Shown here: positions 1-64,000 of the stretch, one piece after another
How positions within the stretch are numbered: position 1 is the first letter of the stretch
Layout: every line of letters begins with the position of its first letter
Source: Chloroflexota bacterium
GTDB taxonomy: Bacteria > Chloroflexota > Anaerolineae > Anaerolineales > Villigracilaceae
DNA length: 64,000 bases
Direction: 5' to 3'
Assembly: GCA_016213105.1 (NCBI GenBank)
Contig: JACRBN010000026.1
Location: 372,001 to 436,000 of the forward strand
Translations under genes and position numbers: made by a program
The notes under the pieces: generated by a model
Database searches by the model: none
Told to the model about the DNA's origin: nothing
Seen by the model: the letters and a program-made list of their open reading frames with translations, nothing else

Positions 1-2
1 AA

Positions 3-314
3 CGCGAAGCCATGCAGGTCATCAATACCGCCCGCACCCAGACTCAAAGGGACAGCACGTATTTTCTATCCAATATGCTCAAACAGGAGAAACATTCCAA
101 GGAGGCGCTGGCCTTGTTGCTGTTCCAGGCTTTGGAAACCGCCGCAACCGACGAAAAAGGATACAAGGATTTCCCTCCCAAGGAAGTTCTGAACATGCTG
201 CAAAGTCTGCATCGCTGGCTGCTAACCGAGCACCAGGACTTTGAGCACAAGAAAAAGGCCCATAAGCTTGAGGGACATTCTGTACCCCCGGCAAACAAGG
301 AACCAAAGGCCTAG
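3..314 (+). CDS. Small acidic/basic hypothetical protein, probably the 3' part of a gene entering from the left edge
   Basis: The frame is open to the left edge. The first ATG is at 12, but no ribosome binding site precedes it, so this is probably the C-terminal end of a longer protein. The visible 100 residues are hydrophilic and predicted helical, with a Lys-rich tail, and have no membrane segment or motif I recognise. The stop codon abuts the start of the SPFH-like gene at 315, so the two are almost certainly co-transcribed. No function can be assigned. Confidence 0.55.
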   Translation, partial: REAMQVINTARTQTQRDSTYFLSNMLKQEKHSKEALALLLFQALETAATDEKGYKDFPPKEVLNMLQSLHRWLLTEHQDFEHKKKAHKLEGHSVPPANKEPKA

Positions 315-1649
315 GTGATGAATAAAACCGCGAACACCCCAAATTCCAAACCAGGGGTATTGTCCTATTTCTTCGATCATGTTTTTTTCGATGAAACGAT
401 AGCCATTCGGTTGATACGGTTTATGTTTATGCTCCTGGTCATTCTTGGCTGGGCCTTCCTTGCAACATTGTGGTTCGAGCAGGCAAGCAACTGGCAGGAA
501 ATTCTACGCGCAATGTCGCGACACCTGCTGGCCCCTTTTTCTGCAATGCTGGCCGCCTTCTTGATCGGCGCGCGGTACTTGCAGGATATTTATGAACTAC
601 CCGGTTACCTTGCAGCAGTTCATTATCTATATGCAAGTTTGTTCGATGGGCCGCCCTACCTGCCTCCATTCAGTGGCCTCTTTCTGCCCAATATGAACAT
701 TTCGGATGGAAAAGTCGACTCGGAAAGCACCGCAACCAGTTTGTTGGATCAAGTTGGCGGGCCTGGATGGATATCCGTTGGCAATGGGAACGCGGTATTG
801 CTCGAATCCCTGGAGGAGACGGGAGTGGTGGTTGGGGCGGGAACACATTACGTGCCTCGCAACCAGAGAGTTCAGGAAATTGTGAGCCTGGAGGATCAGG
901 TCTGGGTGTCCAAGCCAGTTGTTGCGACCACCAAGGATGGTATCGAGATCGCTGTCCGTGATTTTCAATTTGGATATCGAATTTGCGCCGATCATCGCGC
1001 CGGCAGCCTGATCCATCGCACAGCAGCCGAACCTTATCCGTTTTCGGCCCAGGCGGTGCGTGACATGGCCTATAATCGCAGCGTTCGCGTAGATGGAAAG
1101 CCATTACCCTGGAGTATAGCTGTCCAATTCCGTCTGGATGGAATTCTGACCGATTTCATCAACTCCAACGTGGTGGATGAGGTGATTGCCCCTGTTTCCG
1201 CGGACCCGCGAAAGATCATGCATCAACAATTATCCGACGAGAAACTTCGCGGCGGCATAAAGAATTTTTTGGGAACCGAGGTCATTTGGTTTAATGTGGG
1301 CCAATTTACCGTGCAAGATGAAAAAATCGACGGAGATATTAAACGGTACCGCAAGGATGTCTGGTTTGCCCATTGGGCTGGCAATACGGCAATGCTTTTG
1401 GCGCAGGGAAAGGCTGAGATAATATCGGAAGAAGAAGGCGGGCGTTCCCAAACCACGGTCAGTATGCTCGGAGGGATTGTTCAAGCACTGAAGGATGCCG
1501 GACTCGATAACGAGAAAATTGATGAAAACCTTTGGAACATCGTTTTGGCTCGGACCGCGCAGGTAATCGAGTCAATGACCTCCCTGTACGGTAAATGGGA
1601 TACAACTGAGCGCGATCAAGGAATGGGCAAGGATAAGCATGAGTCATAA
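315..1649 (+). CDS. SPFH/band-7-like membrane protein
   Basis: This 444-aa protein has two hydrophobic segments near the N-terminus (about residues 35-55 and 70-88) followed by a soluble region. Residues about 147-290 have the look of an SPFH/band-7 domain: a Gly-rich opening strand (GGPGWISVGNGNAVLLE), a segment on a pathway such as TTKDGIEIAVRDFQFGYRI, and alternating beta-strands. SPFH proteins form membrane-associated oligomeric scaffolds, often with a partner protease. The start ATGATG directly follows the upstream stop. Its 3' end overlaps the next gene by 11 bp, and that gene encodes a TPR protein with a LexA-like protease fold, so the pair probably works together. The SPFH call rests on pattern recognition alone and could be wrong. 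Confidence 0.5.
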   Translation: MMNKTANTPNSKPGVLSYFFDHVFFDETIAIRLIRFMFMLLVILGWAFLATLWFEQASNWQEILRAMSRHLLAPFSAMLAAFLIGARYLQDIYELPGYLAAVHYLYASLFDGPPYLPPFSGLFLPNMNISDGKVDSESTATSLLDQVGGPGWISVGNGNAVLLESLEETGVVVGAGTHYVPRNQRVQEIVSLEDQVWVSKPVVATTKDGIEIAVRDFQFGYRICADHRAGSLIHRTAAEPYPFSAQAVRDMAYNRSVRVDGKPLPWSIAVQFRLDGILTDFINSNVVDEVIAPVSADPRKIMHQQLSDEKLRGGIKNFLGTEVIWFNVGQFTVQDEKIDGDIKRYRKDVWFAHWAGNTAMLLAQGKAEIISEEEGGRSQTTVSMLGGIVQALKDAGLDNEKIDENLWNIVLARTAQVIESMTSLYGKWDTTERDQGMGKDKHES

Positions 1650-2733
1650 TAAGAAGAATGTAGACAGTTGGTTTGAGTATGCCCGTTCTGTGTGGCTGAC
1701 AAAAACAGGCAGTAGGCTGCAGTTTCGCTCCTCTGTTGAACAACTTATCAATAAGTTGCAAAAGTTGTCCGCGGACCACAAGAGGTTCGGGGAGGCATGG
1801 CATTATGTGGAAGAAATCGAGCAGTTACAAAGCCGCATCCGCCGTGATGATCGATTGTATCCCCGGGAGTTTCCAAATATGCTTTTGGAATGTGGGGTTG
1901 CAGCCTATAAAATGGGAAACTCGCGCGAAGCTGTGCGATTATTGTCGGGTTCAATAGGGTATTGTACAGATGATCATGACAAGGCGGTGGCCCGCTGGAT
2001 GTTGGGATGTGTATATTGGAATTTAGAAAATGAAGTTGAAGCGATTTCATCCTGGGAAAACAGCATGCAGGAGTTCAGTGAGCAAAGAAAGAAAATCGAC
2101 AAGATGTCTAGTGACGCAATTTGGTATTCGAATCAAATTGCCGTTATGGAACGCGCGATTCAGGGTGCCGTAAACAATAGAATTCCTCCCATGGCGCCTG
2201 GAGCCTCCGATATAAAGAATAAAGCGGCATGCAAAAATGGGAATCATACAATCAGTTTTCTCTCCGTGTTGGGTGAAATTCCCGCTGGCACACCGCGGAA
2301 TGTTGTTCCTGCTGCGGCCGAATTCCTGTTCACTGACCGTATCATGCTTGAGGACAGAGAGTATTGTGTTTCAAGTTTGGTTAGTGGAAACCGGGTGATC
2401 AATTTTTCGTATGGGCACCATTATTTTGCCCTGCGCGTGCGTGGAAACAGCATGAATCGATCCACACCATTCCCGATCGAGGATGGAAATTATGTGATTT
2501 TGCGGGCGCAAGATACTGCGGATCCAAACGACATTGTGGCGGCAGAGATTATTGGAATAGATGAGCGTGCCACCCTAAAACGACTTAGGAGGGAATCAAA
2601 AGGTTATTTTCTTGTTCCCGAGAGCAATGATCCAGAATTTCAGAACCCCATTTATCTTAACCAAAATTTCAGAGGTTTTAATGATGACTTTTATATTCGT
2701 GGCGTGGCCGTGGCAGTGTTGAAACCTTCATGA
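1639..2733 (+). CDS. TPR-like protein fused to a C-terminal LexA/CI-type S24 autoprotease domain
   Basis: This 364-aa protein has a helical N-terminal half (about residues 40-185) with TPR-like helix pairs. Its C-terminal domain matches the S24 (LexA/CI/UmuD) fold. The motif RGNSM carries the candidate nucleophile Ser271, and ATLKRL carries the general base Lys314; the 43-residue spacing equals that of phage CI. Upstream, GEIPAGTP supplies an Ala216-Gly217 pair where LexA-type proteins self-cleave. No helix-turn-helix is visible: the TPR region stands where the DNA-binding domain would be. The gene overlaps the SPFH-like gene upstream by 11 bp and the PHP gene downstream by 4 bp. The domain call is strong; the regulatory role is inferred. 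Confidence 0.75.
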   Translation: MSHNKKNVDSWFEYARSVWLTKTGSRLQFRSSVEQLINKLQKLSADHKRFGEAWHYVEEIEQLQSRIRRDDRLYPREFPNMLLECGVAAYKMGNSREAVRLLSGSIGYCTDDHDKAVARWMLGCVYWNLENEVEAISSWENSMQEFSEQRKKIDKMSSDAIWYSNQIAVMERAIQGAVNNRIPPMAPGASDIKNKAACKNGNHTISFLSVLGEIPAGTPRNVVPAAAEFLFTDRIMLEDREYCVSSLVSGNRVINFSYGHHYFALRVRGNSMNRSTPFPIEDGNYVILRAQDTADPNDIVAAEIIGIDERATLKRLRRESKGYFLVPESNDPEFQNPIYLNQNFRGFNDDFYIRGVAVAVLKPS

Positions 2734-3410
2734 ATTTGCCATCAATGTGGAAAGTCGAATTCCACTGCCACACCATCGCCTCGAAGGATTCCCTTACCCG
2801 CCCCGCGGACCTGGTCGCGGCGGCGCGCCGCAAGGGGTTGGAGCGTGTCATCGTGACCGATCACAATACCATCGCGGGGGCGCGGGCGGCGCAAGCCCTC
2901 GACCCTGAGTTGATCATCGTGGGCGAGGAGATTCTGACCACCCAGGGCGAGATCCTGGCGGCCTTTGTGACCGAGGAAATCCCGCCGTTCCTGTCGCCGC
3001 AGGAGACTCTCCGCCGCCTGCGGGAGCAGGGCGCCTTCATCAGCGTCTCGCATCCGTACGATGTGCGGCGGCATGGCTGGAAGGAAGCCGAATTGCTGGA
3101 GATCCTGCCGCTGGTGGATGCCATTGAGGTCTATAACTCGCGCTGTATGCAGCCTGCCTTCAATCGGAGGGCGCAGGCCTTCGCGCAGGCGCACAATGTC
3201 CCTGGTACGGTTGGCTCGGACGCGCACGCCGCCTTCGAACTGGGGCGGTCGCTCCTTGTTCTGGATCCGTTCGAGGGCGCGGATGGGTTGCGGCAGGTCA
3301 TCCGCCAGGGACGTCCAAAAACGCGCTGGTCGCCGCCGTGGGTACACCTGACATCCCGCTATGCCACCTTGCGCAAGAGATTGAAACCTGGGCTTGACAT
3401 GCCTTTTTAG
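2730..3410 (+). CDS. PHP-domain metal-dependent phosphoesterase
   Basis: The 226-aa protein has the full set of PHP metal ligands in order: FHCHT (His12, His14), TDHNT (Asp44, His45), GEEI (Glu66/67), SHP (His108) and GSDAH (Asp164, His166). Single-domain PHP proteins hydrolyse phosphate esters such as histidinol phosphate, nucleoside phosphates or short nucleic-acid ends; the substrate cannot be read from sequence. The start overlaps the previous stop as ATGA, so translation is coupled to the TPR-S24 gene. The 3' end contains a TTGACA (3394-3399) that may serve the downstream cold-shock gene. Family assignment is secure. Confidence 0.85.
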
Positions 3411-3498
3411 GCATGATACCCTTGCGTCCGTCGTGCCCGGGAAACCTGTGCTGGTTTGGGTTGTCGGGCAAATTTTATTCCCAGCAGGAGAAAGTAAG

Positions 3499-3711
3499 AT
3501 GGCAGAACGTTTTGTTGGAACCGTCAAGTGGTTCAATGCGACCAAGGGCTACGGCTTCATTGGACGCGATGGTGGTGATGATGTGTTCGTTCATTTCACT
3601 GCGATTCAGACCGATGGCTATCGCAAGTTGGAAGCCGAGCAGAAGGTGGAGTTCTCTGTTGAAGATGGGCCGAAGGGCCTGCAAGCCGCCAACGTGGTTC
3701 CTCTTTCGTAA
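3499..3711 (+). CDS. csp: Cold-shock domain protein
   Basis: The 70-aa protein is a single OB-fold cold-shock domain of typical length, with RNP1 (KGYGFI, residues 16-21) and RNP2 (VFVHF, 29-33). It binds single-stranded RNA or DNA and melts secondary structure. The ATG at 3499 is preceded by a purine-rich site (caggagaaag). The frame is open further upstream, but that part is not csp-like. A TTGACA at 3394 with a weak -10 around 3417 would give a leader of about 75 nt, as is common for csp mRNAs. A strong intrinsic terminator follows at 3734, so the gene is probably monocistronic. Confidence 0.93.
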
Positions 3712-3733
3712 GACTGGAAGGTTTTGCGAGCAG

Positions 3734-3766
3734 ACAGGGTTGCCGTGAGGCAGCCCTGTTTTTTTC
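3734..3766 (+). terminator. Intrinsic terminator of the cold-shock gene
   Basis: An 11-bp stem (acagggttgcc pairing with ggcagccctgt, one G-T pair) with loop gtga is followed directly by a run of T. Confidence 0.9.
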
Positions 3767-3803
3767 TTTCTGTTTTGTGAACTGCCGATGGGGGTAAATG
3801 ACC

Positions 3804-3809
3804 TATAAT
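3804..3809 (+). promoter_or_regulatory. Possible -10 box of the redox operon
   Basis: A perfect TATAAT lies 59 bp before the GTG start of the ferredoxin gene and after the csp terminator. No good -35 is visible at 16-18 bp. Confidence 0.35.
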
Positions 3810-3867
3810 TCCCTTGTGCAGGCCGTAACTTTTTTCCCGGGCGGGCGACTATTCTGTGGAGGCGCAA

Positions 3868-4134
3868 GTGTCTTTTATAAATGTATTTAAGTCTGATGCA
3901 AAACGTCATACTTCCCTGGCGTCGGGGCAGGTTGTGCCCGACCCGACCCGCTGTGTGCAGTGCGGGATCTGTTCCTATAATTGCCCGATCGGGATCGACG
4001 TGCGTGCGCACGCCTGGCGCAACGAACCCGTCAAGCACAGCGAGTGCCTGACCTGCGGCGAGTGCGTGGCGCGCTGTCCGCGCGGGGTGCTGCGCTTCGT
4101 GCAGACCGACCTGTTCAAGCGGAGGCCCGCATGA
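3868..4134 (+). CDS. 2x[4Fe-4S] ferredoxin-type protein
   Basis: The protein has 88 residues from the GTG at 3868, which I prefer over the in-frame GTG at 3856 because GGAGG sits 5 nt before it. Two cluster motifs are complete: Cys29/32/35/39 and Cys60/63/66/70, each CxxCxxCxxxCP. It should carry two [4Fe-4S] clusters and pass electrons to the flavoprotein encoded next, whose ATG overlaps this stop (ATGA). It opens a four-gene redox operon that ends in a multihaem cytochrome. Confidence 0.85.
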   Translation: MSFINVFKSDAKRHTSLASGQVVPDPTRCVQCGICSYNCPIGIDVRAHAWRNEPVKHSECLTCGECVARCPRGVLRFVQTDLFKRRPA

Positions 4135-5441
4135 AGTACGTCATCATCGGCTCGGGTGTGGCGGGGATGGCGGCCGTGGAGGCCATCCGCTCGGTGGATG
4201 GGGCGGGGGAGGTCGTCATGGTCAGCGAGGATCCGCACGGCTATTACTCGCGCCCGGGCCTGGCCTACTATCTGACGGGGGAACTGCTCGACAAGGCGCT
4301 GTACCTGCGCACCCGCGAGGACGCCAAAAAAATGAAACTGACCTTCCTCAATGCGCGCGTGACGCGCATCCTGCGCACCGAACATGCGTTGGAATTGGAT
4401 GGGAAATCGCGGCTGGCCTACGACAAATTGCTGATCGCCGTCGGTTCGCGCGCTGTGCGGCTCGAAGTGCCAGGCGCGAAACTGGAGGGCGTGGTCAAAC
4501 TCGATCACATGAATGACGCCAAAAATATCCTCAAACTGGCGAAGCGCGGCAGGACGGCCGTCGTGGTCGGTGGCGGGATCACTGCCCTTGAATTAACCGA
4601 AGGCTTGTTGGCGCGCGGCATGAAGGTGCATTACCTTTTGCGCGGCGACCGTTACTGGAGCAACGTGCTGGACCCGCGCGAGTCACAGATCGTGGAAAAG
4701 CGGCTGAAGGAGGAAGGGGTGACCCTGCATCATCACGCAGAGCTGGTCGGGATTCTGGAAAAAAACGGCAAGGTCGGTGGAATCCGCCTTGAGGATGGGC
4801 ACACGCTCCCATGCGACCTGGTGGCCTATGCCATCGGCATCCAACCCTGCCTGGATCTTGTGAAGGATACCGGTCTTGCGCTCGATCGCGGCGTCCTGGT
4901 GGATGAGCGCCTGCAAACCAATGATCCCGATATTTATGCGGCCGGTGACGTGGCCCAGGCTTTTGATCCACTCTCGGGCCGCTCGGTGCTGGATAGTTTG
5001 TGGAATCCCGCGCGCGAGCAGGGACACACGGCGGGCTTGAACATGGCGGGACGCAGGACCGCTTATCTCAAATCTGCGCCGTTCAACGTGACGCGCCTGG
5101 CGGGCCTGACCACGACCATCATCGGGGCGGTGGGACACGGCAAGGATGAAGATGTGCTCGGCATTGCGCGCGGCGACAGTGAGACCTGGCGCGACCTGCC
5201 CGATGCCATCGTGGCGCAGAGCGGATTCGACGTCAATCACATGCGCCTGTTGATCGGCGAGAAGACCCTGATCGGCGCGGTCGTCATGGGCGATCAGACT
5301 CTTTCCTGGCCCCTGCAAAAGATGGTCGCGGGCGGTGCGGATATTTCGCCCATCCGCGAAAAGTTGATGCTGCCAGACGCCCCCATCGCAGACCTGATCG
5401 CGGATTTCTGGCTGGGGTGGAGAAAACAGGTCGCATTGTAA
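4131..5441 (+). CDS. FAD/NAD(P)-dependent oxidoreductase of the pyridine nucleotide-disulfide family
   Basis: The 436-aa protein has an N-terminal FAD dinucleotide-binding motif (GSGVAG, residues 7-12), a second Rossmann motif for NAD(P)H (VVVGGGITALE, about residue 145) and the FAD-contacting AAGDVAQ near residue 270. The layout matches NADH:rubredoxin and nitrite-reductase-type FAD reductases. No redox-active CxxxxC pair is visible after the first motif, so a disulfide reductase is unlikely. Translational coupling to the upstream ferredoxin suggests electron exchange between the two, with the membrane b-type and multihaem c-type proteins downstream as the exit or entry route. The electron-flow direction is inference. 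Confidence 0.85.
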   Translation: MKYVIIGSGVAGMAAVEAIRSVDGAGEVVMVSEDPHGYYSRPGLAYYLTGELLDKALYLRTREDAKKMKLTFLNARVTRILRTEHALELDGKSRLAYDKLLIAVGSRAVRLEVPGAKLEGVVKLDHMNDAKNILKLAKRGRTAVVVGGGITALELTEGLLARGMKVHYLLRGDRYWSNVLDPRESQIVEKRLKEEGVTLHHHAELVGILEKNGKVGGIRLEDGHTLPCDLVAYAIGIQPCLDLVKDTGLALDRGVLVDERLQTNDPDIYAAGDVAQAFDPLSGRSVLDSLWNPAREQGHTAGLNMAGRRTAYLKSAPFNVTRLAGLTTTIIGAVGHGKDEDVLGIARGDSETWRDLPDAIVAQSGFDVNHMRLLIGEKTLIGAVVMGDQTLSWPLQKMVAGGADISPIREKLMLPDAPIADLIADFWLGWRKQVAL

Positions 5442-5493
5442 GGAATCTTGGGGCGGAAACCGAACCATAAAACTGTAACTGGAGAGGGCACTT

Positions 5494-6048
5494 ATGCTTC
5501 GAGGCGGTCGGGAACTTTGGATGGCGTTTTTGGCGGGGATTCTCATCACAGGTTTGTATGCGGCGGTGGCGTTTTTCACGCGGAAAATTCCCGCGGCGGG
5601 AGAACTTTTCGGTCACGCGTTGGGCATCTTCGGTTTCATCCTGATGTTGATGACCGAGGTCCTGTACAGCCTGCGCAAACGTACCCGCAGCGCGCACTGG
5701 GGCAGGATGTCGGGCTGGCTGCAATTTCACATCTTCACGGGGCTGGTGGGGCCTTTCATGGTGCTGCTGCATACCTCGTGGAAGTTCAACGGGCTGGCAG
5801 GGGCGACCACCCTGCTGACCCTCATCATCGTGGTCAGCGGTTTTATCGGGCGCTACATCTACACGCGCATTCCGCGCACGCTGGACGGGCTGGAGATCGA
5901 GGGCACGCTCTCCGAGGCGGCGCTGCGACAGGCGCGGCGGCTGATGGCGCTCTGGCACACCATTCACATCCCGATTGGCATGGCCTTGTTCATCTCCGCT
6001 TTTGTGCATGTGGGCGCGGCGCTGTATTACGCCACGCTGCTGAAGTAG
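5494..6048 (+). CDS. Polytopic membrane protein, cytochrome b-like (putative haem-binding)
   Basis: The 184-aa protein has five predicted membrane helices (about 10-28, 38-60, 75-96, 104-124, 153-179). Histidines in or near helices (His79, His93, His155, His158, His172) are placed as in di-haem cytochrome b or ferric-reductase-like bundles. A good ribosome binding site (ggagagg) precedes the ATG. It lies between a soluble FAD oxidoreductase and an extracytoplasmic multihaem cytochrome, which is where a quinol- or haem-linked membrane relay would be expected. Haem binding is inferred, not shown. Confidence 0.65.
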   Translation: MLRGGRELWMAFLAGILITGLYAAVAFFTRKIPAAGELFGHALGIFGFILMLMTEVLYSLRKRTRSAHWGRMSGWLQFHIFTGLVGPFMVLLHTSWKFNGLAGATTLLTLIIVVSGFIGRYIYTRIPRTLDGLEIEGTLSEAALRQARRLMALWHTIHIPIGMALFISAFVHVGAALYYATLLK

Positions 6049-6057
6049 GAGGCCGCC

Positions 6058-7494
6058 ATGCACAACAATCGCTTTGGGTGTTTGACCGGCACAGGCATCA
6101 TCGCCGCTATCCTGACCATTTCCGCGATCCTGGGCTTTGCCTTCTTCAGCGGCAATCTCATGTTCTCGCCTGGCGCGTTGAATGCCCAGCCTGGCGAAGA
6201 GACCCTGGGCGGCGTGACCTCGCACGCGCAGATCATGGATTGCTCCGCCTGCCACGCGGGACTCCGGCCGTCCGACCACATGGCTGACCATTGCGTCACC
6301 TGTCACACCGAGATCGCCGCGCAGATGCTCGATGTGGCGAAGTTGCATGGCTTGATCACGCAGAGGAATTCCGCGCTGGCCTGCCGCGACTGTCATCCCG
6401 AACACCGCGGATCTTCCGCCGCGTTGACCGAATTGGGCGCGAACGCCTTCCCGCACGAGACGCTGGGATTTTCCCTGAACGGACATCAGCGCACCTCCGC
6501 CAATCAATCCTTTACCTGCGCCGACTGCCATCAGGGCGACATCACCAACTTTACTGTCGACACCTGCGACAGTTGCCATCGCCAAATGGACGCGGTCTTC
6601 GCCCAGGCCCACAGCATCTCCTACGGGACGGCCTGCCTCGGCTGCCACGACGGGGTGGACCGCTTTGGGAAAGGCTTCAGTCACGCGGGCTTCACCTTTA
6701 AGGCCGAAGGCGGACACGCGGATGTGGCCTGCGTCAAATGCCACGTGGACGCGCGCGCCCTGGCCGACTTCCCGAATGCGCCGCAGGATTGTTATGCCTG
6801 TCATCGCGTGGACGATGAGCACGGCGGTTCCTTCGGCACGAGTTGTGAACAGTGCCACAGGCCGACCACCTGGAAGGATGCCACCTTCGATCACAACCTC
6901 TCGGCTTTTAAACTCGAAGGCGAGCATGCCGAAGTGGCCTGTGAAAAATGTCATGTGAACAATATCTTCAAGGGCACATCGACCGAATGTTATTCCTGTC
7001 ATCAAGGCGATGATGAGCACAACGGCGAGTTTGGCACGGACTGCGCCGCCTGCCATACCCCGGCGAATTGGGAGGGCGCCACCTTTGACCATAGCCGTTC
7101 CACCTTCCCGCTGACGGGTGCGCACATAAGCGTGAAATGCGAGCAATGCCACACGAACGGACAGTTCAAGGGCCTGGCCTCCACCTGTGTCTCCTGTCAT
7201 GCGGAGCCTGTCGAGCATGCGGGTCAATTCGGCACCGAGTGCGCCGCCTGTCACAGCACCTCGGCCTGGACGCCGGCTGAATTCAATGGCAAACACACCT
7301 TCCCGCTGAATCATGGGGAAGGCGGGACCGTGTCCTGCGCCACCTGTCATCCCGTCAGTTACAGCGCATATACCTGCTACGGCTGTCACGAGCACGAAGA
7401 ATCGCGCATTCGCTCGAAGCACCTGGAGGAGGGCATCCCCAACTTCCAGAATTGCATGGAGTGTCACGCGGACGGCCGCGAACACGACGACTAG
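6058..7494 (+). CDS. Octadecahaem c-type cytochrome, membrane-anchored
   Basis: The 478-aa protein has an uncleaved-looking N-terminal membrane anchor (about residues 9-31) and then 18 CxxCH haem-attachment motifs, counted directly. The C-terminal half is built from repeats of about 60 residues with the pattern EH.G.FGT.C..CH....W..A.F.H....F.L.G.H..V.C..CH, resembling cytochrome c3/c7-type modules. It would sit on the outer face of the cytoplasmic membrane and act as a multi-electron wire or reservoir. It starts 9 bp after the cytochrome b-like gene. The terminal acceptor cannot be told from sequence. Confidence 0.92.
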   Translation: MHNNRFGCLTGTGIIAAILTISAILGFAFFSGNLMFSPGALNAQPGEETLGGVTSHAQIMDCSACHAGLRPSDHMADHCVTCHTEIAAQMLDVAKLHGLITQRNSALACRDCHPEHRGSSAALTELGANAFPHETLGFSLNGHQRTSANQSFTCADCHQGDITNFTVDTCDSCHRQMDAVFAQAHSISYGTACLGCHDGVDRFGKGFSHAGFTFKAEGGHADVACVKCHVDARALADFPNAPQDCYACHRVDDEHGGSFGTSCEQCHRPTTWKDATFDHNLSAFKLEGEHAEVACEKCHVNNIFKGTSTECYSCHQGDDEHNGEFGTDCAACHTPANWEGATFDHSRSTFPLTGAHISVKCEQCHTNGQFKGLASTCVSCHAEPVEHAGQFGTECAACHSTSAWTPAEFNGKHTFPLNHGEGGTVSCATCHPVSYSAYTCYGCHEHEESRIRSKHLEEGIPNFQNCMECHADGREHDD

Positions 7495-7517
7495 GCGCGA
7501 ATCAGCTTCGTTAAACG

Positions 7518-7556
7518 GAAACAGGCCCGAAGTCCACTGGATCTCGGGCCTGTTTC
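7518..7556. terminator. Bidirectional hairpin between convergent genes
   Basis: A 13-bp perfect stem (gaaacaggcccga with its complement) separates the cytochrome gene from the convergent MFS gene. The T tract is short. Confidence 0.6.
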
Positions 7557-7569
7557 GCTGTGAGGAGAA

Positions 7570-8862
7570 TTAGTCAGCAGATGTAAGCGCAGTTTGCAGC
7601 GGAATGTCCGCCACGCCCTCGCGGTTGTTTTCCACATTCATCACGGCGGGGATGAAGAAGCCCGCCAGGCCCATCAGCAGGGTCAGGATGCCAGCGATCC
7701 AATACCAGGCGCGGATGCCGATTGCGTCCGAGACGGGGCCTGCAATCATCAGGCCGAGCGGGGTCATGGCGGTGGCGACGCTGTTGACCAACGCCATCAC
7801 GCGGCCCTGCATGTCGGGGCGCACATTGCTTTGCAGCAGCGCGCCCAGCGGGCCGTTGGTGATCGGGTTCATGAAGCCGCCGATGCCCATGCCGATCAGC
7901 GCCAGCCAGAAATACTGTGACGGGGCCAGACCGATCATCGTCATGCCGACGCCGATGCCGATGATGCCCGACATCGAGGTGGCGACCTTCTTTTTGAAGC
8001 CGCCCCACACGCCCAGGAGCAGGCCGCCCGCGATCACGCCGAAGCCCCAGGCCGAGTCCATCAGGCCGAATTCGAGGGCGCCCTTGCCGAAGTGCTTGAT
8101 GACCAGCAGCGGCATGAGCGAGCCGGTGGGGGTGAGCAGGAAGTTGAGGAAGAAGGCCATGCCCAGGATGGCCATCAGGCCGGGCCAACTGCGCATGTAG
8201 CGGAAGCCTTCGCGCACGTCGCCGAACAGGTTGGACTTTTCTTCATGCGCTTCGGGCGACTTGCGCTCAGGCTGGGGAATGGTGAAGAAGAATAGCGGCA
8301 GGATGGCGATGATGGCGGTGACTACGTCGATCATCAACAGGCCCTGGGTGCTCATCACCTCGATCAACAGCGCGCCGATGGGCGGAGCGATCATGCCCAT
8401 CAGGCCGTACAGAGTCTGGTTCAGGCCGCTGATGCGGGTGAGATGTTTCTCGGGCACCATCAACGGCGTGGAGGCGGACATGGCGGGGAAGTGGAATGCG
8501 CCGCCCAGCGAACGAACCGCCAGGATGACGTACACCTGCCAGACCTGCGCCTGTCCCGTGGCAAACAGCCAGACCAGCAAAAGCGTGAACGCCGCGATGG
8601 CTCCATCGGCCACCATCATGATGATGCGGCGGCTGCTGCGGTCCACGATGGCGCCCGCGAAGGGGCCTAGCAACACCTGGGGCAGCATACCAACCAGCGT
8701 GGCCATGGTCAGCACCACGGCCGAGCCTGTCTTTTGAGTCAGCCACCAGATCAGCGCAAACTGTACCAGCGCGGAGCCGAACAGCGAAAACGCCTGACCT
8801 GTCCAAATGGTAAAGAAGCGGACAGCCCAGTGCTGGGGGACAGGTTGGCTTGGGTTTTTCAT
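7570..8862 (-). CDS. MFS transporter, EntS/macrolide-efflux-like
   Basis: The 430-aa protein has about 12 predicted membrane helices and a cytoplasmic loop near the middle. Its pattern (FFTIWTGQAFSLFGSALVQFALIWWL at the N-terminus, then GPFAGAIVDRSSRRIIM as motif A) is typical of the MFS_3/enterobactin-exporter and Mef-type drug exporters. The ATG at 8862 is chosen over one 14 codons upstream because GAGG lies a few bases before it and the N-terminus then matches the family. The gene stands alone between terminators. The substrate is unknown. Confidence 0.85.
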   Translation of the reverse strand: MKNPSQPVPQHWAVRFFTIWTGQAFSLFGSALVQFALIWWLTQKTGSAVVLTMATLVGMLPQVLLGPFAGAIVDRSSRRIIMMVADGAIAAFTLLLVWLFATGQAQVWQVYVILAVRSLGGAFHFPAMSASTPLMVPEKHLTRISGLNQTLYGLMGMIAPPIGALLIEVMSTQGLLMIDVVTAIIAILPLFFFTIPQPERKSPEAHEEKSNLFGDVREGFRYMRSWPGLMAILGMAFFLNFLLTPTGSLMPLLVIKHFGKGALEFGLMDSAWGFGVIAGGLLLGVWGGFKKKVATSMSGIIGIGVGMTMIGLAPSQYFWLALIGMGIGGFMNPITNGPLGALLQSNVRPDMQGRVMALVNSVATAMTPLGLMIAGPVSDAIGIRAWYWIAGILTLLMGLAGFFIPAVMNVENNREGVADIPLQTALTSAD

Positions 8863-9010
8863 GGCAACCTCAATAATCTCAAGAAAACGGTTTCTGATTT
8901 TCAATTATTATAAATAATATTTTAATTTTGTCAAGTATGCCAAGGTAATATTTAAGAATTTTGAAGTTACCCTTTAGAAAATTCAATTGTTGGAGATGGC
9001 GGTTGGAATC

Positions 9011-9041
9011 AAAAAGAGCCAGCTCTGCGCTGGCTCTTTTT
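9011..9041. terminator. Bidirectional intrinsic terminator
   Basis: A perfect 12-bp stem (aaaaagagccag with ctggctcttttt) and 7-nt loop lies just past the end of the small membrane protein gene at 9045. It has T runs on both strands. Confidence 0.9.
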
Positions 9042-9044
9042 GAT

Positions 9045-9353
9045 TCAGACTTGCAGGACGGGCCGCTTGCGGTGGTCGATCCATTTCAGGAACTGGTAGA
9101 AGACCGTGATGATCAGCCCAATCACGCCGATGTTCTTGACCAGTTCGAGCAGGCCGGAGGCCCCGCCGCCTTCGCCTCCTTCGTGGTGTTCCATGCCCGC
9201 AGGGCGGGTGCCTGTGAACTCTCCGGAACGGGCGTCAGTGGGAGAAGAAGCACTGGACGAGGAGAGGGTCAGCGAGAAGCCTGCGACGATCAATCCAGCC
9301 ACAACGAGAATGATGAGGAGGCGTCCAAGGGTGATGAGAGTCGATTTGAACAT
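9045..9353 (-). CDS. Small two-helix membrane protein, unknown function
   Basis: This 102-aa protein has a hydrophobic segment at about 8-30, a Ser/Gly/Glu-rich linker containing HHEGGEGGG, and a second hydrophobic segment at about 70-90. The start at 9353 lies 4 bp after the stop of the DUF4405-type gene, with a purine-rich AAAGG before it, so the two form an operon closed by the terminator at 9011. A His/Gly-rich loop could bind metal, but I have no evidence for that. Confidence 0.7.
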   Translation of the reverse strand: MFKSTLITLGRLLIILVVAGLIVAGFSLTLSSSSASSPTDARSGEFTGTRPAGMEHHEGGEGGGASGLLELVKNIGVIGLIITVFYQFLKWIDHRKRPVLQV

Positions 9354-9357
9354 GGGA

Positions 9358-9870
9358 TTACCTTTCGTTGATCTTGACGGGCACGGCCTGCGGCTGCAGC
9401 GACTGGGGTGCGCGGCGGCGGAAGAGATTGCCGACGGGTTGGAGCATGTGGTGCAGGACCCATTTCCAGTTGAGGGCCAGGTGCAGGCCGATGATGTACA
9501 GGCTGGCATCCGAGGATAGGCTGTGGATGCTCTTCCACGCCATGCCGCCATCGATGGTGATGCCCAGTGTAGGCAGGACAGCCTTGGAAATCATCAGCCC
9601 CGAGTAGAATGCGGCGGTCATGGCGATGAATAGCGCGGCGCTTAAGATATAGTTCAGGCGCGTTTGCAGAGATTGCTTCTGGAAGAAGCGCCTGGTGACT
9701 GCGGCGAACCAGTCGAAGCTGAGCAGCAGGTGGGTCAGGATGGCAGCCAGGGCAGCCACGCCCAGCCACTCGTGGATCGTCTCGCCGGTCAGTTTTTCCG
9801 AGATCACGACGATGGTGGTTGCAGCCACGACGAGGTCGGTGATAATTTTGTTGCGAATTTTTGAATTCAT
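9358..9870 (-). CDS. DUF4405-type helical membrane protein (cytochrome b-like fold)
   Basis: The 170-aa protein has four membrane helices. Conserved-looking histidines in HEWLG, THLLLSFDWF, IHSLSS and LHLALNWKW match the DUF4405 pattern and resemble di-haem cytochrome b bundles. The ATG at 9870 has GGAGA 5 nt upstream; an earlier in-frame ATG at 9906 lacks one. An 11-bp-spaced direct repeat overlaps the expected -35 region, suggesting control by an OmpR-type activator. Function is unknown; a membrane redox role is plausible. Confidence 0.7.
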   Translation of the reverse strand: MNSKIRNKIITDLVVAATTIVVISEKLTGETIHEWLGVAALAAILTHLLLSFDWFAAVTRRFFQKQSLQTRLNYILSAALFIAMTAAFYSGLMISKAVLPTLGITIDGGMAWKSIHSLSSDASLYIIGLHLALNWKWVLHHMLQPVGNLFRRRAPQSLQPQAVPVKINER

Positions 9871-9901
9871 GATTGTCTCCTTGGTGTTGTTTACAGAGAC
9901 A

Positions 9902-9945
9902 ATCATAATTTCCGCATGTTGTGTGAAGGTGGAGTAAAGGTGGAG
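9902..9945 (-). promoter_or_regulatory. Candidate promoter with tandem direct repeat
   Basis: On the minus strand a TATGAT -10 (9902-9907) lies 32 nt before the ATG. Two copies of ctccacctt (plus-strand 9925-9934 and 9936-9945) are spaced 11 bp apart and overlap the -35 position. This is the geometry of OmpR/PhoB-family sites. Confidence 0.4.
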
Positions 9946-9979
9946 AGATTGTGAAGAATTCTGTCCCCCATATCAACAC

Positions 9980-10015
9980 AAAGACCTCCTCGCCATTTTC
10001 GCAAGGAGGTCTTTT
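9980..10015 (-). terminator. Intrinsic terminator of the etfBA transcript
   Basis: An 11-bp perfect stem (aaagacctcct with aggaggtcttt) lies downstream of etfA, with A/T-rich flanks. Confidence 0.8.
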
Positions 10016-10036
10016 CTGTTTACCACTTACCAATTA

Positions 10037-11026
10037 CTACTTACCGAGCTTTTTCTTGAAAGCCTCGGTCAACGCGGGGATGATCGCGAACAGGTCACCG
10101 ACCACGCCATAGCGCGCCTGGGTGAAGATCGGGGCATCGGCATCCTTGTTGATGGCGACGATTACTTTCGCGTTGCGCATGCCCACCAGATGCTGGATCG
10201 CGCCCGAGATGCCTGCCGCGATGTACAGGTCAGGGCTGACGACTTTGCCCGTCTGGCCGACCTGATTGGAGTAGGGGATGTAGCCCGCGTCGACGGCAGC
10301 GCGCGAGGCGCCGACTGCGCCGCCCAGCACGGAGGCCAGGTCGCCGACCAGGTCGAATCCTTTTTGCGCGGTGGCTTTTTCGTCCAGGCCCAGCGACGGG
10401 TTGTTCGATACGCCGCGTCCGCCCGAGACGATCACGGGGGAATCGGTCAGGTTGACGATGTTCTCGGCCACGGCGTAGCCTTCCACGGCGGTGATGGCCT
10501 CGGCCTTGGCATCCGCCCTGGTCAAGGTGCCTGTGCGTCCCGCTTCGGCGGTGGGCTTGGGGAAGGCGCGCGCGCGGATGGTCGCCATCACGGGCTTGCC
10601 CGCGCAGACGGTTTTCTCCAGCACCTTGCCCTCGTAGATCGGACGGGTGGCAACCAGGTTGCCGTCATCTGCTTCCAGCGCGGTGACATCGGTCAGCACG
10701 CCCGTGCCTAGATCCACGGCGGACATGGCAGCCAGCTCACGGGTGCGGGCAGTGGTCGGGAACAGGATCAGATCGGGGCTTGAGGCGGCAGCCAGCGCTG
10801 ACAGGGTCGAGGCAAACGGTTCGGCGCGGTAATCCAACAGGGCGGGGTCATCCACGAGCAGGACTTCATCCGCGCCAAACTCAAATGCCGACTGGGCGAT
10901 CCCATCCACACCCGAGCCGAACACCAGCGCGACGGCGCTGCCGAAGGTCTTGGCCAGGCCGAGCGCCTCCCACGAAGCGGGCTGGACGGCGCCCTTGAAA
11001 TGATCGATGTAGACAAAAGTTTTCAT
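10037..11026 (-). CDS. etfA: Electron transfer flavoprotein, alpha subunit
   Basis: The 329-aa protein has the C-terminal ETF-alpha FAD-binding signature: SGGRG, then [25 protein letters not shown] and [16 protein letters not shown]. EtfAB accepts electrons from acyl-CoA dehydrogenases and delivers them to the quinone pool through an ETF:quinone oxidoreductase, which is not in this window. Its start overlaps the etfB stop (ATGA) and has GGAGAAGG before it. The acyl-CoA dehydrogenase that would feed it lies upstream on the same strand. Confidence 0.95.
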
Positions 11027-11793
11027 AGCACCTTCTCCGCCAGGATTTTGTCGGCCAGTTTGTCGGCGATCTCCGCGGGACTCTCGCCCGTGATGATCTC
11101 AACCTTCGTCTCGCGGCTGGGCGGATTCATCAACTCGGCGCGCGTCACGAGCGCGGTGGGAGCGGCCACGCCCAGGTCGGCCAGCGTCCAAACGGGGATG
11201 GCGGCCTTCGAGGCCTTGCGGATGCCCATGAAGGACGGATAACGCGGCTCGCCGATGCTTTGGACAACGCTCAGCACCGCAGGCAGTTTCGCGCTGACGG
11301 TTTGTCGGCCTTCCTCGATGACGCGCTCGACGGTCACGTTTCCGCCGTCGACTTTGATCTGGCCAGCCAGCCCCAGCATCGGCCACCCGAGGACGCGGGC
11401 GGTCTGCGCGGGGGTCAGGCCTGCGCCGTTGTCGAGGGTCTGACGGCCAAAGACGACCATATCCGCGCCGCCGATCTTCTGGATGGCGGCTGCCAGGACG
11501 CGCGCCGCGCCGAGCGTATCCAGTCCGTCCAGCGCGGAGTCGGAGACCAGCACGGCTTCATCCGCGCCCATGGCGAGCGCGTGCTTGAGCGCATCCTTGG
11601 CGGACTCAGGCCCAATGCACAGCGCGGTGACTGTGCCGTTCGTGGTTTCCTTCTGCTGAAGCGCGCCTTCGACGGCGTACTCGTCGAACGGGTTGATTAC
11701 CAGCGGCGCGTCCCCCCACGATACTTGTCCGTTCTCGGCCTTGACTTTGGCTTCCGAGTCAGGCACTTGCTTGATGCAGGCGATGATTTTCAA
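11023..11793 (-). CDS. etfB: Electron transfer flavoprotein, beta subunit
   Basis: The 256-aa protein has the ETF-beta hallmarks: N-terminal KIIACIKQVPDSEA, NPFDEYAVEGAL, ALAMGADEAVLVSD and a C-terminal recognition-loop region. It starts with TTG at 11793, supported by a strong AAGGAGG 6-7 nt upstream; no ATG or GTG fits better. It is translationally coupled to etfA. Confidence 0.95.
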   Translation of the reverse strand: MKIIACIKQVPDSEAKVKAENGQVSWGDAPLVINPFDEYAVEGALQQKETTNGTVTALCIGPESAKDALKHALAMGADEAVLVSDSALDGLDTLGAARVLAAAIQKIGGADMVVFGRQTLDNGAGLTPAQTARVLGWPMLGLAGQIKVDGGNVTVERVIEEGRQTVSAKLPAVLSVVQSIGEPRYPSFMGIRKASKAAIPVWTLADLGVAAPTALVTRAELMNPPSRETKVEIITGESPAEIADKLADKILAEKVL

Positions 11794-11829
11794 AGCACTC
11801 CTCCTTGAGGTTGAGTTGATTCGCTTTAC

Positions 11830-12117
11830 TTATCCGTTGAGCCATGCCGCGATCACAAACACATCCGCCGCCAGCACGGCTGCCAATCCAAGCGCACTGA
11901 ATATCTTCTGTCTGAGTACCCACTGCTGCTTGTTCTCCAGTCCCTTAAGGAAGAAATCCCTGAACGGATATGGCGAGTTTGGGTTGGACAGGCTCTGGTA
12001 GAGTTCCTCGTAATACTGGTCCGTTCTGAACCAGAGCTTGTACGAGTTCAGAAAGAACATCAGGCTGAACAGCAGGAAGACGAGCACGAAGCTGGTGGGA
12101 AGGGATGTTGTCGCCAT
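11830..12117 (-). CDS. Small membrane protein between acyl-CoA dehydrogenase and etfB
   Basis: The 95-aa protein has two predicted helices (about 8-26 and 70-92) flanking a charged Tyr/Pro-rich loop. The ATG at 12117 is preferred over an upstream TTG; no clear ribosome binding site is visible for either. It lies between acyl-CoA dehydrogenase and etfBA, all on one strand, so it is probably part of that unit. No family is recognised. Confidence 0.6.
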   Translation of the reverse strand: MATTSLPTSFVLVFLLFSLMFFLNSYKLWFRTDQYYEELYQSLSNPNSPYPFRDFFLKGLENKQQWVLRQKIFSALGLAAVLAADVFVIAAWLNG

Positions 12118-12153
12118 ATCACTAGGTAATCTACACAAGGGTTGGAATGTTGA

Positions 12154-12190
12154 AAGGTTGGCAGGTTCAAACGTTCAACTTGCCAACCTT
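12154..12190. repeat. Palindromic intergenic repeat
   Basis: Arms aaggttggca and tgccaacctt flank an inner ttcaaacgttcaac. The gttgaacgtt-type core resembles the palindrome inside the CydDC gene at 30398, so both may belong to one repeat family. Confidence 0.5.
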
Positions 12191-12198
12191 CAAACTTG

Positions 12199-13407
12199 CT
12201 AACTTTGCCACACACTCTCATCATACGCGGGCAACTCGCAGCGCAGCGGCTTGTCCGTCCGCTCGCCGAGGGCGTAGCCTGCCTGAATCAATGACTGGAT
12301 CTCGGAGCTGCCTTCGTAGATGACCGCGCCCTTCGAGTTGCGCAGGTAGCGTTCCACGTCGTATTCGTCGCTGAAGCCGTATGCGCCGTGGATCTGGATG
12401 GCCTCGTTGGCGGCGTTGAAGGAGGCCTCGGTGGCGAACTTCTTGGCGTAGGAGGTCTCGCGTGTGGAGCGTTTGCCCTGGTTCTTCAACCAGCCGACCT
12501 GGTAATACAGCAGGCGCGCAATCTCGTAATCCTGCGCCATCTTCGCGATCTTTTCCTGGATGAGCTGATGCTCCGCGATGGGCTTGCCGAAGGTCTTGCG
12601 CGTCTTGGCGTAGCTCACGCTGGCCTCCAGGCTGGCGCGGATGATGCCCGTCGCGCCCGAGGCCACGGTGTAGCGTCCATGGTCGAAGCCCGACATGGTG
12701 ATCTTGAAGCCCTCGCCCTCCTCGCCGATGCGGTTGGCCACGGGGACTTTGACATCGGTGAACGAGATCCAGCCTGTCGAACCCGCGCGCACACCCAGTT
12801 TGCCGTGGATGTCGCCCGTCTTCACGCCCTCGCTGTGCAGGTCGACGATAAAGGCGGACAGCCCTTCCGAGGCCTTTCGCGCTGAGGGATTCGTTTTAAC
12901 GGTGACCATCGCCAGGTCCGCTTTGGTGGCGAGGGAGATCCACATCTTCTCTCCGTTCAGGATGTAGAAATCCCCGTCCCGTTTGGCGGTGGTCGTCATG
13001 GCGGCCACATCGGACCCCATGCCTGGTTCCGTGAAAGCGCCGCAGCCCAGCTTTTCCCCGCTGGCCAGCGGCACGAGCAGTCTTTCCTTTTGTTCCTCGG
13101 TGCCCCACTGGAAGAGATTCAACGAGCACAGCCCTGCGTGGACCGACATCGCCACCCGCAGGGACGTGTCCACCGCTTCGAGTTCCTCGCAGGCCAGGCC
13201 CAGGGTCAGGTAATCCATGCCCTGGCCGCCGTAGCGTACGGGGATGCAGATTCCAAGGATGCCAAGCTCGCCCATGCGCTTGAGTGCCGTGGGGATCGGC
13301 TCCTGTTTGCGGTCGTGCTCCTTGATGACCGGTGCGATTTCCTTCTGGGCGAAGTCGCGCACCATCTTCTGAACCATTTGATGCTCGGGGGAAAGGGCGA
13401 AGTCCAT
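12199..13407 (-). CDS. Acyl-CoA dehydrogenase
   Basis: The 402-aa protein has all acyl-CoA dehydrogenase signatures: the FAD/substrate motif CGAFTEPGMGSDVAAM, WISLATKAD, the C-terminal catalytic base context IYEGSSEIQ and the QIHGAYGFSDEYDVERY block. It oxidises acyl-CoA to enoyl-CoA and passes electrons to EtfAB, encoded just downstream. The ATG has a GGAG site. Upstream are a clear TATAAT and a palindromic operator overlapping the -35, which indicates control by a TetR-family repressor. Chain-length specificity cannot be judged. Confidence 0.95.
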   Translation of the reverse strand: MDFALSPEHQMVQKMVRDFAQKEIAPVIKEHDRKQEPIPTALKRMGELGILGICIPVRYGGQGMDYLTLGLACEELEAVDTSLRVAMSVHAGLCSLNLFQWGTEEQKERLLVPLASGEKLGCGAFTEPGMGSDVAAMTTTAKRDGDFYILNGEKMWISLATKADLAMVTVKTNPSARKASEGLSAFIVDLHSEGVKTGDIHGKLGVRAGSTGWISFTDVKVPVANRIGEEGEGFKITMSGFDHGRYTVASGATGIIRASLEASVSYAKTRKTFGKPIAEHQLIQEKIAKMAQDYEIARLLYYQVGWLKNQGKRSTRETSYAKKFATEASFNAANEAIQIHGAYGFSDEYDVERYLRNSKGAVIYEGSSEIQSLIQAGYALGERTDKPLRCELPAYDESVWQS

Positions 13408-13433
13408 GCTGCACTCCTGTGTGTGATTTTCGT

Positions 13434-13474
13434 ATTATATCCCAATTTTCACAAAACTACCGAACGGTCGGTAG
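13434..13474 (-). promoter_or_regulatory. Promoter with TetR-type operator for the acyl-CoA dehydrogenase gene
   Basis: The minus-strand -10 TATAAT is at 13434-13439. The near-perfect palindrome ctaccgaacggtcggtag (13457-13474) covers the -35 position. ACCGA/TCGGT half-sites are typical of TetR-family repressors of fatty-acid degradation genes. No TetR gene is in this window. Confidence 0.65.
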
Positions 13475-13495
13475 ATAAAATAAGGCAATAAAAAT

Positions 13496-13526
13496 GCCCG
13501 GCGCGGTTGGAACCGTGCGCCGGGCT
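13496..13526 (-). terminator. Intrinsic terminator of the 40-aa peptide gene
   Basis: A GC-rich stem (gcccggcgc with gcgccgggc, 2-nt bulge) is followed on the minus strand by a T-rich tail (atttttatt). Confidence 0.75.
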
Positions 13527-13547
13527 AGGGGAGGGATTGGGTATCAC

Positions 13548-13670
13548 TCATTTGGTTTCGATACCCATGTTGCTCAATTCGTCTGCATTGTAGCGGGACA
13601 CGAACAGGTTCGCGCCGGCCAGCAGGCCAAGGAGCAGGATGCCGATCAGGGCTGTGATCAAAATGAACAT
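13548..13670 (-). CDS. 40-aa single-helix membrane peptide
   Basis: This is a short gene with a textbook AGGAGG site 4-5 nt before its ATG and its own terminator at 13496. The product begins with a hydrophobic helix (residues 2-24, FILITALIGILLLGLLAGAN) and ends with a short polar tail containing SRYNADELSNMGIETK. With a strong ribosome binding site, one helix and a dedicated terminator it looks like a genuine, well-expressed small membrane protein. Function unknown. Confidence 0.75.
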   Translation of the reverse strand: MFILITALIGILLLGLLAGANLFVSRYNADELSNMGIETK

Positions 13671-14000
13671 TGAGCCTCCTTTCTTTGTGCTCACTATCAG
13701 TTTAACGCGATTTGCGGCAAAAGGTTTCTCCCCTAACAGTACTGTAATTGAATCACTGTACAGTTTTGTAAGGGATGGCGATGGGACGCAGGCGGGGTTG
13801 GTTTTGTTCCCATGCTCGTCATTTTATTCTGCGCCTGTTGCCCCACTGTGCGCGATTTGTGGGGAGATTGCGTCGCCATGCCTGATGCAATTCATCCCTT
13901 TGGAGGCTGTCTGGAAAAGGGACATTTCTATCTTGGGCTAACACAAACCTGAAAACAGTTGACAAAAAAAGCATTTGGGATAAAATAGGCAGGCACTCAA
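13671..14000. other. 330-bp intergenic region
   Basis: It holds the leader of the 40-aa peptide gene on the minus strand, with a weak TTGCCG...GATAGT promoter near 13690-13720, and the tRNA promoter at its right end. The middle (about 13740-13940) shows no convincing gene or repeat. Confidence 0.6.
13959..13986 (+). promoter_or_regulatory. Promoter of tRNA-Leu
   Basis: TTGACA (13959-13964), a 16-bp spacer and TAAAAT (13981-13986) stand 14 bp before the mature tRNA. Confidence 0.8.
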
Positions 14001-14084
<84 letters not shown>

Positions 14085-14089
14085 CACTT

Positions 14090-14116
14090 GCCCGCTTCAA
14101 AGCGGGCATTTTCTTT
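14090..14116 (+). terminator. Intrinsic terminator after tRNA-Leu
   Basis: A 7-bp GC stem (gcccgct with agcgggc) with loop tcaa is followed by attttcttt. Confidence 0.8.
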
Positions 14117-14124
14117 GGATACGC

Positions 14125-15120
14125 ATGGATCGGATTTGGAATTTTATCGATAAAAAGAAGTTTTGGAATAGCCTGAAGCTGCTCTTGATCCTGGTGCTGC
14201 TGGCAGGCTTTTTCTACTATATTCCCCTGCCGAAAATCCTGGGCGTGTTCACGACGGTCAACCCGTGGCCGCTGCTTTGGACGCTGGCCATCAGCATGGT
14301 GGCAATCTACATAACCTCCATTGAACTGTGGGTGCTGACCCATAAACAGGGCATCCCGCTTTCGGTCTTTCAATTATTCCTCCTCAACCTGAGCATTCGT
14401 TTCTATTCCTTTTTCTCCCCCATCTCCAGCCTGGGAACGCTCATGCGCTGGCAGAGGCTCTCCACGGGCGACAAGGGCGCCGAGGGGTTGGTTGCGATTG
14501 CCGCCAATCGTGTACTCGACATCATCGTGGCCATCGCCGTTGGCCTGTTTTGGGGCATCTCGGCCCTGAACCAGGAAATGATCAACCTGCCTGTCCTGTT
14601 GGTATACCTGACGCTCTTTCTGGTGCCGTTATGGCTGGCGCTCAAGGTCAGCGCACCCGTGTCGGCCTGGGCTGTGCGTAAAAGCGAAGCGGGCGGCAAT
14701 CGCTGGGTGGCGAAAGGCTTCCGCCTGGTCGCGAAGTTGTTTGCCTCCCTGGAAATCTACCGCACCTTCACAGGCCCCGAACTCCTGCTCCTGACCTTCA
14801 CTGCCGTGATCGGCGAACTGGTCACCCTGCTGGCATTCGTCCTAATCGCACTGTCTGTGCATATCTCGATCTCGGTCGTGGATCTGGGCTGGATGCGCTC
14901 GCTGCTGTTCCTGGCGGCCCTGACCCCCTTCACCCTGACGGGCGGATTTGGCCTGCGGGAGGTCAGCACCGTGATCATCATGGCGGGGCTGGGGATTCCC
15001 GCCGACCAGGCCGCCGCCTTCTCCCTGCTGGTCTACGCCCGCAGCATGGTTGTGAGTCTGCTGGGCGGCACCGTGGAACTCGGCACGCTGCTGACCGAAC
15101 GGTACAAACGTCCCGCCTGA
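14125..15120 (+). CDS. Flippase-like integral membrane protein of the LPG-synthase TM (UPF0104) family
   Basis: The 331-aa protein has about eight predicted helices. It has the family pattern of a short charged N-terminus, NLSIRFYSFFSPISSLGTLMRW near residue 90-110, and a late TGGFGLREVSTVIIMAGLG motif. This family comprises the membrane domain of lysyl-phosphatidylglycerol synthase and many stand-alone proteins thought to move or modify glycolipids. No cytosolic aminoacyl-transferase domain is attached. No clear ribosome binding site precedes the ATG, which is only 8 bp after the tRNA terminator. A second family member lies at 46551. Confidence 0.75.
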   Translation: MDRIWNFIDKKKFWNSLKLLLILVLLAGFFYYIPLPKILGVFTTVNPWPLLWTLAISMVAIYITSIELWVLTHKQGIPLSVFQLFLLNLSIRFYSFFSPISSLGTLMRWQRLSTGDKGAEGLVAIAANRVLDIIVAIAVGLFWGISALNQEMINLPVLLVYLTLFLVPLWLALKVSAPVSAWAVRKSEAGGNRWVAKGFRLVAKLFASLEIYRTFTGPELLLLTFTAVIGELVTLLAFVLIALSVHISISVVDLGWMRSLLFLAALTPFTLTGGFGLREVSTVIIMAGLGIPADQAAAFSLLVYARSMVVSLLGGTVELGTLLTERYKRPA

Positions 15121-15199
15121 TAGGTTTTACGGCGGGGTTTTCGGGTATCATGTAGCAGTTGCCGTTGGCGACAATCCACCATAAAGGTTACGCCGAACC

Positions 15200-16384
15200 A
15201 TGACACGCCTTCTCGTCTCCACCAATCATCGCGAAGTGCTCAACAACGCCATCTCGGGCTGGCTGTATGTTGTGGACGTGGAGAATCGTACGGTCATCAA
15301 AAGATGCTCGGGGGTGGAAGCGCCCTATCGGACGCACGACACCAACCCGCGCGGCGGAATGCGCGGCATCCGCGGCATCGGTTTCAGACAGGGTGAGCTG
15401 GCCATTTCCAATTACTCCTCCGTTCTGTTCTTCGACCGTCATTGGAGTTTGCTGCGCGTTCTCACCCACCCTTCGATTGCATCCATCCACGAAATTCTGT
15501 ACACCGAAAAGGGGGTCTGGGTTACCTCGACCGCCAACGATGTGCTGGCCCGCTTTGACGCGGATGGGAACCTGGATCCGCTGATCTACATGCGCGCCCA
15601 AAAGTCTTTGATGCGGAAACTGGGCGGGCCGCTCAAGCAGATCGTCCGCCCGAAGGACCTGCAGGTTGGAAAGAAGGATTTCCGCATGAGGACCTACTTC
15701 AACCTGGACGTGTATGATCGCGTGCATCTCAACAGCGTGTGCCAGTTGCCCGATGGGAGGTTGCTGTTGTCTCTGGGCCTGCTGGTGGGGGATTACTTTG
15801 GCTTCCTGATGAATATCAAAACCCTGATGATGAAATTGAAGGTGTGGGATTTCTTCCTGGGCATCAATCGCGCGATCCGGCGTCTGCTGCGCAGGGACAA
15901 ACAAATGCTCAGCGACCTGGTCGTCCAGCCTGCCAAGGGAAAGTCGGCCATTGTCAGCCTGGATGCGGACGGGACCTGGCAGACGCACCTGGTGATCGAC
16001 ACCGCCCAAAATCCCAGCCATTCCGTTCGCGGCTTATCCGACGGCACCGCCGTATATCTGAACACCTCGCACGGTGAGATCATCCACTTCGACCTGGACG
16101 GCAGGGTTATCTCCACGACCAAGATCAGCGAGAAATTCCTGCGCGGCCTGCTCGAACTGCCCGATGGACATTTGGCGCTGGGCAGCAGCAATCATTTGTT
16201 GATCTTCGACCTGAAGACCTGCTCAATCGTGGACCGTATCGAGTTGTCGCCTGAACCGCTCAACTCGATCTTTGATATCCAGATCATGCCCCCCGATTTT
16301 GACCTGCCGCCCGATGCATTGGAGGATCGGTTTGGGAAAATTGCCGGATACAATGGGCGCGAAACGATCTGGCAGAAAAACTGA
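15200..16384 (+). CDS. Beta-propeller-like protein, first of a tandem paralogous pair
   Basis: The 394-aa soluble protein is rich in short beta-strands with repeated phrases such as DGRLLLSLG, DGTAVYLNTSHGEIIHFD and DGHLALGSSNHLLIFD, as in YVTN/WD-type propellers. It shares long conserved blocks with the next gene product: NPRGGMRG, SNYS, FDRHW, ASIHE, HLNS, NPSHSVR and a terminal PPDFDLPPD. AAAGG precedes the ATG. No signal peptide is visible, so it is probably cytoplasmic. The location between a flippase-like protein and a GT4 glycosyltransferase suggests a link to surface glycan or glycolipid synthesis. The family is not one I can name. Confidence 0.7.
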   Translation: MTRLLVSTNHREVLNNAISGWLYVVDVENRTVIKRCSGVEAPYRTHDTNPRGGMRGIRGIGFRQGELAISNYSSVLFFDRHWSLLRVLTHPSIASIHEILYTEKGVWVTSTANDVLARFDADGNLDPLIYMRAQKSLMRKLGGPLKQIVRPKDLQVGKKDFRMRTYFNLDVYDRVHLNSVCQLPDGRLLLSLGLLVGDYFGFLMNIKTLMMKLKVWDFFLGINRAIRRLLRRDKQMLSDLVVQPAKGKSAIVSLDADGTWQTHLVIDTAQNPSHSVRGLSDGTAVYLNTSHGEIIHFDLDGRVISTTKISEKFLRGLLELPDGHLALGSSNHLLIFDLKTCSIVDRIELSPEPLNSIFDIQIMPPDFDLPPDALEDRFGKIAGYNGRETIWQKN

Positions 16385-16462
16385 TTTGGCGGCACAGGCA
16401 TTCTGTGCTCCGTTCCCCGTGGTTGAAATGCTGTCAGAAATGGAACGCCGGATAAATTGTTT

Positions 16463-17674
16463 ATGACCAGATTAATCGTTGGATCAGCCCATCGCGTCAT
16501 CCCCTCCCGTCAGTTGTCGGGCTACCTGTACGTGGTCGATCTGGAATCGCGGGCTGTCATCCAGAAGACCGAGGGCATCGATCCCCCCTTCCGTGATTTT
16601 GACAGCAACCCGCGCGGCGGCATGCGCGGCATGCGCGGTATTGCCGCGCGCGAAGGCGAGATTGCCCTCTCGAATTATTCGGGCGTGTTTTGCTTCGACC
16701 GCCACTGGAACCTGACGCGCACCTTCTCCCACCCGGTCTGCGCCTCCATTCACGAGGTACTTTTCGACGGTGATGGAGTCATGGTCGCCTCGACGGGAAC
16801 GGATTTCTTCCTGCGCTTCGATGCGCAGGGCGGACTGACCTCCGCGTGGTTCGTGCACGATGACCGGGTCATTGCCAGGCAGGCGGGGATTAGAAAGTCG
16901 CCGATGACGGGCAGAGACATGCTGTCCAGCGGCATCGATTTTCGCGACCGCCGCAAGCCTCTTTCCCAGGAATACGACAAGACCCACCTGAACAGCATCG
17001 ACCGATGCCCGAACGGGGACGTGCTCATCTCCCTCGGGCAGGTCGTGGATGCACAGTTCTCCACGCTCACCCGCCTGAAGGCGTACCTGATCACGCTCGG
17101 CGTTTGGGAGTGGCTCCTGAAGATCAATCGCGGCATCCGCGGGTTGCTGCGCTTGAAAAAACGCAAGCTGAGCGAGTTGGTGGTCCAGGCCAGCCGTTCG
17201 CGGTCGGCCATCCTGCGGCTCAGCCCGGACGGGAAAGTCCGTCTGGTGCTTCTGCTGGAGAATATCTCCAATCCCAGCCACAGCGTGCGCGCACTGGCCG
17301 ATGGCAGCGCCATTTACCTCGATACCACCAACGGAAGCGTGATCCACTTCGATGCGGAGACGGGGGCGCTCCTTTCCACCACAGAGGTCACCGACCAGTT
17401 CCTGCGCGGCGCGGTGCGTCTCCCCGACGGCCGTTTCGCGCTGGGCGCCGGCAACGAGGTGCTCATCTTCGACCTGGCCCTGCGTCAGGTCGTGGATCGG
17501 ATTCGTTTTTCCAATAATCCGTTAGAATCAGTGCATGGCTTGAACCTCCTGCCTCCCGATTTCGACCTGCCCCCCGATTCCCTGCAGGCGAAATTTGGGA
17601 GGGTCGTTGACTTCGATGGACATCACATCCTTTGGGACCGATCGGCAAATGCGAATCCTGACCCTCATCCATGA
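16463..17674 (+). CDS. Beta-propeller-like protein, second of the tandem paralogous pair
   Basis: The 403-aa protein is collinear with its neighbour, sharing NPRGGMRG, SNYSG, FDRHW, CASIHE, HLNSI, ININRGIRGLL-like and PPDFDLPPDSL blocks, so the pair arose by tandem duplication. The ATG at 16463 (MTRLIVGSAH) matches the paralogue's N-terminus (MTRLLVSTNH) and is preferred over a TTG two codons upstream. The 3' end overlaps the glycosyltransferase gene by 26 bp. Confidence 0.7.
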   Translation: MTRLIVGSAHRVIPSRQLSGYLYVVDLESRAVIQKTEGIDPPFRDFDSNPRGGMRGMRGIAAREGEIALSNYSGVFCFDRHWNLTRTFSHPVCASIHEVLFDGDGVMVASTGTDFFLRFDAQGGLTSAWFVHDDRVIARQAGIRKSPMTGRDMLSSGIDFRDRRKPLSQEYDKTHLNSIDRCPNGDVLISLGQVVDAQFSTLTRLKAYLITLGVWEWLLKINRGIRGLLRLKKRKLSELVVQASRSRSAILRLSPDGKVRLVLLLENISNPSHSVRALADGSAIYLDTTNGSVIHFDAETGALLSTTEVTDQFLRGAVRLPDGRFALGAGNEVLIFDLALRQVVDRIRFSNNPLESVHGLNLLPPDFDLPPDSLQAKFGRVVDFDGHHILWDRSANANPDPHP

Positions 17675-18806
17675 GTACCCGCCGATCGGCGGCGGCGGTG
17701 GGAAGGTGGCCCAGGACCTGGCGCGCGCGCTGGTAAAGCGTGGACACCAGGTCAGGGTGATTGCGCCCCACCACAAAAGCCTGGAGGACGGGGATGCAGC
17801 GGATGGAGTGCAGGTCATCCGCATTTCGTCTTTTCGGAAGAAACAATTTGCCGCCGACCTGCTGGCCATGGGTGGTTATGTGACCGTCGGGTTGGTGGTG
17901 GGACTCTGGCAGATCCTAACTTGGAAGCCGGACATCCTGCACGTTCATTTCGCAGTGCCCGCGGGGGTGTTGACGCGCATCCTGTCCAGGTTGACGGGGG
18001 TGCCCTACGTGCTGACCACCCATCTCGGGGATGTGCCTGGCGGTGTCCCCGAGAAAACCGATGCCTGGTTCCGCTGGGTGTACCCGTTTACGCACCGCAT
18101 CTGGCGGGACGCCGCGCGGGTGACCGCCATCAGCGAACATACCCGCCGTCTGGCCGTGTCCCATTATCCCGTGCAAATCGAGGTGATTCCAAACGGCATC
18201 GAGTTGGGCGCGGACTTTTCCGACACGCTGGCCTCGCTCCATAACCCGCCGCAGATCGCCTTCGCGGGGCGTTTCGTCCCACAGAAGAATCCAGCCCAGG
18301 CGGTGCGCATCCTGTCCCGGGTGGCGGACCTTCCCTGGCGGGCGGTGATGATCGGCGACGGCGCCTTGATGGAGGAAACCAGGCAGGAGATCGAGCGCAT
18401 TGGGTTGAGCGAACGCATCACCTTAACGGGCTGGATCGTGCCCGAGCAGGTGCATACCCACTTTGCCCAAAGCGACATCCTGCTCATGCCCTCGCTTTCG
18501 GAAGGCATCCCGATGGTGGGATTACAGGCCCTGGTCTCGGGGCACGCCATCGTCGCCAGCCGCGTGGGCGGCCTGCTCGACCTGGTTCAGGAGGGCGAGA
18601 ACGGTTTCCTGCACGAACCGGCGGACGCGGACGGGTTCGTGGCCAGCCTGCGCCTGCTCCTGGCCGATCGCGGGAGGCTGCTGCGCGCCAGGAACGCCAG
18701 TCTGCGGGGCGCGCGCAAGTTCGATCTCGTCCAGGTGGTCGACCGCTATGAGACTATTTTTTCAGAGGCCGCGCAGCGGAATGTGAAACAGCGGGGACAT
18801 TCCTGA
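17649..18806 (+). CDS. Glycosyltransferase family 4
   Basis: The 385-aa protein has the GT-B fold of GT4: N-terminal HEYPPIGGGGGKVAQDLARAL, a central VIPNGIEL, and the C-terminal donor-binding EGIPMVGLQALVSGHAIVASRVGG with the EX7E-like layout. It transfers a sugar from a nucleotide-sugar donor; the acceptor is unknown. I chose the ATG at 17649 because the N-terminus then begins at the first beta-strand; ATGs upstream (17616, 17595) add unmatched residues. It overlaps the second propeller gene by 26 bp, so the two are coupled. Confidence 0.88.
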   Translation: MRILTLIHEYPPIGGGGGKVAQDLARALVKRGHQVRVIAPHHKSLEDGDAADGVQVIRISSFRKKQFAADLLAMGGYVTVGLVVGLWQILTWKPDILHVHFAVPAGVLTRILSRLTGVPYVLTTHLGDVPGGVPEKTDAWFRWVYPFTHRIWRDAARVTAISEHTRRLAVSHYPVQIEVIPNGIELGADFSDTLASLHNPPQIAFAGRFVPQKNPAQAVRILSRVADLPWRAVMIGDGALMEETRQEIERIGLSERITLTGWIVPEQVHTHFAQSDILLMPSLSEGIPMVGLQALVSGHAIVASRVGGLLDLVQEGENGFLHEPADADGFVASLRLLLADRGRLLRARNASLRGARKFDLVQVVDRYETIFSEAAQRNVKQRGHS

Positions 18807-18843
18807 TTGCCGCGTTCGCTGCCCTGACCTGTTCCCCCTCCTT

Positions 18844-20013
18844 GTGAAACGCCCCTCCCTGACCTTCATCCTGATCACGATCTTTGTGGATATCCTCGGC
18901 TACAGCATGATGATTCCGCTGCTGCCGTTCTTTGTCCAGAAGCAGGGCGGAGGCGCGGTCATGGCGGGGGCGCTCGCCTCGCTCTATGCCTTCCTGCAAC
19001 TGTTCAGCGGACCTGTGCTGGGTTCCCTATCCGACCGCGTCGGACGCAAGCCGATTCTGCTGGCTTGTCTCTTTGGGACCGCCATCGCCTACGCCACGTT
19101 TGGGTTGGCAGATTCGCTCCTCCTGCTCTTCCTGGCAGTGACACTCGACGGCCTGACAGGCAACAACCTGACCACCTCCCACGCCTACATTGCCGATATG
19201 ACCCCCTCTGCAGAGCGCTCGTGCGGCCTGAGCCTGGCGGGCGCCGCCTTCGGCCTGGGCGTGATGGCAGGCCCTGTGCTGAGCGGATTTCTGAGCGGTT
19301 ACGGGTTGGCCCTGCCCGCCTTTGTCGCGGCGGGGATCGCCTTTGCCAACACCCTCTACGGTTTGCTTTTTCTGCCCGAATCGCTCCCTCTGGAAAAGCG
19401 CGCCCACCAGCCGGTTTCGTTCAATGCGTTTGCGCAGCTTAAGGGACTGTTCGACCTGCGCCCCATCCGTTTTTTACTGATTGCGATCTTCACGCTCAAC
19501 CTGGCCTTCTCGGGTTTGCAGACCAACTTTCCACTTTTCAGCAATGCGCGTTTCGACTGGACTCCCCGTCAGAATGGTTTCTTCTTCGCTTTTGTGGGCG
19601 TGATGGCCGTGCTGGTGCAGGGATTTTTGTACGCCCGCCTTCAGCCCAGGTTGGGCGAGCGGCGGCTCGCGGCGCTCGGCCTGGGCTTTCTCTCGTTGGG
19701 CATGGCGGGCATCGCGCTCACCCCCAGCGCGTGGACTTTGTACCTGTTCGTGGCGATTGCGGCGCTGGGCAGCGGGTCGAGCATTCCGTCGCTGTCGGGG
19801 ATGGTCTCAGCGCGGGTGGGCGAGTCGCGTCAGGGTCAGTTGATGGGCGGGATGCAAACCCTGCTCGGCCTGACGATCATTGTCGGCCCCATGCTGGCGG
19901 GCCTGTCCTTCGAGCGGATTGGCGTCAGCGCGCCGTATTGGATCGGCAGCGGACTCGCGTTGCTGGCATTGCTGGCGTTCACCCGCTCTGATCCTCAGCC
20001 TCTCACCGATTAA
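18844..20013 (+). CDS. MFS transporter (TetA/drug-efflux-like)
   Basis: The 389-aa protein has 12 predicted helices, with motif A GSLSDRVGRKPILL between helices 2 and 3 and an N-terminal FVDILGYSMMIPLLP typical of the DHA1/TetA group. It starts with GTG at 18844. Its 3' end overlaps the end of the convergent GT1 gene by 11 bp, leaving no room for a separate terminator. The substrate is not predictable. Confidence 0.85.
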   Translation: MKRPSLTFILITIFVDILGYSMMIPLLPFFVQKQGGGAVMAGALASLYAFLQLFSGPVLGSLSDRVGRKPILLACLFGTAIAYATFGLADSLLLLFLAVTLDGLTGNNLTTSHAYIADMTPSAERSCGLSLAGAAFGLGVMAGPVLSGFLSGYGLALPAFVAAGIAFANTLYGLLFLPESLPLEKRAHQPVSFNAFAQLKGLFDLRPIRFLLIAIFTLNLAFSGLQTNFPLFSNARFDWTPRQNGFFFAFVGVMAVLVQGFLYARLQPRLGERRLAALGLGFLSLGMAGIALTPSAWTLYLFVAIAALGSGSSIPSLSGMVSARVGESRQGQLMGGMQTLLGLTIIVGPMLAGLSFERIGVSAPYWIGSGLALLALLAFTRSDPQPLTD

Positions 20014-21271
20014 CCAGTTCCTCCAAAGCTTGAGCCGCCCGCCCCACCCCATCCTCGCACCTCAACTTTTCTCCCAGTTCACGCGCCGACGCTTTCACGT
20101 TTTCGGCTTTCATCCTCCCCAACCCCTCCACCAAATTATCCACCCTCAACTTCCGCTGCGGGATCGGCTTCGGCCCCACCCCCAGCGCGGATACCCGTCC
20201 GCCCCAAAAAAACTGATCCACGGCCACAGGCGTGACCAGGGAGGGGATTCCCGCCAGCAGGGCAGTTCCAGTCGTCCCTGCGCCGCCGTGATGCACCGCG
20301 CCCGCCATGTGCGGAAACAGCCTATCGTGCGGGACGCTCTCGCGCAGGTGATATACGTGTTCAGGAACGTTTGCGACCTGCAAGCCTGTGGGTAGTGAAA
20401 CGACTGCGCGTACGTCCGCCGCGCGGCTTGCTTGAACGATGATTTCCAAAATTTTGCCTGGCTGGTACGTGCCTGGACTTCCAAAGCCGAAGTAAACGGG
20501 CGGCGGGCCGGAATGGATGAAATCTTCGAGAGATGCGGGCAAGGCACCTTGTTCCGTGACGAGCGGCCAGTAGCCTGTGATGAGCGAAGTCGCATTCCAA
20601 TCCCCGGGACGGGGCAGAATATGCTCGCTGAAGCCATATAGGTTGAGATCGATCTTGCCAAAGGGTCTGGGGAATGCGCCCAGGAGCGGGAGCGGCTTTA
20701 ATCCCAGCGCATGTTTGCGCCAACGGTTGATGACCCCGCGCCAGGGCAGGAAGGTTGCCAGGCCCGCCATGAAATAGGTCAGGCGGTTGTAGCCGCCGCC
20801 CCAACTGCGCGTGGACGGCAGGACGGGGCACGGAAATTCGCGTGTGGGCGTGAGCGGTTGCAGGAAGGCGCCGAAGCAGGGAATATCGAGTCGCTCCGCA
20901 ATGGATGTCCCCCAGAGGGTCGGCAGGCCAATCACCAGCGCGGATGCGCCCTGGCAAACTTCCCAGGCGTTCGCGAGCATTTGCGCATACACGGCTTGCG
21001 CTTCACGCAGGTATGTCCATGATGAGCGCGCGCTGTGGAGCAGGTTACCGTCGAAGGTCAGCGCGATCTCGCCGCTGTTGGCGATCATCAGATCGGACGG
21101 GTTGCCGTCCACGGGCGCGAAGGGGACGCCGTGCGTTTCGACCAGCTCGCGGAAGGCGGGCGGCGCGGCGACGCGCACGGCATGTCCATCTGCCTGTAGT
21201 TTTTGCGCCAGCGGAATGACGGGCTGGATGTCGCCGCGTGTGCCGCTGGTGAGGAAGAGGATCGGCCCCAT
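20003..21271 (-). CDS. Glycosyltransferase family 1 (UGT/sterol-glucosyltransferase type)
   Basis: The 422-aa protein begins with ILFLTSGTRGDIQPVIPLAQKL, the GT1 N-terminal signature of sterol and antibiotic glucosyltransferases. It ends with the donor-site motif VHHGGAGTTGTALLAGIPSLVTPVAVDQFFWG. It should glucosylate a lipid or polyketide-like acceptor. The ATG at 21271 lies 5 bp after the methyltransferase stop, so the two genes form an operon, suggesting decoration of one molecule. The long in-frame extension upstream is antisense-like and is not used. Confidence 0.9.
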   Translation of the reverse strand: MGPILFLTSGTRGDIQPVIPLAQKLQADGHAVRVAAPPAFRELVETHGVPFAPVDGNPSDLMIANSGEIALTFDGNLLHSARSSWTYLREAQAVYAQMLANAWEVCQGASALVIGLPTLWGTSIAERLDIPCFGAFLQPLTPTREFPCPVLPSTRSWGGGYNRLTYFMAGLATFLPWRGVINRWRKHALGLKPLPLLGAFPRPFGKIDLNLYGFSEHILPRPGDWNATSLITGYWPLVTEQGALPASLEDFIHSGPPPVYFGFGSPGTYQPGKILEIIVQASRAADVRAVVSLPTGLQVANVPEHVYHLRESVPHDRLFPHMAGAVHHGGAGTTGTALLAGIPSLVTPVAVDQFFWGGRVSALGVGPKPIPQRKLRVDNLVEGLGRMKAENVKASARELGEKLRCEDGVGRAAQALEELVNR

Positions 21272-21276
21272 GTGGG

Positions 21277-22116
21277 TTATTGCTTCTCGAAGACCAGCCA
21301 GCGGTATTCGATCCAGCCTGCGGCAAGACATTGCTGGAGCGCCATACTGCCCAGCATGGATGGGACGATGGGGTGCTCCTGCGGCAGCCGTTGGCCGATG
21401 TTCAGGATGAGACGCGCCAGCCCGTCGGGCAGGTTGCGGAGGCGCAGCTGGGGGGTGAGATTCCGATTCGCGGACGGGACCAGACCCAGGTCCAGGGCGG
21501 CGGTGGTGACTTCGTCCACGGTCTGGATGTGGGGCACGAACCAGCCCGTTCGGTAGGCATCCAGCCAATCCCCTGCTCTGGGGTCGGAGGCGGCGAGGAA
21601 GTCGTCCAGCAGGATCAGGCGCCCGCCAGGGTTCAGCAGGCGGGCCGCTTCGCGCAGGTATTGATCGGGGTGCTGGGCGTGGATGAAGGCCTCGATGGAG
21701 TAGACGAGATCGAAGCCGCCTGCCAGCGGGACGTGGTGAAAATCCGCTTCGAGGATGTGCGCGGACAGTCCCAGGCTGCGGCGGGCCTGTGCGGCGATGT
21801 GCGCCTGCACGGGGCTGAGGGTCAGGCCGACCGCCTGGGTGGGAGTGGGCAACTCCGCCAGAATCTGAAAAAGCGTCGCGCCCACGCCGCAGCCGAGGTC
21901 GGTGAAGCGCAGGTGACCGAGGCGCGCATGGAGGGCGCGGGCTTCCTCCAGCACCAGGTTGTTCGAGACGGCCAGGGCCTGCTCGATGCGCGTCACACCC
22001 TGCGGCCAGAGTGAGCGGTGGATGGTCTGCGTTTCGGGCGAGGAACCGTAGCGCAGGAACAGGCGGGTATTGCGGTCATAATATGAGCGGACGGCGTCGC
22101 GGGAAATTTGAGTCAT
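21277..22116 (-). CDS. Class I SAM-dependent methyltransferase
   Basis: The 279-aa protein has a Rossmann methyltransferase core: motif I FTDLGCGVGATLFQ, an acidic strand-2 region, HVPLAGGFDLVYSIEAFIH and the post-motif LLNPGGRLILLDDFL. It resembles small-molecule C- or O-methyltransferases. The ATG at 22116 stands 6 nt after a TATAAT, with no ribosome binding site, so the mRNA is probably leaderless. It is the first gene of a two-gene unit with the GT1 gene. Confidence 0.85.
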   Translation of the reverse strand: MTQISRDAVRSYYDRNTRLFLRYGSSPETQTIHRSLWPQGVTRIEQALAVSNNLVLEEARALHARLGHLRFTDLGCGVGATLFQILAELPTPTQAVGLTLSPVQAHIAAQARRSLGLSAHILEADFHHVPLAGGFDLVYSIEAFIHAQHPDQYLREAARLLNPGGRLILLDDFLAASDPRAGDWLDAYRTGWFVPHIQTVDEVTTAALDLGLVPSANRNLTPQLRLRNLPDGLARLILNIGQRLPQEHPIVPSMLGSMALQQCLAAGWIEYRWLVFEKQ

Positions 22117-22122
22117 GAAGGC

Positions 22123-22128
22123 ATTATA
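22123..22128 (-). promoter_or_regulatory. -10 box placed for a leaderless methyltransferase mRNA
   Basis: A perfect TATAAT on the minus strand ends 6 nt before the ATG, so transcription should begin at or next to the start codon. Confidence 0.6.
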
Positions 22129-22155
22129 GTCGAACGGGAAAATGGATGGAGGTGG

Positions 22156-22229
22156 TATAATTAGCCTATCAATGTCGTGTGCTTCATCTAATCGACACGA
22201 AGTCAAAACCAACGTCTTCGTGTCTTTTT
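22156..22229 (+). promoter_or_regulatory. gyrA promoter and possible leader attenuator
   Basis: An extended -10 (TGGTATAAT, core 22156-22161) is followed by a leader containing the hairpin gacacgaag (22194-22202) / cttcgtgtc (22216-22224) and tttttat, which is an intrinsic terminator. Upstream, tcgtgt (22175-22180) can pair with acacga (22195-22200) and would disrupt the terminator. The ribosome binding site gaaggag lies beyond it. Confidence 0.45.
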
Positions 22230-22251
22230 ATGCGTGTAACTGAAGGAGCTT

Positions 22252-24759
22252 ATGGAAATCGGTACCATCCAACAAGTTGACATCGACGCCCAAATGCGCT
22301 CGGCCTACCTCGATTACGCCATGAGCGTGATCGTCGCGCGCGCCCTGCCCGACGCGCGCGACGGCCTGAAACCTGTTCACCGCCGCATCCTGTATGCCAT
22401 GGACGAGCTGGGTATTCGCTCTACGGGCTCGTTCAAGAAATCCGCCCGTATCGTCGGTGAAGTGCTGGGTAAATATCATCCGCACGGCGACTCGGCGGTC
22501 TATGAAACCATGGCGCGCATGGCGCAGGATTTTTCCATGCGTTACCTGTTGGTGGACGGCCAGGGTAACTTCGGTTCCGTGGACGGCGACGCGCCTGCGG
22601 CCATGCGTTATACCGAGGCGCGCCTGCAAAAATTTGCCGAGGATATGCTGGCCGACCTGGACAAGGACACGGTCGATTTCGGTCCCAACTTCGATGATTC
22701 GCTCGAAGAGCCGCTCGTCCTGCCCGCCCGTTTACCGAACCTGCTGTTGAATGGCTCCGCGGGCATTGCCGTCGGCATGGCCACCAACATCCCGCCGCAT
22801 AATCTGCGCGAACTGGCTGGCGCGATCAATTATCTGATCGACAATTACGAGCGTATGGATGAGGTCTCCGTCGAGGAACTGATGAAGTTCGTGCTTGGGC
22901 CTGATTTCCCGACGGGCGGCATGATCATCGGAGGCGAGGGCATTCTCTCTGCGTATGGGACGGGGCGCGGACGCATCGTCATGCGCGGCCTGGCCCACAT
23001 CGAAGAGATGAAGGCCGGGCGCCACCAGATCGTCGTGACCGAGATCCCCTACCAGGTCAACAAATCCAGCCTTATCGAACGCATCGCCGAACTGGTGCGC
23101 GAGGACAAGATCGACCAGATCTCGGACATGCGCGATGAGAGCGACCAGCGCGGCATGAGCATCGTGATCGAGCTTAAGCGCGGCGCACAGCCCAAGAAGG
23201 TCCTGAACCAGCTTTACAAGTACACGGCGCTCCAATCCACGTTTGGCGTGATCATGATCGCGCTGGTGGACGGCGAACCGCGCACCCTGCCGCTCAAGCG
23301 TCTGCTGCAAATATTCATCGAGCATCGCCAGGTGGTCATCGTGCGCCGCTCGAACTTCGAACTGGCCAAGGCCCGCGCCCGCCAGCACATCCTGGATGGA
23401 TTGCTGATCGCGCTCAACAACATCGACGCGGTCATCAGAACCATCCGCGAGGCGGACGATGCGGATGCGGCCAAGGCCAGCCTGATGGCGCGCTTCAAGC
23501 TGAGCGAACTCCAGGCACAGGCCATCCTCGACATGCAGCTGCGCCGCCTGGCCGCGCTCGAACGCTGGAAGATCGAAGAGGAACACAAGCAGGTGCAGAC
23601 CCAGATCGATTTTCTCGAAGATCTGCTGGCGCATCCCAAAAAGATCCTGGCGCTCATCCAGAGCGACATGCAGGAGATGGTCGAGAAGTACGGCGACGAC
23701 CGCCGCACGCGCATTGCTTCCGACGCGAAAGAGGAACTGCACGATGAAGATCTCGTCCACGATGAGGCGGTGCTGATCAGCCTGACCGAGCGCGGATATA
23801 TCAAGCGCGTGGCGTCGGCGGCCTTCAAGTCGCAGAGCCGCGGCGGACGCGGGGTGATGGGTCACACCACCAAGGATGAGGATGAAGTGGTCATGCTCAT
23901 CCCCGCCCGCAGCCTCGATACGATGTTGTTCTTCTCGGACAAGGGCAAGGTCTATTCCGAGAAGGTTTACCAGATCCCCGACGCCGACCGCGCCGCCAAG
24001 GGCATCCCGCTGGTCAACGTGCTTGCGCTGGATGCGAACGAAAAGGTGACGGCGGCCATTGCGGTTTCCAGTTTCACGGGCCACGGTTATTGCATCATGT
24101 CGACCGCGCGCGGCAAGGTCAAGCGCGTGGATTTGGAGGAGTTCGCCTCCGTGCGCCCCTCGGGCCTGATCGCCATGAACCTGGAGGAGGGCGACACCCT
24201 GGGTTGGGCGCGCCTGACTTCGGGCAAGGATGAGGTCATCTTTGTCACAGGGCAGGGCCAGGCCCTGCGCTTCGGCGAGGACAAGGTGCGCGCCATGGGA
24301 CGCCAGGCCGCGGGCGTGCAGGGCATCCGTCTCGCCAAGGGTGATGCGGTCACCAGCATGGACGTGGTCGAGAAGGAAGGCGCCCTGCTGGTCGTGACCA
24401 CCAACGGCTTTGGCAAGCAGACTCCACTCAAGGAGTACACGGCCAAGGGCCGCGCGACGGGCGGCATCTCCACCATCGACCAGAAGGCGTTGAAGGAGAT
24501 CGGCAGGATCGCCGCTGCGCGCGTGGTGCAGACCGCCGACGACCTGACCATTATCACCGCCAACGGTGTGGCCATCCGCTTGAAGGTGAAGGATGTCAAG
24601 CAGTCGGGCCGCTCCACGAAGGGCGTGCATCTGATCAAGCCGCAGGAAGGCGACAGCGTGGCCTCCGTGGCGCGCATCTCGGCCGAGGATCTCAAGAAGG
24701 TTGGCGCTGAAGTCAACGGCGACGAGAAGCCGCCCGAACCGCAGCCGAAACTGATCTAA
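22252..24759 (+). CDS. gyrA: DNA gyrase subunit A
   Basis: The 835-aa protein carries the GyrA signature throughout: [26 protein letters not shown], the quinolone-determining helix [15 protein letters not shown], the active-site tyrosine in AMRYTE, and the C-terminal pinwheel with the GyrA-box variant [10 protein letters not shown]. It cuts and passes DNA, introducing negative supercoils with GyrB, which is not in this window. The GyrA-box supports gyrase rather than topoisomerase IV. The acidic/Pro tail is short. The ATG has a good gaaggag site. A strong terminator follows at 24785. Confidence 0.97.
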
Positions 24760-24784
24760 CCTCCGCTCAACGTGATGGACGTAT

Positions 24785-24820
24785 AAAAAATCGCCCGCCA
24801 ATTCAGGCGGGCGATTTTTT
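24785..24820. terminator. Bidirectional intrinsic terminator after gyrA
   Basis: A 15-bp perfect stem (aaaaaatcgcccgcc with ggcgggcgatttttt) with a 6-nt loop also closes the convergent birA unit. Confidence 0.95.
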
Positions 24821-24838
24821 ATATGCGGACAAGCGGGG

Positions 24839-25075
24839 TTACAGGTAAATGCCGATGCTGTTGGTCATCCACAGGCACGTAAAACTGATAATGCAGACCA
24901 TGATTAGGAGCATGACCGAAATGATGAAGCGCTGCATGGGCGTCATGCCCAGGAACCGTCCCCCGCCCACACGCGGACTGGGTTCGGGCAGGGCGGTCGT
25001 TTCGGCGGTGGTCAGTTCCGCGTCATCCTGGAAGAAGGGTTGTGAGTTGGCTTCGTCGCGTAAATTGTCGAGCAT
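24839..25075 (-). CDS. Small single-helix membrane protein
   Basis: The 78-aa protein has a hydrophilic Glu/Pro-rich N-terminal half and a C-terminal membrane helix (about residues 50-73), giving a tail-anchored topology. A GAGGTG site precedes the ATG. It follows birA by 25 bp on the same strand and ends at the gyrA terminator. No family recognised. Confidence 0.65.
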   Translation of the reverse strand: MLDNLRDEANSQPFFQDDAELTTAETTALPEPSPRVGGGRFLGMTPMQRFIISVMLLIMVCIISFTCLWMTNSIGIYL

Positions 25076-25100
25076 GGGACACCTCTATGCGATGATTTTA

Positions 25101-25880
25101 TCACGTTGCCGGGCGCAGGCGCACATCCCCAAACCTGACTGTTACGGGATTGCCACGTTCGTCCCGCAGGCGCAGGCTGCCATCGGCTTCCAGGCCGAGC
25201 ACCTTGCCCGCGGCAATTTCCGCGCCCTGGCCTGTGATCTGGACGCGCTCGCCGCGAAAGGCGAGTCTCTCCTCCCAGGTTTTGAGCAGCTTTTCACTGC
25301 CCAGCAGCGGCCTCCAGGCCAGCAGTTCGGACAGGATGTCGTGCAGGATGGCTTCGCGTTTGGGCAGGCTGCCGAGGGCGTCTTCGAGGCTGACGGCTGG
25401 GAATTGCAGCAGTTCTGGCGGCGGGATGGCGGCGCGCGCCACGTTGACGCCGACGCCGATCACGGTGCAATCCACCGCCTCGCCGCTCCAGACCGATTCC
25501 ACCAGGATGCCCGCCACCTTCTGACCCGAGAGCAGTAGGTCGTTGGGCCATTTGATTTGCGGGATGAGCGAGCGCTTTCGCATGGATTCGGCCAGGGCCA
25601 CGGCGGCCAGGCCGACGGTGCGCGAGAGGTGGGGCAGTTCCTCCGCCGTCGGGCGCAGGATCAGGCTGAAGGCCAGAGCGGTTCCCGCGGGGGTGAACCA
25701 TCTGCGTCCCTCGCGTCCACGGCCCGAGGTCTGCTCATCCGCGACCACGATGGAGAGATCGGGTGCGCCTTGGGCGGCCCAGGCCAGCGCCTCGTCGTTG
25801 GTGGAGCCAATGGAATCGAAATAACGCAGGCCGCCGAGATCGAGTTTGGAAAGCGTTTTTGTGAGGGTGCGCGCATTCAT
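25101..25880 (-). CDS. birA: Biotin--[acetyl-CoA carboxylase] ligase
   Basis: The 259-aa protein contains the BirA catalytic set: STNDEA, the biotinyl-AMP loop TSGRGREGR, KWPNDLLLSGQKVAGILVE and GVGVNV, then a C-terminal SH3-like domain. The N-terminal DNA-binding winged helix of E. coli BirA is missing, so it is the non-regulatory type. It activates biotin and attaches it to carrier proteins. The start is 11 bp beyond a hairpin that separates it from the M23 peptidase gene; no clear ribosome binding site is visible. Confidence 0.92.
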   Translation of the reverse strand: MNARTLTKTLSKLDLGGLRYFDSIGSTNDEALAWAAQGAPDLSIVVADEQTSGRGREGRRWFTPAGTALAFSLILRPTAEELPHLSRTVGLAAVALAESMRKRSLIPQIKWPNDLLLSGQKVAGILVESVWSGEAVDCTVIGVGVNVARAAIPPPELLQFPAVSLEDALGSLPKREAILHDILSELLAWRPLLGSEKLLKTWEERLAFRGERVQITGQGAEIAAGKVLGLEADGSLRLRDERGNPVTVRFGDVRLRPAT

Positions 25881-25891
25881 GAAATAAATAG

Positions 25892-25920
25892 CCCCTAAAG
25901 GTTTCTGAAACCTTTAGGGG
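25892..25920. terminator. Hairpin between the M23 peptidase gene and birA
   Basis: A long perfect inverted repeat (cccctaaaggttt and complement). The T tract on the minus strand is weak (tatttatttc). Confidence 0.65.
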
Positions 25921-25928
25921 CCGCTCTT

Positions 25929-27035
25929 TTATTGGACGTAGGAGTAGGGGTTGACGTTGGAGCCGCCGATGCGGATCTCGAAATGCAGGTGGGCGCCGAA
26001 GGAGTTGCCTGTGTTGCCCGAGTAGCCGATCAGGGTGCCCTGGCCGACCACCGAACACACGCCCACATTGATCTGGCTTAAGTGGGCGTAGACTGTGACC
26101 CAGCCGTTGCCATGATCGATCTGCACCACGTTGCCATACCCATAGTTATATCCGCCCTGCGCCATGGTGACGACGCCCGCGCCGGCCGCGTACACGTTCG
26201 AACCTTCGGGCGCGGAGATGTCGATGCCGAGGTGGCCCGGGCCGTAGGCGTTGCCCGAGAGGCTGTGGTCGTCGGCAGGCCAGCCCAGCGAGTTGTCGAC
26301 GGGGCCGCCGCCGCAGATGTTCCCGCCGATCTCGGAGGTGCCCGTGCCGGCTCCGCGGCTCATGGTGACCAGGTCGGCCTCCCAGTTGCGCAGTTCACGC
26401 ACGCCGCCGGGGATCATGATGGTCGCGCCGGGTTTGATCTCGGGATCCGTCAGGTCGAGGTTGTTGGCGGGGAAGGTCAAGATGGCTTCGGGGTCGGCCT
26501 CGAACTTGGCGGCCACCTCCTCGATGGTGTCGCCTTCCTTCCACTCGTAATACAACCCATCCACGGGTGGGATGGTCAGTTCCATGCCCGGTTGCAGGTT
26601 ATGGGGATTGTCTCCCAACTGGCTGTTGACATACAGGATGGTCTCAGTCTTGACTTTGAATTTATCGGCAATCGCCATCATGGCGTCGCCGCGCGAAACC
26701 CGATAGATGGTCGGGTCGTAACGCGGGCGTTCGGGGATGATGGTCTTGAGCTGCAGGGAGCGGTCGATGGCGGAGGTGCCGCCCGTGATCGACTGGTTGG
26801 GAAGCGCCACTTCGGGCGGGGCTGAGTCGGGTGCGCTGGTGGGCAGGGGAGTGGTGGCGGCGCTGACGCTCATGGTTCTCCACAGCGCAAAACCAAGCGC
26901 AGCCAGCACGATCACCCAGGTGACGCCCCAACTGACCAGCGTAAAACGGTCCGCCCTGGGGCGCGGCTGTGCGGGGTCCTTGGGTTGGCTGGAGCGCGCG
27001 AAGCGTTTTTTGATTGAGTCGAGAACCTTGTTCAT
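25929..27035 (-). CDS. LysM-domain M23 metallopeptidase (cell-wall endopeptidase)
   Basis: The 368-aa protein has an N-terminal membrane anchor (about 33-52), two LysM-like domains (IYRVSRGDAMMAIADKFKV and YYEWKEGDTIEEVAAKF), and a C-terminal peptidase M23 domain with the zinc ligands in GHLGID and HLHFEI and the intervening YAHLS. It should bind peptidoglycan outside the membrane and cut peptide cross-links or regulate amidases. It starts 5 bp after the rho stop, so it probably shares the rho transcript. Confidence 0.9.
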   Translation of the reverse strand: MNKVLDSIKKRFARSSQPKDPAQPRPRADRFTLVSWGVTWVIVLAALGFALWRTMSVSAATTPLPTSAPDSAPPEVALPNQSITGGTSAIDRSLQLKTIIPERPRYDPTIYRVSRGDAMMAIADKFKVKTETILYVNSQLGDNPHNLQPGMELTIPPVDGLYYEWKEGDTIEEVAAKFEADPEAILTFPANNLDLTDPEIKPGATIMIPGGVRELRNWEADLVTMSRGAGTGTSEIGGNICGGGPVDNSLGWPADDHSLSGNAYGPGHLGIDISAPEGSNVYAAGAGVVTMAQGGYNYGYGNVVQIDHGNGWVTVYAHLSQINVGVCSVVGQGTLIGYSGNTGNSFGAHLHFEIRIGGSNVNPYSYVQ

Positions 27036-27040
27036 TTTTT

Positions 27041-28264
27041 CTATCTATCGAGATTTTCGAGGAATTCCTGGTTGTTCCTGGATCGTTCCATGCGCTGAAT
27101 GATGGCTTCCATGGCCACGCTATTATCCATGCCTGCGCCGGCCGGGGGCGGGGAGATCATCTGGATGTACATGCGGCGCATGAGCCAGGCGCGCTGGAGG
27201 AGGTCGGGGCCGAGCAGCAGGTCTTCGCGGCGGGTGGACGAGCGTTCGATGTCCACGGCGGGGAAGATGCGGCGTTCCTGTAATTTGCGGGAGAGCAGCA
27301 ATTCCATGTTGCCCGTGCCCTTGAATTCTTCATAGACCACGACGTCGAGGCGGGAGACCGTATCCACCAGGCAGGTGGCGATGATGGTGAGCGAGCCGCC
27401 TTCCTCGATGTTGCGCGCCGCGCCGAAGAATTTCTTGGGCGGGTAAAGCGCCGAGGGATCCATACCGCCCGAAAGCGTGCGTCCCGACGGGTTGACGACC
27501 AGGTTGTAGGCGCGCGCCAGACGGGTGATCGAGTCCATCAAGATTACCACATGGCGGCCGATCTCCACGAGTCTCTTAGCCCGGTCTAAGGCAATTTCCG
27601 CGGTGCGGACGTGGGAGGTGACCGGCTCGTCGAAGGTGGAGGCGATCACTTCGGCATCCACCGAGCGGTCCATGTCGGTGACTTCCTCGGGGCGTTCGCC
27701 GATGAGGGCCACCATCAAATGCACGTCGGGATATTTGGTCGAAATGGAGTTCGCAATCTGCTTGAGGATCGTGGTTTTGCCCGCCTTGGGAGGGGAAACG
27801 ATCAGGCCGCGCTGGCCGCGCCCGATGGGCGCCACCAGGTTGATCAGGCGCGGGGCGAGCATATCGTGGTTGACTTCCAGGTCGAATCTTTTATCGGGAA
27901 AAATGGGGGTGAGGTTTTCGAACATGGGTCGACGGGCGGCCTCTTCGGGGTCGAGTCCGTTGACCGATTCGACTTTTAATAATCCAAAATGGCGTTCACT
28001 TTCACGGGGGGGTCTTACCTGACCGATGACCAGATCGCCTGCCCTTAGGTCATATCTTCTTAACTGCGCCTGCGAAACGTACACATCCTGATCGCTGACT
28101 TTATAGGTGTTGGCTCTTAGAAAACCGATGCCTTCGCTCATGATCTCCAGCACACCGCCGCGTAGTTCTATTCCTTGTTTTTGCGCCTCCGCCTCGCGAA
28201 TGAGCATGGCGAGGGCTTCCTTTTTTAAACGGGTGGCATTGGGTATGCTGAATTCCTTTGCCAT
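27041..28264 (-). CDS. rho: Transcription termination factor Rho
   Basis: The 407-aa protein has an N-terminal helical/OB RNA-binding region (ELRGGVLEIMSEGIGFLR, residues about 35-110) and the RecA-type ATPase core: Walker A PPKAGKTT, Walker B VVILMDSITRLARAYN, the Q-loop/R-loop block SGRTLSGGMDPSALYPPKKFFGAARNIEEGGSLT and a terminal RNA-translocation motif. It lacks the long N-terminal insertions seen in some phyla. The upstream leader is about 235 nt, as expected for an autoregulated rho gene. Confidence 0.96.
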   Translation of the reverse strand: MAKEFSIPNATRLKKEALAMLIREAEAQKQGIELRGGVLEIMSEGIGFLRANTYKVSDQDVYVSQAQLRRYDLRAGDLVIGQVRPPRESERHFGLLKVESVNGLDPEEAARRPMFENLTPIFPDKRFDLEVNHDMLAPRLINLVAPIGRGQRGLIVSPPKAGKTTILKQIANSISTKYPDVHLMVALIGERPEEVTDMDRSVDAEVIASTFDEPVTSHVRTAEIALDRAKRLVEIGRHVVILMDSITRLARAYNLVVNPSGRTLSGGMDPSALYPPKKFFGAARNIEEGGSLTIIATCLVDTVSRLDVVVYEEFKGTGNMELLLSRKLQERRIFPAVDIERSSTRREDLLLGPDLLQRAWLMRRMYIQMISPPPAGAGMDNSVAMEAIIQRMERSRNNQEFLENLDR

Positions 28265-28571
28265 CGCGCGTAATTTGGAAAGAGGTTCGTTCTCCAGTTA
28301 AAGTATTTTCATGTTTTTCTCTTTTGGGGGATGGATTTGAGTAGATGAAATTAACCGGCATGCCTGATTGCATGTCGGGGGTGTCCTTTATGAGGTTGGG
28401 GAAAATGGGTAATTGTTCAATTTCAAAAAGCCAAATCTGCATGGCTGAATATCCACGGCAGATTATTTGCAGTCTTGGGCTATCAAGGACGGGGAGACTG
28501 ACCGCATTATAGCATGTTCATTCGGGTGGTGCAAGCAAAGGTTATGCGTATACCCAAAATTATCAAGGATG
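28265..28571. other. 307-bp region holding the rho leader
   Basis: It contains the rho promoter at its right part and a leader of roughly 235 nt. An out-of-frame 113-codon reading frame starting at 28442 on the minus strand runs into rho but shows no coding character. A leader role in Rho autoregulation is plausible but not visible in a specific structure. Confidence 0.5.
28506..28534 (-). promoter_or_regulatory. rho promoter
   Basis: On the minus strand: TTGCAC (-35), a 17-bp spacer and a perfect TATAAT (-10). Confidence 0.75.
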
Positions 28572-31500
28572 CTACTGCGAAGCCTGCCCGCCCGCGAGCG
28601 CATCCTCATCCAGGATGCGGTTTTGCAGGTCCGACAGGCGGCGGTACAGGCCGTCGGCCTGCATCAACTCGGCGTGCGTCCCGCGCTCGACGATGCGGCC
28701 GTGATCCATCACCAGGATCTCGTCCACGTTCTCCAGGCCGACCAGACGATGGGTGATGAGCAGGGAGGTTTTGCGTTTCATCAGTTCGTACAGTGTTTCG
28801 AGCACCTGCTGTTCGGTCAAGGGGTCGAGGTTGGCGGTGGGTTCATCCAGGATCAGGATGGGCGCATCCTTGAGGATGGCGCGCGCGAACGCCAGCCGCT
28901 GGCGTTCGCCGCCCGAGAGGCGCAGGCCCTGCTCACCGATAAAAGTATCGTAGCCCTTCGGCAGGCCCAGGATGAAGTCGTGGATTTGCGCTGCCTTGGC
29001 GGCGGCCTCCACATCCTCCTGCGTGGATTTTCGGCGGGCAAAGCGCAGATTTTGGTAGACGCTGGTGTTGAAGAAGTACGTGTTCTGGGAAACCAGCCCG
29101 ATCTGGGCGCGCACCTCGTCTTGTGCGTACGCCTTGAGCGATTCTCCGCCCAGACGGATCTCGCCCGAGCTGTAGTCCCAGAAGCGCAGCAGCAGGCTGG
29201 CCAGCGTGGATTTGCCCGCGCCGCTGGGGCCGACGATGGCGATGGACTTGCCTGGCTGAACATCGAACGTTACATCTTGCATGGCGGGCGTGGATTGGTT
29301 GGGGTAGGCGAAGGAAAGGTCGGTAATTTGTAACTGGTAATTGGTGATCGGCGTACTGCTCACTGGTGAGGGATCACTGATCACCGGCTGTGCATCGACA
29401 ACTTCAAATAAACGGCGGGCGGCTTCGCGGGCCGAGTTCCACATCTGCGCGGCCAGCGGCAGGGGCATGACGGCCTCGAAGGAGGCCAGTGTCAGCAGGG
29501 TCAGCGAGGCCAGCATAGGCCCCTCCACCTTTCCTGCGCTGACCAGCGGGATGGCCAGCGTCAGCACCGACCACGCGCCGAGTTGCACCAGCAGGGTGGT
29601 CAGCCCCGAGTGGATTCCTGTCACCCTGGCCATGCGGCGCTGCGAGTTGCCATAACTGGCGCTGCTTGCGCCCACCTCCGCCAGGCGCTGCGAGGCGCGT
29701 CCATAGGCCAGCAGATCGGCCATGCCCTGTATGCCGTCCACGAGACGGGTGTGCAGATCCGCGCGACGGGTGATGGTCTCGACCGCCGATTTGCGGCTGA
29801 TGACCTGCGCCAGGATCGGCAGGATCAGGCCAAGGCTCAGGAAAAAGGCCAGGAAGGCCAGGGCAAGCTGAAGTCCAAAGGAGCCGAGGAAGAGCGCCAC
29901 AAAGAAGCCGACCAGGGCCGCCATCAGCGGCGGGGAGACGACACGCACGTAGAAATTCTCCAGCGTTTCCACGTCGCCGATGATGCGTGACAGCAGGTCG
30001 CCCGCGCGATACTCCATCAGGCGGGCGGGGGCCAGCGGTTCGAGTCTTTCGTAGAACCAGGTGCGCAGGCGCGCCAGCAGGCGGAAGGTCACGTCGTGAG
30101 AGACGAGCCGTTCCGCGTAACGCAACAGGCCGCGCGCGATGCCGAAGAAACGCGTCCCCACCACGGCCACGCCCAGGTCCGCGACAGAGGTGGCAATGGC
30201 CGCGGTGGAGATCAGCCAGGCCGAGGTGCCCATCAGCGCCACGCTCGCGCCGACGGTGCCCGCGCCGATCAACACGGACAGAGCCACGCGTCCCCATTCC
30301 CCATCCAGGAAGGAGAGCAGGCGGACTAGAATTGACGATTTGCGATGAACGATTTGCGATTGGGGATTGCGAATTTCTGGTTGCGGATTGGTGGAAGGTT
30401 TAACGTTGAACGTTGAACGTTCAACGTTAAACGCGTCCTCCGACTTTTGACTTTCGACTTGATAGGTTTTCACCATGCTGGCATACATGCCGTCTTTCAC
30501 GAGCAGTTCGCGGTGTGTGCCCTGTTCGATGATGCGGCCCTCTTCGAGCACCACAATCCCGTCGGCCTGAAAGATGGTGTTGAGGCGGTGCGCGATGGTC
30601 AGGACCGTGCGTCCCTGCATGAGCAGGCGGGTGGATTCTTCGAGCAGGGATTCGGTCTCGGGGTCGAGGCTGGAGGTGGGCTCGTCCAGGATCAGGATGG
30701 GTGCGTCCTTGAGGAAGGCGCGCGCCAGAGCCAGGCGCTGGGCCTGTCCACTGGAGAGGCGGGCGCCGCCCTCGCCGATGACGGTCTCGTACTTCTGCGG
30801 CAGCGACTCGATGAACTCAGCCAGGTGCGCGGAGCGGGCGGCGGCGGCCACTTCGGCGTCGCTGGCTTCGGGCTTGCCCAGACGGATATTGGCCGCGAAG
30901 GTGTCGTGGAAGAGATGCGGTTTCTGCGGCACCCAGGCGATGTGGTCGCGTAATTGATAAGGGGTAATTGGTAATTGGTTGACGGTAATTTGCCCCTGCG
31001 TGGGTTGCAGGAAGCCGAGCAGCAGATTGGTCAGCGTCGATTTGCCCGCGCCGGTCCTGCCGACCAGGGCGATTTGCTGGCCCTGCGTGATGGTCAGGTT
31101 GATGTTCTCCAATGCGGAAGTGGGCTCGCCGGGATAGGTGAAGGAAACATCGGCCAGTTGAAGGTTGAAGGTCAAAGGTCGATCATCCAATGTGAGTGAC
31201 TGTTGACTTTCGACTTGTGACTCGGGCAGTGGTGTATCCAGGATTTCGTAAATGCGCCTGGCCGCCGTGGTGCCCGACATGCCGGCGTGGAAGCGGGCGC
31301 CGAGCGCGCGCAGAGGCACGTAGAACTCGGGCGCGAGTACCAGCAAAAAGAGCGCAGGCTGAAACTCCATGTTGCCGTACAGCAGGCGGAAGCCGATCTC
31401 CACGGCGACGATGGCCGTGCTGAGCGTGGCGAGCAGTTCCAACGCCAGCGCCGAAAGGAAGGTGATGCGCAGGACGCCCAGCGTGGTATCGCGGAATTGG

Positions 31501-32174
31501 TCGCTGATCTTCGCGATGGTGCGGGTCTGTCCCTTGGATTGGCCGAAGAGCTTCAACGTGGTCAGACCTTGCAGGCTGTCGAGAAAGTGCGCGCTGAGCA
31601 GGCGCAGGGTTTCGTACTGGCGTTTGGTGACGGCCTCCGCGCCTTTGCCGATCATGATCATGAAGAGCGGGATCAGCGGCGCGGTGACCAGGAAGACGAT
31701 GCCCGTCAACAGGTCGATGGGAAATACGAAGATCAGGATCGAAAGCGGGATGAGGGTGGTGATGACCAGTTGCGGTAGGTACTGGCTGAAGTAGGCGTCC
31801 AGCGCTTCGATGCCCTCGACCGCGGCGGCGGTCAACTCGCCGGTGCGTTGTCCACGCGCATAGGCGGGGCCCAGCTTGAGGATGTGTGCGAAGAGATGCT
31901 CGCGCAGGTCGGTCTTGATCTTGACCGCCACGGCGTTGGCGGCCACTTCGTTCAACCAAGCCAGCAAGGCGCGCCCTGCGATGGCGACCAGGATCCATTG
32001 CAGGAGGGTCGTCACTTCGGCGAGGGACTGTCCCAGCAGGAATACGTCGTTGATCGTGGTGCTGAGCAGCCAGGACTGCCAGATGGTCAGCAGGCCGGCC
32101 AGGAACCCGGACAGGATGGTCAGGGTCAGGGAAACGCGGGTGTCGCGGGTCAGTTGTAAGAGTCTGCGATGCAT
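28572..32174 (-). CDS. cydDC: Single-chain CydDC thiol-reductant ABC exporter
   Basis: The 1200-aa protein has two full ABC exporter halves in one polypeptide. Half one (residues 1 to about 570) has a six-helix domain and an NBD with GRTGAGKSTL, LSSGQAQRLALARAF and ILILDEPTSSLD. Half two (about 610-1200) repeats this with GPSGAGKSTL, LSGGERQRLAFARAIL and ILILDEPTANLD. The arrangement corresponds to CydD fused to CydC, which exports glutathione/cysteine or haem-related thiols and is needed for bd oxidase assembly; cydA and cydB lie nearby. The linker is encoded by repeat-like DNA with a 35-bp palindrome. The ATG stands 8 nt after TATAAT with no ribosome binding site. Confidence 0.92.
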   Translation of the reverse strand: MHRRLLQLTRDTRVSLTLTILSGFLAGLLTIWQSWLLSTTINDVFLLGQSLAEVTTLLQWILVAIAGRALLAWLNEVAANAVAVKIKTDLREHLFAHILKLGPAYARGQRTGELTAAAVEGIEALDAYFSQYLPQLVITTLIPLSILIFVFPIDLLTGIVFLVTAPLIPLFMIMIGKGAEAVTKRQYETLRLLSAHFLDSLQGLTTLKLFGQSKGQTRTIAKISDQFRDTTLGVLRITFLSALALELLATLSTAIVAVEIGFRLLYGNMEFQPALFLLVLAPEFYVPLRALGARFHAGMSGTTAARRIYEILDTPLPESQVESQQSLTLDDRPLTFNLQLADVSFTYPGEPTSALENINLTITQGQQIALVGRTGAGKSTLTNLLLGFLQPTQGQITVNQLPITPYQLRDHIAWVPQKPHLFHDTFAANIRLGKPEASDAEVAAAARSAHLAEFIESLPQKYETVIGEGGARLSSGQAQRLALARAFLKDAPILILDEPTSSLDPETESLLEESTRLLMQGRTVLTIAHRLNTIFQADGIVVLEEGRIIEQGTHRELLVKDGMYASMVKTYQVESQKSEDAFNVERSTFNVKPSTNPQPEIRNPQSQIVHRKSSILVRLLSFLDGEWGRVALSVLIGAGTVGASVALMGTSAWLISTAAIATSVADLGVAVVGTRFFGIARGLLRYAERLVSHDVTFRLLARLRTWFYERLEPLAPARLMEYRAGDLLSRIIGDVETLENFYVRVVSPPLMAALVGFFVALFLGSFGLQLALAFLAFFLSLGLILPILAQVISRKSAVETITRRADLHTRLVDGIQGMADLLAYGRASQRLAEVGASSASYGNSQRRMARVTGIHSGLTTLLVQLGAWSVLTLAIPLVSAGKVEGPMLASLTLLTLASFEAVMPLPLAAQMWNSAREAARRLFEVVDAQPVISDPSPVSSTPITNYQLQITDLSFAYPNQSTPAMQDVTFDVQPGKSIAIVGPSGAGKSTLASLLLRFWDYSSGEIRLGGESLKAYAQDEVRAQIGLVSQNTYFFNTSVYQNLRFARRKSTQEDVEAAAKAAQIHDFILGLPKGYDTFIGEQGLRLSGGERQRLAFARAILKDAPILILDEPTANLDPLTEQQVLETLYELMKRKTSLLITHRLVGLENVDEILVMDHGRIVERGTHAELMQADGLYRRLSDLQNRILDEDALAGGQASQ
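30334..30462 (-). repeat. Repeat-derived in-frame linker inside cydDC, with a 35-bp palindrome
   Basis: Plus-strand 30398-30414 (gtttaacgttgaacgtt) and 30416-30432 form a perfect 17-bp inverted repeat around one base. Flanking near-repeats (gatttgcgat twice, ggattgcgaa/ggttgcggattgg) look like intergenic repeat text, yet the reading frame stays open and encodes the hydrophilic linker between the CydD and CydC halves (about residues 570-613). Confidence 0.75.
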
Positions 32175-32182
32175 AGTGGTTT

Positions 32183-32188
32183 ATTATA
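32183..32188 (-). promoter_or_regulatory. -10 box for a near-leaderless cydDC mRNA
   Basis: TATAAT on the minus strand lies 8 nt before the ATG and abuts the terminator hairpin at 32192. Confidence 0.5.
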
Positions 32189-32191
32189 AAC

Positions 32192-32224
32192 GACCGAGCC
32201 AGGGAAACCTTCCCTGGCTCGGTC
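32192..32224 (-). terminator. Intrinsic terminator upstream of cydDC
   Basis: A 14-bp perfect stem (gaccgagccaggga and complement) with a 5-nt loop is followed on the minus strand by gtttataat. It would end the SQR/42-aa peptide transcript. Confidence 0.75.
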
Positions 32225-32235
32225 TTCACAAACCT

Positions 32236-32261
32236 GGAGTGCGGACTTAAGTCCGCGCTCC
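32236..32261. repeat. 26-bp palindromic repeat
   Basis: The perfect core gcggacttaagtccgc (32241-32256) is extended on both sides by ggag/ctcc with one mismatch. It lies between the 42-aa gene and the terminator and looks like a dispersed intergenic repeat unit. Confidence 0.6.
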
Positions 32262-32268
32262 GTAGGGA

Positions 32269-32397
32269 CTAATGGAACTTGCTTTGCACGGCAATCGTGT
32301 AAATCTTGACGTTCAGCACGATGAAGCGCCACAACTGATACAACTTGAAGTTCATCCAGAACTTTTCTGCCTTGGAGAATTCCTGTTCGTTTTGCAT
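32269..32397 (-). CDS. 42-aa amphipathic peptide downstream of the SQR-like gene
   Basis: A short gene starts 9 bp after the SQR-like stop codon, with GGAG before its ATG, and ends before a terminator. The product is basic and aromatic-rich (residues 13-36, starting FWMNFKLYQLWRFIVL), fit for an amphipathic membrane-surface helix. Its WMNFKLY segment resembles the WMKFMLHY in the C-terminal membrane-binding tail of the upstream protein. It is not an obvious CydX. It may be an accessory subunit; function unknown. Confidence 0.6.
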   Translation of the reverse strand: MQNEQEFSKAEKFWMNFKLYQLWRFIVLNVKIYTIAVQSKFH

Positions 32398-32406
32398 CTC
32401 AGACTC

Positions 32407-33846
32407 CTACTCGGGGATCAACTTCCAGCCAAACAGACCTTTGAACTTCCAGATGAAGGTGTAATGCAGCATGAACTTCATCCACGCGCCGCTCACGCCC
32501 ATCTCGAGGTGCGAGATGAACAGGTCGCGGCCGAACTCGTTGCTGTATTTCTTGCGGTCGGGCACCACGGGACGCATCACGATGGTCACGGCATTGCCGT
32601 CCCACAGGTTGTCGCCCATCGAGGCGATGCAGGCCGCCACCATCTCGGTCATGCGCTCGCTGTGGTTCATCTTGCCTGTCTGGATCAGGTCGGCGATGTT
32701 CATAGCCACCACGCGTCCGATCACGCCGCTGACCATGCCGGTGCGCGGCGGGGCGGGCGCAATGAGCAGGCTGTTCTTGTTGGTGAACGGCTTGGATATC
32801 GGTCCGGGGGGCGCGAAGGCGATGCCCGCCGCGAACACGTTCGGGTAGGTGGGGTTGTTATATTGGGCAGGCCAGGCCTCGGGGGTTTGGGACAGCTCGG
32901 GGTAGGGCAGGCCATACTTGCCGTCCACCAGCACGAAGCCGGCCGGGTTGACCATCTTGGAGGAGACATCCGAACCGTCCTTGCCGATGTACTTGAACGG
33001 CTGACCCTTGAACTGCGGGATGAGCATCGAGAAGTCGAAGTCGGTGGCGCCTTCCTCGCCTTCGTAGTTCTGCCAGTGGATCTTGCCTTCCTCGACCTTG
33101 GTCACGCCGGTCTGGACCTGATAACGGATGCCGTGATCATTGAAGACGGATTTGATGAACTCGCTGCTCTTCTGCACGATGCCGTTGCGCTTGATCTGCA
33201 CGCCGTTGACGCCGAAGTCGCCCAGCTCGGGTTCGTTGGAGAGCCACAGGATATCGGCCTTGTCGCGCAGGCCTTTCTTGAGCAGGTCCTTGTGTACGTT
33301 GACGATGTACTCGAAGGCCGCGCCCTGACAGGTGGCGCCAGGGTGTCCGGTGCCGATCACGATCTTGACCTTCTCACCCTTTTTCATGCGCTCGCACAGC
33401 GCCAGGTAGGCATCGCGGGTCTTGACCGCATGGGGCAGGGAGCAGATGGAATGGGTGAAGCCGGTCTCGGGTCCGAGGCCGGGCGTGCCGGCAAAGTTCA
33501 GCAGCGGACCTGGGGCGATGACGAGATAATCGTAATCGAGGCGGACTTCCTTGCCCGAGCCGATTTCCTCGCCCAGCACGTACTGGTCGCTCGCGTCGGG
33601 GTGGATTTCCTTCGCGGCGGCATGCACGAACTTGACGTGCATGCGGTCATAGACCGGTTTGAGCTTGAAGATGGTCTGCTCGGGCTTCATGTGGCCCACA
33701 CCCACCCACACCCAGGAAGGAACGTAGCCGAACACGTCGCGGTTGCTCATTACAGTGATCTCATGCTGACGCCCGAGTTTGTTTCCGAGGTAGAGAGCCG
33801 TGGTGTGACCCGCGAACCCTGCACCGATCACAAGAACTTTAGCCAT
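32407..33846 (-). CDS. Sulfide:quinone oxidoreductase-like flavoprotein
   Basis: The 479-aa protein starts with an FAD motif (VLVIGAGFAGHTTALYLG) and has the SQR-type GTGHPGATCQGAAFEY, with Cys173 at the position of an active-site cysteine; Cys135 and a Cys in AACIASMGD are further candidates. The C-terminal GAWMKFMLHYTFIWKFKG is an amphipathic segment like the quinone-pool anchor of SQR. It should oxidise sulfide or a related reductant and reduce quinone. AAGGAG precedes the ATG. It sits between cydAB and cydDC but is separated from cydAB by a terminator. The exact substrate is not certain. Confidence 0.8.
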   Translation of the reverse strand: MAKVLVIGAGFAGHTTALYLGNKLGRQHEITVMSNRDVFGYVPSWVWVGVGHMKPEQTIFKLKPVYDRMHVKFVHAAAKEIHPDASDQYVLGEEIGSGKEVRLDYDYLVIAPGPLLNFAGTPGLGPETGFTHSICSLPHAVKTRDAYLALCERMKKGEKVKIVIGTGHPGATCQGAAFEYIVNVHKDLLKKGLRDKADILWLSNEPELGDFGVNGVQIKRNGIVQKSSEFIKSVFNDHGIRYQVQTGVTKVEEGKIHWQNYEGEEGATDFDFSMLIPQFKGQPFKYIGKDGSDVSSKMVNPAGFVLVDGKYGLPYPELSQTPEAWPAQYNNPTYPNVFAAGIAFAPPGPISKPFTNKNSLLIAPAPPRTGMVSGVIGRVVAMNIADLIQTGKMNHSERMTEMVAACIASMGDNLWDGNAVTIVMRPVVPDRKKYSNEFGRDLFISHLEMGVSGAWMKFMLHYTFIWKFKGLFGWKLIPE

Positions 33847-33914
33847 AGGTTTCTCCTTAATGCTGTGTGGCCTTGACACGCCATCATTTATTTGTGACAG
33901 CAAGTACAAAAAAG

Positions 33915-33942
33915 AAAGGCGGAGTGATTTCACTCCGCCTTT
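33915..33942 (-). terminator. Intrinsic terminator of cydAB
   Basis: A 12-bp perfect stem (aaaggcggagtg and complement) with loop attt is followed on the minus strand by cttttttgt. Confidence 0.9.
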
Positions 33943-33948
33943 GTGGAA

Positions 33949-34998
33949 CTAGTAAACCAGGGTCTTCTTGTCGGCGCTGATGCGCTTGCGGAACATGTAG
34001 TATGACCAGCCCTGGTAGACGAGCACGATCGGGACGAAGATCAGGGCAACGATACTCATGACCGTCAGTGTGTACTGCGAGGAGGAGGCGTTGTAGACCG
34101 TCAGCGACCACTCAGGGTTGAGGGTGGAGAGCATCACGTTCGGGAAGGTCATCATGAAGAAGGTGACCTGGGTGAGCACAATGTTCAGGCCGGTCGAGAT
34201 GAAGGCCCAGCCTTCCATCTTCTTGTTGATGAAGTAACCGGTCAGCAGGATCATGACCACGGCCGCCAGCGGGACGACGCCCGGGTTGATCTTGCCGTTG
34301 GCCCAGAATTTCGCCACGTAGGTGTAGATGCCCAACAGGATATACAGCACGGAAGCGCCGATCCACAGTTTCTTGGAGAGGTCGACCGCGCGGGTGTGCA
34401 GGGAGCCTTCGAGCTTGAGCACCAGGAAGTTGGCGCCGTGCAGCAGGAAGACCGCCACTGTGGTCAGGCCGCCCAACAGTCCGTAGGGGTTGAGCAGGGT
34501 CAGGGTCACGCCCAGGTTGTTGGGAAGCCATTCAGGAGCAATCAGGTTCATGTCGGCCCCGATCGGCGAACCCTTGGCCAGGTTGGCGAAGGCGGCACCC
34601 AGCAGCAGGGCAGCCATGAAGGAGCCGATGGCGATCATCCAGTCGAAGCGGTTGCGCCAGGCGGGATTTGCATCCTTGGAGCGGTACTCGAACGAGATGC
34701 CGCGGATGATCAGGCCGACCAGCAGCAGGAACAGGGCCAGGTAGAAGCCGCTGAACATGGTGGCGTACCAATGCGGAAAGGCCGCGAAGGTCGCGCCGCC
34801 CGCGGTGAGCAGCCAGACTTCATTGCCATCCCAGACGGAGCCGATGGTGTTGATGATGGTGCGGCGTTCGATGTCGGTCTTGCCGAGGATGGGCAGGAGC
34901 ATGCCCACGCCGAAGTCGAAGCCTTCGAGGAAGTGGAACCCGATCCACAGGACGGCGATCAGGATGAACCAAAGAACTTGGAGAAATTCGTAAGACAT
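33949..34998 (-). CDS. cydB: Cytochrome bd oxidase subunit II
   Basis: The 349-aa protein has about nine helices and CydB signatures: WIGFHFLEGFDFGVGMLLP, SVWDGNEVWLLTAGGATFAAFP, FEYRSK and a C-terminal VYQGWSYYMFRKRI. It pairs with CydA in the quinol oxidase that reduces O2. It starts 15 bp after the cydA stop. Confidence 0.96.
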   Translation of the reverse strand: MSYEFLQVLWFILIAVLWIGFHFLEGFDFGVGMLLPILGKTDIERRTIINTIGSVWDGNEVWLLTAGGATFAAFPHWYATMFSGFYLALFLLLVGLIIRGISFEYRSKDANPAWRNRFDWMIAIGSFMAALLLGAAFANLAKGSPIGADMNLIAPEWLPNNLGVTLTLLNPYGLLGGLTTVAVFLLHGANFLVLKLEGSLHTRAVDLSKKLWIGASVLYILLGIYTYVAKFWANGKINPGVVPLAAVVMILLTGYFINKKMEGWAFISTGLNIVLTQVTFFMMTFPNVMLSTLNPEWSLTVYNASSSQYTLTVMSIVALIFVPIVLVYQGWSYYMFRKRISADKKTLVY

Positions 34999-35013
34999 GT
35001 TGAGCCTCCGTGA

Positions 35014-36408
35014 TTAGTCGTCCGCGCCGACGGCGGTGGGAGCCGCGTCAACGGATTCGTGCATGGCTGCATCGGGGCCGGCGATGGCATATTTCTTCAT
35101 CAGGTAGACCATCGCGACAGCCAGGGTGCCGTAGACCACCACGTACCCGACCAGGGAAATCCACAGGTCGACGATGGTCAGGTTCGGGGAGACGGCATCC
35201 TCGACCTTGAGCAGGCCGTACACGATCCAGGGCTGGCGGCCCATTTCGGTCAGGATCCAGCCGCTGGCATTGGCCAGGTAGGGCAGGGCCAGCATGGCGG
35301 GCACCCACTTGAGCCACTTGGCCTTGGTGATATCGCCCTTGGAGTTGGCCCAGACGAAGAAGGCGGTGACGCCCATCATCACGAAGCCGAAGGCCATCAT
35401 GATGCGGAAGGTCCAGTAGGTGACGACCATCAGCGGCACGTAGTCGCCGGGGCCGTACTGCGCTTGATACTGCGCCTGGAGTTCGTTCACGCCCTGCAGT
35501 TCGCAGGTGAAATTGTTGCAGGCCAGGAAGCTCATGGCTGCGGGGATGCGAACCGACCAGACTTCCTGCTTGCCGGTCAGGTCACCGATGGTGAGCAGGG
35601 AGAAGGAGGCGGGCTGTTCGGTTTCCCACATGGCCTCGAGCGCGGCCAGTTTCATCGGCTGGACTTCCTTCATGTACTGGCCCATGGTGTGGCCGCCCAG
35701 GAAGATCACCACGCTGGCGACCAGGCCGACCACCGAAGCGATGCTGAAAGAGCGTTTGAAGAAATCCACGTTCTGCTTGCGCAGCAGGTGATAGGCGCTG
35801 ACCGACAGGATCAGGAAGGCGGCCATGGCCAGGCCATCTGCCAGGGTGTGCCAGATGAAGATCCAGGCTTTGGGGTTGCCGATCAGGGCAAAGAAGTTGA
35901 TCAGTTCCAGGCGGCCGTTGACTTCGTTGAGCACGTAGGAAGCGGCGGGCGGGGCCTGCATGAAGCCGTTGGCGATCAGGATCCAGATGGCCGAGAGGTT
36001 CGAGCCGATCGCGGCCAGCCAGATGGCGGCCAGGTGAACCTTCTCAGGTACCTTGCCTTCACCGAAGATCCAGATGCCCAGGAAGGTCGATTCCATGAAG
36101 AAGGCCAGCAGGGCTTCCACGGCCAGCGGGGCGCCGAAGATGTCGCCCACGTAGCGGGAATATCCCGACCAGTTCATGCCGAATTGGAATTCCTGCACGA
36201 TGCCGGTGACGACGCCGATTGCGAAGTTGATCAGGAACAGCTTGCCCCAGAACTTCGCCATCTTATGCCAGGTCTCATCCTTGGTCTGGTAGTAGCGGGT
36301 CTGAAAATAGGCCACGTACCAGCCCATGCCCAGTGTGAGCGGGACGAAGAGCCAGTGGTAGATGGAGGTCATGGCAAATTGCCATTGCGAGAGTGTGGTT
36401 GGATTCAT
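35014..36408 (-). CDS. cydA: Cytochrome bd oxidase subunit I
   Basis: The 464-aa protein has the CydA core: YHWLFVPLTLG with the distal haem-ligand histidine near residue 18, WHTLADGLAMAAF with the b558 histidine, and GWILTEMGRQPW with the methionine ligand and GRQPW motif. The Q-loop is of the short type. With CydB it forms a high-affinity, oxygen-scavenging quinol oxidase. A TTGGAGAAC site precedes the ATG. An Rrf2-type Fe-S regulator gene lies immediately upstream. Confidence 0.97.
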   Translation of the reverse strand: MNPTTLSQWQFAMTSIYHWLFVPLTLGMGWYVAYFQTRYYQTKDETWHKMAKFWGKLFLINFAIGVVTGIVQEFQFGMNWSGYSRYVGDIFGAPLAVEALLAFFMESTFLGIWIFGEGKVPEKVHLAAIWLAAIGSNLSAIWILIANGFMQAPPAASYVLNEVNGRLELINFFALIGNPKAWIFIWHTLADGLAMAAFLILSVSAYHLLRKQNVDFFKRSFSIASVVGLVASVVIFLGGHTMGQYMKEVQPMKLAALEAMWETEQPASFSLLTIGDLTGKQEVWSVRIPAAMSFLACNNFTCELQGVNELQAQYQAQYGPGDYVPLMVVTYWTFRIMMAFGFVMMGVTAFFVWANSKGDITKAKWLKWVPAMLALPYLANASGWILTEMGRQPWIVYGLLKVEDAVSPNLTIVDLWISLVGYVVVYGTLAVAMVYLMKKYAIAGPDAAMHESVDAAPTAVGADD

Positions 36409-36523
36409 ATTTGTTCTCCAAAATAGAGTTCAGATTTATTGCGAGCGAACCTGACAAGGTGTTGCAAGGTGACTATCTGTGGGCCGGCTCCTTTCTGTGA
36501 CCGCTTGCGCTTCTCCTCAAAAA

Positions 36524-36970
36524 TTACGACTGGGCGATGCCCGATGATACGATGCTTTCAATTGACAGCGCTTCCTGCGCGAGGTCTTCGAATGTAATCT
36601 GTTCCAACTCCTGCATTACCGTGGACTGCAAGCGCGCCCAGCGGCAGCGCACGGGACAGTTGTTGTCGAAGGGACATTCACCCTTGCCCATCAGACAATC
36701 GGAGACAAAAATCCTGCCCTCGAAGTGCTCCACCACCTGGCGCAGGTTGATCTCCTTCGGCGCACGGGCCAGGCTCAGGCCCCCATCCCGTCCGGGGAAG
36801 GTCTGAACAAAACCACCCCGCGCCAGGTCCGCGACGATGCGTTGGGCCAGGGAGGGGGGGATGAGCATCTCGCGCTGAATCTCTGCTGTGGAGGTGCGCC
36901 CCTCTGTCCGCTTGGAAAGGGACAGGAGCACACGCACAGCGTAGTCAGTTTGGCGGTTGATGCGGATCAT
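36524..36970 (-). CDS. Rrf2-family Fe-S transcriptional regulator
   Basis: The 148-aa protein has an N-terminal winged helix (MIRINRQTDYAVRVLLSL, then the recognition helix PPSLAQRIVADLARGGFV) and a wing with the GRDGGLSLAR motif. A Cys cluster follows at Cys92, Cys99 and Cys105 (plus Cys109). That spacing fits the [2Fe-2S]/[4Fe-4S] ligands of IscR/NsrR-type sensors of NO, O2 or iron-sulfur status. It lies 115 bp upstream of cydA on the same strand, so control of cydAB is likely. Confidence 0.9.
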   Translation of the reverse strand: MIRINRQTDYAVRVLLSLSKRTEGRTSTAEIQREMLIPPSLAQRIVADLARGGFVQTFPGRDGGLSLARAPKEINLRQVVEHFEGRIFVSDCLMGKGECPFDNNCPVRCRWARLQSTVMQELEQITFEDLAQEALSIESIVSSGIAQS

Positions 36971-37064
36971 CTTTTGAATTTAACCTTGACGATGGTAGTA
37001 AACGATTACCAATATTGTATGGATTAATCCTGCATTAGTAATCTGTACTTTGTCACATTCGAGG

Positions 37065-37080
37065 TGTGACAAGTGTCACA
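37065..37080. promoter_or_regulatory. CRP/FNR-type binding site
   Basis: TGTGACAAGTGTCACA matches the CRP consensus TGTGA-N6-TCACA exactly. An extra TGTCACA at 37051 makes a second overlapping dyad. It lies between the Rrf2 gene and coaBC. No crp/fnr gene is in the window. Confidence 0.6.
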
Positions 37081-37163
37081 TCAACAAATACATTGCGTGA
37101 GTTTTAAGGTGTGATTGGTGAAGCGTTACACATACGCCCAATTTCGGAAATCTACATCACAGG

Positions 37164-37169
37164 TATAAT
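37164..37169 (+). promoter_or_regulatory. -10 box of coaBC
   Basis: A perfect TATAAT stands 2 nt before the first ATG (37172) and 8 nt before the second (37178), so the mRNA probably starts at the second ATG without a leader. Confidence 0.55.
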
Positions 37170-37171
37170 CG

Positions 37172-38383
37172 ATGAATATGACTGTATTGACTGGCAAGCA
37201 TATCCTGCTCGGGGTGACGGGTTCCATCGCGGCCTACAAGGCGGCCGACCTGGCCTCCAAGCTGACCCAGGCGGGGGCGCAGGTGGATGTGATCCTGACG
37301 GCGGCGGCGGAGAAATTCGTCACGCCGCTGACCTTCCAATCTGTGACGGGCCGCCGCGCCTTCACCGACGCGGACCTGTGGGGCGGCGAGGCGCACATCC
37401 TGCACGTGGGCCTGGGACATTCGACCGACCTGCTGGTGATCGCTCCCTGCACCGCCGATACGATGGCGAAGCTGGCGCACGGCCTGGCCGATAACCTGCT
37501 CACGGTCACGGCGCTGGCTGCGACTTGTCCGCTGGTGATTGCGCCCGCCATGGATGGCGGCATGTTCGACGCGCCCGCCACCCAGGCCAACCTGGCGACC
37601 CTCGTGGCGCGCGGCGCACACATCGTCGGCCCCGCCGAGGGGCATCTGGCTTCGGGCCTGTTGGGCAAGGGACGCATGCTGGAGCCTGCCGAGGTGCTGG
37701 GTCACATCCGTGTGGCGCTGGGGAAGGCGGGTGGAAAACTGGCTGGCAGAAAAATCATCGTTACCGCGGGCGGGACGCAGGAACCTCTCGACCCGGTCCG
37801 TGTTCTAACCAATCATTCCTCGGGCAAACAGGGCTATGCCTTGGCCCAGGCCGCCATCGATCTGGGTGCGGACGTATGCCTGATCTCCACGCCCACCGCG
37901 TTGAGCGCCCCTGTCGGCGTGCGCCTGGTTCCCGTCCGCACGGCGGAGGAGATGAAGGCGGCCGTGCTGGCCGAGGCCGTCGATGCGGACGCGCTCATCA
38001 TGGCGGCGGCCGTGGCCGACTTCCGCCCGAAGCGCGTCGCCGCGGACAAAATGAAGAAGCGGGATGGCATTCCGCAGATCGAGCTGGAAGCGGCGCCCGA
38101 CATCCTGAAAGCGGTGGCAGGCCAAACCGAACGTCCCTCCGTGGTGGTGGGATTCGCCGCCGAGTCCCGTGACCTGCTCGATAATGCAAGCGAAAAACTA
38201 AAATCCAAAAAACTCGACTTGATCGTGGCCAACGATATTTCCGCTGTGGATGCGGGCTTTGGCGTGGAGACCAACCGCGTCACCCTGTTGTTCGCCGACG
38301 GACGGAAAGAGTCCCTGCCCCTGATGGGCAAGGGCGAAGTGGCTGAGGTCATCCTGCAAACCGTCACATCCCTGCTGGAGTAA
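37172..38383 (+). CDS. coaBC: Bifunctional phosphopantothenoylcysteine decarboxylase / phosphopantothenate--cysteine ligase
   Basis: The 403-aa protein has the N-terminal flavoprotein decarboxylase (GSIAAYKAADLASKL, then APAMD and the substrate flap ASGLLGKGRM) and the C-terminal synthetase (TAGGTQEPLDPVRVLTNHSSGKQGYALA, AAAVADFRPK). It makes 4'-phosphopantetheine for CoA. Two positions differ from the E. coli enzyme: the PAMN Asn is Asp128, and the flap Cys is Ser161. The alternative start at 37178 suits the -10 box better. The next gene follows after 2 bp. Confidence 0.93.
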   Translation: MNMTVLTGKHILLGVTGSIAAYKAADLASKLTQAGAQVDVILTAAAEKFVTPLTFQSVTGRRAFTDADLWGGEAHILHVGLGHSTDLLVIAPCTADTMAKLAHGLADNLLTVTALAATCPLVIAPAMDGGMFDAPATQANLATLVARGAHIVGPAEGHLASGLLGKGRMLEPAEVLGHIRVALGKAGGKLAGRKIIVTAGGTQEPLDPVRVLTNHSSGKQGYALAQAAIDLGADVCLISTPTALSAPVGVRLVPVRTAEEMKAAVLAEAVDADALIMAAAVADFRPKRVAADKMKKRDGIPQIELEAAPDILKAVAGQTERPSVVVGFAAESRDLLDNASEKLKSKKLDLIVANDISAVDAGFGVETNRVTLLFADGRKESLPLMGKGEVAEVILQTVTSLLE

Positions 38384-38385
38384 TC

Positions 38386-39117
38386 ATGCGCATCCTGGTC
38401 ATCTCGGATCTTCACGCCAATATCACAGCCCTGGAGGCCGTGCTCACTGACGCTGGCCCCACCGACGAGATCTGGTGTCTGGGCGACCTGGTGGGGTATG
38501 GCCCCGATCCCAACCAGGTCGTGGAGAAGGTGCGCGACATGCCGCAGCTCACCTGCATATTGGGCAATCATGATGTGGCCGTGATCGGGCGGATGCCTTT
38601 CGAAACCTTCAACGGCGACGCGCGCCGTTCACTGAGCTGGACCGAGAAGGTTCTGAACGCCGACAACGTCAACTTCCTGCGCGCCCTGCCGCAAAACGCC
38701 AAGGTGCGCGGACAGGCCACGCTGGCGCACGGCAGTCCGCGCGACCCGTTGTGGGAGTATGTGCTCAATACGCTCTCGGCGCGCCTCAACTTCGATCATT
38801 TCGATACGCCCTGGTGCTTCGTGGGACATTCGCACATTCAGTGCCTGTTCCGCCTGGAGAAAGCCACCGACCGCGTTTCCCTCGAAACGATCAAGGTGGA
38901 TCAAACCATCGAACTGTCCCCGCGCATGATCCTGAACCCGGGCTCGGTCGGCCAACCCCGCGACCGGGACCCGCGCGCCGCCTATGCCATTTACGATTCC
39001 GCGGCTTGCACCTGGACTCCCCGCCGCGTGGCCTATAACGTGGCCGAGGTGCAGGCGCGCATCCGCGCGGCGAAGCTGCCCGAAAAACATGCCCTGCGTT
39101 TGTCCGAGGGCTGGTAG
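38386..39117 (+). CDS. Calcineurin-like metallophosphoesterase (YfcE/MJ0936-type)
   Basis: The 243-aa protein has the full binuclear metal motif set: SDLHAN, GDLVGYG, GNHD, AHGSP and GHSHI. It is probably a soluble phosphodiesterase of unknown substrate. The start is preceded by ggag overlapping the coaBC stop. Confidence 0.88.
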   Translation: MRILVISDLHANITALEAVLTDAGPTDEIWCLGDLVGYGPDPNQVVEKVRDMPQLTCILGNHDVAVIGRMPFETFNGDARRSLSWTEKVLNADNVNFLRALPQNAKVRGQATLAHGSPRDPLWEYVLNTLSARLNFDHFDTPWCFVGHSHIQCLFRLEKATDRVSLETIKVDQTIELSPRMILNPGSVGQPRDRDPRAAYAIYDSAACTWTPRRVAYNVAEVQARIRAAKLPEKHALRLSEGW

Positions 39118-39185
39118 CGGAACTTTTTTAAGGGGATGGCGTCCAGGATGGGAAGTTCAACATCGAAAAAAGAGGAGAAGAAACC

Positions 39186-40139
39186 ATGAAACGCCTTTTG
39201 TTCATTACCTTGATCTCTGCCTTCCTGTTGGCCGCCTGTGGGGCGCCAGCCATGCCGACGCAGGCCCCGTCGGAATTTGAGATGTCCCGCGCCCTGAGCC
39301 TGCCTGCCGAGCCTGCCAGCGGGGGAGCGGCCGACGCCAGCGAATTCTACAATGACGCCATGCCCCAGTCGGCCAACGTGGAAGCGGCTGCCATCGAGCG
39401 CCTGGTCATCCAGAACGCGGACCTGTCCATCGTTGTTGCGGACGTGAATGCCCGCATGAAGGACGTCCAGTCCCTGGCGGAGAAGTTGGGTGGCTTCGTG
39501 GTTTCGTCCAGCCTGTACCAAACCCAGGTGTACACCCCCACCCGCTACGTGGATGTGCCTCAGGCCACGGTGACGATCCGCGTGCCGTCCGAGAAACTGG
39601 ACGAGGCGCTCCAGGCCATCAAGAAGGACGTGGTCGAGGTGCAGAGCGAGTCCCGCTCGGGCCAGGATGTGACCGCCGATTACGTTGACCTGCAATCACG
39701 CCTGAAGAACCTCGAAGCCACCGAGGCGCAGTTGACCAAGATCATGGAGAACGCCACCGATACAGAGGATGTGCTCAACGTCTTCAACCAGTTGACCTCC
39801 ATCCGCGAGCAGATTGAGCTGGTCAAGGGCCAGATGAAATATTACAAAGAATCCGCGGCCATGTCGGCCATCAACATCACCATTGTCGCCGAGGAGACCA
39901 TCCAGCCCATCGAGGTCGGCGGCTGGAAGCCCCAGGGCGTGGCGCGCGATGCCGTGCAGGACCTGATCTATTTCTTCCAGGGCTTCGTCAATTGGCTGAT
40001 CCGCTTCGTGCTGTACACCCTGCCGGTGTTGATCGTGATCGGCATCCCGTTCTGCCTGGTCTTCCTGGGCGTGCGCGCGCTCTTCCGCAAGCTCCGCAAA
40101 CCGAAGGTCAAGCCCGCCGAGACCGAAGGCTCCAAGTAA
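39186..40139 (+). CDS. DUF4349-domain lipoprotein
   Basis: The 317-aa protein has a lipoprotein signal (MKRLLFITLISAFLLAAC, Cys18) and the DUF4349 pattern: IQNADLSIVVADVNARMKDV, a VTIRVPSEKLDEAL strand-helix and a YVDLQSRLKNLEATEAQLTKIM coiled-coil. A C-terminal membrane helix (about 265-295) and a basic tail follow. It is anchored in the membrane with its coiled-coil outside. Function is unknown. A terminator follows. Confidence 0.85.
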   Translation: MKRLLFITLISAFLLAACGAPAMPTQAPSEFEMSRALSLPAEPASGGAADASEFYNDAMPQSANVEAAAIERLVIQNADLSIVVADVNARMKDVQSLAEKLGGFVVSSSLYQTQVYTPTRYVDVPQATVTIRVPSEKLDEALQAIKKDVVEVQSESRSGQDVTADYVDLQSRLKNLEATEAQLTKIMENATDTEDVLNVFNQLTSIREQIELVKGQMKYYKESAAMSAINITIVAEETIQPIEVGGWKPQGVARDAVQDLIYFFQGFVNWLIRFVLYTLPVLIVIGIPFCLVFLGVRALFRKLRKPKVKPAETEGSK

Positions 40140-40151
40140 CATCACCCGTTG

Positions 40152-40180
40152 GGGGCAGGCCGCAAGCCTGCCCCTGTTTT
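40152..40180 (+). terminator. Intrinsic terminator after the DUF4349 gene
   Basis: A 9-bp GC stem (ggggcaggc and complement) with loop cgcaa is followed by tgttttgtt. Confidence 0.85.
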
Positions 40181-40184
40181 GTTA

Positions 40185-40190
40185 TATAAT
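40185..40190 (+). promoter_or_regulatory. -10 box placed for a leaderless rsmG mRNA
   Basis: TATAAT ends 7 nt before the rsmG ATG and no ribosome binding site is present. Confidence 0.6.
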
Positions 40191-40197
40191 CACTTCG

Positions 40198-40908
40198 ATG
40201 GAAAAACTGGCCCAGGCCGCGCAGACGCTTTTCAACATTCACCTGACAGGCCGTCAGGTGATGGCGCTTATCACCTACGAACGCGAACTGGTGGATTGGA
40301 ATCAGAAGTTCAACCTGACTGCCATCCGCGACGTGGAGGCGATCCGCACCAAACACTTCCTTGACTCGTTCTCGTGTGTGCTGGCCTGGAAGGCCAATCC
40401 GCCGACGCGCCTGGTGGATGTGGGCACGGGCGCGGGATTCCCCGGCCTGCCGCTCAAGATCCTGTATCCCAATTTGCGGCTCACGCTGGTCGAGTCGGTC
40501 GGCAAGAAGGCCATGTTCTGCCAGCACATCGTGCGCATCCTCGGCATCGAGGGCGTGGACGTGATCCAGGCGCGGGCCGAGACCCTGGGCCAGGACCCGA
40601 AGCACCGCGAAGCCTACGACTGGGCCGTGGCGCGCGCGGTGGCCAACATGAGCGTGCTGACCGAATTCCTCCTGCCGCTGGTCAAGGTTGGCGGGACGAT
40701 GCTGGCCCAAAAAGGCGAAAGCGGACCCGCCGAAGCGCAGTCCGCCGAAGGGGCGATGCAGTTGTTGGGCGGGAGGTTGAAGCAGGTCATGCAGGTCAAC
40801 CTGCCCGGCGTGGCCGATGACCGCTTCCTGGTGCTGGTGGATAAGATCGCCGCCACACCGCCGAAATATCCGCGCAAGCCGGGCGTGCCTGCCAAACAGC
40901 CGCTATAA
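40198..40908 (+). CDS. rsmG: 16S rRNA (guanine527-N7)-methyltransferase
   Basis: The 236-aa protein has the RsmG/GidB motifs: WNQKFNLTAIRD, HFLDS, the SAM-binding DVGTGAGFPGLPLKI and VESVGKKAMF, and RAVANMSVLTEFLLPL. It methylates G527 of 16S rRNA. It starts at an apparent leaderless promoter and is followed by a bidirectional terminator. The C-terminal Lys/Pro tail is unremarkable. Confidence 0.95.
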   Translation: MEKLAQAAQTLFNIHLTGRQVMALITYERELVDWNQKFNLTAIRDVEAIRTKHFLDSFSCVLAWKANPPTRLVDVGTGAGFPGLPLKILYPNLRLTLVESVGKKAMFCQHIVRILGIEGVDVIQARAETLGQDPKHREAYDWAVARAVANMSVLTEFLLPLVKVGGTMLAQKGESGPAEAQSAEGAMQLLGGRLKQVMQVNLPGVADDRFLVLVDKIAATPPKYPRKPGVPAKQPL

Positions 40909-40946
40909 AAAAATAAGGTCAGGTCTTGAACTTGACCTTATTTTTT
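40908..40946. terminator. Bidirectional intrinsic terminator
   Basis: A 14-bp perfect stem (aaaaaataaggtca and complement) with an 11-nt loop lies between convergent rsmG and the cupin gene. It touches both stop codons. Confidence 0.9.
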
Positions 40947-41310
40947 AACAGGCCGCCTCGTTCACGACCGTGATCTTATCTTCCTGGTTGGGGATCAGGC
41001 ACAGGAATTCGAACGGCTCTTCCCCAGTATTTTCATACGAATGAATGACGCCCGCAGGAATGAAGACCACGTCACCCGTTTGAACGTGATACGTCTCGTC
41101 GCCGATGGCGATGGCCGCCTGCCCGCGCAGGACATATTGCTCATGTTCCACCGTGTTGGTGTGGCGCGGCATCCCGCCGCCGGGCTGCATCGAGAATTTG
41201 CGCATGGCGAAGTTCGGCCCCTCCTGCGCGGAGATGAGCACCTGGATGGTCGTGTCCTTGCCGGCGGCGACGTTCTTCGCTTCGACATCTTGTGTATGTT
41301 TGACGGTCAT
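40945..41310 (-). CDS. Cupin-domain protein
   Basis: The 121-aa protein is a single cupin barrel with both metal motifs: PGGGMPRHTNTVEHEQYVLRG and GDVVFIPAGVIHSYEN (His/His/Glu and His ligands). It is probably a small metal-binding enzyme or sensor of unknown substrate. An AAAGGAA site precedes the ATG. Confidence 0.85.
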   Translation of the reverse strand: MTVKHTQDVEAKNVAAGKDTTIQVLISAQEGPNFAMRKFSMQPGGGMPRHTNTVEHEQYVLRGQAAIAIGDETYHVQTGDVVFIPAGVIHSYENTGEEPFEFLCLIPNQEDKITVVNEAAC

Positions 41311-41328
41311 GCTGTATTCCTTTCGAGT

Positions 41329-42381
41329 CTATTTTAATCCAAAGGCATGGTTAAAGAACGCGATCATTTTTTGGGAATACGCTTCGGGTTGCACATCAGG
41401 CCCGTCACAATGCACGGCTTCGGGGATGATCCAAACCTGCGCGTTTTCCCCGGCATAATTTGCATACTTGCGCACGTTGCCCTCTTCGCTGCCGACAAAA
41501 TCAAGCGGCCTGCCCCCGCCGACCAGAAGGATCGGCCGCGGCGCGATCCGCCCGATGGTCTCGATCATGGGAGGCGGCGCTTTCAGATCCAGTTTGACTT
41601 CGTACGTCCAATCTGCAATGTAATTTCCAAACTTGAAAAGCGCCGTCAGCGGATTTTTGGGGGTGGGCATGTCTGTCGCGCGAACAGAGGAAGGGCCGTC
41701 AGCCCAAACTGCGCCCAGTTCAGGATAGCGGGCCGCGCTCTGCAGGGCGATCTGCGCGCCGATGGAGCAGCCCGCAATGCCGACCTTCTCCATGTTTACC
41801 TCCTGCCTGTCCCGCAGGAAGGCGAGTGCGCCGCCCGTATCGCGAGGATCCTCCCAGCCGTAGGAGCGATAGGTTCCCTCGCTTTCGCCCGAGGCGCGCT
41901 CGTCGTACATCAAGACGCCATAGCCCGCCCCCACAAGTTGCTCCGCGTGCCAGCGCATGGACAGGCGGTTGCCGCCATAAGGATGTAAAAGGATGATGGT
42001 CGCGCCGTTTTGCGAGGGCACGAACCAGCCTGCCAGCCTGAGTCCGTCCTCGCTCTGGAAGGTGACCTCTTCCACTTTGAATGGCAGGTCAGCGGGGATG
42101 TCCACCTGGCTTGGCGCAGGCGCAGATTCTGCCTTGAAACTTGCGAAGTTCAAGTAGACCAGCATCGCAAGGAAGACAAAGATCAAAGCAAAGACAGAGA
42201 AGAGAGACAGCCGCGCCACCCGAATCAACGCAGCGCGAATCTTCCGAGGCCGCAGCAAGGTTGGCTCGGGTTGCGTCTCTTTTATTTTTTGGGATCGGAG
42301 TCGAAACAGGATATAGATGAAAAGAACGATAACCCCCGCGACCAAAAGTACTGCGACCTGCGTAATATTTGAAGTGTCCAT
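41329..42381 (-). CDS. Membrane-anchored alpha/beta hydrolase
   Basis: The 350-aa protein has two N-terminal hydrophobic segments (about 7-27 and 55-77) followed by an alpha/beta hydrolase domain. The oxyanion region is LHPYGGN, the nucleophile elbow is GCSIG, and a late acidic and His pair includes EAVHCDGP. It resembles DUF1749/prolyl-oligopeptidase-like esterases facing the cell exterior. It follows the cupin by 18 bp on the same strand in the direction hydrolase then cupin. The substrate is unknown. Confidence 0.8.
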   Translation of the reverse strand: MDTSNITQVAVLLVAGVIVLFIYILFRLRSQKIKETQPEPTLLRPRKIRAALIRVARLSLFSVFALIFVFLAMLVYLNFASFKAESAPAPSQVDIPADLPFKVEEVTFQSEDGLRLAGWFVPSQNGATIILLHPYGGNRLSMRWHAEQLVGAGYGVLMYDERASGESEGTYRSYGWEDPRDTGGALAFLRDRQEVNMEKVGIAGCSIGAQIALQSAARYPELGAVWADGPSSVRATDMPTPKNPLTALFKFGNYIADWTYEVKLDLKAPPPMIETIGRIAPRPILLVGGGRPLDFVGSEEGNVRKYANYAGENAQVWIIPEAVHCDGPDVQPEAYSQKMIAFFNHAFGLK

Positions 42382-42473
42382 GTGTTTTGGCTGTCTGCAT
42401 CCTTGAAAGAAATCATATCGGCCTGAAAATATTCCTGGATTTTCAGGGAATGAACATCAAGCCTTTAACCTTG

Positions 42474-43685
42474 TCATCCCGCGTCACGTTCCTGGACTGC
42501 GCCCCCCCGCACGTCCCAAATATTCGATTGCTGCACAAACTCGGGCGTGAACAAATTCAAGTCGGTGGTGGTGAACAGCACCTGCTCGGTCTCGCCGATG
42601 TATTTCAACAGGTCGGCGCGGCGCTGCAAGTCGAGTTCGGCCATGACTTCATCCAGCAGGATCACGGGCCATTCCTGCGTGCGTTCCTTCATCCATTGCA
42701 CCTCGGCCAGCTTGAGCGCCAGCAGGGTCGTGCGCACCTGTCCGCGTGAGCCGTATTCGCCCAGGTCAATGTTGTTGGCCAGGAAGCGCAGCTCGTCGCG
42801 GTGCGGGCCGATGGTGGTCACGCCGCGCGCGATCTCCTCGCCGCGGAGTTGCGCAAGCCGTTCGCGGAAGCCCGTTTCGATGGTCTTCAAATCCAGCGCG
42901 GAGCGATCCACGACCGTGTCCATCTTCAGGCCGAGCTGGCCGTTTGGCCTGGGCAGCGGATCGTAGGCGGGCTCATACGCCAGGCGCAGGATTTCCTCCC
43001 CGCGGGTCAATTCCGTGTGGACGCGCGCCGCGAATTTCTCGATCTCCTGCACGGCCTGGATGCGCCACAGGATGATCTGCGACCCGAGGCGGGCGAGCGT
43101 TTCATCCCACACCGAGAGCTGGTCGCCGTTGCCCGGGCGTTCGCCCAACGCCTTGAGCAGGGCGTTGCGCTGCGTCAGCGCCTGGTTGTACTCGCTCAGG
43201 AAACGCGCATAGGCGGGAATGGTTTGCGCCAGCGCCAGGTTGAGATAGCGGCGGCGGTCATCGGGCGCGCCCTCAATGATCTGCGACATCTGCGGCACGA
43301 AGATGACCGCATTGAACTGGCCGATCACTTCGCTGGCCGGACGTTTCACGCCGTCCAGTAAAATTTCCTTGCGCAGGCGCTGCCCGTTGACGCCGGTCGG
43401 CTCGAGGATCAGGCGCACTTCCATACGGTGATTCGATTTGCCACGCGCATACTCCGCCACAAGGCGCGTGACCGCCAGCGCCTCGCGCGCCGCTCGAAAG
43501 TTGACCAACTGCCGGTCCGTGTGGGTTTGGAACGAGGTGAAGGCTGCCAGGAAGTAAATGGCTTCCAGCACGCTGGTCTTGCCCTGCGCGTTCAGGCCGG
43601 TTAACACGACAACCCGCCGGGGCAGGCTTACGTCCAGGCGGGAGAAGTTTCTAAAATTGGTCAGCGAGAGATGCTTGAGATACAT
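42474..43685 (-). CDS. recF: DNA replication and repair protein RecF
   Basis: The 403-aa protein is an SMC-like ATPase: MYLKHLSLTNFRNF, Walker A GLNAQGKTSVLEAI, signature GSRGQVRTTLLALKLAE and Walker B VILLDEVMAELD. It loads RecA at gaps through RecOR. The ATG at 43685 is chosen because family members begin there; the open frame upstream lacks similarity. It is not next to dnaN or gyrB as in many genomes. Confidence 0.94.
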   Translation of the reverse strand: MYLKHLSLTNFRNFSRLDVSLPRRVVVLTGLNAQGKTSVLEAIYFLAAFTSFQTHTDRQLVNFRAAREALAVTRLVAEYARGKSNHRMEVRLILEPTGVNGQRLRKEILLDGVKRPASEVIGQFNAVIFVPQMSQIIEGAPDDRRRYLNLALAQTIPAYARFLSEYNQALTQRNALLKALGERPGNGDQLSVWDETLARLGSQIILWRIQAVQEIEKFAARVHTELTRGEEILRLAYEPAYDPLPRPNGQLGLKMDTVVDRSALDLKTIETGFRERLAQLRGEEIARGVTTIGPHRDELRFLANNIDLGEYGSRGQVRTTLLALKLAEVQWMKERTQEWPVILLDEVMAELDLQRRADLLKYIGETEQVLFTTTDLNLFTPEFVQQSNIWDVRGGAVQERDAG

Positions 43686-43731
43686 GATGTTCTCATTCGC
43701 AATTGAATTGCGGATGAGGATCGGAGGAAAA

Positions 43732-44259
43732 TTATACGCGGTCTTCCAGTTCTTCCTCGGTTTGCGCCTTCCAGACTTTGGTCGCCAGGTCGGGGAAGAG
43801 CACACCGTTCAGGTGATCGATCTCGTGCTGGAAGATGCGCGCCAGCCAGCCCTCGGTCTTGATTTTGGTCGGCTGGCCGTGGCGGTTCAGGCCCTTGATC
43901 TGGATGGCCGAGAAGCGTTCCACCTCGCCGACCAGCCCGGGGATGGAGAGACAGCCCTCCACGCCCAATTCGGTCTCCTCGGAGGTTTTGACGATCTCGG
44001 GGTTGATCACTACTAACAGCTTCTTGGGCAGTTCGATGATCTCGCCGTTCTCATCCTCCTCCTCTTCGCCGTATTCCACGACGATCAGGCGTTCGGAGAT
44101 GTTGACCTGCGGCGCAGCCAGCCCGACGCCGGGCGCATCGCGCATGGTCTCGATCATATCGTCGATGACGGTTTGCAGGTTGGAGTCGAAAGTTGTGATG
44201 GGGCGCGCCTTGCGGCGCAGGACGGGTTCAGGGAGTGTAACAATCGTTCTTAATGTCAT
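43732..44259 (-). CDS. def: Peptide deformylase
   Basis: The 175-aa protein has the three PDF motifs: GVGLAAPQ, EGCLS and HEIDHLNG. It removes the formyl group from nascent N-termini. An acidic insertion (EEEEDENGEIIEL) lies between motifs 1 and 2. The start at 44259 has an AGAGGTAAAAG site; the upstream in-frame ATG at 44331 overlaps the end of the neighbouring gene. Confidence 0.95.
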   Translation of the reverse strand: MTLRTIVTLPEPVLRRKARPITTFDSNLQTVIDDMIETMRDAPGVGLAAPQVNISERLIVVEYGEEEEDENGEIIELPKKLLVVINPEIVKTSEETELGVEGCLSIPGLVGEVERFSAIQIKGLNRHGQPTKIKTEGWLARIFQHEIDHLNGVLFPDLATKVWKAQTEEELEDRV

Positions 44260-44287
44260 ATCTTTTACCTCTGGAAGTCCACCGATT

Positions 44288-45994
44288 TTACCCGTTTTTT
44301 TTCTTGTTTTCATAGTCGCGGCGATATTCATCCGCGTTCATGTGATAGGCCGCCAGCCATTCGGCCATGCGGTCGCGTTCGGAAGCCACCTTGGCCTCAT
44401 TGGTCTTGGCGGTGCGCGCCATGCGCCGCCGGTCGATGTCCGATTGGACGGTGGCAGGGTCCATCACATCCTCGAAGGCCAGTTGCGTGCCGCCCACGGT
44501 GATGTAGACCGTGCCAAAATTGAAGATGTTGCTCAGAATGCCCTCACGCTTGTATTGGGTGCTGAGGATGCTTTCCAGTTGCGCAGCGCGGCGCTCCTCG
44601 CCGCCGAAGGGTTTGCGGTCGATGTCGATGATCTGGTCGGGCGTCACCTGGAAGATGTCATTGCTCCAGTCCACGGTCTGCCAGCCCAGCCAGATGGCAA
44701 AGGGGATCATCAGAAACGGCAGGGTCAGGAAGATCGTGTCCACGTTCAGGCCGGCCTCTGTCCACGTGAAGATCGCCCGCGCCGGGTCGAAGGCAGCGCT
44801 GACCATGTGACTGATCCAAAACACGATCAGCAGGAGCAGCAGTGCGGCGGGCTGCCAGGTTTGTCGCAGTAACACGACCCAATGTTTGCGGTAGATGACC
44901 GTGTCGCCCACTTCATAGCGCAGCTTGAGGGTGCTGGCCCCCAGCGCCTTCAGGAAAACACTGCGTGCCTTGGGCGCGGGTTTCGAAGCAGTTGTCGGAG
45001 CGGTGGTGGTGGGGGCGGATGTCTGTCCCACCGGGGGCAAGCCAAGGCGGGTGCGGATGGCGTTCTTCATGGCATCCTTTTCCGTGCTCACCGCGACCTG
45101 CTTGGTGCGGTCCCAGTACTCCTCGATCACCCGCGCGGCCTGGGCAGGCTGCGGCACGTAATTGAACGGGATCTGCCCCACGAAGGTGCGCACAACCACG
45201 TTGCCATAATCCATGATGCGGCCCCAGGCGTCGGTCTCCACGCTGACCGAGAGAACGGTGCTCAGCGGCGCCTCCTGGCGGCTGTCGTAGATGCCGACCA
45301 CTTTTTCGAGCCAGACCACACGCTCGTTGGTCACGACGTAATAATCATTGCTCCAGTCCAGTGCGCGCCAGCCAGCCCAGCCGATGTCCAGCACCAGGAC
45401 GATGACCGCCACCGCTGCGGGGGTCACGGCGTCGGTCAGGAGCGACAATACCGCCAGCCCAACCGGCAGGAGCAGAATCAGCACAGGCGCAACCATTACC
45501 TGATATAACAAAATGGAATGTTTGCGCGCCAGAAAATATACCACCTCGCTGGGTCTCAACCACTTGAATTGTAGTTTGCGCGCCAGTGTGCGGCTTTGGA
45601 TGGTGACATTCAGGTTGGCCTTGAGATGCGAGTTCTTCTTGATGAGTTCATCGAAATTTTCGAGCGAGAGCACCAGCACGGTGGTGGGCAGGAGCGCCTT
45701 TACCGTGGCCGAACGGGGACGCCTCGAAAAAAGCGCCATCTCGCCGAAATAGTCATTGTTCACAAGATAAGCCAGCGTTTGATCCCTGCCGTCTTTTCTG
45801 CGGACGATGTTCACTTTGCCTTTGAAGATCAGGAAGAAACCATCCGCCTTGCCGCCCTGTTCGAAGATCGTCTCGCCTTCCGCGTACTCGGCCTCGCTGA
45901 ACCGTTCCGCGATGTCCTTGAGGTTGTCCTCACTGAACCCGTGGAACAGGTGGATTTTTTTGAGCAGGCCAATCCGTGTCTCGATGCTGATCAC
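44288..45994 (-). CDS. Cyclic-nucleotide-binding protein with two membrane/PH-like modules
   Basis: The 568-aa protein has an N-terminal cNMP-binding domain (residues about 10-125) with an intact phosphate-binding cassette FGEMALFSRRPRSATV (Glu85, Arg94). Then two copies of a module follow, each with two membrane helices and a bacterial PH-like domain: first DWSNDYYVVTNERVVWLE, second DWSNDIFQVTPDQIIDID. A Thr/Pro-rich linker joins them and the tail is charged. It looks like a membrane sensor coupling cAMP-like signals to a bPH platform. The start is GTG at 45994, 6 nt after TAGAAT. No precise family equivalent is known to me. Confidence 0.8.
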   Translation of the reverse strand: MISIETRIGLLKKIHLFHGFSEDNLKDIAERFSEAEYAEGETIFEQGGKADGFFLIFKGKVNIVRRKDGRDQTLAYLVNNDYFGEMALFSRRPRSATVKALLPTTVLVLSLENFDELIKKNSHLKANLNVTIQSRTLARKLQFKWLRPSEVVYFLARKHSILLYQVMVAPVLILLLPVGLAVLSLLTDAVTPAAVAVIVLVLDIGWAGWRALDWSNDYYVVTNERVVWLEKVVGIYDSRQEAPLSTVLSVSVETDAWGRIMDYGNVVVRTFVGQIPFNYVPQPAQAARVIEEYWDRTKQVAVSTEKDAMKNAIRTRLGLPPVGQTSAPTTTAPTTASKPAPKARSVFLKALGASTLKLRYEVGDTVIYRKHWVVLLRQTWQPAALLLLLIVFWISHMVSAAFDPARAIFTWTEAGLNVDTIFLTLPFLMIPFAIWLGWQTVDWSNDIFQVTPDQIIDIDRKPFGGEERRAAQLESILSTQYKREGILSNIFNFGTVYITVGGTQLAFEDVMDPATVQSDIDRRRMARTAKTNEAKVASERDRMAEWLAAYHMNADEYRRDYENKKKNG

Positions 45995-46000
45995 GTTTTG

Positions 46001-46006
46001 ATTCTA
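46001..46006 (-). promoter_or_regulatory. -10 box placed for a leaderless GTG start
   Basis: TAGAAT on the minus strand ends 6 nt before the GTG at 45994, inside the 15-bp gap after the redoxin gene. Confidence 0.45.
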
Positions 46007-46009
46007 GCA

Positions 46010-46513
46010 TTAAATGTCCCGCACGATGACACAGCCAAAGGCGGGAGTTTCCTGTACTTCGGGGATGCGTCCCTCCAGCAGGGCCTCCACCGCCGCCTCG
46101 ATGTGGAAGCGGGTCGGGATTTTCTGCCGAAAGGCGACATCATCCACGGCGCCGCGGTAACGCAGGAGGCCAGCACGGTCGACAACAAAGGCGTGTGGAG
46201 TAGTCTGCGCTTCATATAAATCTGCGACGACCTGTTCCGCATCCACCAGGAGCATAGGCAAGCGGCGCGCGCGAGCGGCCTCTGCGCCCGCCTCAGCGGA
46301 CTCGCTCCGATTCGCGGCGATGGTCAGCATCACGACCTCGTCGCCCCATTGAATGAAGGTCGCCATCAGCGAGCGGTCGGTGCGCTCCGAGTGGGGACAG
46401 TCACACGACCAGAAGTTGACCACCACGATCCGCCCGCGGGAAGCGCTCAGACGGTGGAGATGCCCATCGAGGTCGGGCAGTTCAAAGTCCGGGGCGGGCT
46501 GGTTGATGTCCAC
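46010..46513 (-). CDS. Thioredoxin-fold redoxin (AhpC/TSA-like) with an unusual CDC active site
   Basis: The 167-aa protein begins with INQPAPDFELPDLDG and VVVNFWSCDCPHSE, as in thiol-disulfide and peroxiredoxin-like proteins. The usual WCxxC is replaced by Cys37-x-Cys39. TTPHAFVVDRAGLLRYRG gives the cis-Pro and following strand. No signal peptide is seen, so it is probably cytoplasmic. The start is GTG at 46513, 6 nt after TATAAT, and is probably leaderless. Confidence 0.75.
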   Translation of the reverse strand: MDINQPAPDFELPDLDGHLHRLSASRGRIVVVNFWSCDCPHSERTDRSLMATFIQWGDEVVMLTIAANRSESAEAGAEAARARRLPMLLVDAEQVVADLYEAQTTPHAFVVDRAGLLRYRGAVDDVAFRQKIPTRFHIEAAVEALLEGRIPEVQETPAFGCVIVRDI

Positions 46514-46519
46514 ATTTGG

Positions 46520-46543
46520 ATTATATCTTCAGCGTGATACAAT
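46520..46543. promoter_or_regulatory. Compact divergent pair of leaderless promoters
   Basis: The minus-strand TATAAT (46520-46525) ends 6 nt before the redoxin GTG (46513). The plus-strand TACAAT (46538-46543) ends 7 nt before the ATG at 46551. Both promoters fit in the 37 bp between divergent start codons, so each overlaps the other's -35 region. Confidence 0.6.
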
Positions 46544-46550
46544 CCCGCCC

Positions 46551-47555
46551 ATGAAAAAATGGCAATTCTGGCTTGGGCTGCTGATCAGCATCGTTTTTCT
46601 TTGGTTTGCTTTGCGTGGGCTGCAACTGGATCAGTTTTGGGCCTCGGTGCAATCGGCCAACTACTGGTGGTTGATTCCCGGCATCGGCGTGTATTTCATC
46701 GGCGTATGGGTGCGGGCCTGGCGCTGGCATTACCTGCTGGGGCCGATCAAGAAGATCTCCACGAAGACGATGTTTCCGATTACGACCATCGGCTACATGG
46801 GCAACAACATCTATCCCGCGCGCGCGGGCGAGGTGCTGCGTGCGGTCATCCTGAAACGGCGGGAGGGCGTGCCCGTCTCGGCCTCGCTGGCGACCATCAT
46901 CGTGGAGCGCATCTTCGACGGTGTGGTGATGCTGGCCTTCGTGTTCGTCAACCTGCCCGAGCTGGCGAAGCTGACGGGTTCGTCCGGCTTCGTTGGTAAC
47001 ATCCAGCAGCTGGCGTTGATCGGCACGGGTGTGTTCCTGGGCGCGCTGCTGGTCTTTTTGCTGGCAGCCATGTTCCCGCAGGTGACGGCCAGGGTTGGGC
47101 TGTGGTTCATTTCCCGCCTGACCCCGAAGCGCCTGCACGAAAAGACCATCGGCATCATGAGCAGGTTTCTGGATGGGTTGGCTTCGCTGCGTTCCCCGTT
47201 CAACGTGTTGATGGTCTTTTTTACCTCGGTCATCATCTGGCTGTTGGAGACGGGCAAGTATTGGTTTGTGATGCACGCCTTCCCGTTCCAGGTCAGTTTC
47301 TTTGCGCTGATGCTTCTTAATGGAATCGCCAATCTGGCAACAACCATCCCATCTGCGCCGGGTTACATCGGCACCTGGGAGGCGGTCACCAAGGCGGTCC
47401 TGGTGGCCTATGCCGTGGATCCTGCGGTCGCGCTTGGCTATGCGGTTGTGCTGCATGTCGCATTGTGGCTGCCGATTACGTTACTGGGCGCGTATTACCT
47501 GGCGCGGGAGGGCATCAAGTGGAGCGACTCGCTGCGCACGGAAGTGGAAAATTAA
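46551..47555 (+). CDS. Flippase-like membrane protein of the LPG-synthase TM (UPF0104) family
   Basis: The 334-aa protein has about eight helices and family motifs: YFIGVWVRAWRWHYLL, YMGNNIYPARAGEVLRAVIL, a central VERIFDGVVMLAF, and the late PSAPGYIGTWE. It may move glycolipids or isoprenoid-linked sugars across the membrane. It is followed by an FAD amine-oxidase-like gene and an alkaline-phosphatase-superfamily gene on the same strand, suggesting one lipid/glycan pathway. It is more typical of the family than the protein at 14125. Confidence 0.85.
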   Translation: MKKWQFWLGLLISIVFLWFALRGLQLDQFWASVQSANYWWLIPGIGVYFIGVWVRAWRWHYLLGPIKKISTKTMFPITTIGYMGNNIYPARAGEVLRAVILKRREGVPVSASLATIIVERIFDGVVMLAFVFVNLPELAKLTGSSGFVGNIQQLALIGTGVFLGALLVFLLAAMFPQVTARVGLWFISRLTPKRLHEKTIGIMSRFLDGLASLRSPFNVLMVFFTSVIIWLLETGKYWFVMHAFPFQVSFFALMLLNGIANLATTIPSAPGYIGTWEAVTKAVLVAYAVDPAVALGYAVVLHVALWLPITLLGAYYLAREGIKWSDSLRTEVEN

Positions 47556-47597
47556 ATTGTAGGGGCGGGGTCGCCCCGCTCATATAAAGGACGTGAT

Positions 47598-48884
47598 ATG
47601 AAAATAGCAATCATCGGCGCGGGGTACGGCGGCATGGCGGCCGCCTACGACCTGCGCAAAGCCGGGCACGACGTGACCATTTTCGAATCCGCTGACTACG
47701 TGGGCGGACTGGCCTCGGGTTTCAAGGAGCCGCACTGGGCCTCGTCGGTAGAGAAGTTCTATCATCACTGGTTCCAATCGGACAGCCACATGCTGGGGCT
47801 GATCCGCGAGTTGGGATTGGAAGATAAGGTTATTTTCCCGCGTCCGCTGACCGTGATGTATGACAGGGGCAAGTTTTACCCATTCGACTCGATCATCAAG
47901 GCGCTGATCTTCCCTGGCCTTGGCTGGGGTCTCGACAAGATCCGCTTCGGCTTTGTTGGCTTGTTCCTGCGCCTGACGAACAACTGGCGCGCGCTGGAGC
48001 AGGTCACTGCCGATGCGTGGATGCTGAAGTGGGCAGGCAGGAACGTCTATGAGAAGATGTGGAAGCCGCTGTTGATTGGCAAGTTCGGTCCGTACTATCA
48101 AGATGTCAACATGTCCTGGATGTGGGCACGCATCAAGGCGCGCACCACACGTCTGGGCACCTTCGAGGGCGGTTTCCAAAAATTCGCCGACCTGTTCGCT
48201 GAGAAGCTGCGCGGCATGGGCGTGGAGATCAGGCTGGGGACGCAGGTCAAGTTCATTAAACGGGAACAGGATAAGTTGTCGATTGCGGCGGGCACGGTCG
48301 AGTCGTTCGACCGCGTGCTGGTGACCACCTCCCCGAATCTGATGGCCAAGTTATGTCCCGATCTGCCGGAGAATTATCTCAAGGGCCTGCTAGATCTCAA
48401 ATCCATGGGCGCGGTGGTGATGGTGCTCTCGCTCAAGCACCAACTCTCGGAGGACGGTTATTACTGGTTCAACCTGCCGAAGGAGGCGGGCTTCCCGATG
48501 CTGGCGCTGGTGGAGCATACGAACTATGTTTCACCCGAGCATTTCGGCGGGGACCGCATCGTGTATGCGGGCGATTACCTTGAGTTGGGCCACGCGTATT
48601 TTTCGTTGAGCGATGAACAGTTACTCGAAATCTACATCGGCGCCTTCCAGAAGATCAACCCGAAGTTCACGCGCGAATGGGTGAACAAGGTGTGGGTCTT
48701 CAAGACCAATTACGCCCAGCCCGTTCCGCTGTTGAATCATTCAGCCAACATCCCTGATGTCCAGACGCCCATCGAGGGACTCTATTTTGCCTCGATGAGT
48801 CAGGTCTACCCCTGGGATCGCGGCACGAACTTCGCGGTGGAAATTGGACGCCGCGCGGCGCGCATGATCCTGGGACAGAAGTAG
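47598..48884 (+). CDS. FAD-dependent amine oxidase / protoporphyrinogen-oxidase-like protein
   Basis: The 428-aa protein begins with the FAD motif KIAIIGAGYGGMAAAYDLRKAGHDVTIFE and has GGLASGF, typical of the UGM/PPO/phytoene desaturase superfamily. It ends with the closing FAD block IEGLYFASMSQVYPWDRGTNFAVEIGRRAA. Substrate unknown; proteins of this type often work on glycan or isoprenoid intermediates. A ggacgtgat site precedes the ATG. Confidence 0.82.
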   Translation: MKIAIIGAGYGGMAAAYDLRKAGHDVTIFESADYVGGLASGFKEPHWASSVEKFYHHWFQSDSHMLGLIRELGLEDKVIFPRPLTVMYDRGKFYPFDSIIKALIFPGLGWGLDKIRFGFVGLFLRLTNNWRALEQVTADAWMLKWAGRNVYEKMWKPLLIGKFGPYYQDVNMSWMWARIKARTTRLGTFEGGFQKFADLFAEKLRGMGVEIRLGTQVKFIKREQDKLSIAAGTVESFDRVLVTTSPNLMAKLCPDLPENYLKGLLDLKSMGAVVMVLSLKHQLSEDGYYWFNLPKEAGFPMLALVEHTNYVSPEHFGGDRIVYAGDYLELGHAYFSLSDEQLLEIYIGAFQKINPKFTREWVNKVWVFKTNYAQPVPLLNHSANIPDVQTPIEGLYFASMSQVYPWDRGTNFAVEIGRRAARMILGQK

Positions 48885-48892
48885 CGCATCCC

Positions 48893-50077
48893 ATGAATCC
48901 AACCTTTGTTAAACCCCGTTACGATGCGGGCGGATTTGCGGGCATCCCGCAGCGCATCCGCGAGGCCTTTGCCTCGCAGGAATATGATGCCGTTGTCCTG
49001 TTCCTGGTGGATGGCATGGGCTGGCGCTTCTGTGAGCGTTTTCAGGATGTGCCTTTTCTCAAACGCATCACGCGCAGCGGGAACGTGGAAAAATTGACTG
49101 CGCAGTTTCCCTCCACCACGGCGGCGCATATTACGACCATCCACACGGGACTGCCCGTGGGCGAGAGCGGTGTGTACGAGTGGTATTACTACGAGCCGAC
49201 CCTGGACCGTATCATCGCGCCGTTGCTGTTTTCCAGCGCAGGCGAGACGGCCCGCGATACGCTCAAGAACAGTGGTGTCAATCCCGCCACATTGTATCCG
49301 TCACAGTCCATTTATCAGGAATTGGCTTTGCAGGGCGTACGCTCCCACATCTTTGGCGCACGCGAATATACACCCTCGACCTATTCCACTCATGTGATGA
49401 AAGGCGCGGACATGCACGCCTTCAAAACCCTGCCCGAGGCGCTGGTCAACCTGGGACTGGAGATCGAAAAACAGACCACGCCCGCCTACTTCCACTTTTA
49501 CTTCGATAAGATCGACAACATCTGCCACGAATACGGACCGACCGCGCCGCAGACCGAGGCCGAGATCGAGGCCTTTCTGCTGGTCATGGAAAACTTCTTC
49601 GAGCGTGTGTTCATGGGGAGGAAGCGTGTCCTGTTTCTGATGACCGCCGACCACGGCGCCTGCGAGGTCGACCCGAAGACGACCACCTTCCTGAACACGA
49701 ATCCGCGCTTTGCGGGCGTGGAGCGTTTCCTCAAATCCAACCGCAGCGGACAGTTGCTTGTGCCGGCCGGCTCCGCGCGGGATATGTTCCTGTACGTCAA
49801 GGATGACCTGCTCGATGAAGCGCAGCATTTCCTCTCCACGCGGCTGGAGGGCCGGGCCGATGTGGTCAAGGTCGGGGAGTTGATCGATGCGGGCTATTTC
49901 GGCCCCGTGATCTCCCCCGCGTTCCGCGCGCGGGTCGGGAATCTGGTGATCCTGTCTTATCGTCACGAAGCGACCTGGTGGTACGTCAAGGACAAGTATG
50001 AGCAGAAATTTTACGGCCATCACGGCGGCCTGACCCCGCAGGAGATGGAGATCGCGCTGTTTACGCTCAAGGTGTGA
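48893..50077 (+). CDS. Alkaline-phosphatase-superfamily phosphodiesterase/pyrophosphatase
   Basis: The 394-aa protein has the metal site of nucleotide pyrophosphatase/phosphodiesterase enzymes: VLFLVDGMG, the Thr nucleophile in PSTTAAH, DKIDNICHEYGP, TADHG and GHHGG. No signal peptide is visible, so cytoplasmic action is likely. It starts 8 bp after the FAD gene. The substrate may be a phosphodiester lipid or nucleotide-sugar, which is inference from context. Confidence 0.85.
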   Translation: MNPTFVKPRYDAGGFAGIPQRIREAFASQEYDAVVLFLVDGMGWRFCERFQDVPFLKRITRSGNVEKLTAQFPSTTAAHITTIHTGLPVGESGVYEWYYYEPTLDRIIAPLLFSSAGETARDTLKNSGVNPATLYPSQSIYQELALQGVRSHIFGAREYTPSTYSTHVMKGADMHAFKTLPEALVNLGLEIEKQTTPAYFHFYFDKIDNICHEYGPTAPQTEAEIEAFLLVMENFFERVFMGRKRVLFLMTADHGACEVDPKTTTFLNTNPRFAGVERFLKSNRSGQLLVPAGSARDMFLYVKDDLLDEAQHFLSTRLEGRADVVKVGELIDAGYFGPVISPAFRARVGNLVILSYRHEATWWYVKDKYEQKFYGHHGGLTPQEMEIALFTLKV

Positions 50078-50114
50078 TCCTGTCGACGGCGATGGACGGA
50101 AGCGTTGGAAAACA

Positions 50115-50142
50115 AAAGGCGGCCCTTGGGGGGGCCGCCTTT
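50115..50142. terminator. Intrinsic terminator between convergent genes
   Basis: An 11-bp stem (aaaggcggccc with gggccgccttt) with a G-rich loop. Confidence 0.75.
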
Positions 50143-50159
50143 GCGTTTACACAGTCTGG

Positions 50160-50702
50160 TTACTTTCCAAACCACATGCGGGCGAGCAGGTTATCCTTCT
50201 TGATGAACAGATGGAAGCCCGTCGCGCCGATATGCAGGGCCAGCAGGGCGAGCAACAGCCAGCCCGTCAGCCCATGGACGGCGTAGGGGGGGAATCCGAG
50301 CAGATGCTCGGGGACAGGCATGGGGCTACCCGACAGGATCGGCGTCAGCCCAGCGGCCAGCATGGTGCCCACTCCGCTCAGGGCCATCACCAGGATCAGG
50401 ATGTACAACAGGTAATGGGTGATTATGCCGATCCTGTCGAGCAGGGCGTTGCCCGTGGTGGCGGGCGCGGGCTTGGGGGTGCGCAGGCGAACGATAAAAC
50501 GGACGATGACCAGGACCAACAGGAACAGGCCAATCAACATGTGCGTCTTCGCCATGGATGTTTCCTGGGCCGCGTCCGTCAGGGTTGGGAACAGCAGCCG
50601 GCCGACGGCCAGCATCATCAGGATAAAAGCAGCCATGAACCAGTGCAGCGTCACCAGGGCGGGATGATAGCGCCTGGGCAGTTCGGTTTTTTGTGTTGTC
50701 AT
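50160..50702 (-). CDS. Cytochrome b561-type membrane haem protein
   Basis: The 180-aa protein has four helices with the b561 histidine pattern: HPALVTLHW, KTHMLIG, ITHYLLY and VHGLTGWLLLALLALHIG, then a final H in GATGFHLF. It should bind two b haems and exchange electrons with quinone. The ATG at 50702 has GGAGG upstream. It stands alone. Confidence 0.88.
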   Translation of the reverse strand: MTTQKTELPRRYHPALVTLHWFMAAFILMMLAVGRLLFPTLTDAAQETSMAKTHMLIGLFLLVLVIVRFIVRLRTPKPAPATTGNALLDRIGIITHYLLYILILVMALSGVGTMLAAGLTPILSGSPMPVPEHLLGFPPYAVHGLTGWLLLALLALHIGATGFHLFIKKDNLLARMWFGK

Positions 50703-50761
50703 ACGATGCCTCCAAGGTATTACCCCCACAGACTAACCTTCCGACGGGTTTCTTACATCCG

Positions 50762-52753
50762 CTACTGCAAATATTTCGTGCAGGCTTCGATATTGCTGCG
50801 CGGGACGAGCAGTTCCACGCCCACGCTCTTGAATGTGAACAACGGTTTGTAGAAACACAGGGTCGGCTTGGCCACCCAGCGCACCCACGAGTCGTTTTCC
50901 TCGCCGAAGTTATCCTCGTCGTTGCTCAGCCCCAGTTTCAAGGGTTCGCTGACGATCATCACGAAACGTCCCTGGCTCAGGTCGCGGTAATACGGTTCGA
51001 AATAAACCTCATCATTCTCGATGGAATTCTGCATTAACACTTTTTTCTCGTAATCGGGCACCAGCGGCACACCCTGCACATAACCAAAGGTCAGCAACTG
51101 GCGCTGATCCATGAACAGCACCTCGCCCCGTTGCGAGGCCGCCGTCACTTCCTTGCGGATGGCGGCCAGCGCCTGATCCACTTCCGCGGCGGGCGGCAGG
51201 GTTTGCGCCTGGAGCGTGGAAAAGGGCGTGAAGGCGGGGATGAGGAACATCAGCAGCAGCGCGACCCGTTCGACCCGCCCTGTGAGTTGGTCCCGCAGCA
51301 GGGAGCTGAGTCTCGTTCCCTGCGTGGCGGCCACTGTCGCGAAGACCATCCCGATCAGGAACATGTCCATGTTGTGCAGGTTGCTCCCGCCGCCGATCTT
51401 GACGCTGACCGTCACCCCCACTCCGAAGAAGGCCGCCAGCACGCCCAGGATGGCCAGGACTTGCAAGGGAGCCGGCCTCCAGGCGCGGCGGCGATACAGC
51501 AGGAACAGCCAGAGCGCCAGCGGCCCAACCGCCAGGAAGAGCGCCCACAGGATGCCCGCGCCAAAGGTCGGGTTGGGGAACAGGCGGTACCAAAGCAGGG
51601 CCTGGGTGCCGATCTTCCCCGCCGTGTAAACGGGATTCAATCCCGAGGGATTCAGGTTGCGGATCAGCACGTAGAACCACGGCAGCACGTACCCGCCGAG
51701 GATGCCCGCCGCCGCAAACGCAAAGGCGCGCGTCCAGGCGCGGCGGTCGAGGCGTTCGGCGCTGCCGAAGGCCACCAGGATGGCCCACATGGAGGGCGCG
51801 AACAGCCAGGTCCAGCGGCTGATCTGCGCGAGGAAACTGGCCACGATCACGGTTGCCAGCGCAGCGGGAAGCGGCCAGCGCCAGGCCAACGCCACGAAAA
51901 TGGCGCACACCACCAGCGTCGTGTAGATCGGTCCCTGGCTGAGCAGCAGGAAGACCCACAGACCGGCCAGCAGCCAGTGCAGACGTTCCCCCCGCCAGTG
52001 ACGGAAGGCCAGCCAGCCCAGCAGAAAGTATGGGAAGGTAAAGATGAACGAATCCCAGAAGCGCACGACGACAATGTTGCTTTGCGGAAAGAGGAAGGGC
52101 AATCCCCACAGGAACTGGCGGCCCACGTCGATGAAGGCCTTTAGCGGCTGGCCTTCGGGGTAGAGATAGCGCCCGCGCCCGAACATGATCGACCAGTCGT
52201 ACATGCGGTTGCCTTCGGACCAGGTCAGCGAGAAGGGATACGGTGTCACTTCGAGCAGGTAGCCGATCAACGCGGCAGCTCCGCCCGCCAGCACCGACGA
52301 AAGCCAGACCGCCTCCCAACTGAGCAGACCCTCCTCGCGTGTGAGGAAAAATCCCAGCGCCGCCACCCACAGGAGGAACATATATAAACGAAGATCGGAT
52401 GACGCGAACAATCCGCTCCAGATGGTATAGCCGAAGACCCACAATGGGAGCAGCAGGAGCATCCCCGCGATGCCCCAGTTGGCCCTGCCGAGGCGCGCGC
52501 GCAGGCCCGTCAAACCCGACAGGCGCGGCATCACACTTTGGGGAAGCCAGGTCAGGCTGAGGGCCAGGAGCAGGGTGGCAACTTCCAGCGCGGAAAAAAT
52601 CGCCAGGCCGGCAATCCAACGCGGGGGCATGTATCCCGCCTCGGCCTGGATCGCGCGGGCCACAGCCAGGAAGGCCAGCCAGGCGCGCATCTCGATCCAC
52701 AGGCAGACGAGTGTGATGACGATCTTTGGAAGGAGGGTCTTCAGGGTTTGCAT
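50762..52753 (-). CDS. Large polytopic membrane protein, possibly GT-C-like
   Basis: The 663-aa protein has about 12-13 predicted helices in the first 500 residues and a soluble C-terminal domain. An early loop (TWSEGNRMYDWSIMFGRG) is acidic and aromatic like the first periplasmic loop of GT-C glycosyltransferases, but no definite catalytic motif is seen. A -10 TATAAT lies 9 nt before the ATG with no ribosome binding site. No closer family is recognised. Confidence 0.65.
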   Translation of the reverse strand: MQTLKTLLPKIVITLVCLWIEMRAWLAFLAVARAIQAEAGYMPPRWIAGLAIFSALEVATLLLALSLTWLPQSVMPRLSGLTGLRARLGRANWGIAGMLLLLPLWVFGYTIWSGLFASSDLRLYMFLLWVAALGFFLTREEGLLSWEAVWLSSVLAGGAAALIGYLLEVTPYPFSLTWSEGNRMYDWSIMFGRGRYLYPEGQPLKAFIDVGRQFLWGLPFLFPQSNIVVVRFWDSFIFTFPYFLLGWLAFRHWRGERLHWLLAGLWVFLLLSQGPIYTTLVVCAIFVALAWRWPLPAALATVIVASFLAQISRWTWLFAPSMWAILVAFGSAERLDRRAWTRAFAFAAAGILGGYVLPWFYVLIRNLNPSGLNPVYTAGKIGTQALLWYRLFPNPTFGAGILWALFLAVGPLALWLFLLYRRRAWRPAPLQVLAILGVLAAFFGVGVTVSVKIGGGSNLHNMDMFLIGMVFATVAATQGTRLSSLLRDQLTGRVERVALLLMFLIPAFTPFSTLQAQTLPPAAEVDQALAAIRKEVTAASQRGEVLFMDQRQLLTFGYVQGVPLVPDYEKKVLMQNSIENDEVYFEPYYRDLSQGRFVMIVSEPLKLGLSNDEDNFGEENDSWVRWVAKPTLCFYKPLFTFKSVGVELLVPRSNIEACTKYLQ

Positions 52754-52762
52754 GATGCCGCG

Positions 52763-52768
52763 ATTATA
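52763..52768 (-). promoter_or_regulatory. -10 box of the large membrane protein gene
   Basis: TATAAT on the minus strand ends 9 nt before the ATG at 52753, giving a leader of 0-3 nt. Confidence 0.5.
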
Positions 52769-52858
52769 CCCAGCGCGGCCATGAATGGGGGAAGCGCGTT
52801 GTTGGATCGCAGTTATTTTGTACGAACCTGTGCGCCCACATTTGAAGTATGCCCAGCG

Positions 52859-52908
52859 CGGTCACAAATTGCGCCTTTTTGAAGCAGGGAAAGCGCAATT
52901 TGTGACCG
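52859..52908. repeat. 16-bp perfect inverted repeat
   Basis: Arms cggtcacaaattgcgc (52859-52874) and gcgcaatttgtgaccg (52893-52908) flank an 18-nt spacer and stand just before a TATAAT. It may be an operator or a repeat remnant. Confidence 0.6.
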
Positions 52909-52941
52909 TGGATATAATAGTGTACAATAGTAAAAATTAAA

Positions 52942-52962
52942 AACGCCGCGCAAAGCGGCGTT
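52942..52962 (-). terminator. Terminator-like hairpin
   Basis: Stem aacgccgc / gcggcgtt with loop gcaaa. On the minus strand it is followed by tttttaattttt, but no minus-strand gene lies upstream of it. Confidence 0.4.
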
Positions 52963-53043
52963 CCCTATACTGGATTTGAAGTAATGCCATGAATGCGCAA
53001 ATCGCATCCATATTTCTGTTTTCTTCCATGGCGTGTGTCATGA

Positions 53044-53157
53044 GAAAATGGAACAACTGCAACAAAGGCGCATCTTTTGGAGACTCTGTCCACTGAAATG
53101 ATCAAGCTCGACCCGGATGAAGAAGCATGGTTCCAAAGTCACCTGCTTGGAAAATAA
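53044..53157 (+). other. Possible gene remnant upstream of ssb
   Basis: A 37-codon open stretch ends in a peptide such as LETLSTEMIKLDPDEEAW, which looks like a real protein C-terminus. It follows a stop, has no good start and is 30 bp before ssb. A frameshifted overlap with the 35-codon frame at 52989 suggests a decayed gene. Confidence 0.25.
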
Positions 53158-53187
53158 CATCAAAAACATATAGTCTTTGGAGGCAAA

Positions 53188-53616
53188 ATGAGTTATCAAA
53201 CCATCATAGTTGCTGGCAACCTGGGGCGTGACCCTGAAATGCGATATACCCCATCCGGCCAGGCCGTTACCAGTTTTTCAGTGGCGGTCAATGAAAATTA
53301 CACCAATAATAATGGCGAAAAAGTCAAAAAAACCATCTGGTTCAAAATTTCAGCCTGGGGTAAACAAGCTGAGATCTGTAATCAGTACCTGAAGAAGGGT
53401 CAGATGGTGTTGGTGGAAGGACGCATGACTGCCGACCCGGCTACCGGGGGCCCGCGAATATGGGCGGCTCAGGATGGCACAGCGCGCGCTTCGTTTGAGA
53501 TTACGGCTACCACGGTGCGCTTCCTCTCATCGCGTAATGAGACCGGGGGCGGCCCCGTGGCCGGCGATATGATGGGTGGAGCCGAACTCCCGCCCGAAGA
53601 CGATATCCCGTTCTAA
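53188..53616 (+). CDS. ssb: Single-stranded DNA-binding protein
   Basis: The 142-aa protein has the SSB OB-fold (IIVAGNLGRDPEMRYTPSGQAVTSFSVAVNE, then WFKISAWGKQAE and KKGQMVLVEGRM) and the acidic C-terminal tip PEDDIPF, which recruits partner proteins. TTGGAGG precedes the ATG. It heads a compact five-gene cassette. Confidence 0.96.
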   Translation: MSYQTIIVAGNLGRDPEMRYTPSGQAVTSFSVAVNENYTNNNGEKVKKTIWFKISAWGKQAEICNQYLKKGQMVLVEGRMTADPATGGPRIWAAQDGTARASFEITATTVRFLSSRNETGGGPVAGDMMGGAELPPEDDIPF

Positions 53617-53628
53617 CGGCCGGCGCCC

Positions 53629-53955
53629 ATGGCAACCCCACCCAAACCGGTTGGCCCCAACCTGGTCATGCCCCCGGGCCTGGAGCCGATCTACGCCAAT
53701 CTGGCGCGCATCTCCCATTCCCCGGCCGACCTGGTGATCGACTTTGCCCAGCTTCTGCCCGGTGAAATGCAGGCCAAGGTCATGGCGCGCGTGTTGATGA
53801 CGCCGCTCAGCGCCAAGCTATTCCTGCGCGCGCTGGCCGAAAACATCGCCCGCTATGAAGCCTCCTTTGGCGAGATTAACGTGCCGAGCAATTCCTCGCT
53901 GGCTGAGAGCCTCTTCCGCCCGCCCCATCCCCCCAGCCCGCCCACATCCGAGTGA
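53629..53955 (+). CDS. DUF3467-family protein
   Basis: The 108-aa protein follows the DUF3467 pattern: PIYANLARISHSPADLVIDFAQLLPG, then ARVLMTPLSAKLFLRALAENIARYEASFGEI, with a Pro-rich tail. These small proteins are widespread and of unknown function. The gene starts 12 bp after ssb and is followed 3 bp later by the translin homologue. Confidence 0.85.
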   Translation: MATPPKPVGPNLVMPPGLEPIYANLARISHSPADLVIDFAQLLPGEMQAKVMARVLMTPLSAKLFLRALAENIARYEASFGEINVPSNSSLAESLFRPPHPPSPPTSE

Positions 53956-53958
53956 ACC

Positions 53959-54648
53959 GTGCATAAACTGGAAAGCATTACCGAACAAATCCGTCATGGA
54001 TTCGACGCCCGCAACGCCGCGCGTGACAAGGCGCTGGCCACGGCCCGCCAGTTGACCCGCGCCTGCTCACTCGCCATCCGCGCCGTGCATCGCAGCGACA
54101 CGGAAACGATGACCGCCCACCTGACCGAGGCCCGCTCCCTGGCTGACGCCCTGCACACCGACCTGAAGAATCACCCCGACCTCTTCTACGCCGGCTACAC
54201 CCAGGATGCGCTCAAGGAATTTGTGGAGGCCAACGTGACCTGCGCCTTGATCCAGGGCCAGCCCCTGGTCACGCCGCAGGAACTGAACGTGGCCGACGCC
54301 ACCTACCTGAACGGCCTGGCCGAAGTGGTGGGTGAACTGCGCCGCCGCACGCTCGATATTTTGCGTCACGGCTATTCCGCCGAGGCCGAGCGTCTGCTGG
54401 GCATCATGGACGATATCTATTCGGTGCTGGTCACCATGGATTACCCCGACGCGATCACCAACGGCCTGCGCCGCCAGACCGACCTAGCGCGCGGCATCAT
54501 CGAGAAGACCCGCGGCGACATCACCTTCAGCCTGCGCGGGCAGCACCTCGAACAAGCCATCGGGCGGTTGATCGCCCAATATAACGTCGACCCGGCTTCG
54601 GGGTCCGCAACGGGGGATTCGGCCTTCGCCCAAGACCGGGAGGACTGA
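53959..54648 (+). CDS. Translin-family protein
   Basis: The 229-aa all-helical protein matches the translin fold: EFVEANVTCALIQ, a middle YLNGLAEVVGELRRRTLDIL, and the C-terminal DYPDAITNGLRRQTDLARGIIEKTRGDIT, the most conserved translin block. Translins form ring-shaped oligomers binding single-stranded DNA and RNA; translin/TRAX complexes act as RNases. It starts with GTG at 53959. Placement in an ssb operon fits a single-stranded nucleic-acid role. Whether nuclease residues are present I cannot judge. Confidence 0.8.
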   Translation: MHKLESITEQIRHGFDARNAARDKALATARQLTRACSLAIRAVHRSDTETMTAHLTEARSLADALHTDLKNHPDLFYAGYTQDALKEFVEANVTCALIQGQPLVTPQELNVADATYLNGLAEVVGELRRRTLDILRHGYSAEAERLLGIMDDIYSVLVTMDYPDAITNGLRRQTDLARGIIEKTRGDITFSLRGQHLEQAIGRLIAQYNVDPASGSATGDSAFAQDRED

Positions 54649-54650
54649 GC

Positions 54651-55268
54651 ATGGCGCGGGCTGGCCGTCGCTATCCGCTCCTCATGTACACCCGCATGAT
54701 GGATCGCTGGTGGCCGGCTGCGTTCACCCTGGGGTTGGCCTTGTTTGCGCTGGCCTGGGCCGTGTGGAGTTACTATCCCATTCCCGCCTATGACTGGCAG
54801 TGGGTAACCCTGTCTGGTGTGGGCGGGTTTGCGTTGGTTGTCTCCATGTTCATGTTTACCCTGCGCAAGGGCGCCTACGTCCAGCCCCATTCAGACCACC
54901 TGCGGCTGGTCACACCCTTCCTGCGCCTGAACATTTCCTACAAACGCGTGCGCCGCTCCAGTTCCACAACCATGGAAGCCTTGTTCCCGCCCAGGAGCGT
55001 CTCCAGTTGGAGGCGCGACATCGTCGAGCCGCTGGCCCAAAAAACCGCCGTGGTGGTGGAGTTGACCGGCTATCCCATTTCCCAGTTCGTCTTGAAATTC
55101 TTCCTTTCCCCGTTCTTCTTCAAAGATAAGACTCCGCATTTTGTCCTGCTGGTGGAGGATTGGATGCGCTTCAGCACCGAACTCGAGACCATGCGGACCG
55201 GGGGAGCCACGGAAACCCCGCGCAAGCGTGTGGATAAATCCATCCTTTCGCGGCTGCCGCACAAATGA
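54651..55268 (+). CDS. Two-helix membrane protein, unknown
   Basis: The 205-aa protein has a basic N-terminus, two membrane helices (about 23-43 and 54-76) and a soluble beta-rich region with basic stretches (KRVRRSSSTTMEALFPPRS). It may be PH-like, but I cannot assign a family. The start is 2 bp after the translin stop and its 3' end overlaps the next gene by 4 bp, so it belongs to the cassette. Confidence 0.7.
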   Translation: MARAGRRYPLLMYTRMMDRWWPAAFTLGLALFALAWAVWSYYPIPAYDWQWVTLSGVGGFALVVSMFMFTLRKGAYVQPHSDHLRLVTPFLRLNISYKRVRRSSSTTMEALFPPRSVSSWRRDIVEPLAQKTAVVVELTGYPISQFVLKFFLSPFFFKDKTPHFVLLVEDWMRFSTELETMRTGGATETPRKRVDKSILSRLPHK

Positions 55269-55684
55269 ACATTTACTTTGCCTGTTCGATCAGCGGTGGA
55301 CGGGAGTTTGAATCCGTTTACCAGACCATGGTCGCCGCCCTGGGCGCGGACGGCCACCAAATCCCCACCTTTGGGCTGGCCCAACCCGGCGTGACGGAGG
55401 AGGCAGTCTTGGAGCCGCATTTCGTCTATGAGCGTGACACCTCCTGGATCCGCGCCTGCGACGTGTTGGTGGCCGAAGTGAGCGTGCCCTCGCATGGCGT
55501 GGGCTACGAGATCGCCTACGCGCTGGGGCAGGGCAAACCCGTGCTGTGCCTGGCCCTGCAAGGACGCAGGGTTTCGAAGATGCTCACCGGCAACGCCGAC
55601 CCGCTGCTGCGGGTGGAGTTCTACTCCACGGTCGAGGCTGGGATTGAGATGACAAGAGATTTCCTAAGTAGCTTTAACTTGTGA
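55265..55684 (+). CDS. DNPH1-like 2'-deoxynucleoside 5'-phosphate N-hydrolase
   Basis: The 139-aa protein resembles the Rcl/DNPH1 branch of nucleoside 2-deoxyribosyltransferases: MNIYFACSISGGRE, YERDTSWIRACDVLVAEVSVPSHGVGYEIAYA. Asp58, Asp66, Glu71 and Glu82 are candidate active-site residues. DNPH1 cleaves the glycosidic bond of deoxynucleoside monophosphates, preferring modified bases, and so cleans the nucleotide pool. Its ATGA overlap with the previous gene and the shared operon with ssb and translin suggest a role in DNA maintenance. Confidence 0.8.
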   Translation: MNIYFACSISGGREFESVYQTMVAALGADGHQIPTFGLAQPGVTEEAVLEPHFVYERDTSWIRACDVLVAEVSVPSHGVGYEIAYALGQGKPVLCLALQGRRVSKMLTGNADPLLRVEFYSTVEAGIEMTRDFLSSFNL

Positions 55685-55749
55685 AGGAAATCACTAATTA
55701 ACTGTGACATTTGACGATGGGTGGAAACGGGGTTGTACAGTATCATAAC

Positions 55750-55843
55750 GGTGGAGACGGAACAAAGACACCTCCAAATGCTCCTCACTGTCTCCTCCTT
55801 TGGCGAAAGCCGACGCCGGGTCCTCCCCCGGCGTCGGCATTTT
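55750..55843 (+). ncRNA. Candidate small RNA with CCUCC motifs
   Basis: Between the cassette and its terminator, a stem (ggtggagac 55750-55758 / gtctcctcc 55790-55798) encloses cacctcc and ctcctcac, all resembling anti-Shine-Dalgarno sequences. It is followed by the terminator at 55809. A weak TTGACG/TACAGT lies upstream. It could be just the 3' UTR. Confidence 0.25.
55809..55843 (+). terminator. Intrinsic terminator of the ssb cassette
   Basis: A 12-bp perfect stem (gccgacgccggg and complement) is followed by attttaac. Confidence 0.85.
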
Positions 55844-55849
55844 AACGGG

Positions 55850-55893
55850 AAAAACCGCTGCGGCAGGGACCGATCCCTGCCGCAGCGGTTTTT
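55850..55893. terminator. Strong bidirectional terminator
   Basis: A 19-bp perfect stem (aaaaccgctgcggcaggga and complement) with loop ccga. It also closes the convergent kinase gene. Confidence 0.9.
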
Positions 55894-55901
55894 GAAACGC
55901 C

Positions 55902-57353
55902 CTATGCGTCCTGTGCGGGGAGTACTACAAAGAAGGAAGTCCCTTTTCCCAGAGCCGATTCCACCCAGATGCGCCCGTGGTGGCTTTCCACGATGGACTT
56001 GACGATGGCCAATCCCAGGCCCGAGCCTTGCGCGCCGTCCGGGACGTTGCTGGCGCGATAGAATTTGTCGAAGATGCGGGCCTGTTCGTTTTGCGGAATG
56101 CCCGGCCCGGTGTCGCTGACTTGCAGGATGATCTGCCTGTCCCGCGAGGCCACACCGACCTGGATTTTGCCGCGTTCGGGGGTGTACTTGATGGCATTGC
56201 CCACCAGGTTATCGAGCAACTGGCGGATGCGGATGGGGTTGGCGCGCAGGGGGGGGATGTCGGCGCCGATGATCGGGACCAGGGCGATCTTTTTGTTGTG
56301 CGCCTGGTTCTCGAACGTGTCGAGCGTGTACTTGAGCACGCTTTCGATGTGGACCGATTCGCGGCGTGTATCGAAGCCGGCCTCGATCCGCTCCAGGTCG
56401 AGCAGGTCGTTGACCAGGTTGGTGATGTGCTGCACGCTGGATTGGATGCGCTGGAGAAATTCGCGCTGCTGCTCGTTGAGCGGCCCGATGCGGTCCATCA
56501 ACTCCGTGTATCCCAGCAGGGCTGTCAGCGGGGAACGCAGATCGTGCGAGACCGTGTGGACGAAATCATTCTTCATGCGGTCCAATTCCTTCAGATAGGA
56601 AATGTCCTGCATGGTGATGGCCGAGCCGATGCCAGGAATGGGGGTGACCTGGGCGTTCAACACCTGCCCGTTATCCAGGTTGATCTCGTGATATTTGAGC
56701 GGTCCGCCCGCCGCGCGTGTGAGCAGGGTGCGTATGTCGGGGTGGGAGATTACCTCCAGCAGGGGCTTGCCTGTGATGTCATTGGATCCCAGCCCAAAGA
56801 TGTCGTGGATGGAGGGGTTGAGGAACAGAATGGCATTCTCGCGGTTGAGCACGATCACGCCGTCCTGGATGTTCGAGAAAATGGCTTCGAAACGCGAGCG
56901 CTCGTTTTCCGATAACTTGGCGCGTTCCTCCAGCGAGGCGGTGGTCATCTTGACCTGGCGGCGCAGCCAGTCTCCCAGGCTGCGGGCGCGGGCCATGCTG
57001 CGGTTGACCGCCTCCACGATGTCGTCCATGCGCAGGGGCGGACACAGATACCCGCTCAGGCCGGCCAGCAATACCTCCTTGGCCAGTCCGCTCGTATCCT
57101 TTTCAGAATAGAGCAGCACCGGCAGGGTTGGGAACCGCTCCAGCATGTTGGCGGAGAGTTTCAGTCCCTGTTCGCCGGCAAAGACCTCCCCGACCAGGAC
57201 AAGCGCGGGGCTGGACTCGTGCAGGGCCTTTTCGAGGGAGGCCACATCCTGCACCACGGCGATTTCATATTGCGCCGCGCGCAAAGCACGCCCCATGAGT
57301 TGCAGAAGGGGAGAGTCATCAAGTGCAAGCAGGATAAGGTCGGGTTTTACCAT
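55902..57353 (-). CDS. Sensor histidine kinase with degenerate N-terminal receiver and PAS
   Basis: The 483-aa soluble protein has an N-terminal receiver-like fold (residues 1-120) lacking the phosphoacceptor: the strand LVLVGEVF has Gly55/Glu56 where Asp is expected. A PAS domain follows (FEAIFSNIQDGVIVLNRENAILFLN), then the H-box TVSHDLRSPLTALLGYTELM and the ATPase with N-box RQLLDNLVGNAIKYTPERG, DTGPGIP and GSGLGLAIVKSIVE. It autophosphorylates at the H-box His. It is coded 33 bp after the receiver-GAF protein, its likely partner. Confidence 0.92.
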   Translation of the reverse strand: MVKPDLILLALDDSPLLQLMGRALRAAQYEIAVVQDVASLEKALHESSPALVLVGEVFAGEQGLKLSANMLERFPTLPVLLYSEKDTSGLAKEVLLAGLSGYLCPPLRMDDIVEAVNRSMARARSLGDWLRRQVKMTTASLEERAKLSENERSRFEAIFSNIQDGVIVLNRENAILFLNPSIHDIFGLGSNDITGKPLLEVISHPDIRTLLTRAAGGPLKYHEINLDNGQVLNAQVTPIPGIGSAITMQDISYLKELDRMKNDFVHTVSHDLRSPLTALLGYTELMDRIGPLNEQQREFLQRIQSSVQHITNLVNDLLDLERIEAGFDTRRESVHIESVLKYTLDTFENQAHNKKIALVPIIGADIPPLRANPIRIRQLLDNLVGNAIKYTPERGKIQVGVASRDRQIILQVSDTGPGIPQNEQARIFDKFYRASNVPDGAQGSGLGLAIVKSIVESHHGRIWVESALGKGTSFFVVLPAQDA

Positions 57354-57386
57354 GCAATCAGGTTTCAGCGTTTTGAAGTAAGGGGA

Positions 57387-58526
57387 CTAGGTCTTTTCGT
57401 TGACGCGGGCCAGGCGTGTGACAGCATCCTGCACCGATAGAAGCGCCTGCTTTTGTTCACTATTGAGCTGCCCTGGCATTTCGGTCAGGACAAGGTTGAG
57501 CGGGTAACTGGCCGCCTGTAATTCCTTCGCCAGCGTCTCGCGCATGCTCTTGAGCTGCGCATTCTGGCGCTTCTCGCTTTCGTGGGCGGTTTCGGCAGAT
57601 TGCTCCAGCGCGCGGAACAAGCGGGCATTGACCAGGGAGGTCGAGGCAAAATCCGCAATCGCTTCGAGCAGGGCCTGTTCATCCCGCCCGATTTCACGAT
57701 CCGCCTTGCGCACGACGATCAACAGGCCGATGACCTCGTTTTGGACCTTGATGGGGATGACGCCAGCCGTCTTCCCGAGCGCCGCCACCTTGAATTTTTG
57801 CAGGGGAGGTCCGTGCATGATGAGCGTTTCCCCCGAAAGCCCCACCAGCGAGCTGATGCCGTCGTCCATCGGCTGGTTGTGTTTCTTGGCCCAGCCCGTG
57901 GGCAGGTTGCGGTCAGCGGTGAGCAGGAACTGGCGGGTCTTGTCGTCGCGCAGCATCAGCCAGCCGATTTCAGCATCCGCCACTTGCAGGGCGCCTTCGA
58001 TGATGCGGTCGAAGAGCTGGCGCTGATTGGTGATCGAGACCATCGCCCGCGCGACCCCCAGGATGGTGGTCAACTGCTGGACTTTGCGTTTTAGTTCGTT
58101 GTTGATATCCTTGAACTTCTGGTCCAGTTGATGGCGGGCGCGGGATTCGCGGGTCTGTTTGAGCGCCCGTTCCACCACGGCCACCACCTCCGCGTCGCGG
58201 GCGGGCCAGAACAGCACGTCGCTGGCCCCCAGGCGGAAGGATTGAATAACGTCCGCCTCCTGTCCCTTTTCGGCCACCAGGATGACCGGCGCGGTGATGT
58301 TCTGCGAAGAGAGCGCCACCAGCAGATCCTTGGCGCTCAGGCCGGGCAGGTTCAGGTCGGCGATGACCAGGTCCGGGCTGGCAAAAATCGCCTGTTGCAG
58401 GGCCGATCCGGCTTCAGATGCAAGCGTCACTTGATAGCCCAGAGGCTTAAGCGCCTGTCGGGCTATCAAATCGCTGATGTCAAGATCATTTTCCACGACC
58501 AGAATGCGTTCATTAACGGGAGCCAT
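57387..58526 (-). CDS. Response-regulator receiver with GAF domain
   Basis: The 379-aa protein has a receiver with phosphoacceptor Asp57 (VIADLNLPG) and acidic Glu12/Asp14 pocket, but the usual Lys before the last beta-turn is Trp107 (LFWPA). A coiled-coil leads to a GAF domain (residues about 160-320) and a C-terminal helical tail. No DNA-binding output is seen, so signalling may be by protein contact, probably with the downstream kinase. Confidence 0.88.
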   Translation of the reverse strand: MAPVNERILVVENDLDISDLIARQALKPLGYQVTLASEAGSALQQAIFASPDLVIADLNLPGLSAKDLLVALSSQNITAPVILVAEKGQEADVIQSFRLGASDVLFWPARDAEVVAVVERALKQTRESRARHQLDQKFKDINNELKRKVQQLTTILGVARAMVSITNQRQLFDRIIEGALQVADAEIGWLMLRDDKTRQFLLTADRNLPTGWAKKHNQPMDDGISSLVGLSGETLIMHGPPLQKFKVAALGKTAGVIPIKVQNEVIGLLIVVRKADREIGRDEQALLEAIADFASTSLVNARLFRALEQSAETAHESEKRQNAQLKSMRETLAKELQAASYPLNLVLTEMPGQLNSEQKQALLSVQDAVTRLARVNEKT

Positions 58527-58589
58527 GGCTACCTATCACAGTAAAAATGGGACTGTTTTCATTAGGATTGTAACACTTTTAATGGAAAC

Positions 58590-58616
58590 TTGACACGCAG
58601 TGATTTCGAGTACAAT
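58590..58616 (+). promoter_or_regulatory. Promoter of the GH13 gene, leaderless
   Basis: TTGACA (58590-58595), a 15-bp spacer and TACAAT (58611-58616). The ATG follows after 6 nt. Confidence 0.65.
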
Positions 58617-58622
58617 CGCGGT

Positions 58623-60206
58623 ATGGACAATTTCACCTGGTGGCGCGACGGCGTCATATATCAAATTTATCCGCGGTCCTTTGCGGACGGCAACAACGAT
58701 GGGATTGGGGACCTGCCCGGGATCATCGAGCACCTTGATTATATTGCGGACCTGGGGGTAAGCGCCATCTGGCTCTCGCCATTCTACCCCACGCCCGACA
58801 AGGATTTTGGGTACGATATCAGCGATTACACGGATGTCGACCCGCGTTTCGGCACGCTCCAGGACTTCGAGCGCCTGGTCGGGGAGGCGCACAGGCGCGG
58901 CATCCGTGTCATTGTGGATTTGGTGCTGAATCACACCTCCGACCAGCACGCCTGGTTCCAGGAGTCGAAATCCTCGCGCGACAATCCCCGCGCCGACTGG
59001 TACATCTGGAAGGATACGATCCCCAACAACTGGCAGGCAGTCTTTGGCGGCCCAGCCTGGACCTACGTGCCCGAGCGCAATCAATACTACTATCACATGT
59101 TCCTGCCCGAACAGCCGGACGTGAACTGGCGCAATCCCGAAGTGGGCCGCGCCATTCTGGATGTGGTGCGCTTCTGGCTCGAGCGCGGCGTGGACGGCTT
59201 CCGCCTGGATGTGTTCAACGTCTATTTCAAGGATGGAGAATTCCGCAGCAACCCTTCCGCGTTTGGGCTGCGCGCCTTCGAGCGCCAGAAACACATCTAC
59301 GACGGCGACCGCCCGGAGATGATCCCGTTATTGCAGGAGCTGCGCGCCCTGCTCGATTCCTACCCCGAGCGCTATGCGGTGGGCGAGACCTTCCTTTCCA
59401 CGCCCGAAAAGATCACCTCCTATGTGGGCGACGACCGCCTGCACGCGGCCTTCAACTTCGAATTTACCCACGCCCCCTTCCACCCCGCGGCGCTGCTGCG
59501 CCACATCCAGAACAGCGAGCGGGTGGAGCGCGAGCATGGAAGCTGGCCGACCTACGTGCTGAGCAACCACGACGTTTATCGTCCCGCCTCCCGCCACGGA
59601 CGCGGCGAGGATGACGCGCGCGTCAAGGTTATGACGGCCCTGCTGCTCACCCAGCGCGGCACGCCCTTCCTCTATTATGGCGAGGAACTGGGCATGCGTG
59701 AAATCTCCCTCAGCCGCAAGGAGATCCTCGACCCGCCCGGCCAAAAGTATTGGCCGTTCTACAAGGGCCGCGACGGCTGCCGCTCGCCCATGCAATGGAC
59801 TGACGGGGTCAACGCAGGCTTTTCCATGGTCAAACCCTGGCTGCCGGTGCATCCCAATTACCTCAAACGCAACGTCGCAGCTCAACAGGCCGACCCCGCG
59901 TCCATGTTGAACTTTACGCGCGGATTGCTGCGCCTGCGCAGGGAACATCCCGCCCTGCAGCGGGGCGAGTTCGTCCTGGCTGGCGAATCAAGGAAGCATC
60001 TGGCCTACCTGCGGCGACTGGCTGGGGAGACCATCCTGGTGGCGCTCAACTTCAGTGACCGACCCCTGCGCATCGATCTGCCGCGCGACCTCACCGTCCA
60101 AGCGTGGAAGCTGCTGCTCTCCACACATCGCGCGGAGTCGCCCGACCTGTCCACGGGCGGGCTCGAACTGCATCCCTACGAAGCCTGCCTGCTGCAAACC
60201 TCCTGA
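58623..60206 (+). CDS. GH13 alpha-glucosidase / oligo-1,6-glucosidase-type hydrolase
   Basis: The 527-aa protein has the four GH13 regions: DLVLNH, GFRLDVFN with the Asp nucleophile, VGETF with the acid/base Glu, and LSNHD. It starts with WWRDGVIYQIYPRSFADGNNDGIGDLPGI, typical of alpha-glucosidases and trehalulose/isomaltose hydrolases. It has no signal peptide and acts in the cytoplasm on maltose-type oligosaccharides. Its ATG is 6 nt after TACAAT. Confidence 0.93.
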   Translation: MDNFTWWRDGVIYQIYPRSFADGNNDGIGDLPGIIEHLDYIADLGVSAIWLSPFYPTPDKDFGYDISDYTDVDPRFGTLQDFERLVGEAHRRGIRVIVDLVLNHTSDQHAWFQESKSSRDNPRADWYIWKDTIPNNWQAVFGGPAWTYVPERNQYYYHMFLPEQPDVNWRNPEVGRAILDVVRFWLERGVDGFRLDVFNVYFKDGEFRSNPSAFGLRAFERQKHIYDGDRPEMIPLLQELRALLDSYPERYAVGETFLSTPEKITSYVGDDRLHAAFNFEFTHAPFHPAALLRHIQNSERVEREHGSWPTYVLSNHDVYRPASRHGRGEDDARVKVMTALLLTQRGTPFLYYGEELGMREISLSRKEILDPPGQKYWPFYKGRDGCRSPMQWTDGVNAGFSMVKPWLPVHPNYLKRNVAAQQADPASMLNFTRGLLRLRREHPALQRGEFVLAGESRKHLAYLRRLAGETILVALNFSDRPLRIDLPRDLTVQAWKLLLSTHRAESPDLSTGGLELHPYEACLLQTS

Positions 60207-60209
60207 TCC

Positions 60210-61193
60210 ATGGCGTCACCCCAATTCGATTTCAGCAGGTACCACATCGCCGCCGTCATCCCGGCCTTCCGCGTGGAAAATGAGATCGAGGCAGTCCTGC
60301 GCGGACTGCCGGCCTACCTGCGCGACATCATCGTGGTGGATGACGCCTCCCCGGACAAGACCTCCGAGCGGGTGGCTCGTTGCGCGGATGAGGATCGGCG
60401 CATCGTGCTGGTGCGCCACGAGCGGAATCAGGGCGTGGGCGGGGCGATGGTCACGGGTTTCCGCAAGGCGCTCGAACTCGGCGCGCAGGTGGTGGTCAAG
60501 ATCGACGGCGACGGGCAGATGGACGTCTCGCGCCTGCCCGACCTGCTCGAACCGTTGATCCAGGGCAAGGCCGATTACGTCAAGGGCAACCGCTTCCGCG
60601 ATTTCGTGTCCCTGCAAAAGATGCCCTGGGTGCGCCGCGTGGGCAACATGGGCCTGGGTTTCCTGGCCAAGGCCGCCACCGGCTACTGGAACATCTTCGA
60701 CCCGACCAACGGCTTTTTCGGAATCCGTGCCGGGGTGCTGGCGCAACTGCCCCTGCACAAGGTGGACAAAACCTATTTCTTCGAGACCTCCATGCTGGCC
60801 AACCTGTACCTGATCGGCGCCGTCATCCGCGACGTGCCCATGCCCGCCCGCTATCAGGGTGAGGCCTCCAGCCTGGTGATCCATCGCGTTGTGCTGGAGT
60901 TCCCATTCAAACTGATCTCCACCTATGTGCGCAGGATGCTGCTCAAGAATTTCATCTATGACTTTTCGATGGCTTCCATTTATCTGATTTTCGGCCTGCC
61001 CCTGTTCCTCTTTGGACTTGGATATGGTTCCGTTAAATGGATCCACTACGCCCGCGTGGGACAGGCCGCCCCGACCGGGACAGTCATGCTCCCGACCCTC
61101 TCGATGTTGGTTGGCATCCAGATCCTGCTTTCCGCCGTGGAAATCGACCTGCGTTCGGTGCCGCGCGAACCCCTATCCCATCCGCTGGATTGA
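60210..61193 (+). CDS. Glycosyltransferase family 2 (dolichol-phosphate-mannose-synthase-like)
   Basis: The 327-aa protein has the GT-A motifs IVVDDASPDKTSE and VKIDGDGQMD and two C-terminal membrane helices (about 255-280 and 290-312). It transfers a sugar, probably to a polyprenyl-phosphate carrier. It starts 3 bp after the GH13 gene and is followed at once by a methyltransferase. Confidence 0.88.
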   Translation: MASPQFDFSRYHIAAVIPAFRVENEIEAVLRGLPAYLRDIIVVDDASPDKTSERVARCADEDRRIVLVRHERNQGVGGAMVTGFRKALELGAQVVVKIDGDGQMDVSRLPDLLEPLIQGKADYVKGNRFRDFVSLQKMPWVRRVGNMGLGFLAKAATGYWNIFDPTNGFFGIRAGVLAQLPLHKVDKTYFFETSMLANLYLIGAVIRDVPMPARYQGEASSLVIHRVVLEFPFKLISTYVRRMLLKNFIYDFSMASIYLIFGLPLFLFGLGYGSVKWIHYARVGQAAPTGTVMLPTLSMLVGIQILLSAVEIDLRSVPREPLSHPLD

Positions 61194-61194
61194 C

Positions 61195-61875
61195 ATGCAC
61201 TCTACTGAATTCAACGCCTACAAAACCCGCTACCGCGCCGCCATCCGCCAGGTGCTGGCCGAGGCCGCGCCCGGCCGCCTGGACGAAGCTGCCTTTCCCG
61301 CCTATTCGCATCCCAACCCGTTGATCAACTGGCTGTTCTGGCAGCGCCTGCGCGTGGTGATGGATTACATCCAGCAGGCTGCGCCGGTGGAGCGCGTGCT
61401 CGATTTCGGCTGCGGCAGCGGCGTGATGCTGCCCTTCCTGGCGGAAGTCAGCCGGGAGGTGACGGCCCTGGATGTGGACCTGGCTCCGCTCGAATGGGTG
61501 CAGCGCTCCATCCCGCTGGCGGCCAACGTGCGGGCGCTGGACGCGAACCAGACCTCCCTCGCCGACCTGGCGTCGCACTCGTACGATTTCATCAATGCCC
61601 TTGACGTGCTCGAACACGTGGACGACCTGCCGCGCACCCTGGCGGACCTGCTGCGCCTGCTGAAACCAGGCGGCCAGATCATCATCTCTGGGCCGACGGA
61701 AAACATCCTATACCAGCTTGGGCGCAGGCTGGCAGGCCCCGAATACTCGGGCGCCTATCACGAGCGCGGCGTGGCCGAGATCCGCGCTGACCTGGCGAAG
61801 CTGGCAACCGTCCGACCCATCGCCACGTTGTATTGGCCCATGCCCCTGTTCGAGATCTTTGCGGGCCAGGTTTAA
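61195..61875 (+). CDS. Class I SAM-dependent methyltransferase
   Basis: The 226-aa protein has motif I VLDFGCGSGVMLPFLAE, the acidic ALDVDL strand end, and YDFINALDVLEHVDDLPRTL followed by LKPGGQIIISGP. It resembles methyltransferases in glycan or lipid pathways. Its ATG stands 1 bp after the GT2 stop, so the GT2 and methyltransferase probably act on the same product. Confidence 0.88.
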   Translation: MHSTEFNAYKTRYRAAIRQVLAEAAPGRLDEAAFPAYSHPNPLINWLFWQRLRVVMDYIQQAAPVERVLDFGCGSGVMLPFLAEVSREVTALDVDLAPLEWVQRSIPLAANVRALDANQTSLADLASHSYDFINALDVLEHVDDLPRTLADLLRLLKPGGQIIISGPTENILYQLGRRLAGPEYSGAYHERGVAEIRADLAKLATVRPIATLYWPMPLFEIFAGQV

Positions 61876-61877
61876 TG

Positions 61878-61935
61878 GTGGAGTCCAAAGTCTCCCAACT
61901 TTGGATTTCCAACGACAGGAGTCGTTGGACTCCAC
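61878..61935. repeat. Multi-hairpin palindromic repeat
   Basis: The outer arms gtggagtccaa / ttggactccac (61878-61888, 61925-61935) enclose two hairpins, ccaaag-ctttgg and ccaacgac-gtcgttgg. It forms a three-way-junction-like unit. Confidence 0.6.
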
Positions 61936-61947
61936 TTGAACTTTGAC

Positions 61948-61975
61948 TTGCTTTTTATCGGGGGGAAAGTATACT
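61948..61975 (+). promoter_or_regulatory. Promoter of the methylase-like gene
   Basis: TTGCTT, a 16-bp spacer and TATACT, ending 20 nt before the ATG at 61996. Confidence 0.5.
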
Positions 61976-61995
61976 TTTTGTATCGGTATCCTCTC

Positions 61996-64000
61996 ATGAA
62001 ACTCCTGTCCTACATCCCAGGCACCTGGCCTGCCAACCGCGGATTGCTCTCCCGCTTCCTGCCTGCGCTGGAAGAGGGGACTGTCTCCGCCTGGCTCACG
62101 TCCCGCCTGCCCGCCGGGAGTTGGGTGCTGGATCCGTTCGGATTCTCGCCCAGGCTGGTGCTCGAAGCGGCGCGGGCCGGGTACCGCGTGCTGGTCACGG
62201 CCAATAATCCGATCACGCGTTTCCTGGTCGAGGTGGCCGCCTCCGCGCCGACGGAGGCGGAGCTGAAGGCCGCATTGGCCGACCTGGCCGCCGCCCGCAA
62301 AGCCGACGAACGTCTCGAAACCCACCTGCAAGCCCTGTATCTCACGCCCTGTGGAAAGTGCGGCAAGGAAATCCACGCCGAGGCGTTTCTCTGGCGCAAA
62401 GGCGAGGACGCGCCCTACGCGCGCATCTACACCTGTCCGCATTGCGGGGATGCGGGGGAGCATCCCGCCGCGCCCGCAGACCTGGAACGCGCCCGCGGAG
62501 TCGCGCGCACGGCGGGCCTGCATCGCTCGCGCGTGCTCGAACGCGTGGCGCCCGTCGGCGACCCCGACCGCGAATATGCCGAGGAAGCCCTGCAGGTTTA
62601 CCTGCCGCGCGCCATCTATGCGCTGGCCACGCTCATCAACCGCCTCGACGGGTTGGATGTCCCGCCCGAGCGTCGACGGCTGTTGACCGCGCTGGTGCTG
62701 GCCGCCTGCGACGCGGGCAGTTCCCTGTGGTCGGAGGATCGTCCGCGCCCCAAGCAGTTGACGGTTTCGGGGCAATTCCGCGAGAACAACCTGTGGCGCG
62801 CGCTGGAGTTGGCGATTGGTGAATGGGCCGAGACCGGCTCGCAGGTCCCGTGCGAAGCCTGGCCGCGGAAAATTCCCGAGGGCGGCGGCATCTGCCTGTA
62901 CGAAGGCCGTCTCAAGGAACTCTCCGAACAGGTGCGCAAGGAGATTCCCATCCAGGCTGTTGTGGCCGCCATTCCGCGCCCGAACCAGGCCTTCTGGTCG
63001 CTGTCCGCGTTGTGGGCGGGCTGGCTGTGGGGGCGCGCCGCCGCGGAACCGTTCAAGATCGGCCTGCGCCGCCGCCGCTACGACTGGGCCTGGAACGCCA
63101 CCGCGCTCAGCGCCGCCTTCCATCACCTGGCCGACCTGCTGCCCGCAGGCAAGTCCATGCTGGGACTGCTGGCCGAGCCTGAGCCGTCCTTCGTCACCTC
63201 GGCGTTGACCGCCGCCGCAGGTTCGGGCTTCGACTTGAGCGGACTGGCCCTGCGCACCCTGTATGACCCGCTGCAGATCACCTGGAGTCACAGCGATGCT
63301 CCGCGCCCCTCCGTTCCACGCGACCTCGCGCCGGTGCGCCGCGCGCTCAGCGTGCATCTGGCCGAACGGGGCGAGCCTGCGCCCTACCTGCACCTGCACG
63401 TGGCGGCGCTGGCAGAGTTGGCCGATTCGCGCGCGCTCAAGCCGGCCGACGAGGAAGCGGACGAAGCCCTGCGGCGGACGAACGCCTTGATCGAGTCCGC
63501 GCTGGGCGGGGATGCGCGCTTCCTCCATTTCAGCACGGGTGAAGGAACGGAGACGGGCCTGTGGGGCTTGCACCATGACGGCGGGCGCGAATACGAATCC
63601 CTGGTCGACCGCGTGGAGATGGCGACGGTCAACTTCCTGGTGCGAAAACCCGCCAGTCTGTACATCGAGATCGAGAACGAGTTATACGAGAATTTTCCCG
63701 GCCTGCTTACGCCCTCCAAGGCGATGATCTATCAGGTACTGCATTCCTATGCCGATCGGGAGCGCAGCTTGTGGACGCTGCGCAGCGAGGATCATCCTGC
63801 CGCGCGGCGCGAGGAGTTGAAGCAGATGGCCGGGCTGATCGAGATCGTGGGCGCGCGCCTGGGCTATGGAACCCGCAGGGACGGCGCGACGTTAATCTGG
63901 GTGCAGGAGGAGCGCACCGAGCAGGTCTTCCACCTGGTCGCCTCGGCGTTGATCGGGCGGGCTGTGCTCGCCAACACCCATCCCGCCGAGAAGTGTGTTC
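61996..64000 (+). CDS. Large DNA-methylase-like protein with zinc ribbon, 3' end outside the window
   Basis: At least 668 codons are open to the right edge. The N-terminus has a SAM-site-like block LDPFGFSPRLVLEAARAGYRVLVTANNPITRFLVEV, which echoes the DPFxGxG and NP positions of N6-adenine/N4-cytosine DNA methylases but lacks the Gly-rich turn. A zinc-ribbon-type Cys set follows (CGKCGKEIHAEAF, CPHCGD). No DPPY-type catalytic motif is visible in the part read. Either it is a divergent methylase or a non-catalytic relative. No ribosome binding site precedes the ATG. Confidence 0.6.
   Translation, partial: MKLLSYIPGTWPANRGLLSRFLPALEEGTVSAWLTSRLPAGSWVLDPFGFSPRLVLEAARAGYRVLVTANNPITRFLVEVAASAPTEAELKAALADLAAARKADERLETHLQALYLTPCGKCGKEIHAEAFLWRKGEDAPYARIYTCPHCGDAGEHPAAPADLERARGVARTAGLHRSRVLERVAPVGDPDREYAEEALQVYLPRAIYALATLINRLDGLDVPPERRRLLTALVLAACDAGSSLWSEDRPRPKQLTVSGQFRENNLWRALELAIGEWAETGSQVPCEAWPRKIPEGGGICLYEGRLKELSEQVRKEIPIQAVVAAIPRPNQAFWSLSALWAGWLWGRAAAEPFKIGLRRRRYDWAWNATALSAAFHHLADLLPAGKSMLGLLAEPEPSFVTSALTAAAGSGFDLSGLALRTLYDPLQITWSHSDAPRPSVPRDLAPVRRALSVHLAERGEPAPYLHLHVAALAELADSRALKPADEEADEALRRTNALIESALGGDARFLHFSTGEGTETGLWGLHHDGGREYESLVDRVEMATVNFLVRKPASLYIEIENELYENFPGLLTPSKAMIYQVLHSYADRERSLWTLRSEDHPAARREELKQMAGLIEIVGARLGYGTRRDGATLIWVQEERTEQVFHLVASALIGRAVLANTHPAEKCV

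Follow-up and report, generated by a model that had tools for sequence, protein, structure and literature searches.

The genome of a Chloroflexota bacterium of the family Villigracilaceae carries five closely spaced genes, among them one for a single-stranded DNA-binding protein (SSB) and one for a member of the translin superfamily, which raises the question of whether their products act together and, if so, on what. An earlier note, made from the sequence, proposed a cassette for single-strand maintenance or nucleotide sanitation.

Layout and conservation of the block

The window (the whole stretch of DNA analysed, 64,000 nucleotides) contains the block at 53188-55684 on the forward strand, and all five open reading frames are found where the earlier note placed them. 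They encode a SSB paralogue (53188..53616, 142 amino acids), a DUF3467 protein (53629..53955, 108 amino acids), a TRAX-type translin-superfamily protein with a GTG start (53959..54648, 229 amino acids), a membrane protein (54651..55268, 205 amino acids) and a DNPH1/Rcl-type 2'-deoxynucleoside 5'-phosphate N-hydrolase (55265..55684, 139 amino acids). The gaps between successive genes are 12, 3, 2 and -4 bp, as originally given, and the median spacings in related loci are similarly short (DUF3467-TRAX 6 bp, TRAX-membrane gene 4 bp, membrane gene-DNPH1 -4 bp). A scan of 52700-56000 gave two promoter-like sites against a shuffled expectation of 1.4, none of them conspicuous before the operon, and six terminator-like sites against 3.5, counts that are close to expectation. 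The block is presumably read as a single transcript.

The adjacency, for which the earlier note had proposed a synteny search, is not confined to this genome. In 78 of the 80 nearest loci, which belong to the window's family, the genes ssb, DUF3467 and TRAX keep this order on a shared strand inside a span of 1.2 kb; L081, counted among these, has a ssb match of just 23 residues. In the remaining two (L068 and L090) the contig ends just before the gene. This adjacency is far beyond chance. Where the sequence extends far enough, the membrane gene comes next after TRAX in 75 of 78 family loci, and DNPH1 is present intact in 43 of 75; in L100 and L101 DNPH1 follows TRAX directly, without the membrane gene. 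Another 12 families of the order contribute 20 loci: all 20 have ssb and 18 have DUF3467, and none has the membrane gene or DNPH1. Because ssb and DUF3467 persist in other families and the last two genes do not, the conserved unit is ssb-DUF3467-TRAX, order-wide, to which the membrane and DNPH1 genes are family-level additions; the proposed five-gene cassette thus holds for its first three members, while the membrane gene is limited to the family set and DNPH1 is patchy even there.

On the upstream side, the commonest other gene occurs in only 24/80 loci, and beyond 1 kb upstream, under looser clustering, the commonest gene occurs in 18 of the 65 loci having at least 4 kb there, so that retention on this side is specific to the block. 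A convergent sensor-kinase gene, a neighbour outside the operon, is retained in 61/80 family loci. The operon is present in 57 of 61 related genomes, and in the TRAX tree all 81 sequences from the family fall into one clade. Elsewhere in the class, three loci (L144-L146) have DUF3467-TRAX without ssb, and one (L180) has ssb-DUF3467 without TRAX alongside, suggesting that pairs re-form or persist and that the three genes are not one frozen block. Outside the class, neither ssb nor DUF3467 was found near TRAX in 31 regions (some with a short flank on one side). Since TRAX in the phylum sampled mostly stands without these partners, a TRAX function independent of the operon exists. In 10 of these 31 regions, a gene close to TRAX resembles, by eye, one for a proton pyrophosphatase.

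The encoded proteins

The first gene encodes an OB-fold SSB (PF00436, 1.6e-30; TIGR00621, 8.4e-35) with the C-terminal tip EDDIPF. All 78 operon SSBs aligned, the window's included, end in IPF, and 72 of them have at least two acidic residues just before it. The genome has three SSBs, of which the window copy is the second tip-bearing one; it is a tip-bearing paralogue and not the housekeeping SSB of the rpsF-ssb-rpsR cluster, which is located elsewhere (G000:C23).

The DUF3467 protein (PF11950, 5.2e-21; 74.9 bits, above the gathering score of 25) is encoded by a single-copy gene, and 24 columns are invariant among 48 sequences. The AlphaFold2 model built from 48 sequences (pLDDT 73, pTM 0.54) matched nothing convincingly in the PDB by Foldseek or VIA-align (best Z 2.2), and a fold-based function was therefore dropped; a sequence profile likewise found no credible relative in the PDB. 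DUF3467 also occurs in unrelated contexts; in L198 and L200, for example, its neighbour is a biotin-carrier-like gene (open reading frames judged by eye). It is scarcely mentioned by name in the literature searched, and the block supplies a genomic context for it.

The third protein, taken for a translin in the earlier note, is by its sequence relationships TRAX-type and not translin. It scores 23.1 bits with PF01997 (Translin, 8e-5), under the Pfam cut-off of 25.9, and 260 bits with NF011160 (1.1e-77), under the curated cut-off of 291. The library models look narrow, since a genome search with PF01997 missed the window's own genome and NF011160 recognises each of 35 Chloroflexota members at E<=0.001, with a best value of 2.9e-104. 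The best solved relative is AfTrax (3zc1; phmmer 2.7e-22 over residues 9-190). In a profile search of the PDB, AfTrax (9.9e-39) and NEQ131 (5jr9, 7.1e-16) were matched together with the TRAX chains of human and fly C3PO (3pja, 3riu, 3axj; 8e-6 to 2e-5), and none of the C3PO translin chains appeared at E<=0.01. Nor does the supposed rarity in bacteria hold for this phylum, where TRAX is common (138/251 genomes, one copy in all but one). PF01997 found no member in ten control genomes from other bacterial phyla, the same model having also missed the window's genome; translin in eubacteria was reportedly the subject of Gupta et al. in 2012. With this TRAX-type protein as query, no second translin-superfamily gene was found in the genome, a search in which a distant translin could be missed, and a homo-oligomer is therefore expected.

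Four glutamates, E87, E90, E122 and E126, are invariant in 141/141 Chloroflexota sequences, at the positions of the TRAX catalytic acids. We take the full catalytic set of TRAX to be E, E, D, E, so that the Chloroflexota set of E, E, E, E has Glu at E122 where AfTrax has Asp. This Asp, presumably D114 in AfTrax numbering, is present in chain 3zc1 (Ala in 3zc0) and aligns with E122. PMC9246224 identifies Glu197 of human Trax as catalytic for the RNase, and by motif this residue would correspond to E126. The four invariant glutamates make the protein a probable metal-dependent RNase, although Glu for Asp at E122 could weaken or alter the activity.

The membrane protein matches no family in Pfam (E<=0.1) or NCBIfam, including the Pfam bPH models, and its sequence profile has no credible relative in the PDB. 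It has two predicted N-terminal helices (residues about 11-41 and 45-71), and in its AlphaFold2 model (pLDDT 88) the soluble part adopts a recognisable PH-like fold: PH-like chains are the best structural matches (Z up to 9.6), among them the bacterial PH-domain protein 3dcx (Z 8.9, rmsd 2.0, 80 aligned), with weak Foldseek matches (best E 0.04). The statement that this protein has no known role stands, with a predicted fold now added to it.

In most of the loci from other families of the order a different gene follows TRAX. The N-terminal half of a Cas4-like nuclease starts no more than 190 bp past the TRAX stop in 15 of 20 order loci, and the C-terminal half then follows in 13 of 20, each half with one predicted membrane helix. 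In the window's family this pair is found elsewhere in the genome and the membrane gene occupies its place. The suggestion of a membrane link is thus strengthened by predictions in both arrangements. Further downstream in the order loci, genes for NAD kinase, B-box and RecN-like proteins are found repeatedly, indicating a neighbourhood of the DNA-repair type.

The last protein (PF05014, 3.2e-13) matches Rcl/DNPH1 structures by phmmer (Rcl 2khz, 4.5e-20), and D58 and E82, which we take to be the catalytic pair of DNPH1/Rcl, are present in 46 sequences of the 47-sequence alignment and fall in a gap in the remaining one.

Possible roles of the block

The reading that we prefer, which we consider possible and put forward tentatively, is that this Anaerolineae operon encodes a SSB-DUF3467-TRAX core that processes nucleic acid at single-stranded sites. 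The operon would have been inherited vertically in Anaerolineae. The second SSB, its docking tip intact, would coat exposed single-stranded DNA, and its acidic tip, a DUF3467 adaptor, or both, may recruit the TRAX oligomer, whose four invariant glutamates would hold metal ions. TRAX could then degrade short or single-stranded RNA at these sites, such as displaced transcripts, primers and R-loop remnants. Directly downstream of TRAX a membrane-anchored partner would be encoded. For most of the other families sampled this would be a putative Cas4-like Fe-S/PD-(D/E)XK DNase in two parts, and for the window's family the two-helix PH-like protein. DNPH1, where present, might serve as an accessory that removes abnormal deoxynucleoside monophosphates. 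In fission yeast the role of Translin in genome stability is reported to be RNase-independent (PMC9246224), so that the removal of R-loops by an RNase cannot be taken for granted. A more elaborate version seems to us unlikely: an undescribed machine tethered to the membrane, with two nucleases joined through the dedicated SSB and DUF3467. One would be a homo-oligomeric TRAX RNase whose active site is all glutamate, the other a two-subunit, membrane-anchored Fe-S Cas4-like DNase, and together they would clear branches containing RNA and DNA at the membrane. RecN and NAD kinase would have belonged to the ancestral cluster, and the window's family would have uncoupled the DNase and taken up the PH-like protein instead, often with DNPH1.

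It is also plausible, if short of probable, that these are housekeeping genes co-transcribed without a joint function, their ancestral order frozen by shared expression, with TRAX serving RNA turnover or the processing of tRNA leaders, and the SSB serving ordinary replication. The wide occurrence of TRAX without ssb or DUF3467 outside the class is consistent with this, as are the retention of the convergent sensor-kinase gene and the tie of archaeal TRAX to SepRS and endonuclease V (PMC8762117). Against it, 12 other families retain the core although what lies upstream of it and what follows TRAX vary, and both partial pairs occur within the class. Of the system first proposed, single-strand maintenance retains its basis in a compact conserved block with two core members from families that bind or cut single strands; sanitation does not. 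A cassette for nucleotide-pool and single-strand sanitation with DNPH1 as an essential partner would fit the conserved D58 and E82 and the 4-bp overlap of DNPH1 with the membrane gene, seen in the window and in 40/44 loci measured, but DNPH1 is absent from 30/75 family loci with room, a fragment in 2 more and missing from all 60 regions outside the family. Sanitation as the core or defining function was rejected on these counts, and the cassette as a whole is highly unlikely.

Competent bacteria have a second SSB, SsbB, and the window SSB is a second tip-bearing copy with membrane partners adjoining TRAX in both arrangements. A membrane site at which incoming or transforming DNA is processed by this SSB together with a membrane-anchored nuclease or PH-like protein, with clearing of RNA and DNA, is nevertheless highly unlikely, as no competence gene was recognised by eye in the neighbour clusters. 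An anti-phage or anti-plasmid module, suggested by a block that combines nucleases, a SSB and a membrane protein and by the Cas4-like nature of the split nuclease, has hardly any likelihood and was rejected: PADLOC models match 0/5 operon proteins at E<=0.01, and presence in nearly all related genomes with a single family TRAX clade is unlike the patchy distribution of defence genes. Literature searches on translin, SSB and Anaerolinea returned nothing on topic, judged by titles. The tight association of TRAX with a SSB across an order provides a concrete handle on the cellular role of prokaryotic TRAX and on whether it acts at single-stranded DNA.

Comparison with known systems

The DNPH1/Rcl N-hydrolases resemble the last protein of the block in sequence and in the conserved D58 and E82, but its gene is linked to TRAX, an arrangement seen only in the window's family. 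Solo-Cas4 genes, outside CRISPR loci, are described in many Chloroflexi (PMC5704561) and share the Cas4-like PD-(D/E)XK motif and cysteines with the nuclease of the order loci, which differs in being encoded in two pieces, each bearing a predicted membrane helix; the main text of that paper contains none of the words 'split', 'transmembrane' and 'translin'. Conserved clusters that join prokaryotic TRAX to nucleic-acid enzymes are also known in archaea, where TRAX accompanies SepRS and endonuclease V and a TRAX-SepRS operon suggested a link with SepCysE/SepRS (PMC8762117 and PMC5424206), whereas ssb and DUF3467 adjoin Chloroflexota TRAX instead. No SepRS, SepCysS or endonuclease V gene was recognised by eye among recurrent neighbours, and the SepCysE/SepRS link, published for an archaeal operon, was set aside. 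The TRAX-type protein of the block is homologous to the TRAX subunit of human and Drosophila C3PO (Translin-TRAX), but its genome has no detected second translin-superfamily gene. The closest parallels are AfTrax (3zc0, 3zc1) and NEQ131, with near full-length homology and acidic residues at the catalytic positions, and according to PMC9051087 the Trax of N. equitans forms an oligomer that degrades RNA on its own; the Chloroflexota proteins differ in Glu for Asp at E122 and in their gene partners, SSB and DUF3467.

The five-gene block and its conservation within the family

The block comprises five genes on the plus strand, encoding an SSB-family protein (ssb, 53188-53616), a DUF3467-family protein (53629-53955), a TRAX-type member of the translin superfamily (53959-54648), a membrane protein (54651-55268) and DNPH1 (55265-55684, Nuc_deoxyrib_tr). 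The ORFs and gaps of 12, 3, 2 and -4 bp described in the earlier note are confirmed, and this spacing suggests a common transcript. The third protein matches the Pfam translin model at 8e-5, under the cut-off, and the NCBIfam models PRK14562.1-5 at 1.1e-77, which is strong yet under the curated cut-off of 291 bits; the fourth has no family in the Pfam/NCBIfam scan. The PRK14562 models (NF011156-NF011161) are named 'haloacid dehalogenase superfamily protein', a label that conceals the kinship with TRAX and looks misleading given the homology to archaeal AfTrax. A palindrome at 52859-52908 (19-bp arms, 95% complementary, 12-bp spacer) is a REP-like dispersed hairpin, its 15-bp core arms occurring with variable loops at 6 places in the genome (reversed-pattern control, 0). 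Two sensor proteins (response-regulator-PAS-histidine kinase and response-regulator-GAF) are encoded on the minus strand at 55902-58526, adjoining and convergent with the operon.

A contig scan with the third protein gave 187 places with a relative, of which the best 80 were retained as loci and treated as the window's family, because their identities of 67-83% resemble those of family genomes (66-85%; other families 51-62%) and because they form one clade with the window. Among these best 80 loci, tblastn detects ssb and DUF3467 in 78 each, one of the ssb hits (L081) being a 23-residue fragment; the membrane gene is detected in 76, and DNPH1, counting two fragments, in 47. The order ssb-DUF3467-TRAX, on one strand within at most 1.2 kb, is kept in 78 of the 80, so that the adjacency is not restricted to this genome; both exceptions (L068, L090) are cut by a contig end. 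For comparison, no other upstream gene is present in more than 24/80 loci; with looser clustering and genes more than 1 kb away, the most frequent one is in 18 of the 65 loci that have an upstream flank of 4 kb or more.

Downstream, the membrane gene follows TRAX in 75 of the 78 family loci with room (missing in L100, L101 and L109), and in these 75 DNPH1 is intact in 43, a fragment in 2 and absent in 30. In L100 and L101, DNPH1 follows TRAX with no membrane gene present. A relative of the convergent sensor-kinase gene is kept near TRAX in 61/80 loci, and part of the downstream conservation is therefore ordinary family synteny. Median gaps in the family are 74 bp (ssb–DUF3467), 6 bp (DUF3467–TRAX), 4 bp (TRAX–membrane gene) and -4 bp (membrane gene–DNPH1), making the 12 bp between the window's first two genes unusually short (at most 60 bp in 25 of 77 measured).

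Distribution in the Chloroflexota and a split Cas4-like nuclease

The TRAX gene is present in 57/61 related genomes, the window's own counted (50/51 of good quality; one of the 57 matches covers 37 residues only), and in 138/251 genomes across the phylum (103/185 of good quality), with a single match in all but one of the 138. Sixty non-family regions, chosen by us for spread and in some cases with short flanks, comprise 20 from the same order (12 families), 9 from the same class and 31 from the phylum. Upstream of TRAX, ssb occurs in 20/20, 1/9 and 0/31 of these, respectively, and DUF3467 in 18/20, 3/9 and 0/31; the membrane gene and DNPH1 were found in none of the 60. Three class loci (L144-L146) carry a DUF3467–TRAX pair without ssb, and in another (L180) DUF3467 directly follows an SSB gene, with TRAX not beside them. 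This distribution identifies ssb–DUF3467–TRAX as the unit, which was probably assembled within this class, with TRAX itself probably older in the phylum. In a tree of 141 TRAX sequences, all 81 from the family group into a single clade (support 0.78) and the 110 from the class do so with weak support (0.21); the order is not a clade, as 5 class sequences fall inside it.

DUF3467 is present in 38/201 phylum genomes (35 above cut-off), and is thus dispensable in some places having TRAX. In another Chloroflexota family (L198, L200, L206, L207), it precedes two genes, one coiled-coil-like and one RNase-H-like, and in L198 and L200 is itself preceded by a biotin-carrier-like gene (all named by eye). 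Genome G085 (L207) is listed without a TRAX match and G225 and G296 are absent among the TRAX matches, whereas G311 lies outside the TRAX sampling. In 10 of the 31 phylum regions outside the class (L156, L159, L161, L162, L164, L165, L171, L175, L176, L177), a long membrane-protein gene near TRAX appears by eye proton-translocating pyrophosphatase-like.

A Cas4-like nuclease is encoded in two parts, as a pair of small ORFs that each have one predicted membrane segment. Its N-half is the next gene after TRAX in 15 of the 20 order loci (L118-L137; 10/12 families), starting at most 190 bp from the TRAX stop, and the C-half follows in 13/20. The N-half (~80 residues) combines the Cas4 N-terminal motif and its single Cys ('CrRAWwyr') with a hydrophobic stretch at the C-terminal end; in the C-half (~170 residues), an N-terminal hydrophobic stretch accompanies a PD-(D/E)XK core ('GkPDYLv...iPVEVK') and three further cysteines ('RC..CG...C'). 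The C-half matches Pfam Cas_Cas4 and PDDEXK_1 over the cut-off, and the N-half falls under it (E 0.0009 and 0.009). In the consensus of 48 N-halves and 46 C-halves, the four cysteines and nuclease motif are kept in at least 90%, and a 19-residue segment with mean hydropathy of at least 1.6 is found in 47/48 and 46/46, respectively. Both halves occur in 3/9 class loci (one pair 1.7 kb away), 0/31 phylum loci and 30/30 family loci fetched, and the C-half in 54/61 relatives.

In the window's genome the pair lies away from the block, ahead of an NAD kinase gene on contig C14 (L178:400-639 and 1336-1848). Between the halves is a 209-residue ORF (L178:674-1303) that matches no Pfam family and by eye is possibly HEAT-like, with related ORFs in four searched loci (L208, L210, L213 and L230, the first being this same place). 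Recurrent genes near TRAX include NAD kinase, B-box and RecN-like (SMC_N) genes; as clusters of similar neighbours they are present in 14, 12 and 11 loci, respectively, out of the 60, each cluster being labelled from one checked member. On the simplest reading, ssb–DUF3467–TRAX and the Cas4-like–NAD kinase cluster may originally have been united and have parted in the lineage of the window's family, with the PH-like membrane-protein gene and DNPH1 joining TRAX there.

Features of the encoded proteins

The closest solved relatives of the TRAX protein are archaeal AfTrax (3zc0, 3zc1) and NEQ131. A 35-member profile reaches the human and Drosophila TRAX chains, and among solved chains matched no translin. 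E87, E90, E122 and E126 are invariant in 141/141 sequences (81 family, 20 order, 40 from elsewhere in the class and phylum); every Chloroflexota TRAX sequence examined has this candidate catalytic all-Glu set. E122 aligns with an AfTrax Asp that is Ala in chain 3zc0 and that we take to be D114; the human residues in this comparison are presumably E126, E129 and D193. PMC9246224 gives human Trax Glu197 as an RNase catalytic residue, which by its GEL motif we read as corresponding to E126 of the window's TRAX.

The genome encodes three SSBs: the operon copy, a separate one between rpsF and rpsR (contig C23), and a third ending without the IPF tip. The IPF end is present in 78/78 aligned operon SSBs, preceded by at least two acidic residues in 72. 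A fold search with DUF3467 gave no match. The model of the membrane protein, which is of good confidence (pLDDT 88), places a PH-like domain after two helices. The top fold match scores Z 9.6, and PH, PTB and FERM domains are numerous among the next ones (8.6-9.5); these matches support the predicted PH-like fold class, yet imply no function. DNPH1 D58 and E82 are kept in 46/47 aligned sequences, the remaining one being gapped. All block proteins except the membrane protein are members of known families.

Proposed role and relation to known systems

We favor a single-strand nucleic-acid processing operon as the role of the block core, in which SSB would mark ssDNA, DUF3467 may act as an adaptor, TRAX would clear RNA at the SSB-marked ssDNA, and a membrane-bound partner could tie processing to the membrane. 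The main rival, only slightly less probable, is that these are housekeeping genes, co-expressed without a joint mechanism. Nucleotide sanitation, also suggested in the earlier note, is not borne out as the core role and does not describe the core.

Gupta (2012) reportedly deals with translin in eubacteria. Literature searches, with most subscription journals outside their reach, found neither the ssb–DUF3467–TRAX combination nor a split membrane-anchored Cas4-like pair. TRAX gene clusters as such are already published for archaea (PMC5424206, PMC8762117).
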